Part shown: piece after piece, positions 1-64,000 of the stretch | Numbering within the stretch: position 1 is the first letter of the stretch | How the letters are laid out: each line of letters begins with the position of its first letter | From: Leifsonia sp. TF02-11 | GTDB taxonomy: Bacteria > Actinomycetota > Actinomycetes > Actinomycetales > Microbacteriaceae | Reading direction: 5' to 3' | NCBI RefSeq assembly: GCF_017565305.1 | Contig: NZ_JAGEKP010000004.1 | Span: forward strand, 248,001-312,000 | DNA length: 64,000 nt | The notes under the pieces: generated by a model | What the model was told of the DNA's origin: nothing | What the model saw: only the letters and a program-made list of their open reading frames with translations | The model's database searches: none | Translations under genes and position numbers: made by a program

Positions 1-84
1 GGCGAGCGGGATCGCGATGGCTCCCGCAGCGATGGCGACGGGGACGACGACGGCGGGCAGCCAGCGGACCAGGCGGTGCTTCAT
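1..84 (-). CDS. Exported protein, N-terminal signal peptide only (partial)
   Basis: Only the first 28 codons lie in the window; the rest of the gene is beyond the left edge. The visible residues start MKHRLVRW and continue into a long alanine/valine/isoleucine stretch, the layout of a Sec signal peptide or N-terminal membrane anchor. There is no ribosome binding site, but TATCCT ends exactly 7 nt before the ATG, the spacing expected of a leaderless actinobacterial transcript. The function cannot be told from this fragment; a LolA-like or other secreted protein is possible but not supported by anything visible. Confidence 0.55.
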   Translation of the reverse strand, partial: MKHRLVRWLPAVVVPVAIAAGAIAIPLA

Positions 85-91
85 AGTGCCG

Positions 92-97
92 AGGATA
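92..97 (-). promoter_or_regulatory. Candidate -10 element (TATCCT) for a leaderless transcript
   Basis: On the minus strand TATCCT is followed by 7 nt and then the ATG at 84. No Shine-Dalgarno sequence is present. The match to TANNNT and the spacing suggest that transcription starts at the start codon. No clear -35 is seen. Confidence 0.4.
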
Positions 98-206
98 CGC
101 TCGGGACCCGCGCGCCGACCCTCCGGATTCCATGGGAGAACGCGAAATCATCCCCTGGTATGACCTCAGCTGGGAGCCACCGGGACGAACCCTCCGACAC
201 ACGCAG

Positions 207-230
207 AAGGCCCCGCCGGAGCGGGGCCTT
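207..230 (-). terminator. Hairpin terminator downstream of pyk
   Basis: A perfect 9-bp inverted repeat (arms 207-215 and 222-230, AAGGCCCCG/CGGGGCCTT) with a 6-nt loop begins 12 nt after the pyk stop codon. The T tract is short, as is usual in GC-rich genomes. It probably ends pyk transcription before the next minus-strand gene. Confidence 0.7.
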
Positions 231-242
231 CCTCATCCGTCG

Positions 243-1658
243 CTACAGGACGTCGCCGACCTTGTGGACGCGGATGTCGTTCGTGGTTCCGGGGATCCCG
301 GGAGGGGAACCGGAGATGATGATGACCTTGTCGCCGTCGACGGCACGGCCGGTGGACTTGAGCGCCTCGTCCACCTGCGCGACCATCTGGTCGGTGTGGG
401 TGACACGGCCGACCACGAAGGACTCGACGCCCCAGAACAGCGACATGCGCCGCCGGACCGACTCCTCCGGGGTGAAGGCGAGGATCGGGATCTTGTTGCG
501 CAGCCGCGCCATCCGGCGGGCCGACTCGCCCGACTCGGTGAAGACGCAGAGGAACTTCGCCTCGACGAAGTCCGCGACCTCCACGGCGGCCAGCGTGATC
601 GCACCCGACTGGGTGCGGGGACGCGTGCCGAGCGGCTGGATGCGGTCGAGGCCGTGCTCCTCGGTGGAGGTCACGATGCGCGCCATGGTCGCGACCGTGA
701 TCGCCGGGTACTCGCCGACGCTGGTCTCGCCGGAGAGCATCACCGCGTCGGCGCCGTCGAGGACGGCGTTCGCGACGTCGGAGGTCTCTGCGCGGGTCGG
801 GACCGGGCTGGAGATCATCGACTCGAGCATCTGCGTCGCCACGATGACGGGCTTCGCGGCGCGACGGGCCAGCTCCACCGCGCGCTTCTGCACGATCGGC
901 ACGGCCTCCAGCGGCAGCTCGACGCCCAGGTCGCCGCGGGCGACCATGATGGCGTCGAACGCCTCGATGATCTCCTCCAGCGCCTCGACGGCCTGCGGCT
1001 TCTCGATCTTGGCGACGACGGGGACCCGGCGGCCCTCCTCCGCCATGATCTCGTGCACGCGCTCGATGTCTTTGGCGTTGCGCACGAACGAGAGGGCGAT
1101 GATGTCGGCGCCGAGCTTGAGGCCCCAGCGCAGGTCCGCCTCGTCCTTCTCGGACAGGGCGGGCACGTTGACCGCGACGCCCGGGAGGTTGATGCCCTTG
1201 TTGTTCGACACCGGGCCGGCGACGACGACCTCGGTGGTCACGACGTTGCCCTCGACCTCGACCACGCGCACACGCACCTTGCCGTCGTCGATCAGCAGGA
1301 AGTCGCCCGGCTTCACGTCGTTGGGCAGGCCCTTGAACGTGGTGGAGGAGATCTCCTTGGTCCCGATGATGTCATCGGTGGTGATCTTGAAGATGTCGCC
1401 CTGGGCGAGATCGTACGGGCCGGCCTCGAACTTGCCGAGGCGGATCTTGGGACCCTGGAGGTCGACCAGGACCGCGACCGGCTTCCCCGCGTCCTCGGCG
1501 GCCTTGCGCACGTTGGCGTAGACCCCCTCGTGCACGTCGTAGCTGCCGTGGCTCAGATTCATCCTCGCCACGTCCACACCCGCGTCGATGATCGCGCGGA
1601 TGTTGTCGTAGCTGGAGGTCGCCGGACCGAGGGTCGCGACGATTTTCGCCCTTCTCAT
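243..1658 (-). CDS. pyk: Pyruvate kinase
   Basis: Converts phosphoenolpyruvate and ADP to pyruvate and ATP, the last step of glycolysis in the cytoplasm. The 471-residue product has the usual family length. Visible landmarks are the N-terminal KIVATLGPA block, R32/N34/S36 (MNLSHGS), the active-site segment VVAKIEKP with K217 and metal ligand E219, RGDLG around residue 241 and MLSGETSVGEYP near 308-319, followed by the C-terminal allosteric domain. The open frame continues upstream, but the ATG at 1658 gives the canonical N-terminus MRRAKIVATLGP and has GGAG upstream. It lies 61 nt downstream of gltD and is followed by a strong hairpin, so it is the last gene of its transcript. Confidence 0.97.
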   Translation of the reverse strand: MRRAKIVATLGPATSSYDNIRAIIDAGVDVARMNLSHGSYDVHEGVYANVRKAAEDAGKPVAVLVDLQGPKIRLGKFEAGPYDLAQGDIFKITTDDIIGTKEISSTTFKGLPNDVKPGDFLLIDDGKVRVRVVEVEGNVVTTEVVVAGPVSNNKGINLPGVAVNVPALSEKDEADLRWGLKLGADIIALSFVRNAKDIERVHEIMAEEGRRVPVVAKIEKPQAVEALEEIIEAFDAIMVARGDLGVELPLEAVPIVQKRAVELARRAAKPVIVATQMLESMISSPVPTRAETSDVANAVLDGADAVMLSGETSVGEYPAITVATMARIVTSTEEHGLDRIQPLGTRPRTQSGAITLAAVEVADFVEAKFLCVFTESGESARRMARLRNKIPILAFTPEESVRRRMSLFWGVESFVVGRVTHTDQMVAQVDEALKSTGRAVDGDKVIIISGSPPGIPGTTNDIRVHKVGDVL

Positions 1659-1719
1659 GGGTTTCTCAGTGCTCCGTGATTCTCGCACCCCTGACGGCGC
1701 GTTCTCGTGGTGGAGGGGA

Positions 1720-3177
1720 TCAGACGAGGATGCCCCGGTCGGTGGGACGGACCGGCGACGGCAACTGCGTCTCCCCTTCAAGATACCGGTCGACGGCGGC
1801 TGCCGCTGCCCGGCCCTCTGCGATGGCCCAGACGATGAGCGACTGGCCGCGGCCTGCGTCACCTGCGACGAACACGCCTGCCTCGCTGGTCTGGTAGTCG
1901 CCGTCGCGGGCCACGTTGCCTCGATCGTCGAACGGGAGGCCGAGCTGTCCGCTCAGCCCGTCCTGCTCCGGGCCGGTGAAACCGAGGGCGAGGAGGACGA
2001 GGTCGGCGGGGATCTCGCGCTCCGTTCCGGCCTTCGGCACCCGGCGGCCGTCGAGGTACTCGGTCTCCGCGACGCGCAGCGCCCTGACCTCGCCGAACTC
2101 GTTCGCGAGGAACTCGACGGTCGACGCGAGGTACTCGCGGGCACCGCCCTCCTCGTGCGCGCTCTGCACCTCGAAGAGGGTCGGGGTCGTCGGCCACGGC
2201 TGGTGAGCTGGACGCTCCGCCGGCGGCTGCTTGCCGATCGCCAGGTTGGTCACACTCGCCGCGCCCTGCCGGTGCGCCGTCCCGATGCAGTCCGCCCCCG
2301 TGTCTCCGCCACCGAGGACGATGACGTGCTTGCCGTCCGCGGTGATCTGGTCGGCGATCTGGTCGCCGGCGCCCGCCTTGTTCTGCTGGACGAGGTACTC
2401 CATCGCGAAGTGCACCCCGGCCAGGTCGCGGCCCGGGATCGGGAGGTCGCGCGGAACCATCGCGCCCGTCGCGACGACGACGGCGTCGTAGCGGGCCCGC
2501 AGGTCGTCCCAGGCGATGTCGACGCCGATGTTCACACCGGCGCGGAACCGGGTGCCTTCGGCCATCATCTGGTTCAGCCGCGCCTCGAGGTGCTTCTTCT
2601 CCATCTTGAAGTCCGGGATGCCGTAGCGCAGCAGGCCGCCGATGCGGTCGTCGCGCTCGTACACGGCGACCGTGTGGCCGGCGCGGGTCAGCTGCTGAGC
2701 GGCCGCGAGACCGGCCGGGCCGGAGCCGACGACCGCGACGGTCTTGCCGGTGAGGCGCTCCGGCGGGTGCGGCTGCACCCAGCCGTTCTGCCAGGCCTGG
2801 TCGATGATCGACACCTCGACCTGCTTGATGGTCACGGCGGGCTGGTTGATGCCGAGCACGCACGACGACTCGCAGGGAGCGGGGCAGAGGCGACCGGTGA
2901 ACTCCGGGAAGTTGTTGGTCGCGTGCAGGCGCTCGATGGCCTGGCGGCCCTCCCCGCGCCACATGAGATCGTTCCATTCGGGGATCAGGTTGCCCAGCGG
3001 GCAGCCCTGGTGGCAGAACGGCACGCCGCAGTCCATGCAGCGGCCGGCCTGCCTGCGCAGCTGCGCGGGGTCGCCCGCCTCGTAGACCTCTTTCCAGTCC
3101 ATGAGCCGGACGGAGACCGGCCGCCGCTTGGGGAGCTCGCGCTCCGTCGTCTTCAAGAAACCTTTAGGGTCAGCCAC
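1720..3177 (-). CDS. gltD: Glutamate synthase (NADPH) small (beta) subunit
   Basis: Supplies electrons from NADPH through FAD and iron-sulfur centres to the large subunit for glutamate formation from glutamine and 2-oxoglutarate. The 485-residue protein has the N-terminal cysteine-rich ferredoxin-like part (C47, C50, C55, C59, then C98, C102, C106), an FAD-binding GSGPAG at 151-156 and an NADPH-binding [11 protein letters not shown] further on. The start overlaps the gltB stop by 8 nt, so the two subunits are translationally coupled in the order gltB-gltD. Confidence 0.97.
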
Positions 3178-6100
3178 CGGTCACCTCCAGAATCCGATTC
3201 CACACAATGTCGCCGTCAGGGTCGAGCCCTTCGTCGACGGCCTCCTGGCGCATCTGCAGCACGGCCGCGTAGTCGCGCGGCAGCACCTTGACGAACTTCG
3301 CGACGGTCGCGTCGAAGTCCGCGAGCATCCGCTCGGCCAGCGCCGACCCGGTCTCGGTGCGGTGCTGCTCCAGAAGATCCCGCACGATCTCGATGTCCGC
3401 ACTGCCGAGCGGCAGCAGCTCCAGCTCACCGCTGGCGAGCGCCTCGCGGTTGACGCGCTCGGTCTTCAGGTCGTAGACGTATGCCGTGCCGCCGGACATC
3501 CCCGCGCCCAGGTTGCGTCCGGTGCCGCCGAGGATGACCGCGAGGCCACCCGTCATGTATTCGAGCGCGTGGTCGCCCACGCCCTCCACGACCGCCGTCG
3601 CTCCGGAGTTGCGGACCAGGAACCGCTCGCCCACGATGCCGCGGATGAACATGCTGCCCTGCGTCGCGCCGTAGCCGATGACGTTGCCCGCGATCACGTT
3701 CCGCTCGGCGGGGAACACCGTGCCCTGCGGGGGCCGGACGATGATCTGGCCGCCCGAGAGCCCCTTGCCGACGTAGTCGTTGGAGTCGCCCTCCAGGCGC
3801 AGCGTGATGCCGGCAGGGAGGAACGCGCCGAGCGACTGACCGGCCGAACCCGTGAGCGTGATGTCGATGGTGCCGGTCGGGAGGCCGTTCTCGCCGTGGC
3901 GGACGGTCACCTCGTGCCCGAGCATCGTGCCGACGGCGCGTTCGGTGTTGCGGATCGGCAGGCTGAGCGACAGCGTCGCGCCGTCCGCGCCGGGGCGCTC
4001 CGCGGCGAGCACGTCGTGCGCCGCCTGGATGAGCTGGTTGTCGAAGTGCTCGTCGAGCTCGTGGTCCTGCGCGCGGCCGTTCTTGCGCGGCGCGCTCTCC
4101 GGGAACTCCGGTCCGCGCAGGATCGGGGTCAGGTCCATGCCCGACGCCTTCCAGTGCTCGATGGCACGGTCGGCGTCGAGCAGCTCGGCGTGGCCGATGG
4201 CCTCGTCGAGGCTGCGGAAGCCGAGCTCCGCGAGGTACTCGCGCACTTCCTGGGCGATGAACTCGAAGAAGTTCACCACGAACTCGGGCTTGCCCGAGAA
4301 CCGGGAGCGCAGCTCCGGGTTCTGCGTGGCGACGCCGACCGGGCAGGTGTCGAGGTGGCAGACGCGCATCATGATGCAGCCGGAGACGACGAGCGGCGCT
4401 GTCGCGAAACCGAACTCCTCCGCGCCGAGCAGAGCGCCGACGATGACGTCGCGGCCGGTCTTGAGCTGCCCGTCGACCTGCACCACCACGCGCTCGCGCA
4501 TGCCGTTGAGCATGAGCGTCTGCTGGGTCTCGGCCAGACCGAGCTCCCACGGCGTGCCCGCGTGCTTGAGCGAGTTGACCGGAGACGCTCCGGTGCCGCC
4601 GTCGTGGCCGGACACCAGGATGACGTCCGCGAGAGCCTTCGCCGTTCCGGCCGCGACCGCGCCGATGCCGGACTCGCTCACCAGCTTCACGTGCACCCGC
4701 GCCTGCGGGTTCGCACGCTTCAGGTCGAAGATCAGCTGCTTGAGGTCCTCGATCGAGTAGATGTCGTGGTGCGGGGGCGGCGAGATCAGTCCGACGCCGG
4801 CGGTCGCGTGCCGCGTACGGGCGACCCACGGGTACACCTTCGTCGGCGGCAGCTGGCCGCCCTCGCCGGGCTTCGCGCCCTGGGCGAGCTTGATCTGGAT
4901 GTCGTCGGCGTGCGTCAGGTACATCGACGTGACGCCGAACCGGCCGGAGGCCACCTGCTTGATCGCGCTGCGGCGCTCCGGGTCGAGGAGACGGTCGAGG
5001 TCTTCGCCGCCCTCTCCGGTGTTGGACTTGGCGCCCAGCCGGTTCATCGCGATGGCGAGGGTCTCGTGGGCCTCCTTGGAGATCGAGCCGTAGCTCATCG
5101 CTCCGGTGGAGAACCTCTTGACGATCGACTCGACCGGCTCGACCTCGTCGATCGGGACAGCCGGACGGGTACCGGTCTTGAGCGCGAACATGCCGCGCAG
5201 CGTCATCAGCGACTCGGCCTGGTCGTCCACGAGCTTGGTGTACTCGCGGAAGATGTCGTACCGGCGGGTGCGCGTCGAGTGCTGGAGACGGAACACCGTC
5301 TCCGGGTTGAACAGGTGCGGTGCGCCGTCGCGGCGCCACTGGTACTCGCCGCCGGTGGCCAGCCGCTCGTGGGCGAGGATGGCGCCTTCCGCCGGGTAGG
5401 CACTCGTGTGGCGCGACAGGTTCTCGGCCGCGATCACGTCGATTCCGATGCCGCCGAGCTTGCTCGTGGTGCCGGTGAAGTACTCGTCCACGAACTCCTG
5501 GCTGAGGCCCACGGCCTCGAACGCCTGCGCGCCCGCGTAGGACGACACGGTCGAGATGCCCATCTTCGACATGATCTTGAGAACGCCCTTGCCGAGCGCC
5601 TTGATCACGTTCTTGACGGCCTTCTCGGGCGAGACCGTGGTGATCATCCCGCTGCGCACCAGCTCCTCGCAGGTCTCCATCGCGAGGTAGGGGTTGATCG
5701 CCGACGCTCCGTAGCCGATGAGCAGCGCGATGTGGTGCACCTCGCGCACGTCGCCGGCCTCCACGATGAGTCCCACCTTCATGCGGTTCTCCGCACGGAT
5801 CAGGTGGTGGTGCACCGCGGCGAGCATCAGCAGCGACGGGATGGGCGCCAGGTCTTTGGTGGAGTCGCGGTCGCTCAGCACGATGAACTGGGCACCGGCC
5901 TCGATGGCCTCGTCGACCTCCTGGCACATCTCGGCCAGCCGGCGCTGCATGGCGTCGGGGCCGGCGTCGAAGCGGTAGAGACCGCGGACCGTGGTCGTGA
6001 GCCGGCTGCCCGGCCTCGGGTCGATGTGCTGGATCTTCGCGAGTTCGTCGTTGTCGATGACCGGGAAGTCCAGGACGACCTGACGCGCGTGCTCCGGGCC

Positions 6101-7765
6101 GGCCGTGAGCAGGTTGCGCTCCGGGCCGAGGCCCAGCTTCATCGTCGTGACGACCTCTTCGCGGATCGAGTCCAGCGGCGGGTTGGTCACCTGCGCGAAC
6201 TGCTGCGTGAAGTAGTCGAACAGCAGCCGGGGACGCTCGGAGAGCACGGCCACCGGCGTGTCGGACCCCATCGCGCCGAGCGGCTCCGCGCCCGTGGTCG
6301 CCATCGGCTTCAGGAGGATGCGGACCTCCTCCTCGGTGTAGCCGAAGGTGCGCTGGCGGCGTGTGATCGACGCGGGCGTGTGCACGATGTGCTCGCGCTC
6401 CGGCAGGTCCTTGAGGTTGATGCGGCCCTCGTCGAGCCATTCGCCGTACGGCGCGCCGGCGGCGAGCTCCGACTTGATCTCGTCGTCCTCGATCAGGCGG
6501 CCGGCGACGGTGTCCACCAGGAACATGCGACCGGGACGCAGCCGGCCCTTGCGCACGATCCGGCTGGGCTCGATGTCGAGCACGCCGATCTCGGACGCGA
6601 GCACCACGAGGCCGTCGTTGGTCACGACGTAGCGGCCGGGGCGCAGACCGTTGCGGTCCAGCGTCGCGCCGACGAGCGAGCCGTCGGTGAACACGATCGC
6701 GGCCGGGCCGTCCCACGGCTCCATGAGCATCGAGTGGTACTCGTAGAAGTCGCGGCGGACCGGGTCGATCTCGGTCTGGTTCTCCCACGCCTCCGGGACC
6801 ATCATCATCACGGCGTGCGGCAGCGAGCGACCGGTGAGCGAGAGGAGCTCCACGACCTCGTCGAACGAGGCGGAGTCGGACGCCCCGGGGGTCACGATCG
6901 GAAGGACCGGCGACAGGTCGCCGAGCAGCTCGCTCTCGAGCTGCGACTGACGGGCGCGCATCCAGTTGCGGTTGCCCTGGACCGTGTTGATCTCGCCGTT
7001 GTGGGCGATCATCCGGAACGGCTGCGCGAGCGGCCACGACGGGAACGTGTTGGTCGAGTAACGCGAGTGCACCAGGGCGAGCTTGGAGGCGAACCGCTGA
7101 TCGGAGAGGTCGGGGTAGAACGGCTCCAGCTGGAGGGTCGTCACCATGCCCTTGTAGACCATGGTGCGGCTCGACAGCGACGAGAAGTACAGGTCGAGCT
7201 CGCGCTCCGCCCGCTTGCGCAGGAAGAACGTGAGGCGGTCGAGTGCGATCCCGCCGAGCGGCTCTCCGCGCTCGTCGGTACGCGTGCTCGCGACGAAGAG
7301 CTGCTCGATGACCGGCATCGCCGCGCGTGCCAGGTTGCCGAGCTCGTCCGGCCGGACCGGCACCGGACGCCAGCCCAGGACGGTCAGGTCGTGCTCCGCC
7401 GCGATCTCCGCGACGGCGGCCTTGATCCGCTCGCGGTCGTCGGCCTCCGTGGGGAGGAACGCGTTGCCGACCGCGAACCGGCCGGCGCCAGGCAGGTCGA
7501 AGCCGGAGACGGCGCGCAGGAACGCGTCGGGCACCTGCGTGATGATGCCGGCGCCGTCGCCCGTTCCTGCGTCGGAGCCGACCGCGCCGCGGTGCTCCAG
7601 GTGCCGCAGCGCTTCGAGCGCCGCGTCGATGATGTCGTGCCCCGCGGTTCCGCGCAGGGTCGCGACCATGGCGAGACCACACGCATCCTTCTCGGCGGCA
7701 GGGTCGTAGAGACCCTGCTTGCCGGGAACCATGCTGAACCGGGAATGGGGAGGCGTGAGCGCCAT
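3170..7765 (-). CDS. gltB: Glutamate synthase large (alpha) subunit
   Basis: Transfers the amide nitrogen of glutamine to 2-oxoglutarate, giving two glutamates, and so links ammonia assimilation to amino acid synthesis. The 1531 residues match the family. C29 in [10 protein letters not shown] is the expected N-terminal nucleophile of the class II glutaminase after removal of a 28-residue propeptide. The FMN-binding synthase domain, the 3Fe-4S cysteines ([15 protein letters not shown], about residues 1125-1136) and the C-terminal GXGXG beta-helix domain follow. The 209 nt upstream (7766-7974) carry no gene and no regulator site that I can support. A very long antisense frame across this gene is a GC-rich shadow. 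Confidence 0.97.
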
Positions 7766-7974
7766 GTGTCGACCGTCCTCACAGTGTCGTGGATGTGGGG
7801 ATTGGAGTGCGGGGACGCCTTCGGCCCGTTGCTGGGAGGGTTCCGCCGCTGTTGCGCCGGGCTTGTGTGCGGCCCGGGTCGTCCGTGCGGTCAGATGATG
7901 GTTACGGGATCGCCTCGACGGGTGTGTGCCTTGACGAGTAGCGATAGTGCCGGGTTGTCATGAGCCGACGGAGA

Positions 7975-8988
7975 TCATCCGTTCGACGGGCTTGTGGCCT
8001 TGGCTCCTGCGGACGCGGTGGGCTCCCCGTCGCCATCGACGAAGTCCTCGTCGTCCGAGTCCGTGTCGTCCGAGTCTACCTCAGCATCGGGGCGAACCCA
8101 TTCACGACCCGTGTGGTAGACACTCGGCTCGAGTCCGGGATGACGTCGGGACTGCACGACGAAGATCACGACACCGAGCACGACAGCGGCGAACGCCGCC
8201 CACACGTTGCTCGGAATGCCGAGGAACGTGAACTCGCTCGGGTCGATGCGGATCGACTCCAGGTAGGAGCGCCCGAGGCCGTACCAGATGAGGTAGACGG
8301 CCAGCGTCTTGCCCCACTGCAGACGGAACTTGCGCTCCAGGTAGACGATCACGAAGACGCCGATGACGTTCCAGATGATCTCGTAGAGGAACAGCGGCTG
8401 GAACAGCGTGCCGTCGGGAAGACCGACCGGGATCGCCTTGTTGCCCGCGTCGATCTGCAGGCCCCACGGCAGGTTGGTCGGCAGGCCGAAGAGCTCCTGG
8501 TTGAAGTAGTTGCCGATGCGGCCGATGGCCTGCGCCAGCAGCAGCGCGGGAGCGAGCGCGTCGGCGACGCTCCAGAACCGGAGGCCGCTGATGCGGCAGG
8601 CGATCCAGACGCCGACGGCACCGCCGATCAGGGAGCCGAAGATGGCGTTGCCGCCCTCCCAGATCGCCCAGACGCTGCCGGGCTGGAACGGGTTCCACGT
8701 GTTGTGGCCCGCCGCGAAGTAGTCGGAAGGGTGCGTGAGCACGTGGTAGATGCGAGCGCCCACGATGCCGAGCACGACGGCCCACAGCAGGATGTCGAGG
8801 ATGACACCGGGCTCCGCGCCGCGCTTCGTCAGGCGCCGCGACGTCCAGGCTGCGGCGATGATGATGCCGACGAGGATGACGAGGGCGTAGACCTGGATGC
8901 GATAGGGCCAGAACGGCAGCGGAATCTCTTGCCACTCGGGCCCCGGGCTCGGGATGCTGGCGACCCAGCTGCTCATCGTCGCGACCAC
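7975..8988 (-). CDS. lgt: Prolipoprotein diacylglyceryl transferase
   Basis: An integral membrane enzyme that attaches diacylglycerol to the lipobox cysteine of prolipoproteins such as the two encoded further along in this window. The 337-residue protein has about seven hydrophobic segments and the family signature GRIGNYFNQELFG. HNTWNPF and GGNAIFG match other conserved parts. The tail after about residue 290 is acidic and low-complexity. The GTG at 8988 is chosen because GAAAGG lies 10 nt upstream; an ATG at 8976 would be too far from it. It sits downstream of trpA, a common actinobacterial arrangement. A possible -10 (TAGACT) lies at 9045-9050 on the minus strand. Confidence 0.96.
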   Translation of the reverse strand: MVATMSSWVASIPSPGPEWQEIPLPFWPYRIQVYALVILVGIIIAAAWTSRRLTKRGAEPGVILDILLWAVVLGIVGARIYHVLTHPSDYFAAGHNTWNPFQPGSVWAIWEGGNAIFGSLIGGAVGVWIACRISGLRFWSVADALAPALLLAQAIGRIGNYFNQELFGLPTNLPWGLQIDAGNKAIPVGLPDGTLFQPLFLYEIIWNVIGVFVIVYLERKFRLQWGKTLAVYLIWYGLGRSYLESIRIDPSEFTFLGIPSNVWAAFAAVVLGVVIFVVQSRRHPGLEPSVYHTGREWVRPDAEVDSDDTDSDDEDFVDGDGEPTASAGAKATSPSNG

Positions 8989-9099
8989 GCGAAGACTACC
9001 TTTCGTGTCCTAGGGAGTCCGGCGCCGAATGGCGCACGGCCTCCAGTCTAAATGCAGCTCTGCGATGCCGCCGACCCGCCGGGGCGGGAGACGCCGCCC

Positions 9100-9897
9100 T
9101 CAGGCCGACGCACCCTGCCGCGCGGTGCCCTGGGCGAGCTCGGCCGCCACGCGGCCGGCTGCTGCCACGCCACCGTCGGCGAGAGCCTTGACCAGTGCGG
9201 AGCCGACGATCGCGCCGTCCGCGTACTCGAGGACCTCGGCCACCTGGGCGGCGTTGGAGATCCCGAGGCCGACGCAGGTGCTCGTCGCGCCGGCGTCGCG
9301 CAGGCGGGCGACGAGCGTCCGCGCCGCGGAGTCGACGTCGCTGCGCGCCCCGGTGATTCCCATGGTCGAGACGGCGTAGACGAATCCGCGGCTGCTCTCG
9401 ACGGTGGTGCGCAGGCGCTCGTCGGTGGAGGACGGCGCGGCGAGGAACACCCGGTCGAGCCCGGTGCGCTCGGAGGCCTCCAGCCACGACGCGCCCTCGT
9501 CGGGGATGAGGTCGGGCGTGATGAGCCCAGCCCCTCCCGCCGCGACGAGGTCGTCGGCGAAGCGGTCGACGCCGTACTGCAACACCGGGTTCCAGTAGGT
9601 CATGACGAGCACGGGGACATCGACGCGCTGCGTGATCTCGCGCACGGCGGTGAAGCCGTCGCGCAGCCGGAAGCCGTTCGACAGCGCCTGCTGGGTGGCG
9701 GCCTGGATGACGGTGCCGTCCATGACCGGGTCGGAGTAGGGCAGGCCGAGCTCGATGACGTCGACGCCGTTCTCGGCCAGGGCCACGGCGGCGTCGATGC
9801 TGGTCTGCAGGTCGGGAAATCCCGCCGGCAGGTAGCCGATGAGAGCGCCGCCCGCCTCGGCGTTGCGGCGCGCGATGGTGTCTGCCACGCGGCTCAC
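9100..9897 (-). CDS. trpA: Tryptophan synthase alpha chain
   Basis: Cleaves indole-3-glycerol phosphate to indole, which is channelled to the beta subunit. The 265-residue TIM-barrel shows the catalytic region [17 protein letters not shown] (the aspartate in PYSDP) and the phosphate-binding GSALVKAL near the C-terminus. The open frame runs far upstream into the trpB region, but the GTG at 9897 gives the right N-terminus ([10 protein letters not shown]) and overlaps the trpB stop as GTGA, so translation is coupled. It is the last trp gene; lgt follows after 111 nt containing small GC-rich hairpins. Confidence 0.96.
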
Positions 9898-11105
9898 GAC
9901 TGCACGGCTCCTTCGTCGATCAGGCCGAAGTAGCGTCCGGCAGTCTCCATGTCTTTGTCGCCGCGACCGCTGAGGTTCACGAGCACGATGCCGTCGGGGC
10001 CGACCTGCCTGCCCAGCTCGAGCGCGCCGGCGAGGGCGTGCGCGGACTCGATGGCCGGAATGATGCCCTCGGTGCGGCTGAGCAGCTTGAGCGCCTCCAT
10101 GGCGTCCGCGTCGGACACCGGCCGATACTCGGCCCGGCCGATCTTCGCGAGCCACGCATGCTCCGGGCCGACGCCCGGGTAGTCGAGACCGGCCGAGATC
10201 GAGTGCGACTCGATGGTCTGGCCGTCCTCGTCCTGCAGCAGCATGCTGCGGGCACCGTGCAGGACGCCGGGGCGGCCCTTGGTGATGGTCGCCGCGTGGC
10301 GCGGGGTGTCCGCACCCTCTCCCCCCGCCTCGAAGCCGACGAGGCGCACGTCCTCGTCGTCGAGGAAGGCGTGGAAGATGCCCATGGCGTTGGAGCCGCC
10401 GCCGACACACGCCGCCACGGCGTCGGGCAGGCGCCCGGTCAGTGCCAGGACCTGTTCGCGGGCCTCCTCGCCGATGATCTTCTGGAGGTCGCGCACCATC
10501 TCGGGGAACGGGTGCGGACCGGCGACCGTTCCGAAGATGTAGTTGGTGTTCTCGACGTTGGTGACCCAGTCGCGCATCGCGTCGTTGATGGCGTCCTTCA
10601 GGGTGCGCGAGCCGGTCGTGACCGCGATGACCTCTGCGCCGAGCAGCCGCATGCGGGCGACGTTCAGCGCCTGGCGCTCGGTGTCGACCTCGCCCATGTA
10701 GATGGTGCAGTCGAGGCCGAACAGCGCCGCGGCGGTGGCCGTCGCCACCCCGTGCTGGCCCGCTCCGGTCTCCGCGATCACTCGGGTCTTGCCGATCCGC
10801 TTGGTGAGGATGGCCTGGCCGAGCACGTTGTTGATCTTGTGCGAGCCGGTGTGGTTGAGGTCTTCGCGCTTGAGGATGATGCGCGCGCCCCCGGCGTGGC
10901 GCGCGAACCGCGGCACCTCCGTGATGATGCTCGGTCGGCCGGTGTAGCTGCGGTGCAGTTCGTCGAGCTCGGCGTGGAACGCCGGGTCGGCCTTGGCCTC
11001 CTCCCACGCGATCGTCAGCTCGTCGAGCGCGGCGACGAGCGACTCGGGCACGAAGCGCCCGCCGAACTCGCCGAAGTAGGGTCCGTGTTCAGAACGAAGG
11101 GACAT
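9894..11105 (-). CDS. trpB: Tryptophan synthase beta chain
   Basis: A pyridoxal-phosphate enzyme that condenses indole with serine to form tryptophan, in complex with TrpA. The 403-residue length is normal. The PLP lysine is K90 in [18 protein letters not shown] and the phosphate-binding GGGSNAMG loop are intact, and the N-terminus [14 protein letters not shown] is typical of TrpB1. The ATG shares one base with the trpC stop (TGATG), and the 3' end overlaps trpA by 4 nt. Confidence 0.98.
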
Positions 11106-11875
11106 CAGGCTCCCAGGAACTCGCCGAGCGTGGCGACGGGGTCGCTCGTGACGAGCGCCTCGCCGACGAGCACGACATCCGCGCCCGCCGCCCGGTAGTG
11201 CGCGACGTCGGCTGCCGATTTCACGGCAGACTCCGCCACGCGGATGACGCCGGCCGGGTACCGGTCGGCCAGACGGCCGAACAGGTCCCGATCCAGCTCG
11301 AACGTCGAGAGGTTGCGCGCGTTCACGCCCACCAGCGTGGCACCGGTGTCGAACGCGCGGCTCAGCTCCTCCTCGGTGTGCGCCTCGACCAGGGCGGTCA
11401 TGCCCAGGTCGGAGATCAGACCGTGCAGCTCGACCAGGCGAGGCTGGTCGAGCGCGGCGACGATCAGCAGCACCAGGTCGGCGCCCGCTGCGCGGGCCTC
11501 GAACACCTGGTACGGATCGGCGACGAACTCCTTGCGCAGCACGGGCAGCGAGACGGCGGCTCGAACGGCCTCGAGATCGGCGAGCGATCCCTTGAACCGG
11601 CGCTCCTCGGTGAGGACGCTGATCGCGCTCGCACCGCCCGTCTCGTAGAGGGCCGCGAGGGCGGCGGGATCCGGGATCTCGGCGAGGTCGCCGCGCGACG
11701 GGCTGGCGCGCTTGACCTCCGCGATGACCTTCACCCGATCGGCGGGAGCGAGGGCGGCCAGCGCGTCGATGGCGGGCTCACGGGCGGCGGCTGCCGCCTC
11801 GACCACGGCGAGCGGGCGCTCGGCCCGTCGCCGCTCGGCATCCTCCAGCGCGCCGGCGACGAGGTCGGCGAGCAC
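11105..11875 (-). CDS. trpC: Indole-3-glycerol phosphate synthase
   Basis: Closes the indole ring from carboxyphenylamino-deoxyribulose phosphate. The 256-residue protein has [13 protein letters not shown] (substrate-binding lysine and serine), [23 protein letters not shown] with the catalytic lysine, and [11 protein letters not shown]. It is a monofunctional TrpC with no TrpF domain. The start is GTG at 11875, 3 nt after the stop of the small HGxxPAAW gene, with AAGGG upstream. Confidence 0.97.
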
Positions 11876-11878
11876 GGG

Positions 11879-12109
11879 CTAGTGGCCCTTCGGCTGGTAC
11901 TTGGAGCCGCCCACTCCGTAGCCTGCGCGCTTCATGATCCAGCCGACGATGAGTCCGATCACGGCGAGCCCCGCGGATGCCCACACCACGATCGGAGCGT
12001 CGAAGAAGAACGCGACGGCTCCGATGGTGAAGGCGATCAGCATGATGATCACGGCCGTCCACGCCGCCGGCGAATGACCGTGGCCTGGATCGACTGACTC
12101 GCTGCTCAT
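11879..12109 (-). CDS. HGxxPAAW-family small membrane protein of the trp operon
   Basis: A 76-residue protein of unknown function. It has HGHSPAAWT near the N-terminus, the motif that names this actinobacterial family, then two hydrophobic segments (VIIMLIAFTIGAVAFFF and a second of similar length after PIVVWAS) and a basic tail ending YQPKGH. The ATG at 12109 is preferred over upstream codons because AGGAG lies just before it and the family begins this way. It lies between trpX and trpC, as in many actinobacteria; no activity is established. Confidence 0.85.
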   Translation of the reverse strand: MSSESVDPGHGHSPAAWTAVIIMLIAFTIGAVAFFFDAPIVVWASAGLAVIGLIVGWIMKRAGYGVGGSKYQPKGH

Positions 12110-12196
12110 GGGACTCCTGCACGTCGGGTGCACCGCTCCTGGCCCGTCAGGCACAGGGAAGCGCACGATTGGTGGATCGGGAAACAGTCTAGTGGC

Positions 12197-12934
12197 TCAG
12201 CGCGTGGGATCGTCGCCGCGGCTCAGCTCGTCCCAGCTGTCGATCGCGGTGTCGCGGTCGAGCGCCGTGGGGGTGTCGGGCGTGTCGCCCTCGGCCGCGG
12301 CGCGGGCCTCCGCGTCGTCGCCGCTGTCGGGCGCGGGTGCCGCGTCGTCGCGCTCGGCGGGGTCGTCGCCCGCGAGCTCGGCGACGGCCGCTTCGGCCGA
12401 GCGGCCGTCCTCCCCGGCGAACCGGGCCTGGTAGCGGCGGGACGGGCCGGGCCACGCGCGAACGAAGACGATGGCCGCAATGCCCGCGAAAGCGACGAGC
12501 ACGCCGCCGATGACCGCGAGCCACGGCCAGAACTCGATCGTCGTGCTGTCCACGAGCTTGCGCAGCGAGTTCTCCCCCGCGACTCCGGTCGCCGCCGTGA
12601 TCGCCCCGCCGGCGGCCCGCAGCGGGTCGCCCAGCACCGAGACGGCCGAGTAGACGATCGAGACGCCGAGCAGCATTCCGAGGATCGAGAGCACCACGCG
12701 GAACGCCGGTCCGGCGATCGCGAGAGCCGCCGTCAACGCGAGCCCGGCCAGCGAGAGCGCGGTGAGCGCGGGAGCCGCTGCCGAGCCGGCGACGGTGACC
12801 GTGCCGGCGTGGGAGGCGACATCGGTCACGCCGATGACGAACCAGGTCTGGGTCGCCGAGAGCAGCCCCAGACCGCTCCCCACCACCAGCGCGAGGAGCG
12901 TCAGGTACTTGACACGGCGGTTCTCAGCGCGCAC
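12197..12934 (-). CDS. Trp-region conserved membrane protein (TrpX, TIGR02234-like)
   Basis: A 245-residue protein with four hydrophobic segments (about residues 9-27, 50-70, 80-98 and 135-160) and a long acidic, disordered cytoplasmic tail ending WDELSRGDDPTR. The WD-LSRG-DPT ending and the position after trpE identify the actinobacterial trp-operon membrane protein family. Function unknown; membrane association of tryptophan synthesis or export has been suggested only from context. The GTG start overlaps the end of trpE by 11 nt. Confidence 0.85.
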   Translation of the reverse strand: MRAENRRVKYLTLLALVVGSGLGLLSATQTWFVIGVTDVASHAGTVTVAGSAAAPALTALSLAGLALTAALAIAGPAFRVVLSILGMLLGVSIVYSAVSVLGDPLRAAGGAITAATGVAGENSLRKLVDSTTIEFWPWLAVIGGVLVAFAGIAAIVFVRAWPGPSRRYQARFAGEDGRSAEAAVAELAGDDPAERDDAAPAPDSGDDAEARAAAEGDTPDTPTALDRDTAIDSWDELSRGDDPTR

Positions 12935-14465
12935 CCTGCACCCGTCTCATGCCGTTCGCGACCGCGACCGCGCGGAGGGGCGCCGCCGCCTTGTTCTGCG
13001 ACTCCTGGAACTCCAGGATCGGCACGGAGTCGGCGACCAGGCCGCCTCCCGCCTGCACTCGGGCGACGCCGTCCATGATCGTGGCCGTGCGGATCGCGAT
13101 GGCGAGGTCGGCGTCGCCTGCGAAGTCGAAGTAGCCGATCACTCCCCCGTACACGCCGCGCTGAGCCGGCTCGAGCTCGTCGATGATCCGCAGAGCCATC
13201 GGCTTCGGCGCGCCGGAGAGCGTGCCGGCCGGGAAGGTTGCGCGGAAGACGTCGATGGCACCGGACTTCGGCAGCAGGTCGCCCTCCACCGACGAGACGA
13301 TGTGCATGATGTGGCTGAAGCGCTCGACGCGCATGAACTCCGTCACCTCGACGCTGCCCGCCGCGCACACCTTGAGCAGGTCGTTGCGGGCGAGGTCGAC
13401 CAGCATCAGGTGCTCCGCGCGCTCCTTGTCGTCCGCGAGCAGCGAGGTCTCGAGGTCGAGGTCCTCCTCCGGCGTCGCACCCCGCGGGCGCGAACCCGCG
13501 ATGGGATGCGTGAAGGCGCGGCCCTCCTGCACCTTGACCAGCGCCTCCGGCGAGGAGCCGACGATCTGATAGGGCTCGCCGCCCGGGCGCTCCAGCGACA
13601 GCAGGTACATGTACGGGCTCGGGTTGAGCGACCGCAGCACGCGGTAGACGTCGAGGGCGGAGGCCGTGCACTCGAGCTCGAAGCGCTGGGAGATCACCAC
13701 CTGGAAGATGTCGCCGTCGACGATCCGCTCCTTGGCGGTCTCGACGGACGCGAGGAAGTCCTCTTCGCGGGTCCGCGACACGGGGTCGCCGACGGCGGCG
13801 AGGTCGACGTCGGCCAGCCAGGCCTCCGACGGGCGGGCGAGCTCGGTCTGCATGCGGTCGAGGCGCTGCTGCGCGTCGTTCCACAGCTCGTCGACGCCGT
13901 GCTCACCGTCGGCCAGCGCGTTGGCGATCAGCTTGACCGTTCCCGAGCGGTGGTCGATCACGACCAGGTCGGCCACGAACGCCATCGCCTGCCCGGGGAT
14001 GTCGTAGTCGGCGGGCGGACGCTGCGGCAGCCGCTCGAGCTGGCGCACGGCCTCCCAGCCGATGAACCCGACCAGGCCGCCGGTCAGCGGCGGCAGGCCG
14101 GGGATGCGCGGGGTGCTCCAGCGCTCATGCAGCGCCGCGAGCGCGTCGAGCGGGCGACCGGAGGCCTCCGCGCCGAGCGCGCGCTGAACCGAGAGCCCGT
14201 AATCGAGCCAGCGGACTTCGTCGCCGTCCTGCGTCAGCATGCCGAACGACGCGGCGCCGACGAACGAGAACCGCGACCAGATGCCGCCCTGCTCCGCCGA
14301 CTCGAGCAGGAAGGTGCCGGGGCGCCCTGCCGCGAGCTTGCGGTAGATGCCGACCGGCGTCTCACCGTCGGCGAACAGTTCGCGGACCACCGGAACGACG
14401 CGGTGCTCCGCGGCCAGCTCGGCGAACTCCTCGCGCCCGGTCGTCCCGCCCGCTGTGGCGATCAC
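12924..14465 (-). CDS. trpE: Anthranilate synthase component I
   Basis: Makes anthranilate from chorismate, using ammonia delivered by a separate glutaminase subunit (TrpG) that is not in this window. The 513-residue protein carries the inhibitor-binding region LLES around residue 45, [11 protein letters not shown], the conserved [14 protein letters not shown] and [11 protein letters not shown] segments, and [11 protein letters not shown]. The frame is open upstream, but the GTG at 14465 forms a GTGA overlap with the hisI stop, so trpE is directly coupled to the histidine genes. No trp leader peptide or attenuator precedes it. Confidence 0.96.
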
Positions 14466-14854
14466 AGGTCCGATCCCATCTCGGCGGCGAGCCGCGCGCT
14501 CTCGGCGTCGGCGACGACCGGTTCCAGCACGTCGGCGTCGAAGCAGGTGCGAGTGCCGGTGTGACAGGCCGCGCCGACCTGGTCGACGGTCACGAGCAGC
14601 GTGTCGCCGTCGCAGTCCAGCGCCGCCCCTTTGACGTACTGCACGTGCCCGGAGGTGTCGCCTTTGCGCCAGTACTCCTGGCGCGAGCGGGACCAGAAGG
14701 TCACCCGCCCCTCGCCGAGCGTGCGGCGCACCGCCTCGGCGTCCATCCAGCCCATCATCAGCACCTCGCGGGAGTCCCACTGCTGGATGACGGCGGGGAC
14801 CAGCCCCGCATCGTTGAACCGGATCCGGCCGATCACGTCGTCGGTCGCGGTCAT
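14462..14854 (-). CDS. hisI: Phosphoribosyl-AMP cyclohydrolase
   Basis: Opens the purine ring of phosphoribosyl-AMP in the third step of histidine synthesis. The 130-residue monofunctional enzyme has [19 protein letters not shown], the metal-binding DCDGD and the cysteine pair CHTGTRTC. It overlaps hisF by 4 nt (ATGA) and trpE by 4 nt (GTGA), and so bridges the his and trp genes. Confidence 0.97.
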
Positions 14855-15615
14855 GAGCGCACCTCCAGGCCTGCTCGTCGAAGCTCGTCCTTCACATCGC
14901 CGATGGTCATCTCGCCCGAGTGGAACACGCTCGCCGCCAGCACGGCGTCGGCGCCCGCGTCGATCGCGGGGACGAAGTGCGAGACGGCACCCGCCCCTCC
15001 CGAGGCGACGACGGGAACGCTGCTGATCGCGCGGATCTCACGGATGAGCTCCAGATCGAAGCCCTCCTTCGTCCCGTCGGCGTCGATGGAGTTCACCAGC
15101 AGCTCCCCCGCGCCGAGCCCGATCGCGCGCTCGGCCCAGTCCAGGGCGTCGATCCCGGTCTCGGTGCGACCGCCGTGGGTCGTCACCACGAACCCGGAGG
15201 CGGTGGCCGCCGACCGCTTGACGTCGAGCGAGAGCACGAGGACCTGAGCGCCGAAGCGCTCGGCGATCTCGGCGACGAGCTCGGGCCGCGCGATGGCCGC
15301 GGAGTTCACGCCCACCTTGTCCGCCCCGCTGCCCAGCAGCTTCGCGACGTCCTCCGTGCTGCGCACTCCCCCGCCGACCGTCAGCGGGATGAAGACCTGC
15401 TCCGCCGTGGCGCGCACCACGTCGTACGTGGTCGACCGGTCGTCGACCGTCGCCGTCACATCGAGGAACGTCAGTTCGTCGGCGCCCTGCTCGAAGTACC
15501 GGCGGGCGAGCTCGACGGGATCGCCCTGGTCGCGGAGGTTCTGGAAGTTGACGCCCTTGACGACGCGTCCGGCGGCCACGTCGAGACACGGGATGACCCG
15601 CACCGCGACGCTCAT
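14851..15615 (-). CDS. hisF: Imidazole glycerol phosphate synthase cyclase subunit
   Basis: Forms imidazole glycerol phosphate and AICAR, using ammonia from HisH, which is not in this window. The 254-residue beta/alpha barrel begins [20 protein letters not shown] with the catalytic aspartate in [20 protein letters not shown] carries the second catalytic aspartate. Its ATG shares a base with the hisG stop (TGATG). Confidence 0.98.
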
Positions 15616-16454
15616 CAGATCCGCGCCGCGTGGATCGAGGTGACCAGGATGGCGCGCGCCCCGAGCTCGTAGAGGTCGTCCATCACCTGGTTCGTGCTGT
15701 CGCTCTTGATCATGACCCGCACCGCGACCCAGTCGGGTTCGCCGAGCGGCGACACGGTGGGCGACTCGACGCCCGGCGTGAGGGCGACGGCCTGCTCCAG
15801 CAGCGCGACGGGGAGGTTGTAGTCGACCAACACGTACTGACGGGCGACCATCACGCCCTGAAGGCGACGCAGGAGGGTGTCGACGCCGGCCGCGGGCGCC
15901 GGCGACGAGACGAGCACGGCCTCCGACTCGAGGATCACCGGGCCGAAGATCTCCAGGCCCTGCTTGCGCAGCGTCGAGCCGGTCTCGACCACGTCGGCCA
16001 CGGCGTCCGCGACGCCGAGCCGGACGGCGGACTCCACGGCTCCGTCGAGCTTGATCAGCGAGGCGTCCACTCCGCTGTCGGCGAGGAACTGGCCGACCAG
16101 GCCCGGGTAGCTCGTCGCGACGCGCTTGCCGTCGAGGTCGGCGAGGTCGGTGTACGACCCCGCCGGCCCGGCGAAGCGGAACGTGGATGCGGCGAAATCG
16201 AGGGCGGCGATCTCGGCGGCCGGCGAGCCGGAGTCGATCAGGAGGTCGCGGCCGGTGATGCCGACGTCGAGCGCGCCGGAGCCGACGTAGGTCGCGATGT
16301 CGCGCGGGCGGAGATAGAAGAACTCCACGCCGTTGCGCGGATCGGCGACGATGAGCTCCTTGGGGTCGCGGCGGCCGTGGTAGCCGGCCTCGTGGAGCAT
16401 CTGCGCCGCAGTCTCGGAGAGGGAGCCCTTGTTGGGGACGGCGATCTTCAGCAT
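15615..16454 (-). CDS. hisG: ATP phosphoribosyltransferase (long form)
   Basis: The committed step of histidine synthesis, joining ATP and PRPP, normally inhibited by histidine. The 279 residues indicate the long form with a C-terminal ACT-like regulatory domain. The N-terminus [14 protein letters not shown] and the internal [17 protein letters not shown] are characteristic. The ATG at 16454 has GAAAG upstream and gives the family N-terminus; the frame upstream of it is not used. Sixty nucleotides separate it from hisE. Confidence 0.97.
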
Positions 16455-16514
16455 GTGTTGTGACTTTCGTGACGTGACGGACGGAGGCACGGATCTACAG
16501 ACCGGGGGCGGTCG

Positions 16515-16778
16515 TCACAGATGTCGGTACACGTCGGCCGGAGTGAGGCCTTTGGCGATCAGCAGCACCTGCAGGTGGTACAGCAACTGCGAGATCTCTT
16601 CGGCGGTGGCCTCGTCGGATTCGTACTCCGCGGCCATCCAGACCTCTGCGGCCTCCTCCACGATCTTCTTTCCGATGGCGTGCACGCCCGCGTCCAGCTC
16701 GCGAACCGTCCCGGAGCCTTCCGGGCGGGTCTCGGCCTTCTCGCTGAGCTCGGCGAAGAGGTCGTCGAAGGTTTTCAC
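16515..16778 (-). CDS. hisE: Phosphoribosyl-ATP pyrophosphatase
   Basis: Hydrolyses phosphoribosyl-ATP to phosphoribosyl-AMP in the second step of histidine synthesis. The 87-residue monofunctional form has the MazG-type metal-binding helix [14 protein letters not shown] and a second acidic helix [14 protein letters not shown]. The start is GTG with no ribosome binding site; TACGCT lies 6 nt upstream, so the his-trp transcript may begin as a leaderless mRNA here. It is divergent from the MFS transporter, with 129 nt between them. Confidence 0.95.
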
Positions 16779-16784
16779 CGTTAC

Positions 16785-16790
16785 AGCGTA
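16785..16790 (-). promoter_or_regulatory. Candidate -10 (TACGCT) for the his-trp gene string
   Basis: On the minus strand TACGCT is followed by 6 nt and then the hisE GTG. The absence of a Shine-Dalgarno sequence and the TANNNT match suggest a leaderless start. No convincing -35 is seen. Confidence 0.4.
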
Positions 16791-16907
16791 CTAGTCGCGG
16801 AGCAGGGCCCGCGTCCGCGTGACGGGCGCGCGCCGCTCCGACGGGAGGCCGTGTGCTAATGTCGGCAGGTCTCATCTGACATATTCCATTCGACAAGGAG
16901 GTCCGCG

Positions 16908-18113
16908 ATGGAGCCGACGACCCGCTCCCGATTCTGGCCACTGGTGCTCTGCTGGGTGATCGTGGCCCTCGACGGCTTCGACCTGGTGGTACTCGGCACC
17001 GTGATCCCCACTCTCCTGAGCACACGCGAGCTCGGCTTCGACGCTCCGGCGGCGACAGCCGTTGCGACCGCCGGCCTCGTCGGCGTCGGCATCGGAGCCC
17101 TCACGGTCGGACCCCTCGCGGACCGCTACGGCCGACGGCTCTGCCTGCTGCTGTGCGTCTCCGTGTTCTCGGTGCTGACGCTGGCCATCGTGATCGCGCC
17201 GGACGTCTTCGTGTTCGGCCTCCTGCGCGTGCTCGCCGGGATCGCGCTCGGCGCCTGCCTCCCGGTCGTCATCGCCTACGTCACCGACCTGATGCCACGC
17301 GAGCGCGCGGGCAAGGCGACGACGCTGACGATGACCGGCTACCACGCCGGCGCCGTGCTCACGGCGCTCCTCGCCCTCGCGGTCATCCCCGACTGGCGCG
17401 TATTGTTCGCCATCGGCGGGATCGCGGGGCTCGTCACGGTCCCGCTCATCCGGATCACGCTCCCGGAGGAGCGCAGCGAACGGCAGGCCGGCCGACGGCC
17501 GACCGTGCGGCGGCTGGTCGAACGCCCCTATCGGACGGTCAGCATCGGAGTCTGGGCGGCGTCGTTCATGGGACTCCTGCTCGTCTACGGCCTCAACACG
17601 TGGCTCCCGCAGCTCATGCGCGACGCCGGCTACGGCTCCACCGACTCGCTCGGCCTGCTCCTGGTCCTGAACGCCGGCGCCGTCACCGGACTGATCCTCG
17701 CCGGCATCGTCGCCGACCGTTCCGGCACCAAACGGGTCGCGATGGCGTGGTTCGCGCTGTCCGGGCTCCTGCTCGCGTTCCTCAGCATCCGGCTCGAGGA
17801 CGTCACGATGCTCTATGTCGCCGTCTTCGTCACCGGCGTCTTCGTGTTCTCGGCCCAGGTGCTCGTCTACGCGTTCGTCACCCAGCTCTATCCGCCGGAG
17901 ATCCGGGGCACCGCACTCGGCTTCGCCGCCGGAATCGGGCGGCTCGGCGCGATCATGGGCCCGGCGATCACCGGACTGCTCGTGTCGGAGGGCCTCGCAT
18001 ATCCCGGCGGGTTCTATGTGTTCGCCGCCAGCGCCCTCCTGGCGGTGGGCGCGCTCGCGATCATCCCGGCGCGAGCGCGCGTCGCGGCGGAACCGGTGGC
18101 GGCGCCGAAGTAG
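16908..18113 (+). CDS. MFS transporter, aromatic acid:H+ symporter-like
   Basis: A 401-residue, twelve-segment major facilitator. ALDGFDLVVLGTVIPTLL at the first helix resembles the DGFD signature of the AAHS (benzoate/4-hydroxybenzoate) branch, and GPLADRYGRR is the classic loop 2-3 motif, followed by LRVLAGIALGACLPV. A basic cytoplasmic loop (about residues 190-205) separates the two halves. The ribosome binding site AAGGAGGT is one of the strongest in the window. It is a single plus-strand gene set between two minus-strand housekeeping blocks. The substrate cannot be settled from sequence; an aromatic or other small organic acid is the best guess. Confidence 0.85.
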   Translation: MEPTTRSRFWPLVLCWVIVALDGFDLVVLGTVIPTLLSTRELGFDAPAATAVATAGLVGVGIGALTVGPLADRYGRRLCLLLCVSVFSVLTLAIVIAPDVFVFGLLRVLAGIALGACLPVVIAYVTDLMPRERAGKATTLTMTGYHAGAVLTALLALAVIPDWRVLFAIGGIAGLVTVPLIRITLPEERSERQAGRRPTVRRLVERPYRTVSIGVWAASFMGLLLVYGLNTWLPQLMRDAGYGSTDSLGLLLVLNAGAVTGLILAGIVADRSGTKRVAMAWFALSGLLLAFLSIRLEDVTMLYVAVFVTGVFVFSAQVLVYAFVTQLYPPEIRGTALGFAAGIGRLGAIMGPAITGLLVSEGLAYPGGFYVFAASALLAVGALAIIPARARVAAEPVAAPK

Positions 18114-18128
18114 GCCGAGGGTGCGGCC
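18113..18128. terminator. Small hairpin between convergent MFS and rpe genes
   Basis: GGCCG/CGGCC (18113-18117 and 18124-18128) with a 6-nt loop starts at the last base of the MFS stop codon and lies upstream of the rpe stop. It has no T tract. It could serve both strands but is weak. Confidence 0.3.
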
Positions 18129-18143
18129 TGCGGACGCTGGTCG

Positions 18144-18803
18144 TCAGTGCGCGTGGGCCGCGACCGCGGCCCGCAGCCCGGCGATCCGCTCTGCCGGTTC
18201 GCCGCGGAACACGCTGGAGCCCGCGACGAAGGTGTCCGCACCGTTCTCGGCGGCCGTGACGATGGTCTCCTCGGTGATCCCGCCGTCGACCTGCAGCCAC
18301 ACGTCGAGGCCCCGCGCTTCGACGGCCTCCCGGAGCGAGCGCAGTTTCGGCATCGTCTCGACCATGAACGACTGGCCACCGAAGCCCGGTTCGACGGTCA
18401 TCACGAGCACCTGGTCGAACTCCCCCAGCAGGTCGAGGTAGCCGTCGACCGGCGTTCCGGGCTTGAGGGCGATGCCCGCCCGGGCGCCGATGGCCCGTAA
18501 CCGCCGCGCGAGAGCAACCGGGTCGGCCGCGGCCTCGGCGTGGAAGGTCACCGAGAAGGCGCCCAGCTCCGCATAGCCGGGAGCCCAGCGGTCGGGGTCG
18601 TCGATCATCAGGTGCACGTCGAGCGGGATCGGGCTGACGTCCTGGATGCGGCCCACCATCTGCGGACCGAACGTGAGGTTGGGGACGAAGTGATTGTCCA
18701 TCACGTCCACATGCACCAGGTCTGCGATGGCGATGCTCCCGAGATCGCGCTCCAGGTTCACGAAGTCGGCCGCCAGGATGCTCGGATTGATACGCGTCAC
18801 CAT
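18144..18803 (-). CDS. rpe: Ribulose-phosphate 3-epimerase
   Basis: Interconverts ribulose 5-phosphate and xylulose 5-phosphate in the pentose phosphate pathway. The 219-residue TIM barrel has INPSILAADF, HVDVMDNHFVPN with metal ligands and the catalytic aspartate, VHLMIDDP, TVEPGFGGQSF and DGGI with the second catalytic aspartate. Three start codons are possible within 10 nt; the ATG at 18803 is chosen because TAGGCT sits exactly 7 nt before it and no ribosome binding site exists. It ends the pyr-to-rpe block. Confidence 0.96.
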   Translation of the reverse strand: MVTRINPSILAADFVNLERDLGSIAIADLVHVDVMDNHFVPNLTFGPQMVGRIQDVSPIPLDVHLMIDDPDRWAPGYAELGAFSVTFHAEAAADPVALARRLRAIGARAGIALKPGTPVDGYLDLLGEFDQVLVMTVEPGFGGQSFMVETMPKLRSLREAVEARGLDVWLQVDGGITEETIVTAAENGADTFVAGSSVFRGEPAERIAGLRAAVAAHAH

Positions 18804-18810
18804 GAGCACC

Positions 18811-18816
18811 AGCCTA
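18811..18816 (-). promoter_or_regulatory. Candidate -10 (TAGGCT) for leaderless rpe
   Basis: TAGGCT on the minus strand, then 7 nt, then the rpe ATG. The same hexamer precedes the pyr leader (36112-36117) and the DUF349 gene (60664-60669). Confidence 0.4.
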
Positions 18817-18845
18817 TTGGGCGGCCGCGCCTCGCAGCGCGGTCC

Positions 18846-20222
18846 CTACGCGGCGACCTTCTCGAGCACGGCGATGAACATGGCGTCGGTCAGGTGGCGG
18901 TGCGGCCAGAGCTGGACCAGCTGCGGGTCGCCCGCCAGGTCGAGCCGTTCGCTCGCGACCGACTGCACGATCTCCGCGCTCTCGCCGACTCTGAGCACTC
19001 CGCGATGACGGTCGAGGGCGTCCGCGACCACCGAGCGCGTCTCGGCCACGTGCGGCGAGCAGGTCACGTAGACGAGCAGGCCACCCGGCTTCAGCGCCTC
19101 GACGGCGGAGTCGAGCAGGCGCGCCTGCAGCGCGGTCAGCTCGGCGACGTCCCTGGGCGTCTTGCGCCAGCGCGCTTCCGGGCGCCTGCGCAACGCGCCG
19201 AGTCCGGTGCACGGCGCGTCGAGCAGGATGCGGTCGAAAGCCTCCGGCTCGCCACGTCCGATCTCGACGCCGTCGCGCTCCCACACCGGCACATCGAGCG
19301 GCACGGCAGCCAGCGCCCTGCGAACCAGTTCGGCACGCGCCGGCACCAGCTCGTTCGCAACCAGGGTCGCACCGCCGGCGAGCGCCTCCGCCGCGAGCAG
19401 CGCGGCCTTGCCTCCCGGCCCGGCGCAGAGGTCGAGCCAGCGCTCTCCCTCCTCGATGGGCCGAGCGCGGGACAGCGCGAGGGCCGCGAGCTGCGATCCC
19501 TCGTCCTGCACCCGCAACCGGCCCTCCGCCTCGGTCACAAGACCCTGCGGATCTCCCCCGCCCGCGGTGAAGCCGACGGGCGAGAAACGGTCGGGTCGGG
19601 CACCGCTCGGCGGTTCGGCGAGGCCGGGCAACGCCACCAGGTTCACGCGCGGTGCGGTGTTGTCGGCCTCCAGCAGCGCCTCCAGCTCCTCCCCGCGCCC
19701 CTCGGCCTCCAGGGAACGGTGGAAGGCGCGGACGATCCACGCCGGGTGGGAGGTGATGGCGGCGAAGCGCTCGTCCTCGTTCTTCGCGTCCGCCAGCACC
19801 CGCTCGCGCCACTCCTCGGGAGTGGAACGACCGATCTCGCGGAGCACGCCGTTGACGAAGCCCGTCCCCGAGCGACTGCCCACCTGCCGGGCCAGGGCGA
19901 CCGATTCGTTGACCGCCGCGTGCGACGGCACGCGCGTCGACAGCAGCTGGTGGGCGCCGAGGCGCAGCACATCGAGCAGCGGAGGGTCGATCTTGTCGAC
20001 GGTGCGGCCCGCCGCCCGGGCGATGACCCGGTCGTAGTAGCCCTGCATCCGCAGCGTGCCGTAGGTCAGCTCCGTCGCGAGGGCGGCGTCCGCCGGCGAG
20101 AGCCCGGCCCGCGCGATGCGGCCCGGCAACAGGAGGTTGGCGTACGCGTCGGACTCCCGCACAGCGGAGAGCACGTCGTACGCGACTCGCCGGGACGGCT
20201 GGACTCTGGTGCGGTCGTTCAC
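18846..20222 (-). CDS. rsmB: 16S rRNA (cytosine-967 C5) methyltransferase
   Basis: Methylates 16S rRNA using S-adenosylmethionine. The 458-residue protein has an N-terminal NusB-like RNA-binding domain (about residues 9-135) and a C-terminal Rossmann methyltransferase domain with DLCAGPGGKAALLA, the catalytic cysteine segment LDAPCTGLGALRRRPE and YVTCSPH. The GTG start forms a GTGA overlap with the fmt stop; the longer open frame upstream is an fmt shadow. Confidence 0.95.
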   Translation of the reverse strand: MNDRTRVQPSRRVAYDVLSAVRESDAYANLLLPGRIARAGLSPADAALATELTYGTLRMQGYYDRVIARAAGRTVDKIDPPLLDVLRLGAHQLLSTRVPSHAAVNESVALARQVGSRSGTGFVNGVLREIGRSTPEEWRERVLADAKNEDERFAAITSHPAWIVRAFHRSLEAEGRGEELEALLEADNTAPRVNLVALPGLAEPPSGARPDRFSPVGFTAGGGDPQGLVTEAEGRLRVQDEGSQLAALALSRARPIEEGERWLDLCAGPGGKAALLAAEALAGGATLVANELVPARAELVRRALAAVPLDVPVWERDGVEIGRGEPEAFDRILLDAPCTGLGALRRRPEARWRKTPRDVAELTALQARLLDSAVEALKPGGLLVYVTCSPHVAETRSVVADALDRHRGVLRVGESAEIVQSVASERLDLAGDPQLVQLWPHRHLTDAMFIAVLEKVAA

Positions 20223-21127
20223 GAGAGCACCGCCGATCCTCCGGCGCCGCGCCACCAGTCGGCAGCCGCCATGGCCCGCTTGCCCGCCGGTTGGACCGTC
20301 ACCAGCTCGAGCGGCGTGGTGCCGGTTCCCACCTCGATTCGACCGTCGGCCTCGGCGACCACGCCGGGCGGCAGCGACAGGCCGCCGGTGGGGCGCGCCG
20401 AGTGGACCTTGAACCGCTCGCCGTCGAGCAGCAGCCACGCGCCGGGCTCCGGCGTGACGCCGCGCAGCCGCGCGTAGACCTCGTCGACGGAGCGGGTCAG
20501 GTCGAGCCGGGCGTCGTCGATGGTCAGCTTCGGCGCGAGGACCGGCTCTCCGCTCTGCGGTACCGCGACGGCCGTCCCGTCGGCGATCGCCGACACGGTG
20601 TCGGCGAGCAGCTCGGCGCCCTCGTCCCCCAGAGCGTCGAGGAGCTCCCCCGCTGTGGCATCGGCCGGGATCGGGCGCCGCAGCTGTGCGAAGACATCGC
20701 CCGCGTCGAGACCGGGGACCAGCTGGAAGACGGCAGCCCCGGTCTCGGCGTCGCCGGCCATCACGGCCCGCTGCACGGGGGCGGCGCCCCGCCACCGCGG
20801 GAGCAGCGAGAAGTGCAGATTGACCCAGCCGAGCCGGGGGGTCGAGAGCAGGGGTTCGCGCACCAGTCCGCCGTAGGCGACGATGACGCCGAGGTCCGGA
20901 CGCAGGCGTTCGACCTGCTCGGTGACATCCTCCCCCAACCGGTTCGCCTTGATGACGGGGAGGTCGAGGGCGGCTGCGGCCTCCGCGACCGGCGACGGAG
21001 TGAGCACCCGTTTGCGGCCGAGCGGGGCGTCGTCGCGCGTGATGACGGCGGCGAGCTCGAAGCGCTCCGCGAGGATGGTCAGTGAGGGGACGGCGACGGC
21101 GGGCGTGCCGGCGAAGACGAGTCGCAT
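20219..21127 (-). CDS. fmt: Methionyl-tRNA formyltransferase
   Basis: Formylates initiator methionyl-tRNA with 10-formyltetrahydrofolate. The 302-residue protein begins MRLVFAGTPAVAVPSL and carries the catalytic HFSLLPRWRGAAPVQ region (asparagine and histidine in NLHFS) and a C-terminal tRNA-binding domain. It overlaps rsmB by 4 nt. The 128 nt between it and priA hold a long imperfect palindrome. Confidence 0.97.
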   Translation of the reverse strand: MRLVFAGTPAVAVPSLTILAERFELAAVITRDDAPLGRKRVLTPSPVAEAAAALDLPVIKANRLGEDVTEQVERLRPDLGVIVAYGGLVREPLLSTPRLGWVNLHFSLLPRWRGAAPVQRAVMAGDAETGAAVFQLVPGLDAGDVFAQLRRPIPADATAGELLDALGDEGAELLADTVSAIADGTAVAVPQSGEPVLAPKLTIDDARLDLTRSVDEVYARLRGVTPEPGAWLLLDGERFKVHSARPTGGLSLPPGVVAEADGRIEVGTGTTPLELVTVQPAGKRAMAAADWWRGAGGSAVLS

Positions 21128-21190
21128 AGCAAGGTTCTTTCGGTCTGGTCAGCGACCGAGTCTACCCGTGCTCGCCGCTCCCGCTCCCAC

Positions 21191-21247
21191 CGAGGGGCAC
21201 GTCGTTGTCCCCTTCGGAGCGCGAAAGGGACAACGACGCGCCCCTCG
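21191..21247. repeat. Long imperfect palindrome between priA and fmt
   Basis: Two 24-nt arms (21191-21214 and 21224-21247) are inverted copies with two mismatches, one G-T compatible, around a 9-nt loop. The arms contain GTCGTTGTCC and its complement. It starts 8 nt after the priA stop codon. It can form a very stable hairpin on either strand, so a terminator or processing site is likely; a dispersed repeat family is the alternative. No second copy was noticed in this window. Confidence 0.6.
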
Positions 21248-21255
21248 CGGATGGG

Positions 21256-23277
21256 TCAGAGGATCTCGGGGTCGTCGAAGCGCACACGGAGGCTGGGAGC
21301 AGGGCGGTAGCCGGGCCGGCCTCCCGGCGCCCTGCGCCGCTGCGTCGCGTTGCGCACCACCGCGGCGCGCACGGCCGCGGCGACGTCGGCCCCGCGGGCG
21401 TACTCGAACCGGAGGATGGCGCGCACCGACTTCTCGTCCACCTCCACCGGGCCGAGGACATCGATCAGCAGGTCGGGGTCCACGGCCTCGAGCACCGTGC
21501 GGACCGCGCTCTCCGCGCCGGTGACGGAGGCGAGCCGCACGGCCGGCGGGAAACGCAGCTGACGGCGGTCGGCCAGCTCCTCGCGGGCGAAATCGACCAG
21601 GCGATCGGTCGCGAAGTCCCGCGCGAGGTCGCCGGACACGCCCACGAGCAGGGTGGGCGCGCCGGCTGCGGCCAGCACCGAAGCGCTGGTCCACCAGCGC
21701 AGGCAGTCCTCTGCAACGTGCAGGGTCTCCCGTGCGAGCATGCGCTCGCCGTCCAGCAGGAGAACGGCCTGGTAGCCGCCCTCGGCGATCGGCTCGGCAC
21801 CGCGGGTGGCGACGACGAGTGCGGGCGCCGACCCGACGCGCAGCACGGGGTGGTCGCCGTCGGCGAGGATCACCCGCGTCCCTGGAAACGCGCGTCCCAG
21901 CTCCTCAGCCGTTCGGCCGGAGCCGGGCGTCACCATGCGCAGCTTCGTGTGCTCGCAGCGTGTGCAGCTCCACTCGGTCGCCAGCGCGCCGCACCATCCG
22001 CACGACGGCGTCGCACCCGCCCGCCGCTGGCCGAGCGGCCCGGAGCACCGCGCGCACCGCGCGGCCTGGCCGCAGTGCGCGCACGAGAGCACCGGCAGGT
22101 AGCCGGGGCGGGCGACCTGCACCAGCACGGGACCCCGCGGCCTGCCGCTCTCACCGCTCAGGGCCTCCCGGGCCGCCCGCCACGCGGACGACGGGATGCG
22201 CGCGGCACGCGCGGCCGGCTCCGACGCACTCTGATTCGCGGTCAGCACGACCTTCGGCGAGAAGGCGCGCTCGGGGCCGGCATCGCGCAGCCAGCCGAGT
22301 TCGACCAGCCGCTGCACCTCCACGCTGCGCACGAGGCCGCTCACCACGAGAGCGCAGCCTTCGAGCTCCTGGCGGACCAGCGCGGCGTCCCTGGCGTGCA
22401 CATACGGGCTCAGCGGCTCCGCCAGCAGCGGGTCGCTGTCCTCCCAGACCACCAGCAGACCCAGCCGGGAAGCCGGCGCGTAGACCACCGACCGGTTCCC
22501 GATGACGATCCGCGGGCCGGACAGGGCCGCGAGGAAGGCCTTGTAGCGGTCGGGGTTCGATTGCGAGGCGTCCGCGCGCACCACTGCGCCCACGGGCGCG
22601 ATCGCCGCCAGCGCAGCCGCCAGCTGCTCCAGGTCGCGGTGGTCCGGGACGGCCACGATCGCCGTCGCGCCGCGGCGCCAGGTCGCAGTGGCGAGGGCCG
22701 CCAGGGTGACGGCCCACTCGCCCACCCAGGTGCCGTCCGGGAGGCGGCTGAGCCGAGGGATCGGCCGGAGCGCGAGGCGCTCCCCCGCCGCGACCGCCGC
22801 CTCCAGAACGCCGCCGGCGTAGCCGCGCACCGGGAAGGGCACCGGCTCGGTCGGCGACTCCCGGGCCGCCTGCGGGGCGCTGGAGGCGTCATCGGCCTGC
22901 TCCCGCGCGGCGAGCCAGGCCTTCTCGACTCGCACCATACGCGCCGGCACCGCGAGTCGCAGGATGTCGCTCGCCGTGCCAGCGCTCCGATCGGCGAGCC
23001 GGCGGGCGAGCCGCCACACCGGCCCCGTCAGGACGGGCACCGGCGAGACGACCGCCTCGATCGGGCTCAGAGTGCCGGAGAACGCCGCATCCGGCTCCGC
23101 GAGCTCCACGACGAACCCGTCGGCGACACGTCCGGCCGACCGCAGAGGAACGCGCACGCGGACGCCCGGTCGCACCTGCCCGGCGAGTTCCGCGGGAACG
23201 CTGTAGTCGAACAGGTGGTCGAGCTGCGGGAGCGGCGAGTCGAGGACGACGCGAGCGACCGTCGCGGCCGCCTCCAC
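21256..23277 (-). CDS. priA: Primosomal protein N' (PriA), actinobacterial form without a Walker A motif
   Basis: Replication-restart protein of 673 residues. The N-terminal DNA-binding domain (LDHLFDYSVP, RPGVRVRVPL) and a cysteine cluster with four CxxC pairs (CAHCG, CARC, CGWCG, CTRC at about residues 385-430) are intact, matching the PriA zinc region. In the helicase part I find no GxGKT/S loop where one is expected, near PDHRDLEQLA. Actinobacterial PriA proteins are often described as lacking helicase motifs, so this is likely a structural restart protein rather than an active helicase. The GTG start lies 1 nt after the metK stop. Confidence 0.9.
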   Translation of the reverse strand: MEAAATVARVVLDSPLPQLDHLFDYSVPAELAGQVRPGVRVRVPLRSAGRVADGFVVELAEPDAAFSGTLSPIEAVVSPVPVLTGPVWRLARRLADRSAGTASDILRLAVPARMVRVEKAWLAAREQADDASSAPQAARESPTEPVPFPVRGYAGGVLEAAVAAGERLALRPIPRLSRLPDGTWVGEWAVTLAALATATWRRGATAIVAVPDHRDLEQLAAALAAIAPVGAVVRADASQSNPDRYKAFLAALSGPRIVIGNRSVVYAPASRLGLLVVWEDSDPLLAEPLSPYVHARDAALVRQELEGCALVVSGLVRSVEVQRLVELGWLRDAGPERAFSPKVVLTANQSASEPAARAARIPSSAWRAAREALSGESGRPRGPVLVQVARPGYLPVLSCAHCGQAARCARCSGPLGQRRAGATPSCGWCGALATEWSCTRCEHTKLRMVTPGSGRTAEELGRAFPGTRVILADGDHPVLRVGSAPALVVATRGAEPIAEGGYQAVLLLDGERMLARETLHVAEDCLRWWTSASVLAAAGAPTLLVGVSGDLARDFATDRLVDFAREELADRRQLRFPPAVRLASVTGAESAVRTVLEAVDPDLLIDVLGPVEVDEKSVRAILRFEYARGADVAAAVRAAVVRNATQRRRAPGGRPGYRPAPSLRVRFDDPEIL

Positions 23278-23278
23278 G

Positions 23279-24472
23279 CTAGAGCCCTGCGGCGGAGCGC
23301 AGGTCGTCGACGCGGTCCAGCCGCTCCCAGGTGAAGTCGGGGAGTTCGCGCCCGAAGTGGCCGTAGGTCGCCGTCTGCGCGTAGATCGGCCGCAGCAGGT
23401 CGAGGTCGCGCACGATGGCGGCGGGGCGCAGGTCGAACACTTCGCGGATCGCGCGGATGATCCGCTCGTCGGGGACCGTTCCCGTGCCGAAGGTCTCCAC
23501 GTACAGGCCGACAGGTGCCGCCTTGCCGATCGCGTACGCCACCTGGACCTCGAGTCGGTCGGCGAGGCCGGCCGCGACGGCGTTCTTGGCCACCCAGCGC
23601 ATCGCGTACGCCGCCGAGCGGTCGACCTTCGACGGGTCCTTGCCGGAGAACGCCCCACCGCCGTGACGGCTGGCACCGCCGTAGGTGTCGACGATGATCT
23701 TGCGGCCGGTGAGGCCGGCGTCGCCCTTGGGGCCGCCGATCTCGAACCGGCCGGTCGGGTTGATGAGCGTGCGGATGTGTGCGGTGTCGAGCCCGGCGGC
23801 ATGCATGACCGGCGCGATGACCTCCTCGACGACCTCCGCCTGCAGCTGCTCGCTGGAGACGTGGGGCGCGTGCTGGGTGGAGAGCACGACGGTCTCGACC
23901 GAACGCGGCGTGTAGCCCTCGTAGCCGATCGTCACCTGGGTCTTGCCGTCGGGCCGCAGGTAGTCGAGCGTGCCGTCTTTGCGCACGGCGGCGAGGCGTT
24001 CGGCCAGCCGATGGGCCAGCCAGATCGGCAGCGGCATGTACTGCGGCGTCTCGGTGGTGGCGAAACCGAACATGATGCCCTGGTCGCCGGCCCCCTGCCG
24101 GTCGAGGTCGTCGATGCTCTGCTCCGCTCGCGACTCCAGCGCGTTGTCGACGCCCTGCGCGATGTCGGGCGACTGCGCGCCGATGGAGACGGAGACACCG
24201 CACTGGGTGCCGTCGAAGCTGACGTCGGAGGAGTCGTAGCCGATCTCGACGATCTTCTCGCGCACCAGGGCGGGGATCTCGACGTAGCCCTTGGTCGTCA
24301 CCTCGCCCGCGATGTGTACCAGCCCCGTGGTCACCAGTGTCTCGACGGCGACCCGGCTCTGCGGGTCCACCGCGATCAACGCATCGAGGATGCTGTCGGA
24401 GATCTGGTCGCAGATCTTGTCCGGGTGCCCCTCGGTGACCGACTCGGACGTGAAGAGACGCAGATCTGTCAT
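23279..24472 (-). CDS. metK: S-adenosylmethionine synthetase
   Basis: Makes S-adenosylmethionine from methionine and ATP, the methyl donor for RsmB encoded nearby. The 397-residue protein has [17 protein letters not shown] at the N-terminus, [10 protein letters not shown] (the ATP-binding hexapeptide GAGDQG) and [22 protein letters not shown] lies just upstream of the ATG. coaBC is 56 nt upstream. Confidence 0.98.
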
Positions 24473-24528
24473 TGTGCTCCTTGATCGCGGCGCGGAGAAA
24501 GTCCGGGATGCCGTGGCTCGGTCGTCGA

Positions 24529-25824
24529 TTACACGACGACGTCGAGGATACGGTCGGCCACCGACAGCTTGCTCCCCGAGGCCTCCATCACTATATCGCC
24601 GCCCTTGCGGAGCACCACGACTTCGTTGCTCTCCGTTGCGAAGCCCTGGTCCCAGCCCACCTGGTTGAGCACGAGGAAGTCGCTGCCCTTGGCGGCGAGC
24701 TTCGTGCGGCCCAGCTCGATCAGGGTCGACGGGTCCGGCTCGGTCTCCGCGGCGAACCCCACGACGACCTGGCCGTCGCGGCGGGTGGCCGAGAGCCCCG
24801 CGAGGATGTCGGGGTTGGCGACGAGCTCGATGCTCAGCGTGTCGCCGGCCTCGGACTTCTTGATCTTGGAGTCGCGCATCACCGCCGGCCGGTAGTCGGC
24901 GACGGCCGCCGTCATCACGACGATGTCGGCCGAGCGTGCGGCCTCTGTCACCGCCTCCTGCAGTTCGAGCGCGGTCTGAACCTCGACCAGTTCCACACCC
25001 TCCGGAGGGTCGACCTCCAGGTGCGCGGCGATGAGCACGACGTCGGCGCCGCGCGCCTGAGCCGCTGCGGCGACGGCGACGCCCTGGCGTCCGCTCGAAC
25101 GATTGCCGAGGAACCGCACCGGGTCGAGCGGCTCCCTGGTTCCCCCCGCCGTCACGACGATGCGCTTGCCCGCGAGGTCAACGCCGCCGCGGGGCAGCCG
25201 GGAGGCCTCGTTGGCGCGCCGCCGCTCGGAGAGCACGACGACGTCGGCGACCGGCTCGGGGACGGCGGAGACGGCGAGTCGCGGCGAGATCCCGGCCGCA
25301 CGCAACGCGGCACGCACGATGACGTCGGGCTCCTCCAGGCGGCCGGGACCGGAGTCGGCTCCGGTGAGCTGCCCGGAGGCCGGCCCGACGACGGTGACGC
25401 CGCGGCTGCGGAGTGTGGCGACGTTGGCGACGGTCGCGGGGTTGCGCCACATCTCGGTGTGCATCGCCGGCGCGACGACCAGAGGCGCCGTCGAGGCCAG
25501 GACGGTGTTGCCGAGCAGGTCGTCGGCGATGCCGGCCGCCAGCTTGGCGAGCGTGTTGGCGGTCGCCGGCGCGATCACGATCAGGTCGGCCGACTGGCCG
25601 ATGGCGACATGTCGCACCTCGGCCACGCCCTCGTAGAGGTCGGTCGCCACCGGGTTTCGACTGATCGCCTCGAGCGTCGGGCGGCCGACGAACCGCAGCG
25701 CGGCCTCCGTCGCGACGACGTGGACCGAGTGCCCTTCGAGGACGAGAGCGCGGATGACGCCGACGGCCTTGTACGCGGCGATGCCGCCGGTCACTCCGAC
25801 GACGATGGTCAATCGTGGGCTCAC
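24529..25824 (-). CDS. coaBC: Bifunctional phosphopantothenoylcysteine decarboxylase/phosphopantothenate-cysteine ligase
   Basis: Carries out two steps of coenzyme A synthesis. The 431-residue protein has the FMN-dependent decarboxylase domain first ([22 protein letters not shown], the GNTVLAS region) and the ligase domain after about residue 215 ([36 protein letters not shown]). The start is GTG with GGGGGAG 8 nt upstream. The 132 nt to rpoZ have no gene. Confidence 0.96.
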
Positions 25825-25956
25825 GGCGGCATCTCCCCCTATCGGCTGCCGGGTGTCCGGCTGCGATCGTACGGCTGCACTGGGCGCGCCGGTCTCGGCG
25901 CTGGTTCTGAAGCGCTGGTTCAGCGGCTCACAGTCTGCGGGACTCGGTGAGTCGGG

Positions 25957-26217
25957 TCACTCCGCGGCGAGCGGCTTGATGACGAGCTTGTCCTCGTTGA
26001 TCTCGTGCAGCGCCACCGACAGCGGCTTGTCGTCGACCGAGGAGTCGACCAGCGGCCCGACGTTGTCGAACAGGCTGCCCTCGTGGAGGTCGGCGTAGTA
26101 GTCGTTGATCTGACGCGCACGCTTGGAGGCGAAGATGACGAGCGCGTACTTGGACTCGACACGGGCCAGGAGGTCGTCGATCGGCGGGTCGATGATGCCG
26201 TTGTTGCTGGTTGCCAT
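25957..26217 (-). CDS. rpoZ: RNA polymerase omega subunit
   Basis: Binds beta prime and helps RNA polymerase assembly and, in many bacteria, the response to ppGpp. The 86-residue protein has [20 protein letters not shown] followed by [11 protein letters not shown], the conserved omega core, and an acidic C-terminus. It lies downstream of gmk, the normal actinobacterial order, with a possible -10 of its own in the 105-nt gap. Confidence 0.96.
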
Positions 26218-26298
26218 GCGGAAACCCTCTCTGTTCGTGCTTCCGGCTCGTGAGTGCGGAGCGCGGAGAACCTGTGGACGGCGCCGGATGCGGCGCGC

Positions 26299-26304
26299 AC
26301 TGTA
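26299..26304 (-). promoter_or_regulatory. Candidate -10 (TACAGT) upstream of rpoZ
   Basis: TACAGT lies on the minus strand within the otherwise empty 105-nt gmk-rpoZ gap, about 80 nt before the rpoZ ATG. No clear -35 is seen. Confidence 0.25.
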
Positions 26305-26322
26305 TTTCTGAGACTCGGTGGC

Positions 26323-27270
26323 CTACGGGCGCGACGGCGCCGCGCGGACATTCATCAAGTCTACGACCTCGCGAGCGGCGTCGGCGACCGTGTGGTTGAC
26401 GACCCGGTAGTCGAACTCGTCCTGGGCGGCCAGCTCGACCTTCGCGGTCTCCAGCCGGCGCTGCTGTTCCGCGGCGTCCTCCGTGCCGCGCCCGATGAGC
26501 CGGCGCACCAGTTCGTCCCAGGTGGGAGGGAGCAGGAAGATGAGCCTGGCCTCCGGCATCGACTCGCGCACCTGGCGAGCGCCCTGGAGGTCGATCTCGA
26601 GCAGCACGCTCCTGCCCTGCTCCAGCGCCCTCTCGATCGGAGCGCGCGGCGTGCCGTAGCGGTAGGCGTTGTGGACGGTGGCGTGCTCCAACAGCTCGCC
26701 CTCGGCGATCATGCGGTCGAACTCGGCGTCGTCGACGAAGTAGTAGTTGACGCCGTCGACCTCGCCGGGTCGCGGTGCCCGCGTGGTCGCCGACACCGAC
26801 AGGAGGACGTCGGGGTAGTTCTCGCGGATGTAGGTCGACACCGTGCCCTTGCCGACGGCGGTCGGGCCGGCGAGGACGACCAGCTGATTGCGGCGACGTC
26901 CGACCTTGCTCTCGCGTTCGATCAGGAACTCGCGCAGCTTGAGACGCTGATGGCGGCCGAGGCCGCCGAGGCGCTTCGCCGGCGAGATCGACAGCTTCTG
27001 CAGGGCTTCCTGCATCTTCGTCGTTCCGATGGCCGGGACGCTGAGCAGGAACTCGGTGACGCGGAGGCGCCCCTCGACGCCGTCGGGCGCGGCGGTCGCG
27101 TGGTCGAGGACGACCAGCGGGGACACCTCACGCGCGGCGATCGCGTTCTTCACGGCCGCGCGTGCGCGTCGGGCGGCGATCGCGGCGGCCGACGCCGCCG
27201 CGCGGTCGACCTCGGGCGGCGCGGGCCGGGACGACGGGGTCCGAACCGGCTCGGACTGGGGCTCAGCCAT
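26323..27270 (-). CDS. gmk: Fused mIHF-type DNA-binding domain and guanylate kinase
   Basis: At 315 residues this is about 110-120 longer than ordinary guanylate kinases. The kinase part (about residue 125 on) has the P-loop GPTAVGKGT at 135-143, [22 protein letters not shown] and [13 protein letters not shown], and makes GDP from GMP. Residues about 22-118 resemble actinobacterial integration host factor: an arginine-rich helix ([13 protein letters not shown]), [20 protein letters not shown], and [16 protein letters not shown], the helix-two-turn-helix DNA-binding part. In Mycobacterium mihF and gmk are separate adjacent genes in the same order, which supports a fusion rather than a wrong start. 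The ATG overlaps pyrF by 3 nt past its stop codon start; no internal ATG or GTG clearly restarts the kinase. Confidence 0.9.
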
Positions 27271-28140
27271 GGCTGGCGCGCACCTCCCCCGCGCGACGCG
27301 AGACGGCCTCGGCGAGCCGGCCGGGGCCGGCGCTCAGCAGGCCCCGGGATTCGCTCACGATCACGCCGGGCGCGAACGCGCCGAAGAGACGTCGGACGTC
27401 CTCGACCTTCGCGCCCTGGTGCCCGAAGCCGGGCGCGAGCACCGGGAAGGCCGGGTCGACGGCGACGGCGGTGTCGATGCCGTAGTCGCCGAGCGCGACC
27501 GTGGCACCGAGGACCAGGCCGACGGTGCCGAACGGATGCGGAGGCTGAGCCTGGTTGAACGCATGCACGTCTTCGATGATCGCACGAGCCACGGTCCTCC
27601 CGGCACGGGGTCCGTCCGCGACGACCGCCTGCTGCACGGTCGCCGCCTCCGGGTTGGAGGTCGCGGCGAGCACGAACAGCCCCTTCCCCGTCTGCTCCGC
27701 AAACCGCATCGGGTCGTCGAGAGAGCCGACGCCCTGGAACGCGGCGACCGTCAGCGCGTCGGCCTCCAGCGGAGAACCCGGGGTGAGCCAGGCCTCCGCG
27801 TAGGCGGCGACGCTCGTTCCGATGTCGCCGCGCTTGGCGTCGGCGATCACGAGCAGGCCGGCCGCGCGCGCCGCGCGGAGCACGTCCTCCAGCGCCGCAT
27901 AGCCCGCCGACCCGTAGCGCTCGAAGAACGCCACCTGCGGCTTGACGATTCCGGCACGGCCGGCCACGGCCTCCACCGCGCGGAGTCCGAATTCCCGCAC
28001 TCCGGCGGCGGACGCGTCCAGCCCCCAGTCCGCCAGCAGGTGCGCGTGCGGGTCGATGCCGACGCACAGGCGCCCGTGTTCGGCGAACACGCCGGCCAGG
28101 CGGTCGCCGAAGGAGGCGGCTGCGGAGTTCGCGGCGTCCG

Positions 28141-28144
<4 letters not shown>
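27263..28144 (-). CDS. pyrF: Orotidine 5'-phosphate decarboxylase (type 2)
   Basis: Last step of UMP synthesis. The 293-residue length and [12 protein letters not shown] (catalytic Lys/Asp pair) place it in the longer type 2 family common in actinobacteria. CVGIDPH at the N-terminus and [10 protein letters not shown] near the C-terminus bind substrate phosphate. The start is GTG and forms a GTGA overlap with carB; the 3' end overlaps gmk by 8 nt. Confidence 0.97.
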
Positions 28145-31421
<3,277 letters not shown>

Positions 31422-31422
<1 letters not shown>

Positions 31423-32597
31423 CAGTCGTTCTCCTGGGTGGTGGTGTCGTTCGGGACCTCTCTCGCGGACTCCACCGCGCGAATCATGTCCAGGAACCGG
31501 TCGAACAGGTAGTTGGCGTCGTGCGGGCCGGCCGCAGCCTCCGGGTGGTACTGCACGCTGAACGCATTGATGTCGAGGCAGTTGAGGCCCTCGACCACGT
31601 TGTCGTTGAGGCTGAAGTGGCTGACCTCCACCGTGCCGAAGCCGGCGGGCGAATCGAAGGTCGCATCGATCGGCGCCTTGACCGCGAACCCGTGGTTCTG
31701 CGCCGTGATCTCGACGCGTCCCGTGCGCTTGTCGAGCACCGGCTGGTTGATGCCGCGGTGTCCGAACGGGAGCTTGTAGGTGGTGAGGCCGAGCGCGCGG
31801 CCGAGGAGCTGGTTGCCGAAGCAGATGCCGAAGTAGGGCACGCCGGCGCGCAGCGTCTCCTGGAGGAGCGCGACGTGCTTGTCGGAGGCCTGCGGGTCGC
31901 CCGGGCCGTTCGAGAAGAATAGGGCGGACGGCTTCAGGCTCAGCACGTGCTCGGCGGTGACCTGCTGTGGGAGGACGTGCACGTCGAGCCCGCGGGCTGC
32001 GAGGTTCTCGAGGGTGGACTTCTTCACGCCCAGGTCGAGGACTGCGACGGAGCCGACGCGCTCGCCGACCGCCTGGACCGTGTACGGCTCGACGGTGGAG
32101 ACCTCCGCCGACAGGTTGCGGCCGGACATCTTCGCGCCGGAGAGCACGAGCTCCAGCTGCTCCGAGTCGCTCAGGCCGAAGTCGTCGCCGGAGAAGATCC
32201 CGGCGCGCATGGCGCCCGCCGACCGGATGTGCCGCGTGACAGCGCGGGTGTCGATGCCGCTGATGCCCACGACGCCCTGCTCGACGAGGTCGTCGTCGAG
32301 GCTGCGCTGCGCGCGGAAATTGGAGACGACGCGGCTGGGCTCGCGGACGACGAAGCCGTCCACCCAGATCCGCCGGGACTCCATGTCCTCGTCGTTGGTG
32401 CCGGTGTTGCCGATGTGCGGCGCCGTCATCAGGACGATCTGGCCCGCGTAGGACGGGTCGGTGAGGGTCTCCTGGTAGCCGGTCATGCCGGTGGCGAAGA
32501 CCGCCTCGCCGAGCGTGCGGCCACGGGCGCCGTAGGCCCGGCCCACATAGCGCTTCCCGTCTTCGAGGACGAGGACGGCGGGTTCTGCTGCGGCCAC
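31422..32597 (-). CDS. carA: Carbamoyl phosphate synthase small subunit
   Basis: The glutaminase subunit, releasing ammonia that tunnels to CarB. The 391-residue protein has an N-terminal CPSase domain ([18 protein letters not shown]) and a class I glutamine amidotransferase domain with nucleophile cysteine in [11 protein letters not shown] and [12 protein letters not shown] carrying the histidine/glutamate pair. GTG start with GGAGG upstream, 1 nt after the preceding stop. Confidence 0.98.
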
Positions 32598-32598
32598 G

Positions 32599-33126
32599 TC
32601 ACACCTCCCTTTCGGTGCTGTCGCCCGGCGTGCTGTCCGCCGGGATGATGTCTTCGACGGCCGAGGTCAACCGACCCCGGCCGGCCGGGTCCACGACCCG
32701 GAAGTAGCTGTCGGCGGCCGCGCCGCCGCTGGTCGTCCAGCCGAGGCGGACGAGGCCGTCCCGCTCCACGACGCGGTCGATCGCGACGGTCGACGCGCCG
32801 ATGCCGGTCAGGGCGGCGGCGGGGATGAACACGGGCTGCTCGCCCGTCACACGCAGCTGCACGCCGTCGACCGATACCTCGACGGTGCCCCTGCCGCGGT
32901 ACGAGAGTCCGGGCAGGGCGAGGCGCTCCAGCGGCTCCCCCGACGCGGTCGTCGCGACGTAGAGCACCTCCGCGGAGGCGGTCACCGCCGGCACCGACTC
33001 GGGAGCCGGGTAGCCGCCGCCGGCGGGCGCGTCGCGGCGGACGCGCCGACGCCAGCCGACGATCGCGAGGACGAGCACGACGATGACGACGAGCAGGATG
33101 CCGATCGTCGGCAGGAGCTTATCCAC
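32599..33126 (-). CDS. Membrane protein of the pyr operon (PH-like)
   Basis: A 175-residue protein with one N-terminal transmembrane segment (about residues 6-24, [16 protein letters not shown]), a basic stop-transfer patch, and a beta-rich domain. A membrane protein between pyrC and carA is conserved in actinobacteria, including Mycobacterium. The beta-rich part resembles the PH-like fold described for this family, but its function is unknown. It overlaps pyrC by 8 nt and is followed by carA after 1 nt, so it is firmly inside the operon. Confidence 0.8.
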
Positions 33127-34462
33127 GGGCCGCCTCCAGCTCGTCGACGACCGTGCCGTCGAGCACGGTCGCGTAGCCGCGGTGGAAGGTGGCGACGACG
33201 CGGCCGGGGAGCGTCATGGACAGGTACGGCGAGTTGACGCCCTTTCCGGCGAGGTCGGCCGTCGAGAACGCACGCGTCGCGGTCGGGTCGTACAGGAACA
33301 GCTCGGCGGGCGCCCCGGCCTCGAGCGGGAGGCCGTGGCCCTGCAGGCGTCCGATCCGCGCCGGGGTCGACGAGAGCACGCGCGCGATGTCGGCCCAGTC
33401 GAGCAGTCCGTTGTCGACCACGGACGCCTGGACGACCGACAGGGCCGACTCCAGACCGACCATGCCGAACGCGGCGGCGTCCCACTCGCAGTCCTTCGCC
33501 TCCACCGGGTGCGGGGCGTGGTCGGTCGCGACGATGTCGATGGTGCCGTCGGCGAGGCCGGCACGCAACGCCTCCACATCCTCCGCGCTGCGCAGCGGAG
33601 GGTTGACCTTGTACCTGGCGTCGTAGCCGGAGGCCAGCTCCTCGGTCAGCAGCAGGTGGTGCGGTGTCACCTCGGCCGTCACGTCCACCCCGCGGGCCTT
33701 GGCCCAGCGGATGACGTCGACCGATCCCGCCGTCGACACGTGGCAGACGTGCAGGCGCGAGCCGACGTGCTCGGCGAGGAGCACATCGCGCGCGATGATC
33801 GACTCCTCCGCCACCGCCGGCCAGCCGGTGAGCCCCAGCTCGCCGGACAGCGCCCCCTCGTTCATCTGCGCGCCCTCGGTGAGTCGGGGCTCCTGCGCGT
33901 GCTGGGCGATGACGCCGCCGAACGCCTTGACGTACTCGAGCGCGCGGCGCATCAGCAGCGGGTCGGAGACGCACTTGCCGTCGTCGGAGAACACCCGCAC
34001 CCGCGCCCGGGAGTCGGCCATCGCGCCGAGCTCGGCGAGCCGCTCCCCCGCAAGTCCGACGGTCACGGCGCCGATGGGCTGCACGGTCGCGTAACCGGCC
34101 GCCTCGCCGAGGCTGAGCACCTGCTCCACCACGCCTGCGGTGTCGGCGACAGGAGAGGTGTTCGCCATCGGGAAGACCGCCGTGAACCCTCCCGCCGCGG
34201 CCGCGCGCGTGCCGGTGAGCACCGTCTCGCTCTGCTCGTAGCCGGGCTCGCGCAGATGGGTGTGGAGGTCGACGAGCCCGGGAAGGGCGATCAGGCCGTC
34301 CGCGTCGATCACGGTGGCACCGGCCGCCGACGCCTCGGCGCCGGTCGCGGCGATCCGCCCCCCGGCGAGGAGGAGGTCGGTGCGGGTGCCGTCGGCCAGC
34401 GAGGCGCCCCTGATCAGGTACTGCTGGCTCACCTTGTCACTCCTGTACACACCGTCATTCAT
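33119..34462 (-). CDS. pyrC: Dihydroorotase
   Basis: Cyclises carbamoyl aspartate to dihydroorotate. The 447-residue type I enzyme has the metal-binding [34 protein letters not shown] and the catalytic TDHAPHP. The ATG overlaps the pyrB stop by 4 nt; an internal GTG a few codons in (VSQQYLIRG) would also give a complete domain, so the first ten residues are uncertain. Confidence 0.96.
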
Positions 34463-35469
34463 CGCGCACCGCCGTCCACCGGGGGCTCTTCTCTCGTCTG
34501 CCGCTCTTCCTGGGTCCTGCGGCCGTCCCGATCGCCGCCGGACAGCAGCAGGTACAGCGCCGCCATCCGCACGGACACACCGTTGGCGACCTGCTCCCGC
34601 ACCGTCGACCGCGGCGAGTCGGCGGCTGCCGCCGAGATCTCCAGCCCGCGGTTCATCGGTCCGGGGTGCATCACAATGCTATCCGCCCCGAGCCGCGCCA
34701 GTCGCTCCTCGTCGAGTCCCCAGCGCCTGGCGTACTCGCGCTCGGTCGGGAAGAAGGCGGCGTGCATGCGCTCGCCCTGGATGCGGAGCATCATCACCAC
34801 GTCCGGCCCCGCGTCGATCGCGCTGTCCAGGTCGTAGCCGATGGCGGCCGGCCAGCTCGACACGTCGACAGGGAGCAGCGTGGGCGGGGCGACCAGCGTC
34901 ACGTCAGCCCCGAGGGTCTGCAGCAGCCACACATTCGACCTCGCGACCCGGGAGTGCAGGATGTCGCCGACGATCGTGACACGCACCCCGTCGAGGTCCC
35001 GGCCCCTGGAGCCGCGGCCGTGCAGCCTGCGACGCATCGTGAAGGCGTCGAGCAGTGCCTGCGTGGGGTGCTCGTGCATTCCGTCGCCCGCGTTCAGCAC
35101 GCCGGCGTCGATCCAGCCGCTGGTCGCCAGCGTCTGCGGCGCCCCGGAGGCGCTGTGCCGCACGACGACGGCGTCGGCGCCCATCGCGGCGAGCGTCTGG
35201 GCGGTGTCCTTCAGGCTCTCGCCCTTGGAGACGCTCGACCCCTTGGCCGAGAAGTTGATCACGTCGGCGGAGAGCCGCTTGGCCGCTGCCTCGAACGAGA
35301 TGCGCGTGCGGGTCGAGTCCTCGAAGAACAGATTCACGACCGTCTTGCCGCGCAGCGTCGGGAGCTTCTTGACCTCGCGGTCCTGCACGTCGGCCATGTC
35401 TTCGGCGACGTCGAGCAGAGTGATGGCGTCGTCGCGCGACAGCGTCTTGGTGCTGAGCAGGTGCCTCAT
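34459..35469 (-). CDS. pyrB: Aspartate carbamoyltransferase
   Basis: Joins carbamoyl phosphate and aspartate. The 336-residue catalytic chain has [13 protein letters not shown] (carbamoyl phosphate binding), [14 protein letters not shown] and [11 protein letters not shown]. The last 25 residues are a charged extension unlike the core. No pyrI regulatory chain is present, so control is expected through PyrR. Overlaps pyrR and pyrC by 4 nt each. Confidence 0.97.
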
Positions 35470-36056
35470 GCGCGGCCTCCCCCGTCCGTGGTGCCCGCTG
35501 CGTCGATCGTGCCAGGTTCGTCGATCGTCACCGACTCCTCGCCGTCGATCTCGTCCAGCCGCACGAAGATGCGCTCGGAGGCCGCCGACGGGAGGTTCTT
35601 GCCGACGAAGTCCGCACGGATGGGGAGCTCGCGGTGCCCGCGGTCCACCAGCACGGCCAGCCGCACGGCGCGCGGTCGACCGAGGTCGCTGAGCGCGTCG
35701 AGGGCCGCGCGGATCGTCCGGCCGGAGAACAGCACGTCGTCGACCAGCACGACCGTGCGCCCGTCGATCGGTCCGGGCAGCGAGGTCGGCTGCGGAGCCC
35801 GGGTGGGGTTCCGGGAGAGGTCGTCGCGGTACATGGTCACGTCGAGCGCGCCGACGATGTCGTCGGGCGAGGCCACGGCCTGCGGCTCGATGCGCTGGAT
35901 GTTCTCGGCGATCCGTCGGGCGAGCACGACGCCGCGCGTCGGGATGCCCAGGATCACCAGATCGTCGGTTCCCCGGTTGGACTCCAGGATCTCGTGCGAG
36001 ATCCGAGTCAACGCCCGGGCGATGTCAGCCTGTTGCAGCACAGTACGCGCTGTCAT
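35466..36056 (-). CDS. pyrR: PyrR bifunctional regulator/uracil phosphoribosyltransferase
   Basis: An RNA-binding regulator of pyrimidine genes with weak uracil phosphoribosyltransferase activity. The 196-residue protein has [12 protein letters not shown], the PRPP loop [19 protein letters not shown] and [11 protein letters not shown]. The tail after about residue 170 is an acidic extension beyond the usual 180 residues. It is the first gene of the pyr block, with AAGGAGGT before its ATG and a PyrR-type RNA hairpin overlapping that region. Confidence 0.97.
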
Positions 36057-36070
36057 GCCGACCTCCTTCC

Positions 36071-36086
36071 CCGCCTCACAGGACGG
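36071..36086 (-). promoter_or_regulatory. PyrR-binding RNA hairpin in the pyr leader
   Basis: On the minus strand the leader reads CCGTC-CTGTGA-GGCGG: a 5-bp stem closing the hexaloop CTGTGA, which matches the known PyrR loop CNGNGA and the wider UCCNGNGAGG consensus. It ends 2 nt before the ribosome binding site AAGGAGGT (36061-36068). There is no terminator/antiterminator pair, so PyrR bound with UMP would be expected to block translation, as reported for mycobacteria. Confidence 0.75.
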
Positions 36087-36111
36087 CTGTTAAAGGATGT
36101 CAATTGGGTCG

Positions 36112-36117
36112 AGCCTA
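36112..36117 (-). promoter_or_regulatory. Candidate -10 (TAGGCT) of the pyr operon
   Basis: TAGGCT lies about 25 nt upstream of the PyrR hairpin on the minus strand, allowing a short leader that contains the whole hairpin. TTGACA also occurs nearby at about 36098-36103, but a start driven by it would cut into the hairpin. Confidence 0.35.
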
Positions 36118-36149
36118 GCAGGGGCGCGACCCGAGCGCGTCCGTCGAAC

Positions 36150-36629
36150 TCAGCTGTGTCTTTCCACGCGCAGGATGCAGGTGGCCCCCGGCTTGCCGGC
36201 GGGAAGGGTTCCCGACCACTTCTGGGTGGCGTGACCCGACACTCCACGGACATCGACTTCGTGGACGCCGATGGTCGAACCCGCGGCCTGGAGGGAGACG
36301 TAGATCCGGTAACTCTGCTCGGTCGACGTCGGATTGGTGACCGTCCCGTCGAAACGCGCGGGGGACGCATCGGCCGAGCAGGTACCGAGCTTCACGTCCT
36401 TCAGCGCCCCCACGTAGCCCGTCTGCGTCCCCGGTCTGTGCGTGATCTGAGTGACCGCGCCGTCATGGGAGGCGGCCGCCGCGGCAGTCGGGGTGGTCGG
36501 ATGATGAGGCGCCGATGCCGTGCAGCCGGCCACGCCCATCACCACCAACACCGCCAGGGGAAGGGTCATGACAGCGGCGCGAGCCGCTCTGCCCAGGATG
36601 CTGCTGGTCATCAGGATGCTGCTGGTCAT
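36150..36629 (-). CDS. Small lipoprotein coupled to the repeat surface protein
   Basis: A 159-residue predicted lipoprotein: hydrophobic stretch [14 protein letters not shown] with lipobox VAGC (C36), then a Thr/Ala/His-rich linker and a beta-rich domain of about 95 residues with two cysteines (GTCSAD and ATCILR) that could pair. The domain looks like the small FxLYD-type secreted modules, a tentative similarity. The first 12 residues are a six-residue unit repeated twice (MTSSIL), caused by an 18-nt duplication. The ATG overlaps the stop of the 2209-residue gene as ATGA, so the two are probably made together. An ATG at 36611 is an alternative start. Confidence 0.8.
36594..36629 (-). repeat. 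18-nt perfect tandem duplication at the lipoprotein start
   Basis: 36594-36611 and 36612-36629 are identical 18-nt units, each starting with an ATG on the minus strand. The duplication gives two in-frame starts; the outer one overlaps the upstream stop codon. Confidence 0.9.
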
Positions 36630-39600
36630 TCGGAGGCCTTTCTGCGACGGATGGTGATCAGTGCGGACGAGAGGGTCAGACCGGCGAGGATCGAGAGGAT
36701 CGCCAGCCCGGCCGCGAAAGCGGGGAACGAGGTCGCGCCGGTGGCGGCCAGGACTCCGAGCGGGATCACCACGCGGTTGCTCGTCGCTGTCACCGGCTTG
36801 CCGCCCGGGTCGGCGCCGGTCGCGGTCGCCGTGTTCGCGACGGAGCCGGCGCCCAGGTCGGTCCTGGTGAGCGCGTAGGTCGCGGTCGCGGTCACGGACT
36901 GGCCGGGGGTCAGCGTTCCCGGGGTCGCCGGCCAGCTGTAGCGGATCGCGGACAGGCCGGGCAGCGGGTCGGCGATCGTGATCCCCGTCAGCACGACGTT
37001 GCCGGTGTTCGTCGCCAGGAACGTGTAGGTGACGGTTTCGCCGGGGGCTCCCGTACCTCCGGACGTCAGCCGGCCCGACTTCACGAGCGACAGACCGGGT
37101 TCGGGGTGCAGCGGAACCGTGGTCGAATCCCGCCCGGTGACCGTCGTGCCGCGTGGATCGGTTCCCGTGGCTGTCGCGGTGTTCACGACCCGCCCTGCGT
37201 CGACATCGGCCTGGGTGAGCACGAAGGTCGCCGTGGCGGTCACGGACTGGCCGGCGTTCAGGGTCCCGACGGCGCCGGGCCAGGCGTAGGTCAGCGGAGA
37301 CAGCCCGGGCAGCGGGTCGCTGATCGCCACACCGGTCAACGTGACGTTGCCCGTGTTGGTGGCCGTGAAGGCGAACCGGACGGTGTCGCCGACCGCACCG
37401 GTCGCGCCGGCGTCGAGGCCGCCCGTCTTCACGAGGGTGATCGCCGGTGCCGCCGTGATGGACACCGTGGTCGTGTCGTCGCCGGTCACGGGATCCCCGC
37501 CGGGGTCGGTGCCCGTGGCGGTGGCGGAGTTGACCACAGCGCCGGCATCCACATCCGCCGCCGTCAGCACGTACGTCGCCGTGGCGGTGACGGACTCCCC
37601 TGGCACCAGCGTCCCCGGGGTTCCCGGCCACCGGTACGTCAATGCCGACAGACCGGGCAGCGGATCCGCGATCGTGACACCGGTGAGCGGCACGTTCCCC
37701 GTGTTGGTCGCCGAGAAGGTGTAGTCCACCCTGTCACCGACGGCGCCCGCGGCACCGGCGGCCAGACCGCCGGTCTTCACCAGCGCGATCCGCGGAGCGG
37801 GATCCACGGGGACCGTGGTCGTGTCGTCGCCGGTCACCGGATCCCCACCGGGGTCGGTGGCCGTCGCCGTCGCCGTGTTCACCACGGACCCCGCAGTGGT
37901 GTCCGCCTGCGTGAGCGCATACCTCGCCGTCGCAGACACGGACTGACCAGGCGTCAGCGTTCCCGGGGTTCCCGGCCAGGCGAAGGTCAGTGCGGAGAGG
38001 CCGGGGAGCGGGTCCGTGATCGTGACACCGGTCAGAGTCACGTTCCCGGTGTTCGTGGCGGTGAACGTGTAGTCGACCAGGTCGCCGACGGCGCCCGTCG
38101 CGCCCGCGGCGAGCGCGCCCGTCTTGAGCAGGGTGATCCCCGGCGTCTGCGGCACCTGGACCGTCACCGTGTCGTCACCGGTCACCGGATCCCCGCCCGG
38201 GTCGGTGCCCGTCGCGGTGGCGGTGTTCAGCACAGAGCCGGCATCGACATCCGCCTGGGTGAGCGTGTATGCGGCGGTCGCGGATACGGCTTGACCCGAC
38301 AGGAGCGTCCCCGGCGTGCCCGGCCAGGTGAACGTCAACGGTGACAGACCCGGCATCGGGTCGGCGATCGTGACTCCCGTGAGCGTCACGTTCCCGGTGT
38401 TCGTCGCGGTGAACGTGTAGTTCACCGTCTCGCCGACGGCACCCGGCGCACCCGCGGCGAGGCCTCCCGTCTTGACCAGGGCGATTCCCGGAGCGGGCGT
38501 GATGGAGACGGTCGTCGTGTCGTCACCGGTCACCGGGTCGCCGCCCGGGTCGGTGCCCGTGGCGGTGGCGGTGTTGACCACCGCGCCGGCGTTCACGTCC
38601 GCGGCGGTCAGCGTGTATGTCGCCACGGCGGTCACCGACTGGCCGGGGGCCAGCGTCCCAGGGGTTCCGGGCCAGCTGAACGTCAGCCCGGACAGCCCGG
38701 GAAGCGGGTCGGTGATCGTGACACCGGTCAGGGTCACGTTCCCGATGTTCGTCGTGGAGAACGTGTAGTCGACCACGTCACCGGGGGCGCCCGTCGCGCC
38801 GGCGGCCAAGCCGCCGCTCTTGACCAGGTCGATCGCCGGCGTCTGCGGCACCTGGACCGTCGCCGTGTCGTCACCGGTCACCGTGGCGCCACCGGGATCC
38901 GCTCCCGTCGCCGTTGCGGTGTTCACCACCGAACCGGCGTCCACATCGGCCTGCGTGAGCGCGTAGGTCGCGGTCGCGGTGGCCGACTGTCCCGGCGTCA
39001 GCGTTCCGGGGGTGCCCGGCCAGCTGAACGTCAATGCCGAGAGCCCCGCCAGCGGGTCGGTGATGGTGACACCGGTGAGCGTCACGTTCCCGGTGTTGGT
39101 CGCCGTGAACGTGTAGTCGATCGTGTCCCCGACCGCACCGGTCGCACCCGCGGCCAAGTCGCCGGTCTTCACCAGGCTGATCGCCGGCGACTGCGGCACC
39201 GCGACCGTCGCGGTGTCGTCACCGGTCACCGTGGCGCCACCGGGATCCGCTCCCGTCGCCGTTGCGGTGTTCACCACCGACCCGGCGTCCACATCGGCCT
39301 GCGTCAGCACATACGTCGCCGTCGCCGTGGCGGTCTGGCCCGGAGTCAACGTCCCCGACGCGCCCGGCCAGGTGAAGGTCAGCGGCGACAGCCCCGGCAG
39401 CGGGTCCACGATCGTGACTCCGGTCAGCACGGCGGTTCCCGTGTTGGTCACCGTGAACGTGTAGTCCACCGTGTCGCCGACCGCGCCGGTCGCTCCCGCG
39501 GCCAGTGCACCGGTCTTCACCACGCCGATGGCGGGGGTGCGAGCGATCTCGACGGTCGCCGTGTCGTCGCCGGTCACCTGGACCCCGCCGGGGTCCGCTC

Positions 39601-42600
39601 CCGTCGCCGTTGCGGTGTTCACCACCGAGCCGGCGGCCACGTCGGCCGGGGTGAGCGCATACGTCGCCGTCGCGGTCACGGACTGACCAGGGCTCAGCGT
39701 GCCCGGCGTCGCCGGCCACGTGAAGGTCAATGCCGAGAGCCCGGGCATCGGGTCCGCGATCGTGACGGCGGTGAGTGTCACCGTGCCCGAGTTCGTGGCG
39801 AGGAAGGTGTAATGGACGATATCGCCTGCGGCACCGGTCGCCCCCGCGGCCAGATTTCCGGTCTTGACCAAGGTGATCGCCGGCGCGGGAGCGATGGAGA
39901 CGGTGGTCGTGTCGTCACCGGTCACGCTGGCGCCGCCGGGGTCCGTGCCCGTCGCGGTGGCCGTGTTCACCACCGCCCCGGCGTCCACATCGGCCTGGGT
40001 CAGGGCATACGTCGCCGTCGCGGTCGCCGATTGGCCGGGTGTCAACGTGCCCGGTGCTCCGGGCCAGGTGAACACAACTGCCGACAAGCCAGGGAGCGGG
40101 TCCGTGACGGTGACACCCGTCAGCGTCACGTTGCCCGTGTTCGTCACCCGGAACGAGTAGTCCACTCGGTCACCGGCCGCACCGTTCGCGCCTGCGGCCA
40201 GGCCACCCGTCTTCACAAGGGCGATGCCCGGAGCGGGAGTGACCGGGACGGTGGACGCGTCGTCGTTCGTGACCGAGACTCCGCCGGGATCGGTTCCCGT
40301 CGCGGTGGCTGTGTTGACCACCGAGCCGGCATCCACATCGGCCTGCGTGAGCGTGTACGTCGCGGTCGCGCTGGCCGCCTGGCCGGGGTTCAACGTCCCT
40401 GGTGTGCCCGGCCAGGTGACGGTCGGGGCGGACAACCCCGGCAGCGGGTCCGCGATCGTGACGCCGGTCAGGGTCACGTTGCCTGTGTTGGTCACGGTGA
40501 ACGAGTAGTCCACCGTGTCGCCCGCCATACCGGTCGCGCCGGCAGCGAGCCCACCGGACTTCACCAGAGCGATGGCCGGGGCGGGCGCGATCTCGATGGT
40601 CGTCGTGTCGTCGCCCGTCACATCGGCCCCTCCGGGGTCCGTGCCTGTGGCCGTCGCGGTGTTCACCACCGAGCCGGCGGCCACGTCCGCTGCCGTCAGT
40701 GTGTAGGTCGCCGTCGCTGTAGCCTCCTGTCCCGGGAGCAGGGTCCCCGGCACACCCGGCCAGGCGATGGTCAACGCGGACAGCCCCGGCAGCGGGTCCG
40801 TGATCGTGACTCCCGTCAGTGTCACGTTCCCCGTGTTGCCCGCGACGAATGTGTAGTTCACCGTGTCACCAGCGGCGCCCGTCGCACCTGCGGCCAGTTC
40901 GCCCGACTTCACCAGGCTGAGGCCGGGAGCGGGTGCGACATCGACCGTCGCCGAATCGACACCGGTCACCGTTCCACCACCCGGCCCCGTGCCCGTCGCC
41001 GTGGCCGTGTTCACGACCGACCCCGCATCCACATCCGCCTGAGTCAGAACGTAGGCGGCCACCGCAGAAGCGGCCTCCCCGGGCGACAGGGTCCCCGGCG
41101 TTCCCGGCCAGGTGAAGGTCAGCGCGGACAGCCCGGGCAGCGGGTCGGCGATGGTCACGCCCGTCAACGTCACGTTCCCGGTGTTGGTGGCGACGAACTT
41201 GTAGCTCACCGTGTCCCCCGCCACGCCGCCGGCGCCCGCAGCGAGCGCACCCGTCTTGACTAGTGTGATCGCCGCAGCGGAGGCCACCGAGACCGTCGCC
41301 GAATCCGTCGCCGTCACCGAAGCTCCGCCGGGATCCGTTCCCGTCGTCGTCGCCGTGTTCACGACGGACCCGGTGTCCGCGTCCGCCTGGGTCAGAAGAT
41401 AGGTGGCCGTCGCCGCCACCGACTGTCCCGCCACGAGCGTCCCCGGGGTCCCCGGCCACGAGTAGGTCAGACCGGAGAGACCCGGCAGCGGGTCCGTGAT
41501 CGTCACGCCCGTCAACGTCACGTTCCCGGTGTTGGTGGCGAGGAACGAGTAGTTCACGGTGTCCCCGGCGGCGCCGGTCGACCCGGACGCCAACGCGCCG
41601 GTCTTGACCAGGGTGATCTGACCGCCCTGCGCCAGCGGAACCTGCGTCGACGACGGACCCGACTGCGTGGGAGCCGGAGCACCGGGAGCGGTCCCGTGCG
41701 CGATCGCGGTGTTGTCGATGGTCCCGGCGGCGACATCGGCGGCCGTCACCACATAGGACGCCGTACACGTCGTCTGCGCGCCTGGAGCCAGATCGCCGGG
41801 CGGACACACCGGCGCCGTCATCGACCCGCTCCCGGTGAACGTCGTCTCGGTGATCCCGATGCCGGACAACGCCACCGTGCCGGTGTTCGTGACCAGGAAC
41901 GAGTAGTCGATCGTCTCGCCCACCGTCAGCGCGGTCACCGGCAATCCGCCCGATGTCGCGGACTTCACCAGCGACAGCGACGGCGCATCCAGGACGGTCG
42001 TCGTGACCGAGCTCGTGTTATTCGTCTCGTTCACGTCGACGTCGGCACCCGAGACGCTCGCGCCGTTCACCAGCGTTCCGCCGGAGGTCGTCGGAGCCGT
42101 ACCTGTCAGAACGATGGGGCCGAAGGTGGCGCCGGCGTTCAGGATGCCGGGTATCAGCGCGGAGGCGTTGCCTCCGGAGAGATCGATCAGGGACGGGACG
42201 GTGCCGTTCTGCGACGGCGTCCAGCCTGCCGGCGTGCGCGTGCACACCAGGTCGTTGCCCGACAGCGAACAATCCGCTTGACCCGACACGATGCTCGGGT
42301 TGGTCACGCCGGCGGGGACGGCGTCCTTGACGATGAAGCCGTGCGACGTCGAGCTTCCCGCCGCATTCGACACCCGAATCTGCCAGGTGATCGGGCCGCC
42401 CGCTTCCACCGAGGCAGGGCCGGTCTTCGTCAGGGACAGATCCGCCCGCGGCAACCAGGCCAGCAGATGCACTCCGCGTGTCGCCGACAGCGGGTCGCCG
42501 AAGGCTGTCCCCGGGGTGTTCACGGTGATCGTCCTCATCGTGTGGAAGGTGAAGGTCACGCTCGAGATCAGGCCGCCGACCCGGAGCATCGCGTACGGGG

Positions 42601-43255
42601 ACGCGGGCGCCTTGCACGGCGTCGCCTGCAGGGCTGTCGGGAGGTACCTCAGCCGGTTGCTGGTGAAAGTCTGCTTGGACGGATCGAGCGGCGAGTTCAG
42701 CGTGATCTGCCCGGTGGCGGGCGCCGAGCCGTTGATCGCCGAGAACGAGACGTCCTGCCACTGCGCGGCGCACTGGGTGACCGGTGTGGTGTTGGTCTCC
42801 GTTCCTGTCGCGAGCCCCAGGACGGGATTGATCACCGGATGAGGGAAGGTCACGGTCGTCGTGTGCGTCACGCACTCCGCGGTGTACCCCACGGCCGTGT
42901 TGGAGCCCAGGCATCCGGACGGAATCGTCAGCGGCTTCATCTGGATGCTGGTGTCCGACTGATACGTGGGCGTCTGCGCAGGGGCGCTGATCGAGATCGG
43001 CCCGAGCGGGGCCATGTTCCCCGGGTACGGAGCCGTCGCCGTCGTTCCCGCTGTCGTCCACGGGAGGATCTGGGCGTGCTGGGACAGCGCCACATCGGAG
43101 ATCACCGGATCCTCGAGGTCCTCGGCCGCCTGGGCCGGTGCGGACAGCACCGCGAGCGATGCCGCCACGGCCAGTGCGGCGATCACGGCGGTGAATCGCA
43201 CCGGCAATGAACGCGTGAGGGTGTCCGACGACGAGTGGGACCGGGACCGGCGCAT
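36626..43255 (-). CDS. Giant secreted DUF11/DUF7507-type repeat protein with LAATG sorting signal
   Basis: A 2209-residue surface protein. A Sec signal peptide ends near residue 43 (APAQA). A unique region (44-270) and a DUF11-like domain (about 271-424) follow, then one divergent repeat (427-546) and fourteen 116-residue repeats (547 to about 2168) that start with variants of [19 protein letters not shown] and contain [20 protein letters not shown]. The end is LAATG at 2169-2173, a hydrophobic stretch and RRRKASE, the layout of a sortase substrate of the LAxTG (class E) kind. All eight cysteines (115, 128, 162, 214, 329, 338, 484, 497) lie before the repeats. GGAG precedes the ATG. Probably a wall-anchored stalk or adhesin; binding partner unknown. 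No sortase gene is in the window. Confidence 0.88.
36752..41617 (-). repeat. Fourteen tandem 348-nt coding repeats
   Basis: The DNA underlying residues 547 to about 2168 is a tandem array of 348-nt units with strong nucleotide identity; for example segments encoding TGDDT and the [19 protein letters not shown] block recur almost unchanged. Such arrays can gain and lose units by recombination and are prone to assembly collapse. Confidence 0.9.
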
Positions 43256-43635
43256 GGCAGCTCCAACGACTTGTGACTGCGATTCCCCCGCGGGGCTCTG
43301 GGTTCGCGCCTGGGACCGATCGGAGACCGACGGGCCTTCCGCGCGGCGCCACCCTGCCCGGACGGCCGGGTCGCGTCGTGAAGAGACAGCGAGACCTTAT
43401 GACCGCCGCCGCTCCGGCGGAGCGACTCTGGGCGTCCGCGCAGAGGGCGTTCACAGCGGATCGGAATGCGCAATCCGGGCGAAAGAACGCCGATTTCCCG
43501 CGGTATCAGCGCTCTGACGCGGCAATGAAAGCACGCCGAGGACCACGCCGATGGCCCGTCGTCGTCGATCGACGTCCACCGGACACGCAGTGGACGTCAC
43601 CTACAAGGTCACCTCGCGGGCTCTCCTGCTCGGCG
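43256..43635. other. Gene-free 380-nt region upstream of the repeat protein
   Basis: No coding region with a ribosome binding site is supported here. On the minus strand it would be promoter and leader of the surface protein. It holds a small perfect GC hairpin (43406-43411/43415-43420, loop CTC) and a purine-rich stretch, but no riboswitch or attenuator that I can name. Confidence 0.5.
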
Positions 43636-44370
43636 CTATTTCGACCCGAGGAAGCTCGCGAACTCCTTCTCGTCGCTGATCGATCCGGTGTACTGCGTGC
43701 CGTTCACCAGAACGGTCGGCGTGCCCTGGATCGTGTCGAGGACCTTCTTGCCGTCCACGGTGATCGGTCCGGACTGGGAGTGCGCGGTGTTCGCCTGCGC
43801 CCACGCCTGGTACGGCCCGCTGCGGTCGATGCAAGCGGAGATGTCGGTGATCCCGAGGTCGGTTGCTCGCTTGGCGAGCTGCTTGTCGGTGAGACCGTTC
43901 GAGTTCTCGTCCGGCTGGTCCGTGAAGAGCGCCTGGTAGTAGTCGAGCACGTGATCGGGATCGTGCACACCGACGCAGACGAGGGCCGCCGCCGCCCGCG
44001 TCGAGTAACCGGTGCCGTTCGACGCGCGGTCGAGGAACGTCAACGGGTGAAGGCGCAGCGTGATCGAGCCGTCCTTGACCGCATTCGACAGCGTCTCGCC
44101 GTTCGTCTTCTCGAATGCGCCGCACACCGGACACATCGCGTCGAACCAGATGTCGACCTTCTTCGAGCCGGTGCCCGCCGAGACGAAGCCGCCGTCGAAG
44201 TCGACAGCGGCGTCCGTGCCGGTCGGCGGCTTCGCGGTCGCGACGGGCACGTTCGAGTTGCCGCCGAGCAGTGAGCACGAAGCGACGCCGACCGTCACCG
44301 CGACTGCCAGTACAGCTGCCGCGGCGATCCTGACGAGTCTGCGCCGCGCCTCCGTGCCCTCGCCTCTCAT
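43636..44370 (-). CDS. DsbA-like thiol oxidoreductase lipoprotein
   Basis: A 244-residue extracytoplasmic protein: positively charged start, hydrophobic stretch and lipobox VASC (C32), then a thioredoxin-fold DsbA-like domain with active site CPVC (C80/C83, in FDAMCPVCGAFE) and the cis-proline segment QGTPTVLVNG near residue 215. The family includes disulfide-forming or -isomerising enzymes of actinobacterial envelopes. The ATG overlaps the nusB stop by 4 nt. It lies next to the cysteine-containing surface protein, which is a plausible but unproven client. A further cysteine pair (VCVGV and SACID) lies in the helical insertion. Confidence 0.9.
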   Translation of the reverse strand: MRGEGTEARRRLVRIAAAAVLAVAVTVGVASCSLLGGNSNVPVATAKPPTGTDAAVDFDGGFVSAGTGSKKVDIWFDAMCPVCGAFEKTNGETLSNAVKDGSITLRLHPLTFLDRASNGTGYSTRAAAALVCVGVHDPDHVLDYYQALFTDQPDENSNGLTDKQLAKRATDLGITDISACIDRSGPYQAWAQANTAHSQSGPITVDGKKVLDTIQGTPTVLVNGTQYTGSISDEKEFASFLGSK

Positions 44371-44789
44371 GCGCGCTGCGGGCGGTTCTGTGCGATCTTG
44401 GCGAGCAGTCCGTTCACGAAGCCCGCGGAGTCGTCCGTCGACAACACGGTCGCCGCCTCCACCGCCTCCGAGATCGCCACGCCGTCGGGAACCTCGTCGT
44501 TGAACAGCAGTTCCCAGACGCCGATGCGCAGGATGGCGCGATCGACGGCGGGCATTCGGGCGAGGGTCCAGCCCTGCGCGTACGTCTCGATCTGCTCGTC
44601 GATCTCGTCCTGGTGGTCGATCACACCGTCGACGATCTCGCGCGCGTACAGCCAGGAGGCCTCACGCGTCGGCTCGTTCGCGGCGCGCTCCGCCTCGGCG
44701 GCCAGGGCCTGCGGCAGAGTCAGCTGCCGCAGGTCGGCGCTGAACAGCACGTCGAGCGCGCGCTTGCGCGCCTTGGTCCGGGCGCTCAC
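44367..44789 (-). CDS. nusB: Transcription antitermination factor NusB
   Basis: Binds boxA RNA with S10 in rRNA antitermination complexes. The 140-residue all-helical protein begins TKARKRALDVLFSADLR and has MPAVDRAILRIGVWELLF and STDDSAGFVNGLLAKI. The GTG start shares a base with the efp stop (TAGTG), the normal efp-nusB pairing. Confidence 0.97.
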   Translation of the reverse strand: MSARTKARKRALDVLFSADLRQLTLPQALAAEAERAANEPTREASWLYAREIVDGVIDHQDEIDEQIETYAQGWTLARMPAVDRAILRIGVWELLFNDEVPDGVAISEAVEAATVLSTDDSAGFVNGLLAKIAQNRPQRA

Positions 44790-45352
44790 TAGTCGTTGAC
44801 GCGGCCGAGGTAGTCGCCGCTGCGGGTGTCGACCTTGACCTTGGTGCCGGTCTCGAGGAACAGCGGGACCTGGATCTGGTAGCCGGTCTCGACGGTCGCC
44901 GGCTTGGTGCCGCCGGTGGAGCGGTCGCCCTGGAGGCCCGGCTCGGTGTAGGTGATCTCCAGCACGACGGAGGCGGGGAGCTCGACGTAGAGCGGCGAGC
45001 CCTCGTGCAGCGCGACCGTGACGTTCTGGTTCTCGAGCATGAAGTTGGCGGCGTCGCCGACGACCGGGCCGGGGATGGTGATCTGGTCGTAGTCGCTGGT
45101 GTCCATGAACACGAAGTCCGCGCCGTCCTGGTACAGGTACTGGTAGTCGCGGCGGTCGACGTTGGTGATCTCGATCTTCGCGCCGGCGTTGTACGTGCGG
45201 TCGACCGTCTTGCCCGTGGTGACGTTCTTCAGCTTCGTGCGGACGAACGCTCCACCCTTGCCCGGCTTGACGTGCTGGAACTCGATAACGCTCCAGAGCT
45301 GTCCGTCGATGTTGAGGACGATGCCGTTCTTGATGTCAGCGGTCGATGCCAT
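44789..45352 (-). CDS. efp: Elongation factor P
   Basis: Relieves ribosome stalling at polyproline stretches. The 187-residue protein has the three-domain EF-P layout: an N-terminal domain with the tip loop [12 protein letters not shown], then [21 protein letters not shown] and the C-terminal OB domain ending GDYLGRVND. The ATG at 45352 gives the standard [13 protein letters not shown] start; the open frame upstream is leader. A TAGAAT -10 lies 90 nt upstream. Confidence 0.98.
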
Positions 45353-45441
45353 GCGCGAGTTCCATTCGGTTTGCGGAAGATTCGGGTGGATGCGGCGCTC
45401 GGCGCCGCCCACGGAGGGCTCGGCGTACGGAGCCCCACAAG

Positions 45442-45447
45442 ATTCTA
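45442..45447 (-). promoter_or_regulatory. Candidate -10 (TAGAAT) for efp-nusB
   Basis: A near-consensus TAGAAT on the minus strand just upstream of the efp leader, overlapping the end of aroQ by position. It suggests efp and nusB have their own promoter in addition to read-through from the aro genes. Confidence 0.45.
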
Positions 45448-45451
45448 GACG

Positions 45452-45889
45452 TCAGCGCGCGTTTCGGCGAATGAACGCCAACGCCATCCGGTACGACTCG
45501 AACCCGAACCCGGCGATCACGCCCGTCGACACCGCGCTGATGACGCTCGTGTGCCGGAACTCCTCGCGCGCGTGCGGGTTGGACAGGTGCACCTCGATGA
45601 CGGTTCCTCCGGCCTTCGTCACGAGCGAGACCGCGTCGCGAAGCGCGTACGAGTAGTGCGTCCAGGCTCCGGCGTTGAGGATGACCGGCGCGCCGCTGTC
45701 GGCCGCTCCGTGCAGCCAGCCCAGCAGCTCGCCCTCGGTGTCGGTCTGACGCAGATCGATATCGAGGTCCGGCGCGTCCTCCTGCAGGACCGCCCTCAGG
45801 TCGTCGAGCGTTCCCGCGCCGTAGACGTCGGGCTCGCGGGTGCCGAGCCGGCCGAGGTTGGGGCCGTTGAGGACGAGGACGGTTGCCAT
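45452..45889 (-). CDS. aroQ: 3-dehydroquinate dehydratase, type II
   Basis: Third step of the shikimate pathway. The 145-residue type II enzyme has VLNGPNLGRLGTREPDVYG (catalytic tyrosine and arginine region), ILNAGAWTHYSYALRDA and EVHLSNPHAREEFRHTS with the catalytic histidine. The ATG at 45889 gives the family N-terminus. It follows the DUF3052-like gene after 5 nt. Confidence 0.97.
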   Translation of the reverse strand: MATVLVLNGPNLGRLGTREPDVYGAGTLDDLRAVLQEDAPDLDIDLRQTDTEGELLGWLHGAADSGAPVILNAGAWTHYSYALRDAVSLVTKAGGTVIEVHLSNPHAREEFRHTSVISAVSTGVIAGFGFESYRMALAFIRRNAR

Positions 45890-45894
45890 GCCGA

Positions 45895-46281
45895 TCACCC
45901 TATCGATGCTTCGCCGTCGGCGAGCGGACGGACGCGCACGGCCGACCACACGTCGTCGATCGCGACATTGCTGATCGGGCGCCAGCCGAAGGCTCCGGCC
46001 TCCCGGATGATCGTGTCGCGGTTGACATCGGCGCGGCCGCCCTTCGGGTACAGGAACCAGACCGCCCGAGCGCCGCTCAACGCGGGGAGCTCGGTGCCGA
46101 ACCGTGCCAGAAGCTCGTCGCGCGTGCGCACGAACGTGACGGAGACGGCCGCCTCCGCAGGCGCGACCTCGACGACGCCGTCCGGCAGCTCGCCGAGCAC
46201 CGTGCGCTCGTCCGGGCCCGCTCCGACGAGCAGTGTCTCCTCGGGCTTGATCAGCAGCTTCTCGGCGATCGTCTTGGGCAT
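45895..46281 (-). CDS. DUF3052-like protein within the aro operon
   Basis: A 128-residue protein of unknown function. AEKLLIKPEETLLVGAG, AVWFLYPKGGRADVNRDTI and the ending around DVWSAVRVRP follow the layout of actinobacterial DUF3052 proteins (a KLGIKPG start, a WLLTPK strand, a WS-R ending), but the similarity is by eye. The ATG shares a base with the aroB stop (TGATG) and aroQ follows 5 nt later, so it is co-translated with shikimate enzymes. No catalytic motif is visible. Confidence 0.75.
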   Translation of the reverse strand: MPKTIAEKLLIKPEETLLVGAGPDERTVLGELPDGVVEVAPAEAAVSVTFVRTRDELLARFGTELPALSGARAVWFLYPKGGRADVNRDTIIREAGAFGWRPISNVAIDDVWSAVRVRPLADGEASIG

Positions 46282-47360
46282 CAGGAGCCGATCTCCTGGT
46301 AGGCGGCGAAGAGCAGACTCTGGTCGGGACCGGCGAGGACGGTCGGCCTGGCGAGGTCGTCGAGCACGATGAACCGCAACAGGCTCCCGCGCGCCTTCTT
46401 GTCCCGCTGCATGGTCGCCAGCAGCGTCTGCCAGCGGCCGGCCGGGTACGTGGTCGGCAGGGTGAGCGACTCGAGGATCCGGCGGTGCCGGTCGACGACC
46501 TCGTCGCTCAACCGGCCGCTCAGGCGCGCAAGCTCCGCGGCGAAGACCATGCCGACCGACACAGCGGCGCCGTGTCGCCACTGGTAGCGCTCTGCGTGCT
46601 CGATCGCGTGGCCGAGCGTGTGCCCGTAGTTGAGGATCTCGCGGAGGCCCTGCTCGGTGAAGTCCTCGCCGACCACGCGTGCTTTGATCCCGACCGACAG
46701 CTCGACCAGCCGACGGAACTCCGGCGACTCGGGATCGGTCGCGACGTCGACGTCGCGCTCGATGATGTCCAGGATCTCCGGCTCGGCGATGAAGCCGTAC
46801 TTGACGATCTCCGCGAATCCGGCCAGCAGCTCGTTGCGCCCGAGGGAGGTCAGGGTGTCCAGGTCGCAGACCACCGCCGCGGGCGCGTAGAACGCGCCGA
46901 CGAGGTTCTTGCCCTCAGCGGTGTTGATGCCGGTCTTGCCTCCGACGGCGGCGTCCACCATCCCGAGCACGGTGGTCGGGACCTGGATCAGGCGCACGCC
47001 GCGCAGCCAGGTGGCGGCGACGAATCCGGCCAGGTCGGTCACGGCGCCGCCGCCGAAGCCGATCACGGCGTCGGACCGCGTGAAGTCGGCCTGGCCCATG
47101 ATGCCCCAGAGGAAGGAGGCGACCTCGACGCGCTTCGCCGCCTCGGCGTCGGGGACCTCGGCCAGCAGCACCTCGTACTGCCCGGTCAGCGACTCACGCA
47201 GCTCCGCGGCGGCCGCCCCGAGCGTCGGCGGGTGCACGACGAGCACCTTGTTCACCCCGGAACCGAGGTGCGACGACAGACCGAACCGGAGGCCGCGCCC
47301 GATGACGACCGGGTACTGGTCCGCTCCGGCGACGAGGATCTCGGTGGGCTGGTCAGTCAT
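46281..47360 (-). CDS. aroB: 3-dehydroquinate synthase
   Basis: An NAD- and metal-dependent enzyme forming 3-dehydroquinate from DAHP. The 359-residue protein has GFGGGAVTDLAGFVAATWLR (NAD binding), QVPTTVLGMVDAAVGGKTGIN, EIVKYGFI and the metal-binding NYGHTLGHAIEH. Overlaps aroK by 8 nt. Confidence 0.98.
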   Translation of the reverse strand: MTDQPTEILVAGADQYPVVIGRGLRFGLSSHLGSGVNKVLVVHPPTLGAAAAELRESLTGQYEVLLAEVPDAEAAKRVEVASFLWGIMGQADFTRSDAVIGFGGGAVTDLAGFVAATWLRGVRLIQVPTTVLGMVDAAVGGKTGINTAEGKNLVGAFYAPAAVVCDLDTLTSLGRNELLAGFAEIVKYGFIAEPEILDIIERDVDVATDPESPEFRRLVELSVGIKARVVGEDFTEQGLREILNYGHTLGHAIEHAERYQWRHGAAVSVGMVFAAELARLSGRLSDEVVDRHRRILESLTLPTTYPAGRWQTLLATMQRDKKARGSLLRFIVLDDLARPTVLAGPDQSLLFAAYQEIGS

Positions 47361-47862
47361 GCGTCTCCTTCATCGGTCCTGAGTCTTCGATCCAACGCGC
47401 GATCTCCTCCACGATGGAGTCGATCGGCCGGGTCGAGGTGTCGGCGGTGTAGTCCGCCAGCGAGCGGTACAGCGGGGTGCGCGCCTCGACGAGCCGCTCC
47501 CACGATTCGAGATCGGTCACGAGCGGGCGTTTGCTGTTGGTGATGCGCGCGGCGATGGCGTCGGGCTGCACGGTCAGCAGCACGACACGCGTCGCGGCCA
47601 GGTCTGCCTGCGTGTCCGGGTCGAGCACCGCGCCGCCGCCGAGCGATACGATGCCCGGCCGGGCCACGGCTTCTGCGACCGCAGCCCGCTCCAGCGCACG
47701 GAAGTACGGTTCACCGTGCTCTGCGAAGATCTGCGCGATCGCACCGTGCTCGGCGACCACGACGGCGTCGGTGTCCACGAACGACAGGCCGAGCCGCCGG
47801 GCCAGGCGCTTGCCCAGCCGCGTCTTGCCCGCTGCGGGAGGGCCGATCAGGACGATCGTCAC
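47353..47862 (-). CDS. aroK: Shikimate kinase
   Basis: Phosphorylates shikimate. The 169-residue P-loop kinase has GPPAAGKTRLGKRLA at the N-terminus, FVDTD for metal/shikimate binding, FRALE with the shikimate arginine and LGGGAVLD. The lid region carries TNSKRPLV. GTG start, 6 nt after aroC. Confidence 0.96.
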   Translation of the reverse strand: MTIVLIGPPAAGKTRLGKRLARRLGLSFVDTDAVVVAEHGAIAQIFAEHGEPYFRALERAAVAEAVARPGIVSLGGGAVLDPDTQADLAATRVVLLTVQPDAIAARITNSKRPLVTDLESWERLVEARTPLYRSLADYTADTSTRPIDSIVEEIARWIEDSGPMKETHD

Positions 47863-47868
47863 GGTCGT

Positions 47869-49077
47869 TCAGGCGTAGGGCGCGCTGACGCGCTCGGTCG
47901 CCAGATTCTCCGGGATGGCGTCGAGGTAACCGCGCAGGTTGCGGGCCGTCTCCGCGACGGAGTCTCCCCCGAACTTCTCGAGCACCGCGTTGGCCAGCAC
48001 CAGGGCGACCATGGCCTCGGCTACGACGCCCGCGGCCGGCACCGCGCAGACGTCGGAGCGCTGGTGGTGGGCGGGAGCGGCCTCACTGGTCGCAATGTCG
48101 ATCGTGCGCAGCGCGTGCGGGACCGTCGCGATCGGCTTCATGCCCGCACGCACGCGCAGGACGCCACCGGTGCTCATTCCGCCTTCGGTGCCGCCCGCCT
48201 TGTCGCTGGTCCGAACGATCGTCCCGTCTTCTGCGATGAGCTCGTCGTGCGCCTGCGACCCGCGACGCGTGGTCGTCAGGAATCCGTCGCCGACCTCCAC
48301 ACCCTTGATCGCCTGGATGCCCATGAGCGCTGCCGCGAGCTGGCCATCGAGTCTGCGGTCCCAGTGCACGTGCGAGCCCAGCCCCGGCGGGAGGCCGTAG
48401 GCCAGGACCTCGACGACGCCGCCGAGGGTGTCGCCGTCTTTGTGGGCGTCGTCCACCTCCGCGACCATGCGCTCGGAGGTCGCGGGGTCGAAGCAGCGCA
48501 GCGGGTCGGCGTCGAGCGCCTCGACGTCGGCCGGGGTGGGCAGCGGGGCGTCCTCCGGCACGCGCACCGGGCCGATCGACAGAGTGTGGCTGACCAGCGT
48601 GATGCCGAGCTCGGCGAGGAACGAGCGGGCGACCGCGCCCAACGCGACGCGCGCAGCGGTCTCGCGGGCGCTGGCGCGCTCCAACACCGGACGCGCCTCG
48701 TCGAAACCGTACTTCTGCATGCCGACCAGGTCGGCGTGGCCCGGGCGCGGACGCGTCAGCGCGGCACCGCGACCGGTCGCGAGCTTCTCGGGGTCCACCG
48801 GCTCCGCGCTCATCACGTCGACCCACTTGGGCCACTCGGTGTTGCCGATGCGCAGGGCGATCGGGCTGCCGAGGCTCAGACCGTGACGCACACCGCCCGA
48901 GATGTCGAGGGCGTCCTGCTCGAACTTCATGCGCGCACCACGACCATAGCCGAGCTTGCGACGGGCGAGATCGGCCCGGATCGCGTCCAGCGAGACGGGG
49001 ACTCCTGCGGGGAGGCCCTCGAGGACGGCGATGAGTTCGGGGCCGTGGGATTCCCCGGCCGTGAGCCAACGAAGCAT
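47869..49077 (-). CDS. aroC: Chorismate synthase
   Basis: Makes chorismate, which TrpE elsewhere in the window uses, from EPSP with reduced FMN. The 402-residue protein has [51 protein letters not shown] and [17 protein letters not shown], all family signatures. The open frame is much longer upstream, but the ATG at 49077 gives the canonical [12 protein letters not shown]. Confidence 0.98.
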
Positions 49078-49118
49078 GATTCGATTCTGGCACAGCGGCG
49101 CGGTCGCGCTTCGCGCCG

Positions 49119-49622
49119 TTACGCCTCGCCCTTGCGGTCCCCGGACGTGAAGATGTCGGAGTGCACGACGAACGCGTGCAACAGCCTGTCGTCGTCCGAC
49201 CGGAACCCGTGCCGCTCGTAGACCGGCACGGCGCGCGGGCTGGAGTGCACCGTGACGCGTTCGAGCCCGAGCGCGGCGGCGCGCGCCAGCACGGCATCGA
49301 TCAGGCGGCCGCCGATCCCGGTGTCGCGCCGGTCGGGCACGACGTACGCGCACTGCAGATCGCCGGAGGCGCGCTCGAACCGCCGCGCGCTCGGCACCCG
49401 ATCGAGGACGGCGAGCCAGGTCATACCGAGCACGCGGCCGTCCTCGACGGCGACGAAGCACTCGTGGGTGCCACGGCTCGCGGCCCAGGCCGCGAACCGT
49501 TCAGCGAAGACCTCCCTGGTGTCGTCGGGCTCTCCCCCGGCCTCCCGGAGGGAGTCCCACCGCAGGCCGCCGACGGCAGCCCACTCGTCCGGTCGCGCCG
49601 GACGCACCTCGACGTCGGACAT
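49119..49622 (-). CDS. GNAT family N-acetyltransferase
   Basis: A 167-residue acetyltransferase-fold protein: [12 protein letters not shown] at the start, a central [25 protein letters not shown] carrying the acetyl-CoA-binding R/Q-x-x-G-x-G/A pattern as RDTGIGG, and VPVYERHGF near the end. The substrate is unknown. It lies between aroE and aroC, 9 nt after aroE and 41 nt before aroC, an insertion in an otherwise uniform shikimate block. Confidence 0.85.
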
Positions 49623-49631
49623 TCCGCTCGG

Positions 49632-50972
49632 CTACTCGGCTTCTGCCGCGTCGGAGCCGTCGCCGAGCGGTGCGCCCTCCGCGTCGATCCCGACGGCCGT
49701 GAGCATGGCGTCGAGCACCTCGTCCTCGTCAGGAAGCGGCTGCAGCGGGTCGCCGGAGACGAAGATCCGCACCTGGAGCAGCGCCTGGTGGGCCAGCATC
49801 GCCAGGCCGGAGACCACCGTCCCGCCCACCAGCTGCCAGGAGCGGCCGAGCGAGCTGGGCCACGGGTCGTACGCGACGTCCAGGAGCACTGCCCTGCGCC
49901 GGGTCGAATCGGTGTAGACCGCCGCCGTAGAGGCGCCGCCAGGAAGCGTGCTGATGACGAGCTCCGGCACGTCGAGCGAGCGATCCGCCTGCGCGAACGA
50001 ACGGATGCGCACCATCAGGCCGAGCTCGTGTGCGAGCGGTTCCAGCCAGAGGCTCTTCTGCAGGTCGCGCACGTGCACGTCGACCCGCTCCGCTCCCAGC
50101 TCGGCAGCGGCGACGAGCGCGGACGCGGCCGTCGCTCCCCCGCCGAGCACGTGGACGTAGCGGGCGCTCTGCAGCCCGGCGGCACCGAGCGCGCGCACGA
50201 TGCCCGCAACATCCGTGTTGAAGCCGCTGACGGCGTCGGCGTGGAGCAGCACGGTGTTCGCGACCCCGGTCTGCTCCGCGACCCGGTCGACGGACGTCAG
50301 CAACGGGACGACGGCCTGCTTGAGCGGCATCGTGAGCGAAAGGCCGCGCCACTCCGGCCCCAGGCCGTCGATGAACGAGGCCAGGCCGTCCTCGGCGACG
50401 TCCACAGGCTCGTACGACCACGGCAGGCCGAGAGCGGCGTACGCCGCACGGTGCAGGGCAGGAGACTTGGAGTGCCCGATCGGCGAACCGAGGACGGCCA
50501 GGCGGCGCGTCGGCTCCGTCACGGGCGGCGCGGTGCCGGTCTCGGCAGCGGTCTCCGGGAGGTCGACGACGTTCTCCTCGGAAGATTCCGGCTCGACCAC
50601 CTCGACGACTTCGACGACTTCGACGACTTCGACGACTTCGACGACTTCGACGACTTCGACGACTTCGACGTCAGGCTCTGCCTCGGTTGCGGCCCCGTCG
50701 ACCTCGGCAGCGGCTCCGCCGTCGCTGTCGTCGCCGTCCAGGGGCTCCCCGCTGTCCGCTGCTTCCTCGGCCTCGGCGATGGCAGCCTCCTCGGCCTCCG
50801 CCTCGCGCTCGGCCTCGACCAGAGCGGCGATCCCCGCCTCCGCCGACGCCTCGGACACGCCGTCCTCGACCGAGAGGTCCTCGCTCTGCACATCCTCGAC
50901 CGGCACGGCAGGCGCTTCCGCCGGCGTACTGCTCGCATCGCGACGCGACGGGGTCTTCGGTTTCTCATCCAT
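49632..50972 (-). CDS. aroE: Shikimate dehydrogenase with acidic N-terminal extension
   Basis: Reduces dehydroshikimate to shikimate with NADPH. The enzyme domain is residues 157-430: LGSPIGHSKSPALH (shikimate serines 168/170), catalytic K218 in LTMPLKQAV, and the dinucleotide loop HVLGGGATAASALVA. The first 150 residues are an unusual, very acidic Glu/Asp/Ala/Val tract including eight EVV triplets (about 103-126) from a 9-nt microsatellite. The full-length ATG overlaps mltG by 8 nt, which supports it, but V151 is a GTG at 50522 that would give a normal 296-residue AroE, without a ribosome binding site. Whether the extension is made is uncertain. Confidence 0.88.
   Translation of the reverse strand: MDEKPKTPSRRDASSTPAEAPAVPVEDVQSEDLSVEDGVSEASAEAGIAALVEAEREAEAEEAAIAEAEEAADSGEPLDGDDSDGGAAAEVDGAATEAEPDVEVVEVVEVVEVVEVVEVVEVVEVVEPESSEENVVDLPETAAETGTAPPVTEPTRRLAVLGSPIGHSKSPALHRAAYAALGLPWSYEPVDVAEDGLASFIDGLGPEWRGLSLTMPLKQAVVPLLTSVDRVAEQTGVANTVLLHADAVSGFNTDVAGIVRALGAAGLQSARYVHVLGGGATAASALVAAAELGAERVDVHVRDLQKSLWLEPLAHELGLMVRIRSFAQADRSLDVPELVISTLPGGASTAAVYTDSTRRRAVLLDVAYDPWPSSLGRSWQLVGGTVVSGLAMLAHQALLQVRIFVSGDPLQPLPDEDEVLDAMLTAVGIDAEGAPLGDGSDAAEAE
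50603..50670. repeat. 9-nt microsatellite inside aroE
   Basis: Seven full copies of CGACGACTT plus five bases run without a mismatch. In frame on the minus strand they encode repeated Glu-Val-Val. Copy number could change by slippage without breaking the frame. Confidence 0.95.
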
Positions 50973-52578
50973 AGCCGGGGTTGTCCTTCATCCACTGCTG
51001 CCATTTCGCGACAGCCGCGTCGTGCTCGTCGGCCGTCGTCGAGAAGATCGTCTCGCCGGTCTTGAGGTTCCAGGTCACGAAGAACATCCACGGACCGTCC
51101 GCGGGGTGGACCACCGCGTTGATAGCCAGGTCGCCCGGGTTCGAGATCGGCCCGACCGGGAGCCCCGCGTGCGCGTACGTGTTGTACGGGTTCGAGGCGT
51201 CGGCGCGCTCGGCGTCCGTCGTCTCCACCCGGTGCGTGTTTCCCGTGCCGTAGGCGACCGTGGCGTCCGACTGCAGATCCCAGCCCTGCGCGAGCCGGTT
51301 CAGGAACACACGGGCGACCTTGGGATAGTCGTCCTTGAGGCCGGCCTCGCGCTGCACGATCGACGCGAGGACGACCGTGTTCCACCGGTCGCCCGGAGCG
51401 ACTCCTGCTTCGTCCAACGCCTGGAACGAGCGGTCGACCATGGTCTTGATCACGTCGTGCGCCGTCGCGCCCGGGACGAACGTGTAGGTCGCGGGGAACA
51501 GGAAGCCCTCGAGCGTCTTCGCCTCTGCGGGGACGCCGAAGTCGGCCGGGTTGGCTGCCGCCTGCTGCAGCTCGGCGAGCGGGATCTTCGTCGCATCGGA
51601 CACCGTCTGGAGCGCATCCTTCTCGGCCGTCCCCTCCGGGATGACCGCGGTGTTCTGCATGCGGTTCGCGGGATCCTGCAGGGCCGTCAGCGCCGCCTGG
51701 GCGCTCATCCCCTTCGCCAGCTTGAACACACCGGGCTGGAACTCGACCTCCGGGTGCTGGCGGAGCAGCAGCTGGTAGAAGGCGTCGTAGCTCTTGGTGA
51801 CGCCCGCCTTCTGCAGGTTCGTCGCGATCGAGCCCCCGTTGTCGCCGGACTTGATCGTGAACATGACCTGGCCGGTCCCCGACCCCGTGAAGTCGTTGTC
51901 CACCGGCGACAGCGCGGTGATGAGCTTGGCGACCTGGGGCTGGAACGCCGCGTACGCGCCCCCGGCGAGGCCGCCGAGCACCGCGACGACGACGGCGGTC
52001 ACGACGACCGGCTTGACCCAGCGCCGTCGACGCTTGGGCGGCTTGTCGTGCGAGAGGTAGTTCTGCTGGCGCCACGCCAGCGGGTGCTCGGAGTCCCCGC
52101 CCCCGACCTCGCCGCGATCGTCGGACAGCGGCGAGAAGATCGCGTGCACCGGGCTCCCGACGTGATCGTCGGCGGCCGTTCCGTGCGCCGCCTCGTGCCG
52201 CGCCGCCGCGCCGACCGTCTCGCGGCCGCGCGTCGTGTCGGGCTCGCGGTCGACCGAGATCGGACCGGTCACCACGGAGTCGAAGTCCAGCCCGGCGAGC
52301 GTCGCCGACTGGGCGGTCGTCTCGGCAGGGGGCGGGGTCCAGGGGCCAGGGGTCTGCGGGTTGCGTTGGTCGGCGGGCACAACCGGGGAATCGGCTGCCG
52401 CGGGGGCAGGCTGAGGCTCCTGTGCGCGCTGAGCGCCCGTGGTGTCCTGAGCTTGCTTGGCCTCGTGCGCCTCCCTGGCCTCCCGCGCCTCGCGTCGGGT
52501 CATCGGCTGCCGGTTCACGGCGGGGAAGACGGGCGGCTCCGGCTTCTCCTGCGGGTTCTGCGACAAACTAGGGTCCAA
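50965..52578 (-). CDS. mltG: Endolytic transglycosylase MltG
   Basis: Cleaves nascent peptidoglycan strands at the membrane. The 537-residue protein has a long charged cytoplasmic part (1-182, with a REAREAREAHEAKQAQ helix), a membrane segment at about 190-211, a LysM-like part and the YceG domain with FLFPATYTF, catalytic E411 in ASIVQREAG and YNTYAHAGLPVGPISNPG. The predicted TTG start overlaps ruvX by 11 nt; an ATG at 52503 (residue 26) is an alternative, and neither has a clear ribosome binding site. Confidence 0.92.
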   Translation of the reverse strand: MDPSLSQNPQEKPEPPVFPAVNRQPMTRREAREAREAHEAKQAQDTTGAQRAQEPQPAPAAADSPVVPADQRNPQTPGPWTPPPAETTAQSATLAGLDFDSVVTGPISVDREPDTTRGRETVGAAARHEAAHGTAADDHVGSPVHAIFSPLSDDRGEVGGGDSEHPLAWRQQNYLSHDKPPKRRRRWVKPVVVTAVVVAVLGGLAGGAYAAFQPQVAKLITALSPVDNDFTGSGTGQVMFTIKSGDNGGSIATNLQKAGVTKSYDAFYQLLLRQHPEVEFQPGVFKLAKGMSAQAALTALQDPANRMQNTAVIPEGTAEKDALQTVSDATKIPLAELQQAAANPADFGVPAEAKTLEGFLFPATYTFVPGATAHDVIKTMVDRSFQALDEAGVAPGDRWNTVVLASIVQREAGLKDDYPKVARVFLNRLAQGWDLQSDATVAYGTGNTHRVETTDAERADASNPYNTYAHAGLPVGPISNPGDLAINAVVHPADGPWMFFVTWNLKTGETIFSTTADEHDAAVAKWQQWMKDNPGYG

Positions 52579-53035
52579 TGCTCGGTTCGATGGGACGGCC
52601 CGGCGGATGGCCTGAAGCGCGCTCCGCGTCGAGGGCGTGCTGCAAAATTATCGTGGCGGCCACCTGATCCACCACTGGACGCGCGCTTTTCGAGTTCTTG
52701 CCCGACGCTCGCAGGGCCGAGTGCGCCGAAACGGTCGACAGCCGCTCGTCCACCAGCCGCACGGGCACCTCGACCTCGGCTTCGAGCGTCTCCGCGAAGG
52801 AGACGGCGTCAGCCGTCGATGCGGTGTGCGCACCCGAGAGCGCCAGGGGTAACCCGACGATAATCTCGAAAACTCCGAGTTCGGTCACAATCTCACCGAT
52901 CCTGCGGCGATCCGCAGCGTCTTCGGAGCGTGCGACCGTCTCCAGCGGCGTCGCCAGCATCCCGTGCGGGTCGGATCGGCTCACGCCGATCCGGACCTTG
53001 CCGACGTCGATGCCGAGCCGCACTCCGCTCCGCAC
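52568..53035 (-). CDS. ruvX: RuvX/YqgF Holliday junction resolvase-like protein
   Basis: An RNase H-fold nuclease family thought to process pre-16S rRNA and/or Holliday junctions. The 155-residue protein has GIDVGKVRIGVSRSDP with the first catalytic aspartate, VGLPLALSG, VRLVDERLSTV with a conserved acidic pair and VVDQVAATIILQ with the last aspartate. GTG start, 3 nt after alaS; the C-terminal tail overlaps mltG. Confidence 0.93.
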   Translation of the reverse strand: MRSGVRLGIDVGKVRIGVSRSDPHGMLATPLETVARSEDAADRRRIGEIVTELGVFEIIVGLPLALSGAHTASTADAVSFAETLEAEVEVPVRLVDERLSTVSAHSALRASGKNSKSARPVVDQVAATIILQHALDAERASGHPPGRPIEPSIGP

Positions 53036-53038
53036 GCG

Positions 53039-55696
53039 TCAGCCGATCGCCGCGACCACTGCCGAGAGCGCTGCGGGGATCGCCTCGGCATCGGTGCCGC
53101 CGCCCTGCGCGAGGTCGGCCTTGCCGCCGCCGCCGCCGCCGAGGACACCGGCCGCGGTCTTGGCGAGAGCACCGGCGTTCACGCCGGCGTCGCGTGCGGC
53201 CTGGTTCGTCGCGACGATGACCACGGGCTTGCCCGCGGCGCGTGCCGCGAGTGCGACCGCAGCCGGGTCGGAGCCCAGACGCTCACGCACGGTCGTCACC
53301 AGCAGGCGCAGATCGTCGGCGGAGTTCAGTTCGCCGGCGTCCTCCGCGACGACCGTGACGGCGCCGCGGCGGCTCGCCGATTCCAGCAGGGCCGGCACCT
53401 TGTCGAGCACCGCGCGGGCCTCGAACGCCTGGATGCGCTTCTCCGCGGCCTTGAGGCTCGCCATGAGATCCGCGATCTTCTCGGGGAGCTGCTCGCGCGG
53501 GGTCTTCAGCGCACCGGAAAGCTGGGAGACGATGGTGCGCTCGACGGCCAGATCCTGGAAGGCCTCCAGCCCCACCAGGGACTCCACGCGCCGGTTGGTC
53601 GAGCCCACCGACGACTCGCTGATCAGGTTGATCATGCCGATCTCGGCGCTGGTGGACACGTGCGTGCCCGCGCAGAGCTCGCGCGACCAGGGGCCGCCGA
53701 TATCGACCACGCGCACGACATCGCCGTACTTCTCACCGAAGAGCGCCATCGCCCCGAGGGCCTTGGCCTCGGCGAGCGGAAGCTCGCGGGTCGTCACCTG
53801 GAGGTTGTCGCGGATCGCGTTGTTCGAAATCTCCTCGATCTCGCTGCGGGTCTCCGGCGACAGCGCCTGATTCCAGGAGAAGTCGAGGCGGAGGTAGCCC
53901 GCCTTGTTGAACGATCCCGACTGATGGGCGTTCGGGCCGAGCACCTGGCGCAGGGCCGCGTGGATGATGTGCGTGCCCGAGTGCGCCTGCGTCGCGCCCC
54001 GGCGGTACTGGGCGTCGACCAGGCTGGTCGCCGGAGCTCCGACGCCGACCTCGCCGCTGCGCACGAGCACCTTGTGGCTGATCAGGCCCTTGACCGGCTT
54101 CTGCACGTCGAGCACGTCGAGCTCGTAGCCCGGGCCCACGATCGTGCCGGCGTCGGCGCTCTGGCCGCCCGACTCCGCGTACAGCGAGGTGGCACCGAGG
54201 ATGACCTCGGCGACCTGGCCCTCGCGGGCGACGGTGACCGACTGGCCGTCGACGATCAGGCCGAGCACGCTCGACTCGGTCTCGAGGTCGGTGTACCCGG
54301 TGAACACGGTCTCGCCCTGCGCGCGGAACGCGCTGTAGACGGAAAGGTCGGCGAGAGCGGTCTTCTTGGCCTTGGCGTCGGCCTTCGCGCGGGCGCGCTG
54401 GTCGGCCATCAGCGTGTCGAACGCCGCACGGTCGACGCTGAGCCCGGCCTCCTCTGCCATCTCGAGCGTCAGGTCGATCGGGAAGCCGTACGTGTCGTGC
54501 AGCAGGAACGCGGTGTCGCCCGCGAGCTGATCGCTGCCCGCCTTGCGCGTGTTCGCGACCGCGGTGTCGAGGATGCTGGTGCCCGACGCGAGCGTGCGCA
54601 GGAAGGTCTCCTCCTCCGCGTACGCGAGCTGCGACGTGCGGCCGAACTCGGCCTCCACCTCGGGGTAGGCCGCCTTCATCGCGTCGCGAGAGGCGGGGAA
54701 GAGCTCGGGGAACGTCGCCGTCTCCACGCCCAGCAGGCGCATCGCACGGACGGTGCGACGCAGCAGGCGGCGCAGCACGTAGCCGCGGCCCTCGTTCGAC
54801 GGCGTCACGCCATCGGTCATCAGCATGAGCGCGCTGCGGACGTGGTCGGCGACCACGCGCAGGCGCACGTCGTCTTCGTGAGCCTCGTTGCCATAGGGCT
54901 TGCCGGCAAGCTCCGCTGCGCGATCGAGGACAGGGCGCACCTGGTCGATCTCGTACATGTTGTCGACGCCCTGCTTGATGAACGCGACGCGCTCGAGACC
55001 GAGCCCGGTGTCGATGTTCTTCTTGGGCAGGTCGCCGAGGATCTCGAAGTCCTTCTTGCCGGTGCCCTCGCCGCGCAGGTACTGCATGAAGACGAGGTTC
55101 CAGATCTCCACGTACCGGTCGTCGTCGGTCGCGGGACCGCCGTCGATGCCGTAGGCCGGGCCACGGTCGAAGAAGATCTCGGAGCAGGGGCCGGCCGGAC
55201 CGGGCTGGCCGGTCGACCAGTAGTTGGTGTCCTTGCCGAGGCCCTGGATGCGCTCGTCGGGGAGGCCGGCGACACGGCTCCAGATCTCGCGGGCCTCGTC
55301 GTCCTCCTCATAGACGGTGACCCACAGGTCCTTCGGATCGAAGCCGAGGCCGCCGTCGGCTTCCGCCGAGGTCAGCAGCTCCCAGGCGAAGGTGATCGCC
55401 TGCTCCTTGAAGTAGTCGCCGAACGAGAAGTTGCCGCACATCTGGAAGAAGGTGCCGTGCCGCGGAGTCTTGCCGACCTCTTCGATGTCGAGGGTTCGGA
55501 TGCACTTCTGGACGCTGGTGGCACGCGGGAAGGGTGCGGGGACCACGCCGGTCAGATACGGCACGAACGGGACCATCCCGGCGACCGTGAACAGCAGCGA
55601 CGGGTCGTCGCTGACGAGCGAGGCGGACGGGACGACGGTGTGACCGCGCGTGGCGAAGAAGTCGAGCCAGCGGCGGTGGATTTCAGCAGTCTGCAT
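53039..55696 (-). CDS. alaS: Alanyl-tRNA synthetase
   Basis: Charges tRNA-Ala and edits mischarged Ser/Gly. The 885-residue class II enzyme has the N-terminal catalytic domain (RGHTVVPSASLVSDDPSLLF, FQMCGNFSFGDYFK), the editing domain with zinc ligands HSGTHIIH and CAGTHV, and the C-Ala domain with a glycine run (GVLGGGGGGKAD) near the end. Followed directly by ruvX and mltG, the conserved actinobacterial order. Confidence 0.98.
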   Translation of the reverse strand: MQTAEIHRRWLDFFATRGHTVVPSASLVSDDPSLLFTVAGMVPFVPYLTGVVPAPFPRATSVQKCIRTLDIEEVGKTPRHGTFFQMCGNFSFGDYFKEQAITFAWELLTSAEADGGLGFDPKDLWVTVYEEDDEAREIWSRVAGLPDERIQGLGKDTNYWSTGQPGPAGPCSEIFFDRGPAYGIDGGPATDDDRYVEIWNLVFMQYLRGEGTGKKDFEILGDLPKKNIDTGLGLERVAFIKQGVDNMYEIDQVRPVLDRAAELAGKPYGNEAHEDDVRLRVVADHVRSALMLMTDGVTPSNEGRGYVLRRLLRRTVRAMRLLGVETATFPELFPASRDAMKAAYPEVEAEFGRTSQLAYAEEETFLRTLASGTSILDTAVANTRKAGSDQLAGDTAFLLHDTYGFPIDLTLEMAEEAGLSVDRAAFDTLMADQRARAKADAKAKKTALADLSVYSAFRAQGETVFTGYTDLETESSVLGLIVDGQSVTVAREGQVAEVILGATSLYAESGGQSADAGTIVGPGYELDVLDVQKPVKGLISHKVLVRSGEVGVGAPATSLVDAQYRRGATQAHSGTHIIHAALRQVLGPNAHQSGSFNKAGYLRLDFSWNQALSPETRSEIEEISNNAIRDNLQVTTRELPLAEAKALGAMALFGEKYGDVVRVVDIGGPWSRELCAGTHVSTSAEIGMINLISESSVGSTNRRVESLVGLEAFQDLAVERTIVSQLSGALKTPREQLPEKIADLMASLKAAEKRIQAFEARAVLDKVPALLESASRRGAVTVVAEDAGELNSADDLRLLVTTVRERLGSDPAAVALAARAAGKPVVIVATNQAARDAGVNAGALAKTAAGVLGGGGGGKADLAQGGGTDAEAIPAALSAVVAAIG

Positions 55697-55765
55697 GGGT
55701 TCCGGTCATTCGAGGTGGTGCGAAAGTCGAGTGGGAGGTGCGAAGAGGCCAGGAACGACGATGGT

Positions 55766-55957
55766 TCAGTCGCCGTCGATCGCGGAACGGATCTCGGCCT
55801 CGCGCTGACGGTAGCCGTCGGAGACGGCCTCCCCGAAGTCACGGGCCTTCTTGTCGAGCGTGCCGAAGAACTCGCGACCCTTGGGGGTCTCGTTGACCTT
55901 GTGGGCGACGACGAAGCCGACGGCGACGCCGATCAGGAGCCACAGGAAACTCTTCAT
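55766..55957 (-). CDS. Small single-pass membrane protein
   Basis: 63 residues: a membrane segment at once (FLWLLIGVAVGFVVAH) and a charged cytoplasmic tail with GREFFGTLDKKARDFG and an acidic end. The ATG at 55957 has GGAGGGAAG upstream. Similar small proteins lie between the DUF948 gene and alaS in other actinobacteria; the role is unknown, and a YtxH-like appearance is only general. Confidence 0.75.
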   Translation of the reverse strand: MKSFLWLLIGVAVGFVVAHKVNETPKGREFFGTLDKKARDFGEAVSDGYRQREAEIRSAIDGD

Positions 55958-56006
55958 TGCAGGATCTTCCCTCCGTGGATGTGTGCGTGAGCGCACTCGC
56001 GCAAGT

Positions 56007-56384
56007 CTAGTCCGCCTTGCGCCGGGAACGGCCGGTCGCGCCGGGCACCCGGAAGGCCGCGCGCACAGCGGCGCTGAACCCCGCCAGCTTGATCAGGGGG
56101 CCGCCGACGGTGGCCGCGAACAGGGCGACCAGCGCCGAGACGTTGCCGGTGACGTCGGCCACGTTCTTCGTGATGACGTCGACCCTCGCGAGTTGCTTGT
56201 TGGTCTCCTGCAGCGTGGTCGCCGTCTCGTCCAGGATGGGCGTGATGCCGTCGCTGGCCTCCTTGATGGCGTCGCGCGTCGAGTCGAGCACGCGCCCCAG
56301 TTTGAGCAACGGGACCGCGATGAACCCGACGAGCACGGCGAACACTCCCGCCGCGATCAGACCAGCGATATCGCCTCCGGACAT
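56007..56384 (-). CDS. DUF948 membrane protein
   Basis: 125 residues with an N-terminal membrane segment (IAGLIAAGVFAVLVGFIAVPLL), a coiled-coil-like stretch (VLDSTRDAIKEASDGITPIL, TTLQETNKQLARVD) and a second hydrophobic stretch, ending in a basic tail. This matches DUF948, of unknown function. The ATG at 56384 is preferred over one 15 nt upstream because GGAGGGAG lies just before it. It starts the group leading into alaS. Confidence 0.82.
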   Translation of the reverse strand: MSGGDIAGLIAAGVFAVLVGFIAVPLLKLGRVLDSTRDAIKEASDGITPILDETATTLQETNKQLARVDVITKNVADVTGNVSALVALFAATVGGPLIKLAGFSAAVRAAFRVPGATGRSRRKAD

Positions 56385-56478
56385 GTCGGCTCCCTCCATT
56401 CCGAGACGGGCATGCGTCCCAGCGTAACGGGAACGCGGCAGACGGGAACCCTGTTGCCGGGAACGTCCGTGAAATGCG

Positions 56479-56512
56479 GAACGGGGCCGTGGCCGAAGCC
56501 ACGACCCCGTTC
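56479..56512 (-). terminator. Strong hairpin terminator after rpsD
   Basis: Arms 56479-56493 and 56498-56512 pair over 15 bp with one wobble around the tetraloop CGAA (TTCG on the minus strand, an especially stable loop). It begins 18 nt past the rpsD stop and separates rpsD from the DUF948-alaS group. Confidence 0.8.
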
Positions 56513-56529
56513 GCGGGAGTCTCGCTGCC

Positions 56530-57153
56530 TCAGCGGGCCGCGTAGTACTCGACGACCAGCTGGACCTCGCACGTGACGGGGACCTCGGCGCGCTTCGGGC
56601 GGCGCACGAGGCGGGCCTGGAGCTTGTCGAGCTCGACCTCGAGGTAGCCGGGGACCTTCGGCAGGACGTCGACGTGACCGCCGGCGGCTGCGACCTGGAA
56701 GGGCTCGCTGCCCTCGGAGCGGGCCTTGACGTGGATGAGCTGACCCGGCTTCACGCGGAACGACGGGCGGTCCACGATCTTGCCGTCGACCAGGATGTGG
56801 CGGTGCACCACGAACTGGCGGGCCTGCGAGATGGTGCGGGCGAAGCCGGCGCGGAGCACCAGCGCGTCGAGACGCATCTCGAGGAGCTCGACCAGGTTCT
56901 CACCGGTCAGGCCCTGGGTGCGACGCGCCTCTTCGAACGCGATGCGGATCTGCTTTTCGCGGATGCCGTACTGGGCGCGAAGACGCTGCTTCTCGCGCAG
57001 ACGCACGGCGTAGTCGGAGTCGGCCTTGCGCTTGGTGCGGCCGTGCTCACCGGGAGCGTACGGGCGCTTCTCCATGTAGCGGGCCGCCTTCGGGGTCAGG
57101 GCGATGCCCAGGGCGCGCGACTCGCGGGTCTTGCTGCGGGAACGTGAAGACAC
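56530..57153 (-). CDS. rpsD: 30S ribosomal protein S4
   Basis: Primary 16S rRNA-binding protein. The 207-residue protein has the S4 RNA-binding domain (LEMRLDALVLRAGFARTISQ, ARQFVVHRHILVDGK) and lacks the N-terminal zinc cysteines, so it is the zinc-independent form. It stands alone, outside the main ribosomal protein operons. GTG start with AAAGGA upstream; a structured leader of about 200 nt precedes it. Confidence 0.98.
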   Translation of the reverse strand: MSSRSRSKTRESRALGIALTPKAARYMEKRPYAPGEHGRTKRKADSDYAVRLREKQRLRAQYGIREKQIRIAFEEARRTQGLTGENLVELLEMRLDALVLRAGFARTISQARQFVVHRHILVDGKIVDRPSFRVKPGQLIHVKARSEGSEPFQVAAAGGHVDVLPKVPGYLEVELDKLQARLVRRPKRAEVPVTCEVQLVVEYYAAR

Positions 57154-57190
57154 GGTTTCCTTTCGGTTTTCTCTCTACGAAATGTTGGTC

Positions 57191-57232
57191 GCACAGCGCG
57201 CAGGGGCGCTGTGCGCAGGGTTTTTCACCTGC
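57191..57232 (-). promoter_or_regulatory. rpsD leader with two hairpins
   Basis: In the leader, a perfect 9-bp hairpin (57191-57199/57206-57214) is followed upstream by a 5-bp hairpin with an A-rich loop (57215-57219/57228-57232). S4 autoregulates its own mRNA in several bacteria, so a control element is plausible, but these hairpins do not match a leader motif I can name. Confidence 0.35.
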
Positions 57233-57333
57233 AAGAGAGAGGGATTCACGCCAGGGACGCCCGGCTACAGGGCCAGTCCTTTCGATCGCGTGTCTCGGGC
57301 AGCCGCACCTTCAACACGCTTCTAGGCGCATCG

Positions 57334-57339
57334 ATTCTA
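57334..57339 (-). promoter_or_regulatory. Candidate -10 (TAGAAT) for rpsD
   Basis: A near-consensus TAGAAT on the minus strand about 180 nt upstream of the rpsD GTG, just past the end of rarA. It would give a long structured leader. Confidence 0.45.
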
Positions 57340-57350
57340 GCAGACCGCGA

Positions 57351-58691
57351 TCAGCGTCCGCGCACGATGCGACGCAGCTTCGCCAGCCGGGCGGCGACGT
57401 CGCGCTCGTTGCCGTGCTCGGTCGGCGCGTAGTACGTCGTGTCGCGCAGTTCGTCCGGGAGGTACTGCTGCTCCAGCACGCCGAGCGCGTCGTCGTGCGG
57501 GTACTTGTAGCCCTTGCCGTGGCCGAGCCGTTTGGCTCCCGGATAGTGGGCGTCGCGCAGGTGCTTGGGCACCCGCCCGATCTTGCCGGCGCGCACGTCG
57601 GCGATAGCGGCGTCGAGCGCCATGTAGGCGGCGTTCGACTTGGGTGCGGTGGCGAGGTGCACGACGGCCTGGGCGAGCGGGATCCGTCCCTCCGGCATCC
57701 CGATGTACTGCACGGCGTCCGCTGCCGCGATCGCGACGACCAGGGCTTGGGGGTCGGCCATGCCGATGTCTTCGGAGGCCGAGACGATGATTCTGCGGGC
57801 GATGAACCGGGGGTCCTCCCCCGCCTCGATCATGCGGGCGAGGTAGTGCAGCGCGGCGTCGACGTCGGATCCGCGCACCGACTTGATGAAGGCGCTGATC
57901 ACGTCGTAGTGCTCGTCGCCGTTGCGGTCGTAGCGCAGCAGGGCGCGGTCGACCGCCTGTGCGACGAGCTCGGCGGTGATGACCGGCTTCTTCTTCGCGG
58001 TCGCCGGCGTCGCCGACGCGGCGGAAACGGACGCGGCCTCCAGCGCCGTGAGCGCCCGGCGCGCATCGCCGGACGCGAGCCGGATGAGCGCGGCACGGGC
58101 CTCGTCGTCGAGAGCGTACTGGCCGGCGAGGCCGCGGTCGTCGGAGACGGCCCTGTCGATCACGACGCCGAGGTCGTCGTCGCTCAGCGTTTCGAGTGTC
58201 AGCAGCAGTGACCGCGAGAGCAGCGGCGAGATGACCGAGAAGGAGGGATTCTCGGTGGTCGCCGCCACGAGGATGACCCAGCCGTTCTCGACGCCGGGGA
58301 GCAGCGCGTCCTGCTGCGCTTTGGTGAACCGGTGGATCTCGTCGAGGAACAGCACCGTCGAGACGCCGTAGAGGTCACGGGTCGAGAGCGCCTCGTCCAT
58401 GACGAGCCTGACGTCTTTCACGCCGGCCGTGACGGCTGACAGTTCGACGAATCGACGCCCCGACGAATGCGCGATGGCCTGGGCCAGCGTCGTCTTGCCG
58501 GTGCCGGGAGGACCCCACAGGATGACGGAGACGGAGCCGCTCTGTCCGTCCTTGTCGCTGGCGAGGGCGACGAGGGGCGAGCCGGGGCGCAGCAGATGAC
58601 GCTGACCGGCGACCTCGTCGAGGGATTTCGGCCGCATGCGCACGGCGAGAGGCGTCGCTCCCGTCCGGAGCCCAGGTTGCACGTCGACCAC
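57351..58691 (-). CDS. rarA: Replication-associated recombination protein A (RarA/MgsA)
   Basis: An AAA+ ATPase acting at stalled or gapped replication forks. The 446-residue protein has [19 protein letters not shown] (Walker A), [12 protein letters not shown] (Walker B), [10 protein letters not shown] (sensor 1), [12 protein letters not shown] (sensor 2), and the C-terminal tetramerisation part with [22 protein letters not shown] and [11 protein letters not shown] start, no clear ribosome binding site. The 174 nt upstream contain the terminator of the neighbouring small genes. Confidence 0.95.
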
Positions 58692-58812
58692 CCGACAAGA
58701 TTAGTCGCAGCCACCGACATCACTGTCGGCGGCTCGGGTTTGGGTGCTCATAGCCGCGACGGATCAGGTTCGTGCAGCATCCCATCCCGCTCGACGGTGA
58801 CACAAAAACAGC

Positions 58813-58855
58813 GAGGGGCCTTGGACGTTAGCTCACCTAACGACCAAGGCCCCTC
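58813..58855 (-). terminator. Strong Rho-independent terminator of the small-gene pair
   Basis: A 12-bp stem (58813-58824/58844-58855), an A-A mismatch and a further 6-bp stem (58826-58831/58837-58842) with a 5-nt loop, followed on the minus strand by TGTTTTTG. It begins 10 nt after the stop of the gene ending at 58866, which supports that gene being real. It is the best-formed terminator in the window. Confidence 0.9.
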
Positions 58856-58865
58856 TATGAACGAT

Positions 58866-59081
58866 TCAGTCCTCTACGATCCTGTCAACTTCAACTGGGC
58901 GCAGAGCCCTGACGCCGGTGGCAACGAGAACACAGAGTACGGCAGCAAGCGCACCGGCGCCGAACCAGAGCCAAGAATTCGGCTGACCTATCAGTTCGCC
59001 AAATCCAGATCCACCGAAGCCCGCACCCAGGACCGTCAGCGGAGCCCACTGTTTGACTGTCAATCGTCTATACCTAGTCAT
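58866..59081 (-). CDS. Small membrane protein of unknown function
   Basis: 71 residues with two hydrophobic stretches (APLTVLGAGFGG and SWLWFGAGALAAVLCVLVATGV) and charged ends. I do not recognise a family. The stop codon of the secreted-protein gene is 10 nt upstream and the strong terminator lies just downstream, so the two genes probably form one transcript. Base composition is lower in GC than the surrounding housekeeping genes. The ribosome binding site (AGGGTGAT) is moderate. Confidence 0.6.
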   Translation of the reverse strand: MTRYRRLTVKQWAPLTVLGAGFGGSGFGELIGQPNSWLWFGAGALAAVLCVLVATGVRALRPVEVDRIVED

Positions 59082-59090
59082 CAGATCACC

Positions 59091-59534
59091 CTAAAGCGAG
59101 AGCTGGCAGTAAGAGTTAGTGCAGTAGAACTCCGGTCCGCGTTGCGGTCCGATGAATCCGGCACGATAGGCGAAGTTATTGATCTTGAATGACTCGCCAT
59201 TCGAGCAGAGCTGCGAGATTTGAGTCGGCACGCACAGCCTCATTGTCGCACTAGACACCCAGCCCGCATTGTCTGGGCCTGTGGTCAGCCGCTGCGTCGT
59301 GTTGTTGTCGAAACGCCAACCCGCCGCCATTCCAGCCGGCGAGGCACTCCAAGTCATGTTTGCAGTTGACGAAGACATGACGCTGCCATTCATGCAGATG
59401 TTGGTATTGAGCGTAATTGTGCCCAGCGGAAATGGAACAGACGCTTCATAGATCGCAAACTGCCTCTGAACCGGATTGCATGCCTCCGCTTGCGCGGGCG
59501 ACGCGAAAAGCAAACTTGTAGACGCCAGTCCCAT
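59091..59534 (-). CDS. Secreted protein with a probably frameshifted signal peptide
   Basis: 147 residues from the ATG at 59534: LLFASPAQA ends a signal peptide, and the mature part begins EACNP and has six cysteines with an extracellular beta-rich look; no family recognised. The same frame stays open upstream, encoding RRLRGLRRLGFAAAAIM, which completes a normal signal peptide but has no usual start codon before a stop. The only good start (AAGGA plus ATGATG at 59605-59610) is in the other frame by one base; removing one A from AAA at 59602-59604 would join them into one protein. Either a frameshift mutation, a sequence error, or real use of the short start. Confidence 0.55.
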   Translation of the reverse strand: MGLASTSLLFASPAQAEACNPVQRQFAIYEASVPFPLGTITLNTNICMNGSVMSSSTANMTWSASPAGMAAGWRFDNNTTQRLTTGPDNAGWVSSATMRLCVPTQISQLCSNGESFKINNFAYRAGFIGPQRGPEFYCTNSYCQLSL

Positions 59535-59886
59535 GATCGCCGCGGCCGCAAACCCAAGCCTGCGAAGCCCCCGAAGGCGCCGGGCCGTAATACTTAATAT
59601 ATTTCATCATTGAATCCTTCTGGTTGGATACGCCAACCCGTTGGCGCGGTTTCAAGTTATCGGCAATCAGCGCAGTGCCGCAATTACCGATGTAGTACTT
59701 TTGATTTCAATGTTCCAGATTCGGCATTGTGCGAGCACTGCTATCCCGGCCGGGCACTCTTGGCCCACCGCCGGGATCTGGTTTGGGCTTCACGTCAAAC
59801 GGCGGATATCGTACTCATGGTCGGAAACAAGCTGCCCCGTGGCTCCGAACAGCAAGCCAATCATTTTCAATGGCCCGGAGGGTTGC

Positions 59887-60648
59887 GTGTCACCAAGCAA
59901 TCAGAACGCTCGCGAAGCACGTCAAGCCCGTGAACGACTTCGTGCGTACCAGGCGCGCCAGGCGGTTCACGAACAGAAGCACCGACGCCGACGCCGGGAC
60001 AACTGGATTTCTGGTTTTGCAGTCGTTGTGATCGTCGGACTAGCTGCAGCAACGCAATTACTCTACTTCAGTAAGCCCGTGGCTCCAGGCTCGTCACCAT
60101 CACCGTCATCATCCGCTTTAGCGCTTCCGCCGAAGTCTCTTGCAGCGGATCGTACGTGGACGGGAAAACTCACAATCAACGGAATTCCACTCGAGGTGTC
60201 CCTCGATGGGGCAAAGGCGCCACAAGCAGTGTCATCCACGGTCTACCTAGCTCAGCGGGACTTTTACAGCGGACTAAGTTGCCACCGACTCACCAACGGC
60301 GGATTCTATATCCTCCAGTGCGGCGACCCCAAGGGGGATGGGACGGGCGGCCCGGGTTACTCTTACGGTCCGATCGAGAACGCCCCGGAAGACAACGTCT
60401 ACAAAGCCGGAACGATCGCGATGGCGCGCCAGAGCGACAATGCGAACAGCCAGGGCAGCCAGTTCTTCATCGTCTATGAAGACACGACCATACCGACAGA
60501 TTCGGCGGGTGGATACACAGTTCTAGGAACCGTCACAAGTGGGTTGGCAGAGCTAAAGAGCCAGGTAGCGGACAAGGGCGTCCAAGGCGGCGGCACGAAC
60601 GGCAAGCCCGCCGTGACGACGAAGATCGACAGCTTCACGCTGCAGTGA
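59887..60648 (+). CDS. Membrane-anchored cyclophilin-type peptidylprolyl isomerase
   Basis: A 253-residue protein: a basic cytoplasmic N-terminus with KHRRRRRDNW, a membrane segment at about residues 43-62 (ISGFAVVVIVGLAAATQLLYF), a Ser/Pro linker and an extracytoplasmic cyclophilin domain with FYSGLSCHRLTNGGFYILQCGDP, GPGYSYGPIENAP, GTIAMARQ and GSQFFIVYEDT, which hold the active-site residues. The open frame extends upstream, but the GTG at 59887 has GGAGG 6 nt before it. It helps fold exported proteins. Base composition is AT-richer than the neighbours, especially at the 5' end. The 276 nt upstream, shared with the divergent gene, have no supported ORF. Confidence 0.88.
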   Translation: MSPSNQNAREARQARERLRAYQARQAVHEQKHRRRRRDNWISGFAVVVIVGLAAATQLLYFSKPVAPGSSPSPSSSALALPPKSLAADRTWTGKLTINGIPLEVSLDGAKAPQAVSSTVYLAQRDFYSGLSCHRLTNGGFYILQCGDPKGDGTGGPGYSYGPIENAPEDNVYKAGTIAMARQSDNANSQGSQFFIVYEDTTIPTDSAGGYTVLGTVTSGLAELKSQVADKGVQGGGTNGKPAVTTKIDSFTLQ

Positions 60649-60663
60649 TCCTGCGGCGTGCAA

Positions 60664-60669
60664 TAGGCT
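60664..60669 (+). promoter_or_regulatory. Candidate -10 (TAGGCT) for the DUF349 gene
   Basis: TAGGCT lies 36 nt upstream of the TTG start, leaving room for a short leader with AAGGTGAGG as ribosome binding site. Confidence 0.4.
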
Positions 60670-60705
60670 GATTCCCAACGTGGCACCGCAAGCAAGGTGA
60701 GGCTC

Positions 60706-61935
60706 TTGGCTACTTCTGAACAGCACCCCTGGGGTCGCGTCGACGAGACCGGCACCGTGTACGTCCGTGAGGGCGACGGCGAACGAGCCGTCGGCGAGTA
60801 CCCGGACGGCACTCCGGAGGAGGCGATCGCGTACTTCGAGCGCAAGTACAACGATCTCGCCGGCCAGGTCGGCCTCCTGGAGCAGCGCGCCCGTCGCGGT
60901 GCGCCCGCCGCCGACGTCGCCAAGTCGGTGGCGAACCTTCGTACCGCGGTCGAGGGCGCGAACGCCGTGGGCGACCTCCCGTCGCTGATCACCCGCCTGG
61001 ACGCGCTCGGCGGCACCGTCGAGGAACTCACCGAGCAGCAGAGCGCTGAGGCCAAGGCCGCCCTCGAGCAGGCCATCGCCGACCGCACGGCGATCGTCGA
61101 GCAGGCCGAGGCCCTCGCGGCGCAAGACCCCGCGCGCACGCAGTGGAAGCAGACCACCGCCGAGCTCGACGCCCTGTTCACCAGCTGGCAGACGCACCAG
61201 CACGACGGCCCGCGCCTGCCCAAGAACGAGGCCAATGAGCTCTGGAAGCGGTTCCGCGCCGCCCGCTCGACCATCGAGCACAACCGCAAGGCCTTCTTCG
61301 CCGAGCTCGACAACCAGCACCGCGACGTCCGCTCCCGCAAGAACGCCCTCATCGAGCAGGCGGAGCGCCTGGTGCCCCTCGGCGCCGACGGCGTGCCGGA
61401 GTACCGCCGCCTGCTCGACCAGTGGAAGCTCGCCGGCCGCGCAGGAAAGAAGAACGACGACGCGCTGTGGGCGCGCTTCAAGGCCGCCGGCGACGCGATC
61501 TACTCGGCCAAGGCCGAGGTCGACGCGCGCGATAACGAGGAGTACCAGGCCAACCTGGAGCTCAAGCTCGCTCTGCTCGACGAGGCGGAACCCCTCCTGA
61601 ACGAGAAGGACCGCGAGACCGCGCGCACGAAGCTGCTCTCGATCCAGGAGCGGTGGGACGCCATCGGCCGCGTACCGCGCGACCAGGTCCGTCCGATCGA
61701 AGACCGGCTCCGCAAGGTCGAGGCGGCCGTCCGCCGCCTCGACGAGGAGCACTGGGAGCGCAACAATCCCGAGAAGAAGGCGCGCTCAGAAGGCCTTGCG
61801 AGCCAGCTCAACGCGGCAATTGCGAAGCTCGAGCAGGAGCTCGAAGACGCGAAGGCCAGCGGCGACTCCGCCAAGGTCAAGGCGGCACAGGAGGCCCTGG
61901 ACGCCCGCAAGATCTGGCTCGACGCCCTGGGGTGA
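60706..61935 (+). CDS. DUF349 domain protein
   Basis: About 409 residues, almost entirely charged alpha helix. N-terminal SEQHPWGRVDETGTVYVREG is the usual actinobacterial start of this family, followed by DUF349 three-helix repeats with the W-E/D-L pattern (for example ELWKRFRAARSTIEH, ALWARFKAAGDAIYS). Function is not established; coiled-coil nucleic-acid or ribosome association has been suggested for relatives. The TTG at 60706 is preferred because AAGGTGAGG lies just before it; a GTG at 60697 lies inside that site. Adjacent to relA, a common actinobacterial neighbourhood. Confidence 0.85.
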   Translation: MATSEQHPWGRVDETGTVYVREGDGERAVGEYPDGTPEEAIAYFERKYNDLAGQVGLLEQRARRGAPAADVAKSVANLRTAVEGANAVGDLPSLITRLDALGGTVEELTEQQSAEAKAALEQAIADRTAIVEQAEALAAQDPARTQWKQTTAELDALFTSWQTHQHDGPRLPKNEANELWKRFRAARSTIEHNRKAFFAELDNQHRDVRSRKNALIEQAERLVPLGADGVPEYRRLLDQWKLAGRAGKKNDDALWARFKAAGDAIYSAKAEVDARDNEEYQANLELKLALLDEAEPLLNEKDRETARTKLLSIQERWDAIGRVPRDQVRPIEDRLRKVEAAVRRLDEEHWERNNPEKKARSEGLASQLNAAIAKLEQELEDAKASGDSAKVKAAQEALDARKIWLDALG

Positions 61936-62174
61936 CGGTACCCCTGGGTTGACGGCTCCGCGGGGTTGACCGCCCAGTTGGGGTGACTGCTCCACGTCCA
62001 CCAGGCAGGGTCGACGGCTCGGAATCGACGGCCCCCGCACGGCGTCCCCAACTCGACAACTCCCGGTCGACGCCGCCGGGTCGATCGTCCTCCACAGTCT
62101 GGCCCGCCGACAACGTCTCCACTGATTCATCGATCGACGGTCGGTAGCGGACGTCCCCGCAGCAGGCTGGGGGC
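61936..62174 (+). repeat. Gene-free spacer with degenerate 17-nt repeats
   Basis: The first part contains spaced variants of GGGTTGACNGCTCC near 61930, 61946, 61963 and 61981 (about 17 nt apart), then looser copies near 62008 and 62021. The first one overlaps the stop codon of the DUF349 gene. No ORF with a start signal is supported, apart from the ribosome binding site of the next gene. Confidence 0.5.
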
Positions 62175-62738
62175 ATGACCACAACGTGCCCACCGCTCCT
62201 CGACCGCACCGTCCTCCCGCTGGCCGAGCTGTTCGCTCTGGTACTCGACGGCCAGCTCTATCGCGTCGGCGACTCCTTCGCGTCGACCGACACCCCCGAC
62301 ACCCCGGCCCTGCGGGCGCTTGCGTTCAGCGCCCTGCGGCCCGGGCGCCTGGTGGCCGACCGCGGCACCGCGGCGTGGATCCACGGCGCCCGCTCGAGGC
62401 CTCCGGTGCAGCCGCAGGTCTGCATCGACCGGCGGAGCAGGAGCAGGGTGCCCGTGGGATTCGACGCGCACCAGCACGTCCTCGATCGCGACGACACCGA
62501 AGTGCTCAGCGGGGTCACTCTGACGGCGCCGCTGCGCACGGCATCGGATCTCGTGCTCACTCTGTCGAGGTTCGAACCGCCCGATGCCCTCGAAGTGCGG
62601 CACCTGCTCGCCCTCGCCCGAGCCTCGCCCGCAGACCTCGGTGAGCGGCTCAGGCGTTTACGCCGGCGCGGCAGCGCGCGCGGACTGCACCGGCTGGCGC
62701 TCGTCGAGCGGACCCGGCTGCCCGGGCCGGTCACCTGA
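62175..62738 (+). CDS. Solitary AbiEi-like antitoxin-family protein
   Basis: 187 residues. The block RLVADRGTAAWIHGA, a following basic strand, then VTLTAPLRTASDLVL and a helical end resemble proteins often annotated as type IV AbiEi-family antitoxins in this group, without the N-terminal winged helix of the classical form. No AbiEii nucleotidyltransferase toxin is adjacent on either side, so it may be an orphan or serve another purpose. The assignment rests on pattern, not a search. GGGGG precedes the ATG. Only 17 nt separate it from the convergent relA gene. Confidence 0.55.
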   Translation: MTTTCPPLLDRTVLPLAELFALVLDGQLYRVGDSFASTDTPDTPALRALAFSALRPGRLVADRGTAAWIHGARSRPPVQPQVCIDRRSRSRVPVGFDAHQHVLDRDDTEVLSGVTLTAPLRTASDLVLTLSRFEPPDALEVRHLLALARASPADLGERLRRLRRRGSARGLHRLALVERTRLPGPVT

Positions 62739-62752
62739 GCGCCCGGAGGCGC
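62739..62752. terminator. Small hairpin between convergent genes
   Basis: GCGCC-CGGA-GGCGC fits exactly between the two stop codons and is symmetrical, so it could stop transcription from both sides. No T tract on either strand. Confidence 0.35.
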
Positions 62753-62755
62753 GGC

Positions 62756-64000
62756 TCAGCCGCCGCTGACCCGATACACGTCGTAGACGCCGTCGATGCG
62801 GCGTACGGCGTTGAGCACCCGGTCGAGGTGCGTGGTGTCCCCCATCTCGAACACGAACCGGCTCAGGGCCAGCCGGTCGCTCGAGGTGGTGACCGTCGCA
62901 GAGAGGATGTTGACATGGTGCTCGGAGAGAACGCGGGTGACGTCGGAGAGCAAACCGGAGCGGTCGAGCGCCTCGACCTGGATCTGCACCAGGAAGACGC
63001 TCTTGGAGCTGGGCGCCCACTCCACGTCGATCATGCGGTCGGGCTCCTGCAGCAGCGACTGCACGTTGTGGCAGTTGGCCTGGTGAACCGAGACACCCTG
63101 GCCGCGGGTCACGAATCCGACGATCGGGTCACCGGGCACCGGCGTGCAGCACTTCGCGAGCTTCACCAGGATGTCGGGAGCACCGCGCACCAGGACGCCC
63201 GAGTCGCTGTTCCGGAGCTGCTTGGCGCGACCCTTGACCGGGATCTCCAGCTCGCCGTCCGACTCGACCTCGCTCTGCAGCGACGCGACGATCTTCTCGA
63301 TCACGGACTGCGTCGAGATGTGACCTTCGCCCACGGACGCGTAGAGCGACGAGACATCGGGGTGCTTGAGCGACGACGCGACCTCGACGAGCGCGTCCTG
63401 CGTCATCAGCTTCTGCAGCGGCAGGTTCTGCTTGCGCATCGCGCGCGCTATCGCGTCCTTGCCCTGCTCGATCGCCTCGTCGCGGCGTTCCTTGGTGAAC
63501 CACTGGCGGATCTTGTTGCGTGCCCGCGGGCTCTTGACGAAGTTCAGCCAGTCCTGGCTGGGCCCGGAGTCCGGGTTCTTCGAGGTGAAGATCTCGACGA
63601 CGTCACCGGTCGAGAGCGCGCTCTCGAGCGGAACGAGCCTGCCGTTGACCTTGGCACCCATCGTGCGGTGGCCCACCTCGGTGTGCACGGCGTAGGCGAA
63701 GTCGACAGGGGTCGCGCCGGCCGGGAGGCCGATGACGCGTCCCTTCGGCGTGAAGACGTAGACCTCTTTGGCGCCGATCTCGAAGCGCAGCGAGTCGAGG
63801 AACTCCGACGGGTCCGCCGTCTCGGCCTGCCAGTCGGAGATGTGGGCGAGCCAGGCCAGATCCGTGTCGACCTTGCCAGGGCCCCCGGAGCTCTTGCCGG
63901 TGGTCTGCTCCTTGTACTTCCAGTGCGCGGCGACACCGAACTCGGCGCGCTGATGCATCTCCTCCGTGCGGATCTGGATCTCCACAGGGCGGCCCTGAGG
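62756..64000 (-). CDS. relA: (p)ppGpp synthetase/hydrolase RelA/SpoT, C-terminal part (partial)
   Basis: About 414 C-terminal residues are in the window; the catalytic hydrolase and synthetase domains lie beyond the right edge. The visible part starts in the end of the synthetase domain (VEIQIRTEEMHQRAEFGVAAHW), then the TGS domain (KEVYVFTPKGRVIGLPAGAT), a helical region, the conserved-cysteine domain with KLAKCCTPVPGDPIVGFVT and HQANCHN, and a C-terminal ACT domain. It controls stringent-response alarmone levels. The frame continues to base 64000; a GTG at 63985 is internal and not the start. Confidence 0.95.
   Translation of the reverse strand, partial: PQGRPVEIQIRTEEMHQRAEFGVAAHWKYKEQTTGKSSGGPGKVDTDLAWLAHISDWQAETADPSEFLDSLRFEIGAKEVYVFTPKGRVIGLPAGATPVDFAYAVHTEVGHRTMGAKVNGRLVPLESALSTGDVVEIFTSKNPDSGPSQDWLNFVKSPRARNKIRQWFTKERRDEAIEQGKDAIARAMRKQNLPLQKLMTQDALVEVASSLKHPDVSSLYASVGEGHISTQSVIEKIVASLQSEVESDGELEIPVKGRAKQLRNSDSGVLVRGAPDILVKLAKCCTPVPGDPIVGFVTRGQGVSVHQANCHNVQSLLQEPDRMIDVEWAPSSKSVFLVQIQVEALDRSGLLSDVTRVLSEHHVNILSATVTTSSDRLALSRFVFEMGDTTHLDRVLNAVRRIDGVYDVYRVSGG

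Follow-up and report, generated by a model that had tools for sequence, protein, structure and literature searches.

Among the core enzymes of aromatic amino-acid synthesis is shikimate dehydrogenase, AroE. The Leifsonia protein described here matches monofunctional bacterial AroE (NCBIfam NF001311; best-scoring PDB chains 4xij and 4p4g) over residues 155–405, and none of the AroE sequences matched in the PDB covers its residues 1–146. Like AROM, DHQ-SDH and other shikimate-pathway fusions (PDB 7u5s, 2gpt), it consists of AroE with an addition in front; the difference is that here a scan of residues 1–149 gives no Pfam or NCBIfam match at an E value of 1 or better.

A second point of comparison is RNase E, whose disordered, compositionally biased noncatalytic region is reported to contain tandem repeats and short conserved motifs, the authors suggesting that the repeats are the progenitors of such motifs (PMC4435900). 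In Borg elements, repeats are likewise reported to create disordered protein regions (PMC9879509). The likeness to RNase E, that of a catalytic domain joined to a variable, repeat-rich region holding a conserved short motif, would be one of architecture only: Leifsonia AroE is a different enzyme, its extra region is N-terminal rather than C-terminal, it has a single motif whose partner is only putative, and we do not count it as a member of that class. Judged from its sequence, it appears to be a known kind of architecture in a variant set on a well-known enzyme, with a tandem EVV repeat as a probably ordinary part. Among the matches listed in a literature search over titles and the beginnings of abstracts, which covered few subscription papers, no paper on this extension was found.

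The aroE locus and the layout of its product

The window, by which we mean the whole 64,000-nt stretch of Leifsonia sp. TF02-11 DNA that was analyzed, contains the following features of interest.

45452..49622, minus strand: genes for a GNAT acetyltransferase, aroC, aroK, aroB and aroQ (class II dehydroquinase), downstream of aroE
49632..50972, minus strand: aroE, encoding a shikimate dehydrogenase extended at its N terminus (446 aa, ATG start)
49635..50510, minus strand: shikimate dehydrogenase catalytic part, residues 155–446 (Pfam, NCBIfam and PDB matches)
50520..50522, minus strand: GTG codon 151, proposed internal start, not conserved (start-codon comparison)
50523..50972, minus strand: acidic N-terminal extension, residues 1–150 (composition, domain scans)
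50523..50732, minus strand: hypervariable linker from motif block to catalytic core (sequence comparison)
50593..50670, minus strand: tandem array of GTCGTCGAA units, translated as EVV repeats (TRF; perfect over 50602–50670)
50733..50870, minus strand: conserved motif block, residues 35–80, VEDGVSEASAEAGIAALVEAEREAEAEEAAIAEAEEAADSGEPLDG (alignment, pN/pS)
50754..50852, minus strand: predicted helix, residues 41–73 (AlphaFold2, shallow three-sequence alignment, model poor overall)
50965..50972, minus strand: mltG end and aroE ATG overlapping by 8 nt, ATGGATGA (−7 register in 28/28 genus genomes)
50965..52578, minus strand: mltG (YceG-like), the gene upstream, overlapping aroE (Pfam)

By Pfam, the gene order along the minus strand is ruvX, mltG, aroE, the GNAT acetyltransferase gene, aroC, aroK, aroB, aroQ (class II), efp and nusB; ruvX is preceded by an 885-aa ORF that we take to be alaS. 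By family match, the 446-aa frame is the shikimate dehydrogenase AroE: the equivalog model NF001311 scores 247.4 bits over residues 155–405 (curated cut-off 235) and the substrate-binding domain PF08501 scores 81.6 bits over residues 160–241 (cut-off 27), with the C-terminal SDH_C domain PF18317 at 13.9 bits (cut-off 25.8). Among the 39 PDB sequences that match AroE, no best stretch starts before residue 147. By the family models, similarity begins at residues 155–160, in keeping with the initial annotation, which had placed the start of the dehydrogenase near residue 155 and had described a highly acidic added part of 150 residues. The composition of that part agrees: residues 1–150 contain 47 Asp or Glu against 5 Lys or Arg, for a net charge of −42, with no aromatic residue and no Cys. 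The same bias recurs elsewhere: each of the 27 extensions measured has a negative net charge (−13 to −54) and contains 0–6 aromatic or Cys residues. Aligned across 23 species, the extension has a common layout, namely a leader of 15–74 residues before the letters GVSEA, the conserved block, and a linker of 23–79 residues.

Probable translation of the extension

The genus set comprises the window's own genome, 24 further genomes of the same genus and 3 more, that is, 28 Leifsonia genomes with one genome per species. In all 28, the extension starts at an ATG that overlaps the mltG stop by 8 nt in the same register, and in 27 of them the frame is open into the AroE core, giving extensions of 80–159 residues. 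Relatives lacking an open frame, which the initial annotation had named as evidence against a real extension, are therefore not the pattern within the genus; nearly all relatives outside it have no stretch that corresponds to the extension. The sole frameshift (genome G005, locus L011) lies at the linker/core junction behind an extension of 91 residues. If this frameshift were real, the frame of the core would be left without any ATG, GTG or TTG over the preceding 60 codons, and we therefore suspect an assembly error here rather than a real break.

An open frame alone carries little weight, since this stretch is GC-rich and its antisense frames, too, are open over most of their length; on the plus strand, an ORF of 887 aa overlaps aroE. 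More telling are the substitutions. Pairwise pN/pS is 0.271 in the block and 0.298 in core codons 10–90 (253 pairs, 23 species), and in the two remaining sense frames of the block's DNA it rises to 1.86 and 1.88. Broken down by codon position over 26 species, differences in the block amount to 0.10/0.14/0.40, close to the 0.12/0.12/0.42 of 34 core codons; for the 34 codons directly preceding the core the figures are 0.56/0.63/0.61, and for the first 12 codons of the extension 0.47/0.50/0.51, the latter two stretches having been compared ungapped. These patterns support the view that the block is under protein-level selection and constrained like the catalytic core, and that the first 12 and last 34 codons of the extension are not. 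That the extension is coding, and is so throughout the genus, is well supported by the sequence comparison, from which we infer a single polypeptide as the cellular product.

The initial annotation had offered two options, a real extension or a separate translated region before an internal GTG start, and it is the former that the overlapping ATG (28/28) and the frame-specific conservation favor. A GTG does stand at codon 151 (50520–50522), as had been implied, with a Shine–Dalgarno match of 2 of 6. A start codon at this position, however, is found only in the window and at loci L024 and L025 among the 27 loci compared (Shine–Dalgarno matches 2–4 of 6), and no start position upstream of the core is common to the whole genus. 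What speaks for a separate peptide or an untranslated region, besides codon 151 itself, is that GTG codons are scattered before the core in several relatives, some behind a good Shine–Dalgarno sequence (6 of 6 in L023 and L046). Another GTG, nine codons into the core alignment and inside the LAVLG strand, recurs at 22 of 27 loci. Against this reading, locus L005 is devoid of ATG, GTG and TTG over the 60 codons preceding the core, 27 of 28 genomes lack a stop before the core, and the conservation of the block is frame-specific. The unshared position, the overlapping ATG and this conservation together disfavor an internal start, which we consider very improbable.

The conserved block

The block, of about 40 residues, opens with E[DN]GVSEAxAE, continues through IA..V, EAER-like residues (VEAER) and an Ala/Glu-rich stretch, and then reaches P. 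Alignment of 23 species shows no variation at 17 of 46 positions, G, V, S, E, A, I, V, E, R and others being the same in 23/23 while about half of the synonymous sites differ. Together with the letters GVSEA it was found in 26 of the 28 genus genomes. The remaining two (G017, locus L024; G022, locus L025) are small, at 2.6–2.7 Mb, and their block is degraded, with Pro-rich repeats of 54 and 60 nt instead. Scored against shuffles, the degraded block is still recognizable, as its score is reached by 0 of 1000 shuffles for L025 and by 5 of 1000 for L024. With no more than a degraded match in these two members, the block is not indispensable. In a search at E 0.001, one match per genome was obtained in 27/28 genus genomes, always at aroE; the weakest was that of G022 (E 5.5e-4), and G017 had none at this threshold. 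No copy of the block was found in other proteins of the window's own genome.

Comparison of the block with known domains was negative against PDB sequences (no match at E 10), and against Pfam the 23 members gave scattered weak matches only, to three families in 1–2 members each, with a best E value of 0.46. An AlphaFold2 model, built from three sequences, places one helix at residues 41–73, with mean pLDDT values of 68, 84 and 81 for residues 41–50, 51–60 and 61–70 and of 30–53 for the remaining ten-residue stretches of the extension. Overall, the model is poor (mean 46.7, pTM 0.36), so that the predicted helix is supportive only, and the helix call for the Ala/Glu-rich stretch, drawn from a three-sequence alignment, counts as weak evidence. 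A 30-residue segment of the block peaks near helix periodicity (105 degrees); among 2000 shuffles of the window's block, 65% attain its best 18-residue hydrophobic moment. The earlier proposal of a disordered extension seems right in part: it probably holds for the linker, whereas residues 41–73 are predicted to be helical and lie in a strongly conserved block.

Several known short elements were considered and set aside. Unlike the encapsulation peptides of bacterial microcompartments (PMC12339742), the block has a hydrophobic moment that is not above shuffles; beyond this negative amphipathic-helix test, the shell protein PF00936 occurs in 0/28 genus genomes, with positive controls in E. coli and Synechococcus elongatus (2/14). 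A role as family 1 encapsulin cargo is disfavored by the presence of the shell family PF04454 in just 1/28 genus genomes, not the window's. The one genome concerned (G013, locus L199) carries a family 1 encapsulin gene, E 3e-77, the sole one among the 28 Leifsonia genomes. A Pup-like degradation tag finds no counterpart either, PF05639 being present in 0/28 genus genomes and the control being positive in Corynebacterium glutamicum (1/14).

Repeat turnover in the linker

The feature that had headlined the initial annotation, an EVV microsatellite of seven perfect 9-nt repeats, is real, but it sits in the variable linker. TRF reports a 9-nt array over 50593–50670 with 8.7 copies, 97% matches and a score of 142; the perfect period-9 stretch within it measures 69 nt (50602–50670, 7.7 copies) and reads (EVV)n. 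For comparison, perfect stretches with periods of 3, 6, 12 and 15 reach at most 19–27 nt anywhere in the 64-kb window. When the window's own genome was searched with a 27-nt pattern, 3 mismatches being allowed, the perfect array proved unique to the aroE locus.

The same search returned a weaker copy, with 2–3 mismatches, on contig C23 (locus L093, about 1480–1690), where an imperfect 9-nt unit lies inside the very acidic, Asp-rich tail of an ORF. Upstream of that tail the protein resembles, on reading by eye, a HAD-type hydrolase.

Across the genus the repeats in the linker differ by species, with units of 9 nt in the window, 36 nt at L002, 15 nt at L007, 54 nt at L024 and 60 nt at L025. The AroE core of L002 is 94% identical to that of the window, yet the same linker carries the 36-nt repeat; in genome G187, whose core is identical to the window's at 255 of 270 residues, the linker contains copies of DGDHDGSD. 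Repeats are frequent in the genus linkers but not universal, those of L014 and L019 showing no array at a TRF score of 40. Sequence comparison supports a linker that turns over with repeats, and the occurrence of other repeats in the same linker of close relatives points to the EVV array being young and species-specific. The array looks like one outcome of this turnover rather than the functional heart of the extension.

Distribution outside Leifsonia

Within the family Microbacteriaceae, 124 of 147 genomes from other genera were read at aroE; the other 23, many of them fragmented or reduced, were left out. Upstream of aroE, mltG is found in 118 of these 124 loci, and in 116 of the 118 the distance from the mltG stop to the AroE core is at most 76 nt. 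Both exceptions belong to one genus, g44, with extensions of 107 (L043) and 89 (L046) residues, and AroE of g44 has an acidic insertion inside the AroE domain too. No comparable acidic extension is evident at the six loci without mltG nearby, two of which have upstream reading frames that stay open for 78 (L157) and 126 (L197) codons but differ in composition. From 15 genomes of other families, five loci were read, and the extension is absent in all five.

Searches with the block agree with this distribution. Matches occurred in 10 of 398 genomes of the family, all within the genus, and among 396 genomes of the order in the window's own genome alone; the two sets overlap partly, and the coarse pre-filter is such that very diverged copies of the block could escape. 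It is on these searches that the absence outside the genus rests, and not on a pattern scan of genome contigs, which is insensitive (140 stretches, of which 2 were confirmed, both from Leifsonia).

Homology between the extension of g44 and that of Leifsonia finds no support, the score of the block profile being reached by 870 (L043) and 191 (L046) of 1000 shuffles; for two short leaders taken for comparison, L033 and L031, the corresponding figures are 213 and 409. In a tree of the AroE core and MltG over 57 loci, g44 groups with two genera that lack the extension (support 85). Given this position, two gains and one gain followed by loss and divergence are both possible.

Proposed role and alternatives

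We propose that Leifsonia AroE would be made from the mltG-overlapping ATG as one polypeptide, whose extension would have three parts: at the front a leader, short and variable, next the block of about 40 residues with its formed or formable helix, and then a linker that is mostly acidic and probably disordered. The block may serve as a docking motif for a candidate partner protein, with the linker as a flexible spacer whose sequence would be of little weight; the spacer would be rebuilt in each species, often by tandem-repeat expansion, the EVV array being perhaps the latest such event in the window's species. A conserved, helix-prone motif joined to a charged linker that varies in length and sequence is a usual docking design. 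To the proposal that a flexible tether presents a helical docking motif to a putative partner, with binding and the spacer role both conjectured from the layout, we assign a probability of about 0.5. By proximity only, AroQ, AroB, AroK and AroC would be the first candidate partners. A more ambitious version, in which the block gathers AroE with AroB, AroQ, AroK and AroC into a loose shikimate-pathway assembly and species re-tune the length and charge of the spacer by tandem-repeat expansion, strikes us as unlikely.

The extension could instead be an acidic tail that confers solubility or resistance to crowding, an entropic bristle with no specific partner, in which the block would act as a stiffening, charged single helix. 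The uniformly negative charge of the 27 measured extensions and their few aromatic or Cys residues would suit such a tail, as would a block with no convincing match to known domains in the PDB or Pfam. A tail driven by composition should not, however, preserve ordered invariant residues, and the invariant letters are kept in order in 23/23 species even though about half of the synonymous sites differ; nor are the first 12 and last 34 codons of the tail conserved like the block. We regard this alternative as doubtful. The conserved block is also what is left unexplained if the extension arose as a repeat-driven insertion of neutral or slightly harmful effect, which persists because AroE puts up with added N-terminal sequence. 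The linker and leader do behave in this way, and g44 carries an unrelated-looking extension at the same place; for the extension as a whole we hold such an origin to be quite improbable.

The extension might also fold back on AroE itself, regulating its activity, its oligomer state or its NADPH site. Within the genus the block occurs as a single copy and on AroE alone, and a precedent of a kind exists in the DAHP synthase of M. tuberculosis, which N-terminal extra-barrel elements are reported to regulate (PMC7144000). A linker that ranges from 23 to 79 residues and varies in net charge fits a tether more readily than it does a fixed fold-back, and the AlphaFold2 model is too poor for judging docking on the core; on balance, fold-back regulation seems a rather unlikely role. 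The tethered docking motif remains the reading that we prefer.

Should that reading hold, Leifsonia AroE would offer a small and tractable case for the origin of interaction motifs in the disordered tails of housekeeping enzymes, and one that also bears on the question of whether shikimate enzymes assemble in bacteria; such an assembly, if true, would parallel the fused AROM enzyme with separate chains. For annotation, the evidence favors the mltG-overlapping start and suggests that Leifsonia AroE should not be cut to its core.

A further repeat-rich gene in the window

Apart from aroE, the window contains a minus-strand ORF of 2209 residues (36626–43255) with 15 DUF7507 stretches and DUF11 domains, whose DNA comprises 13.9 copies of a 348-nt repeat (TRF). 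Its C-terminal end has a hydrophobic segment followed by basic residues, resembling a cell-surface anchor.
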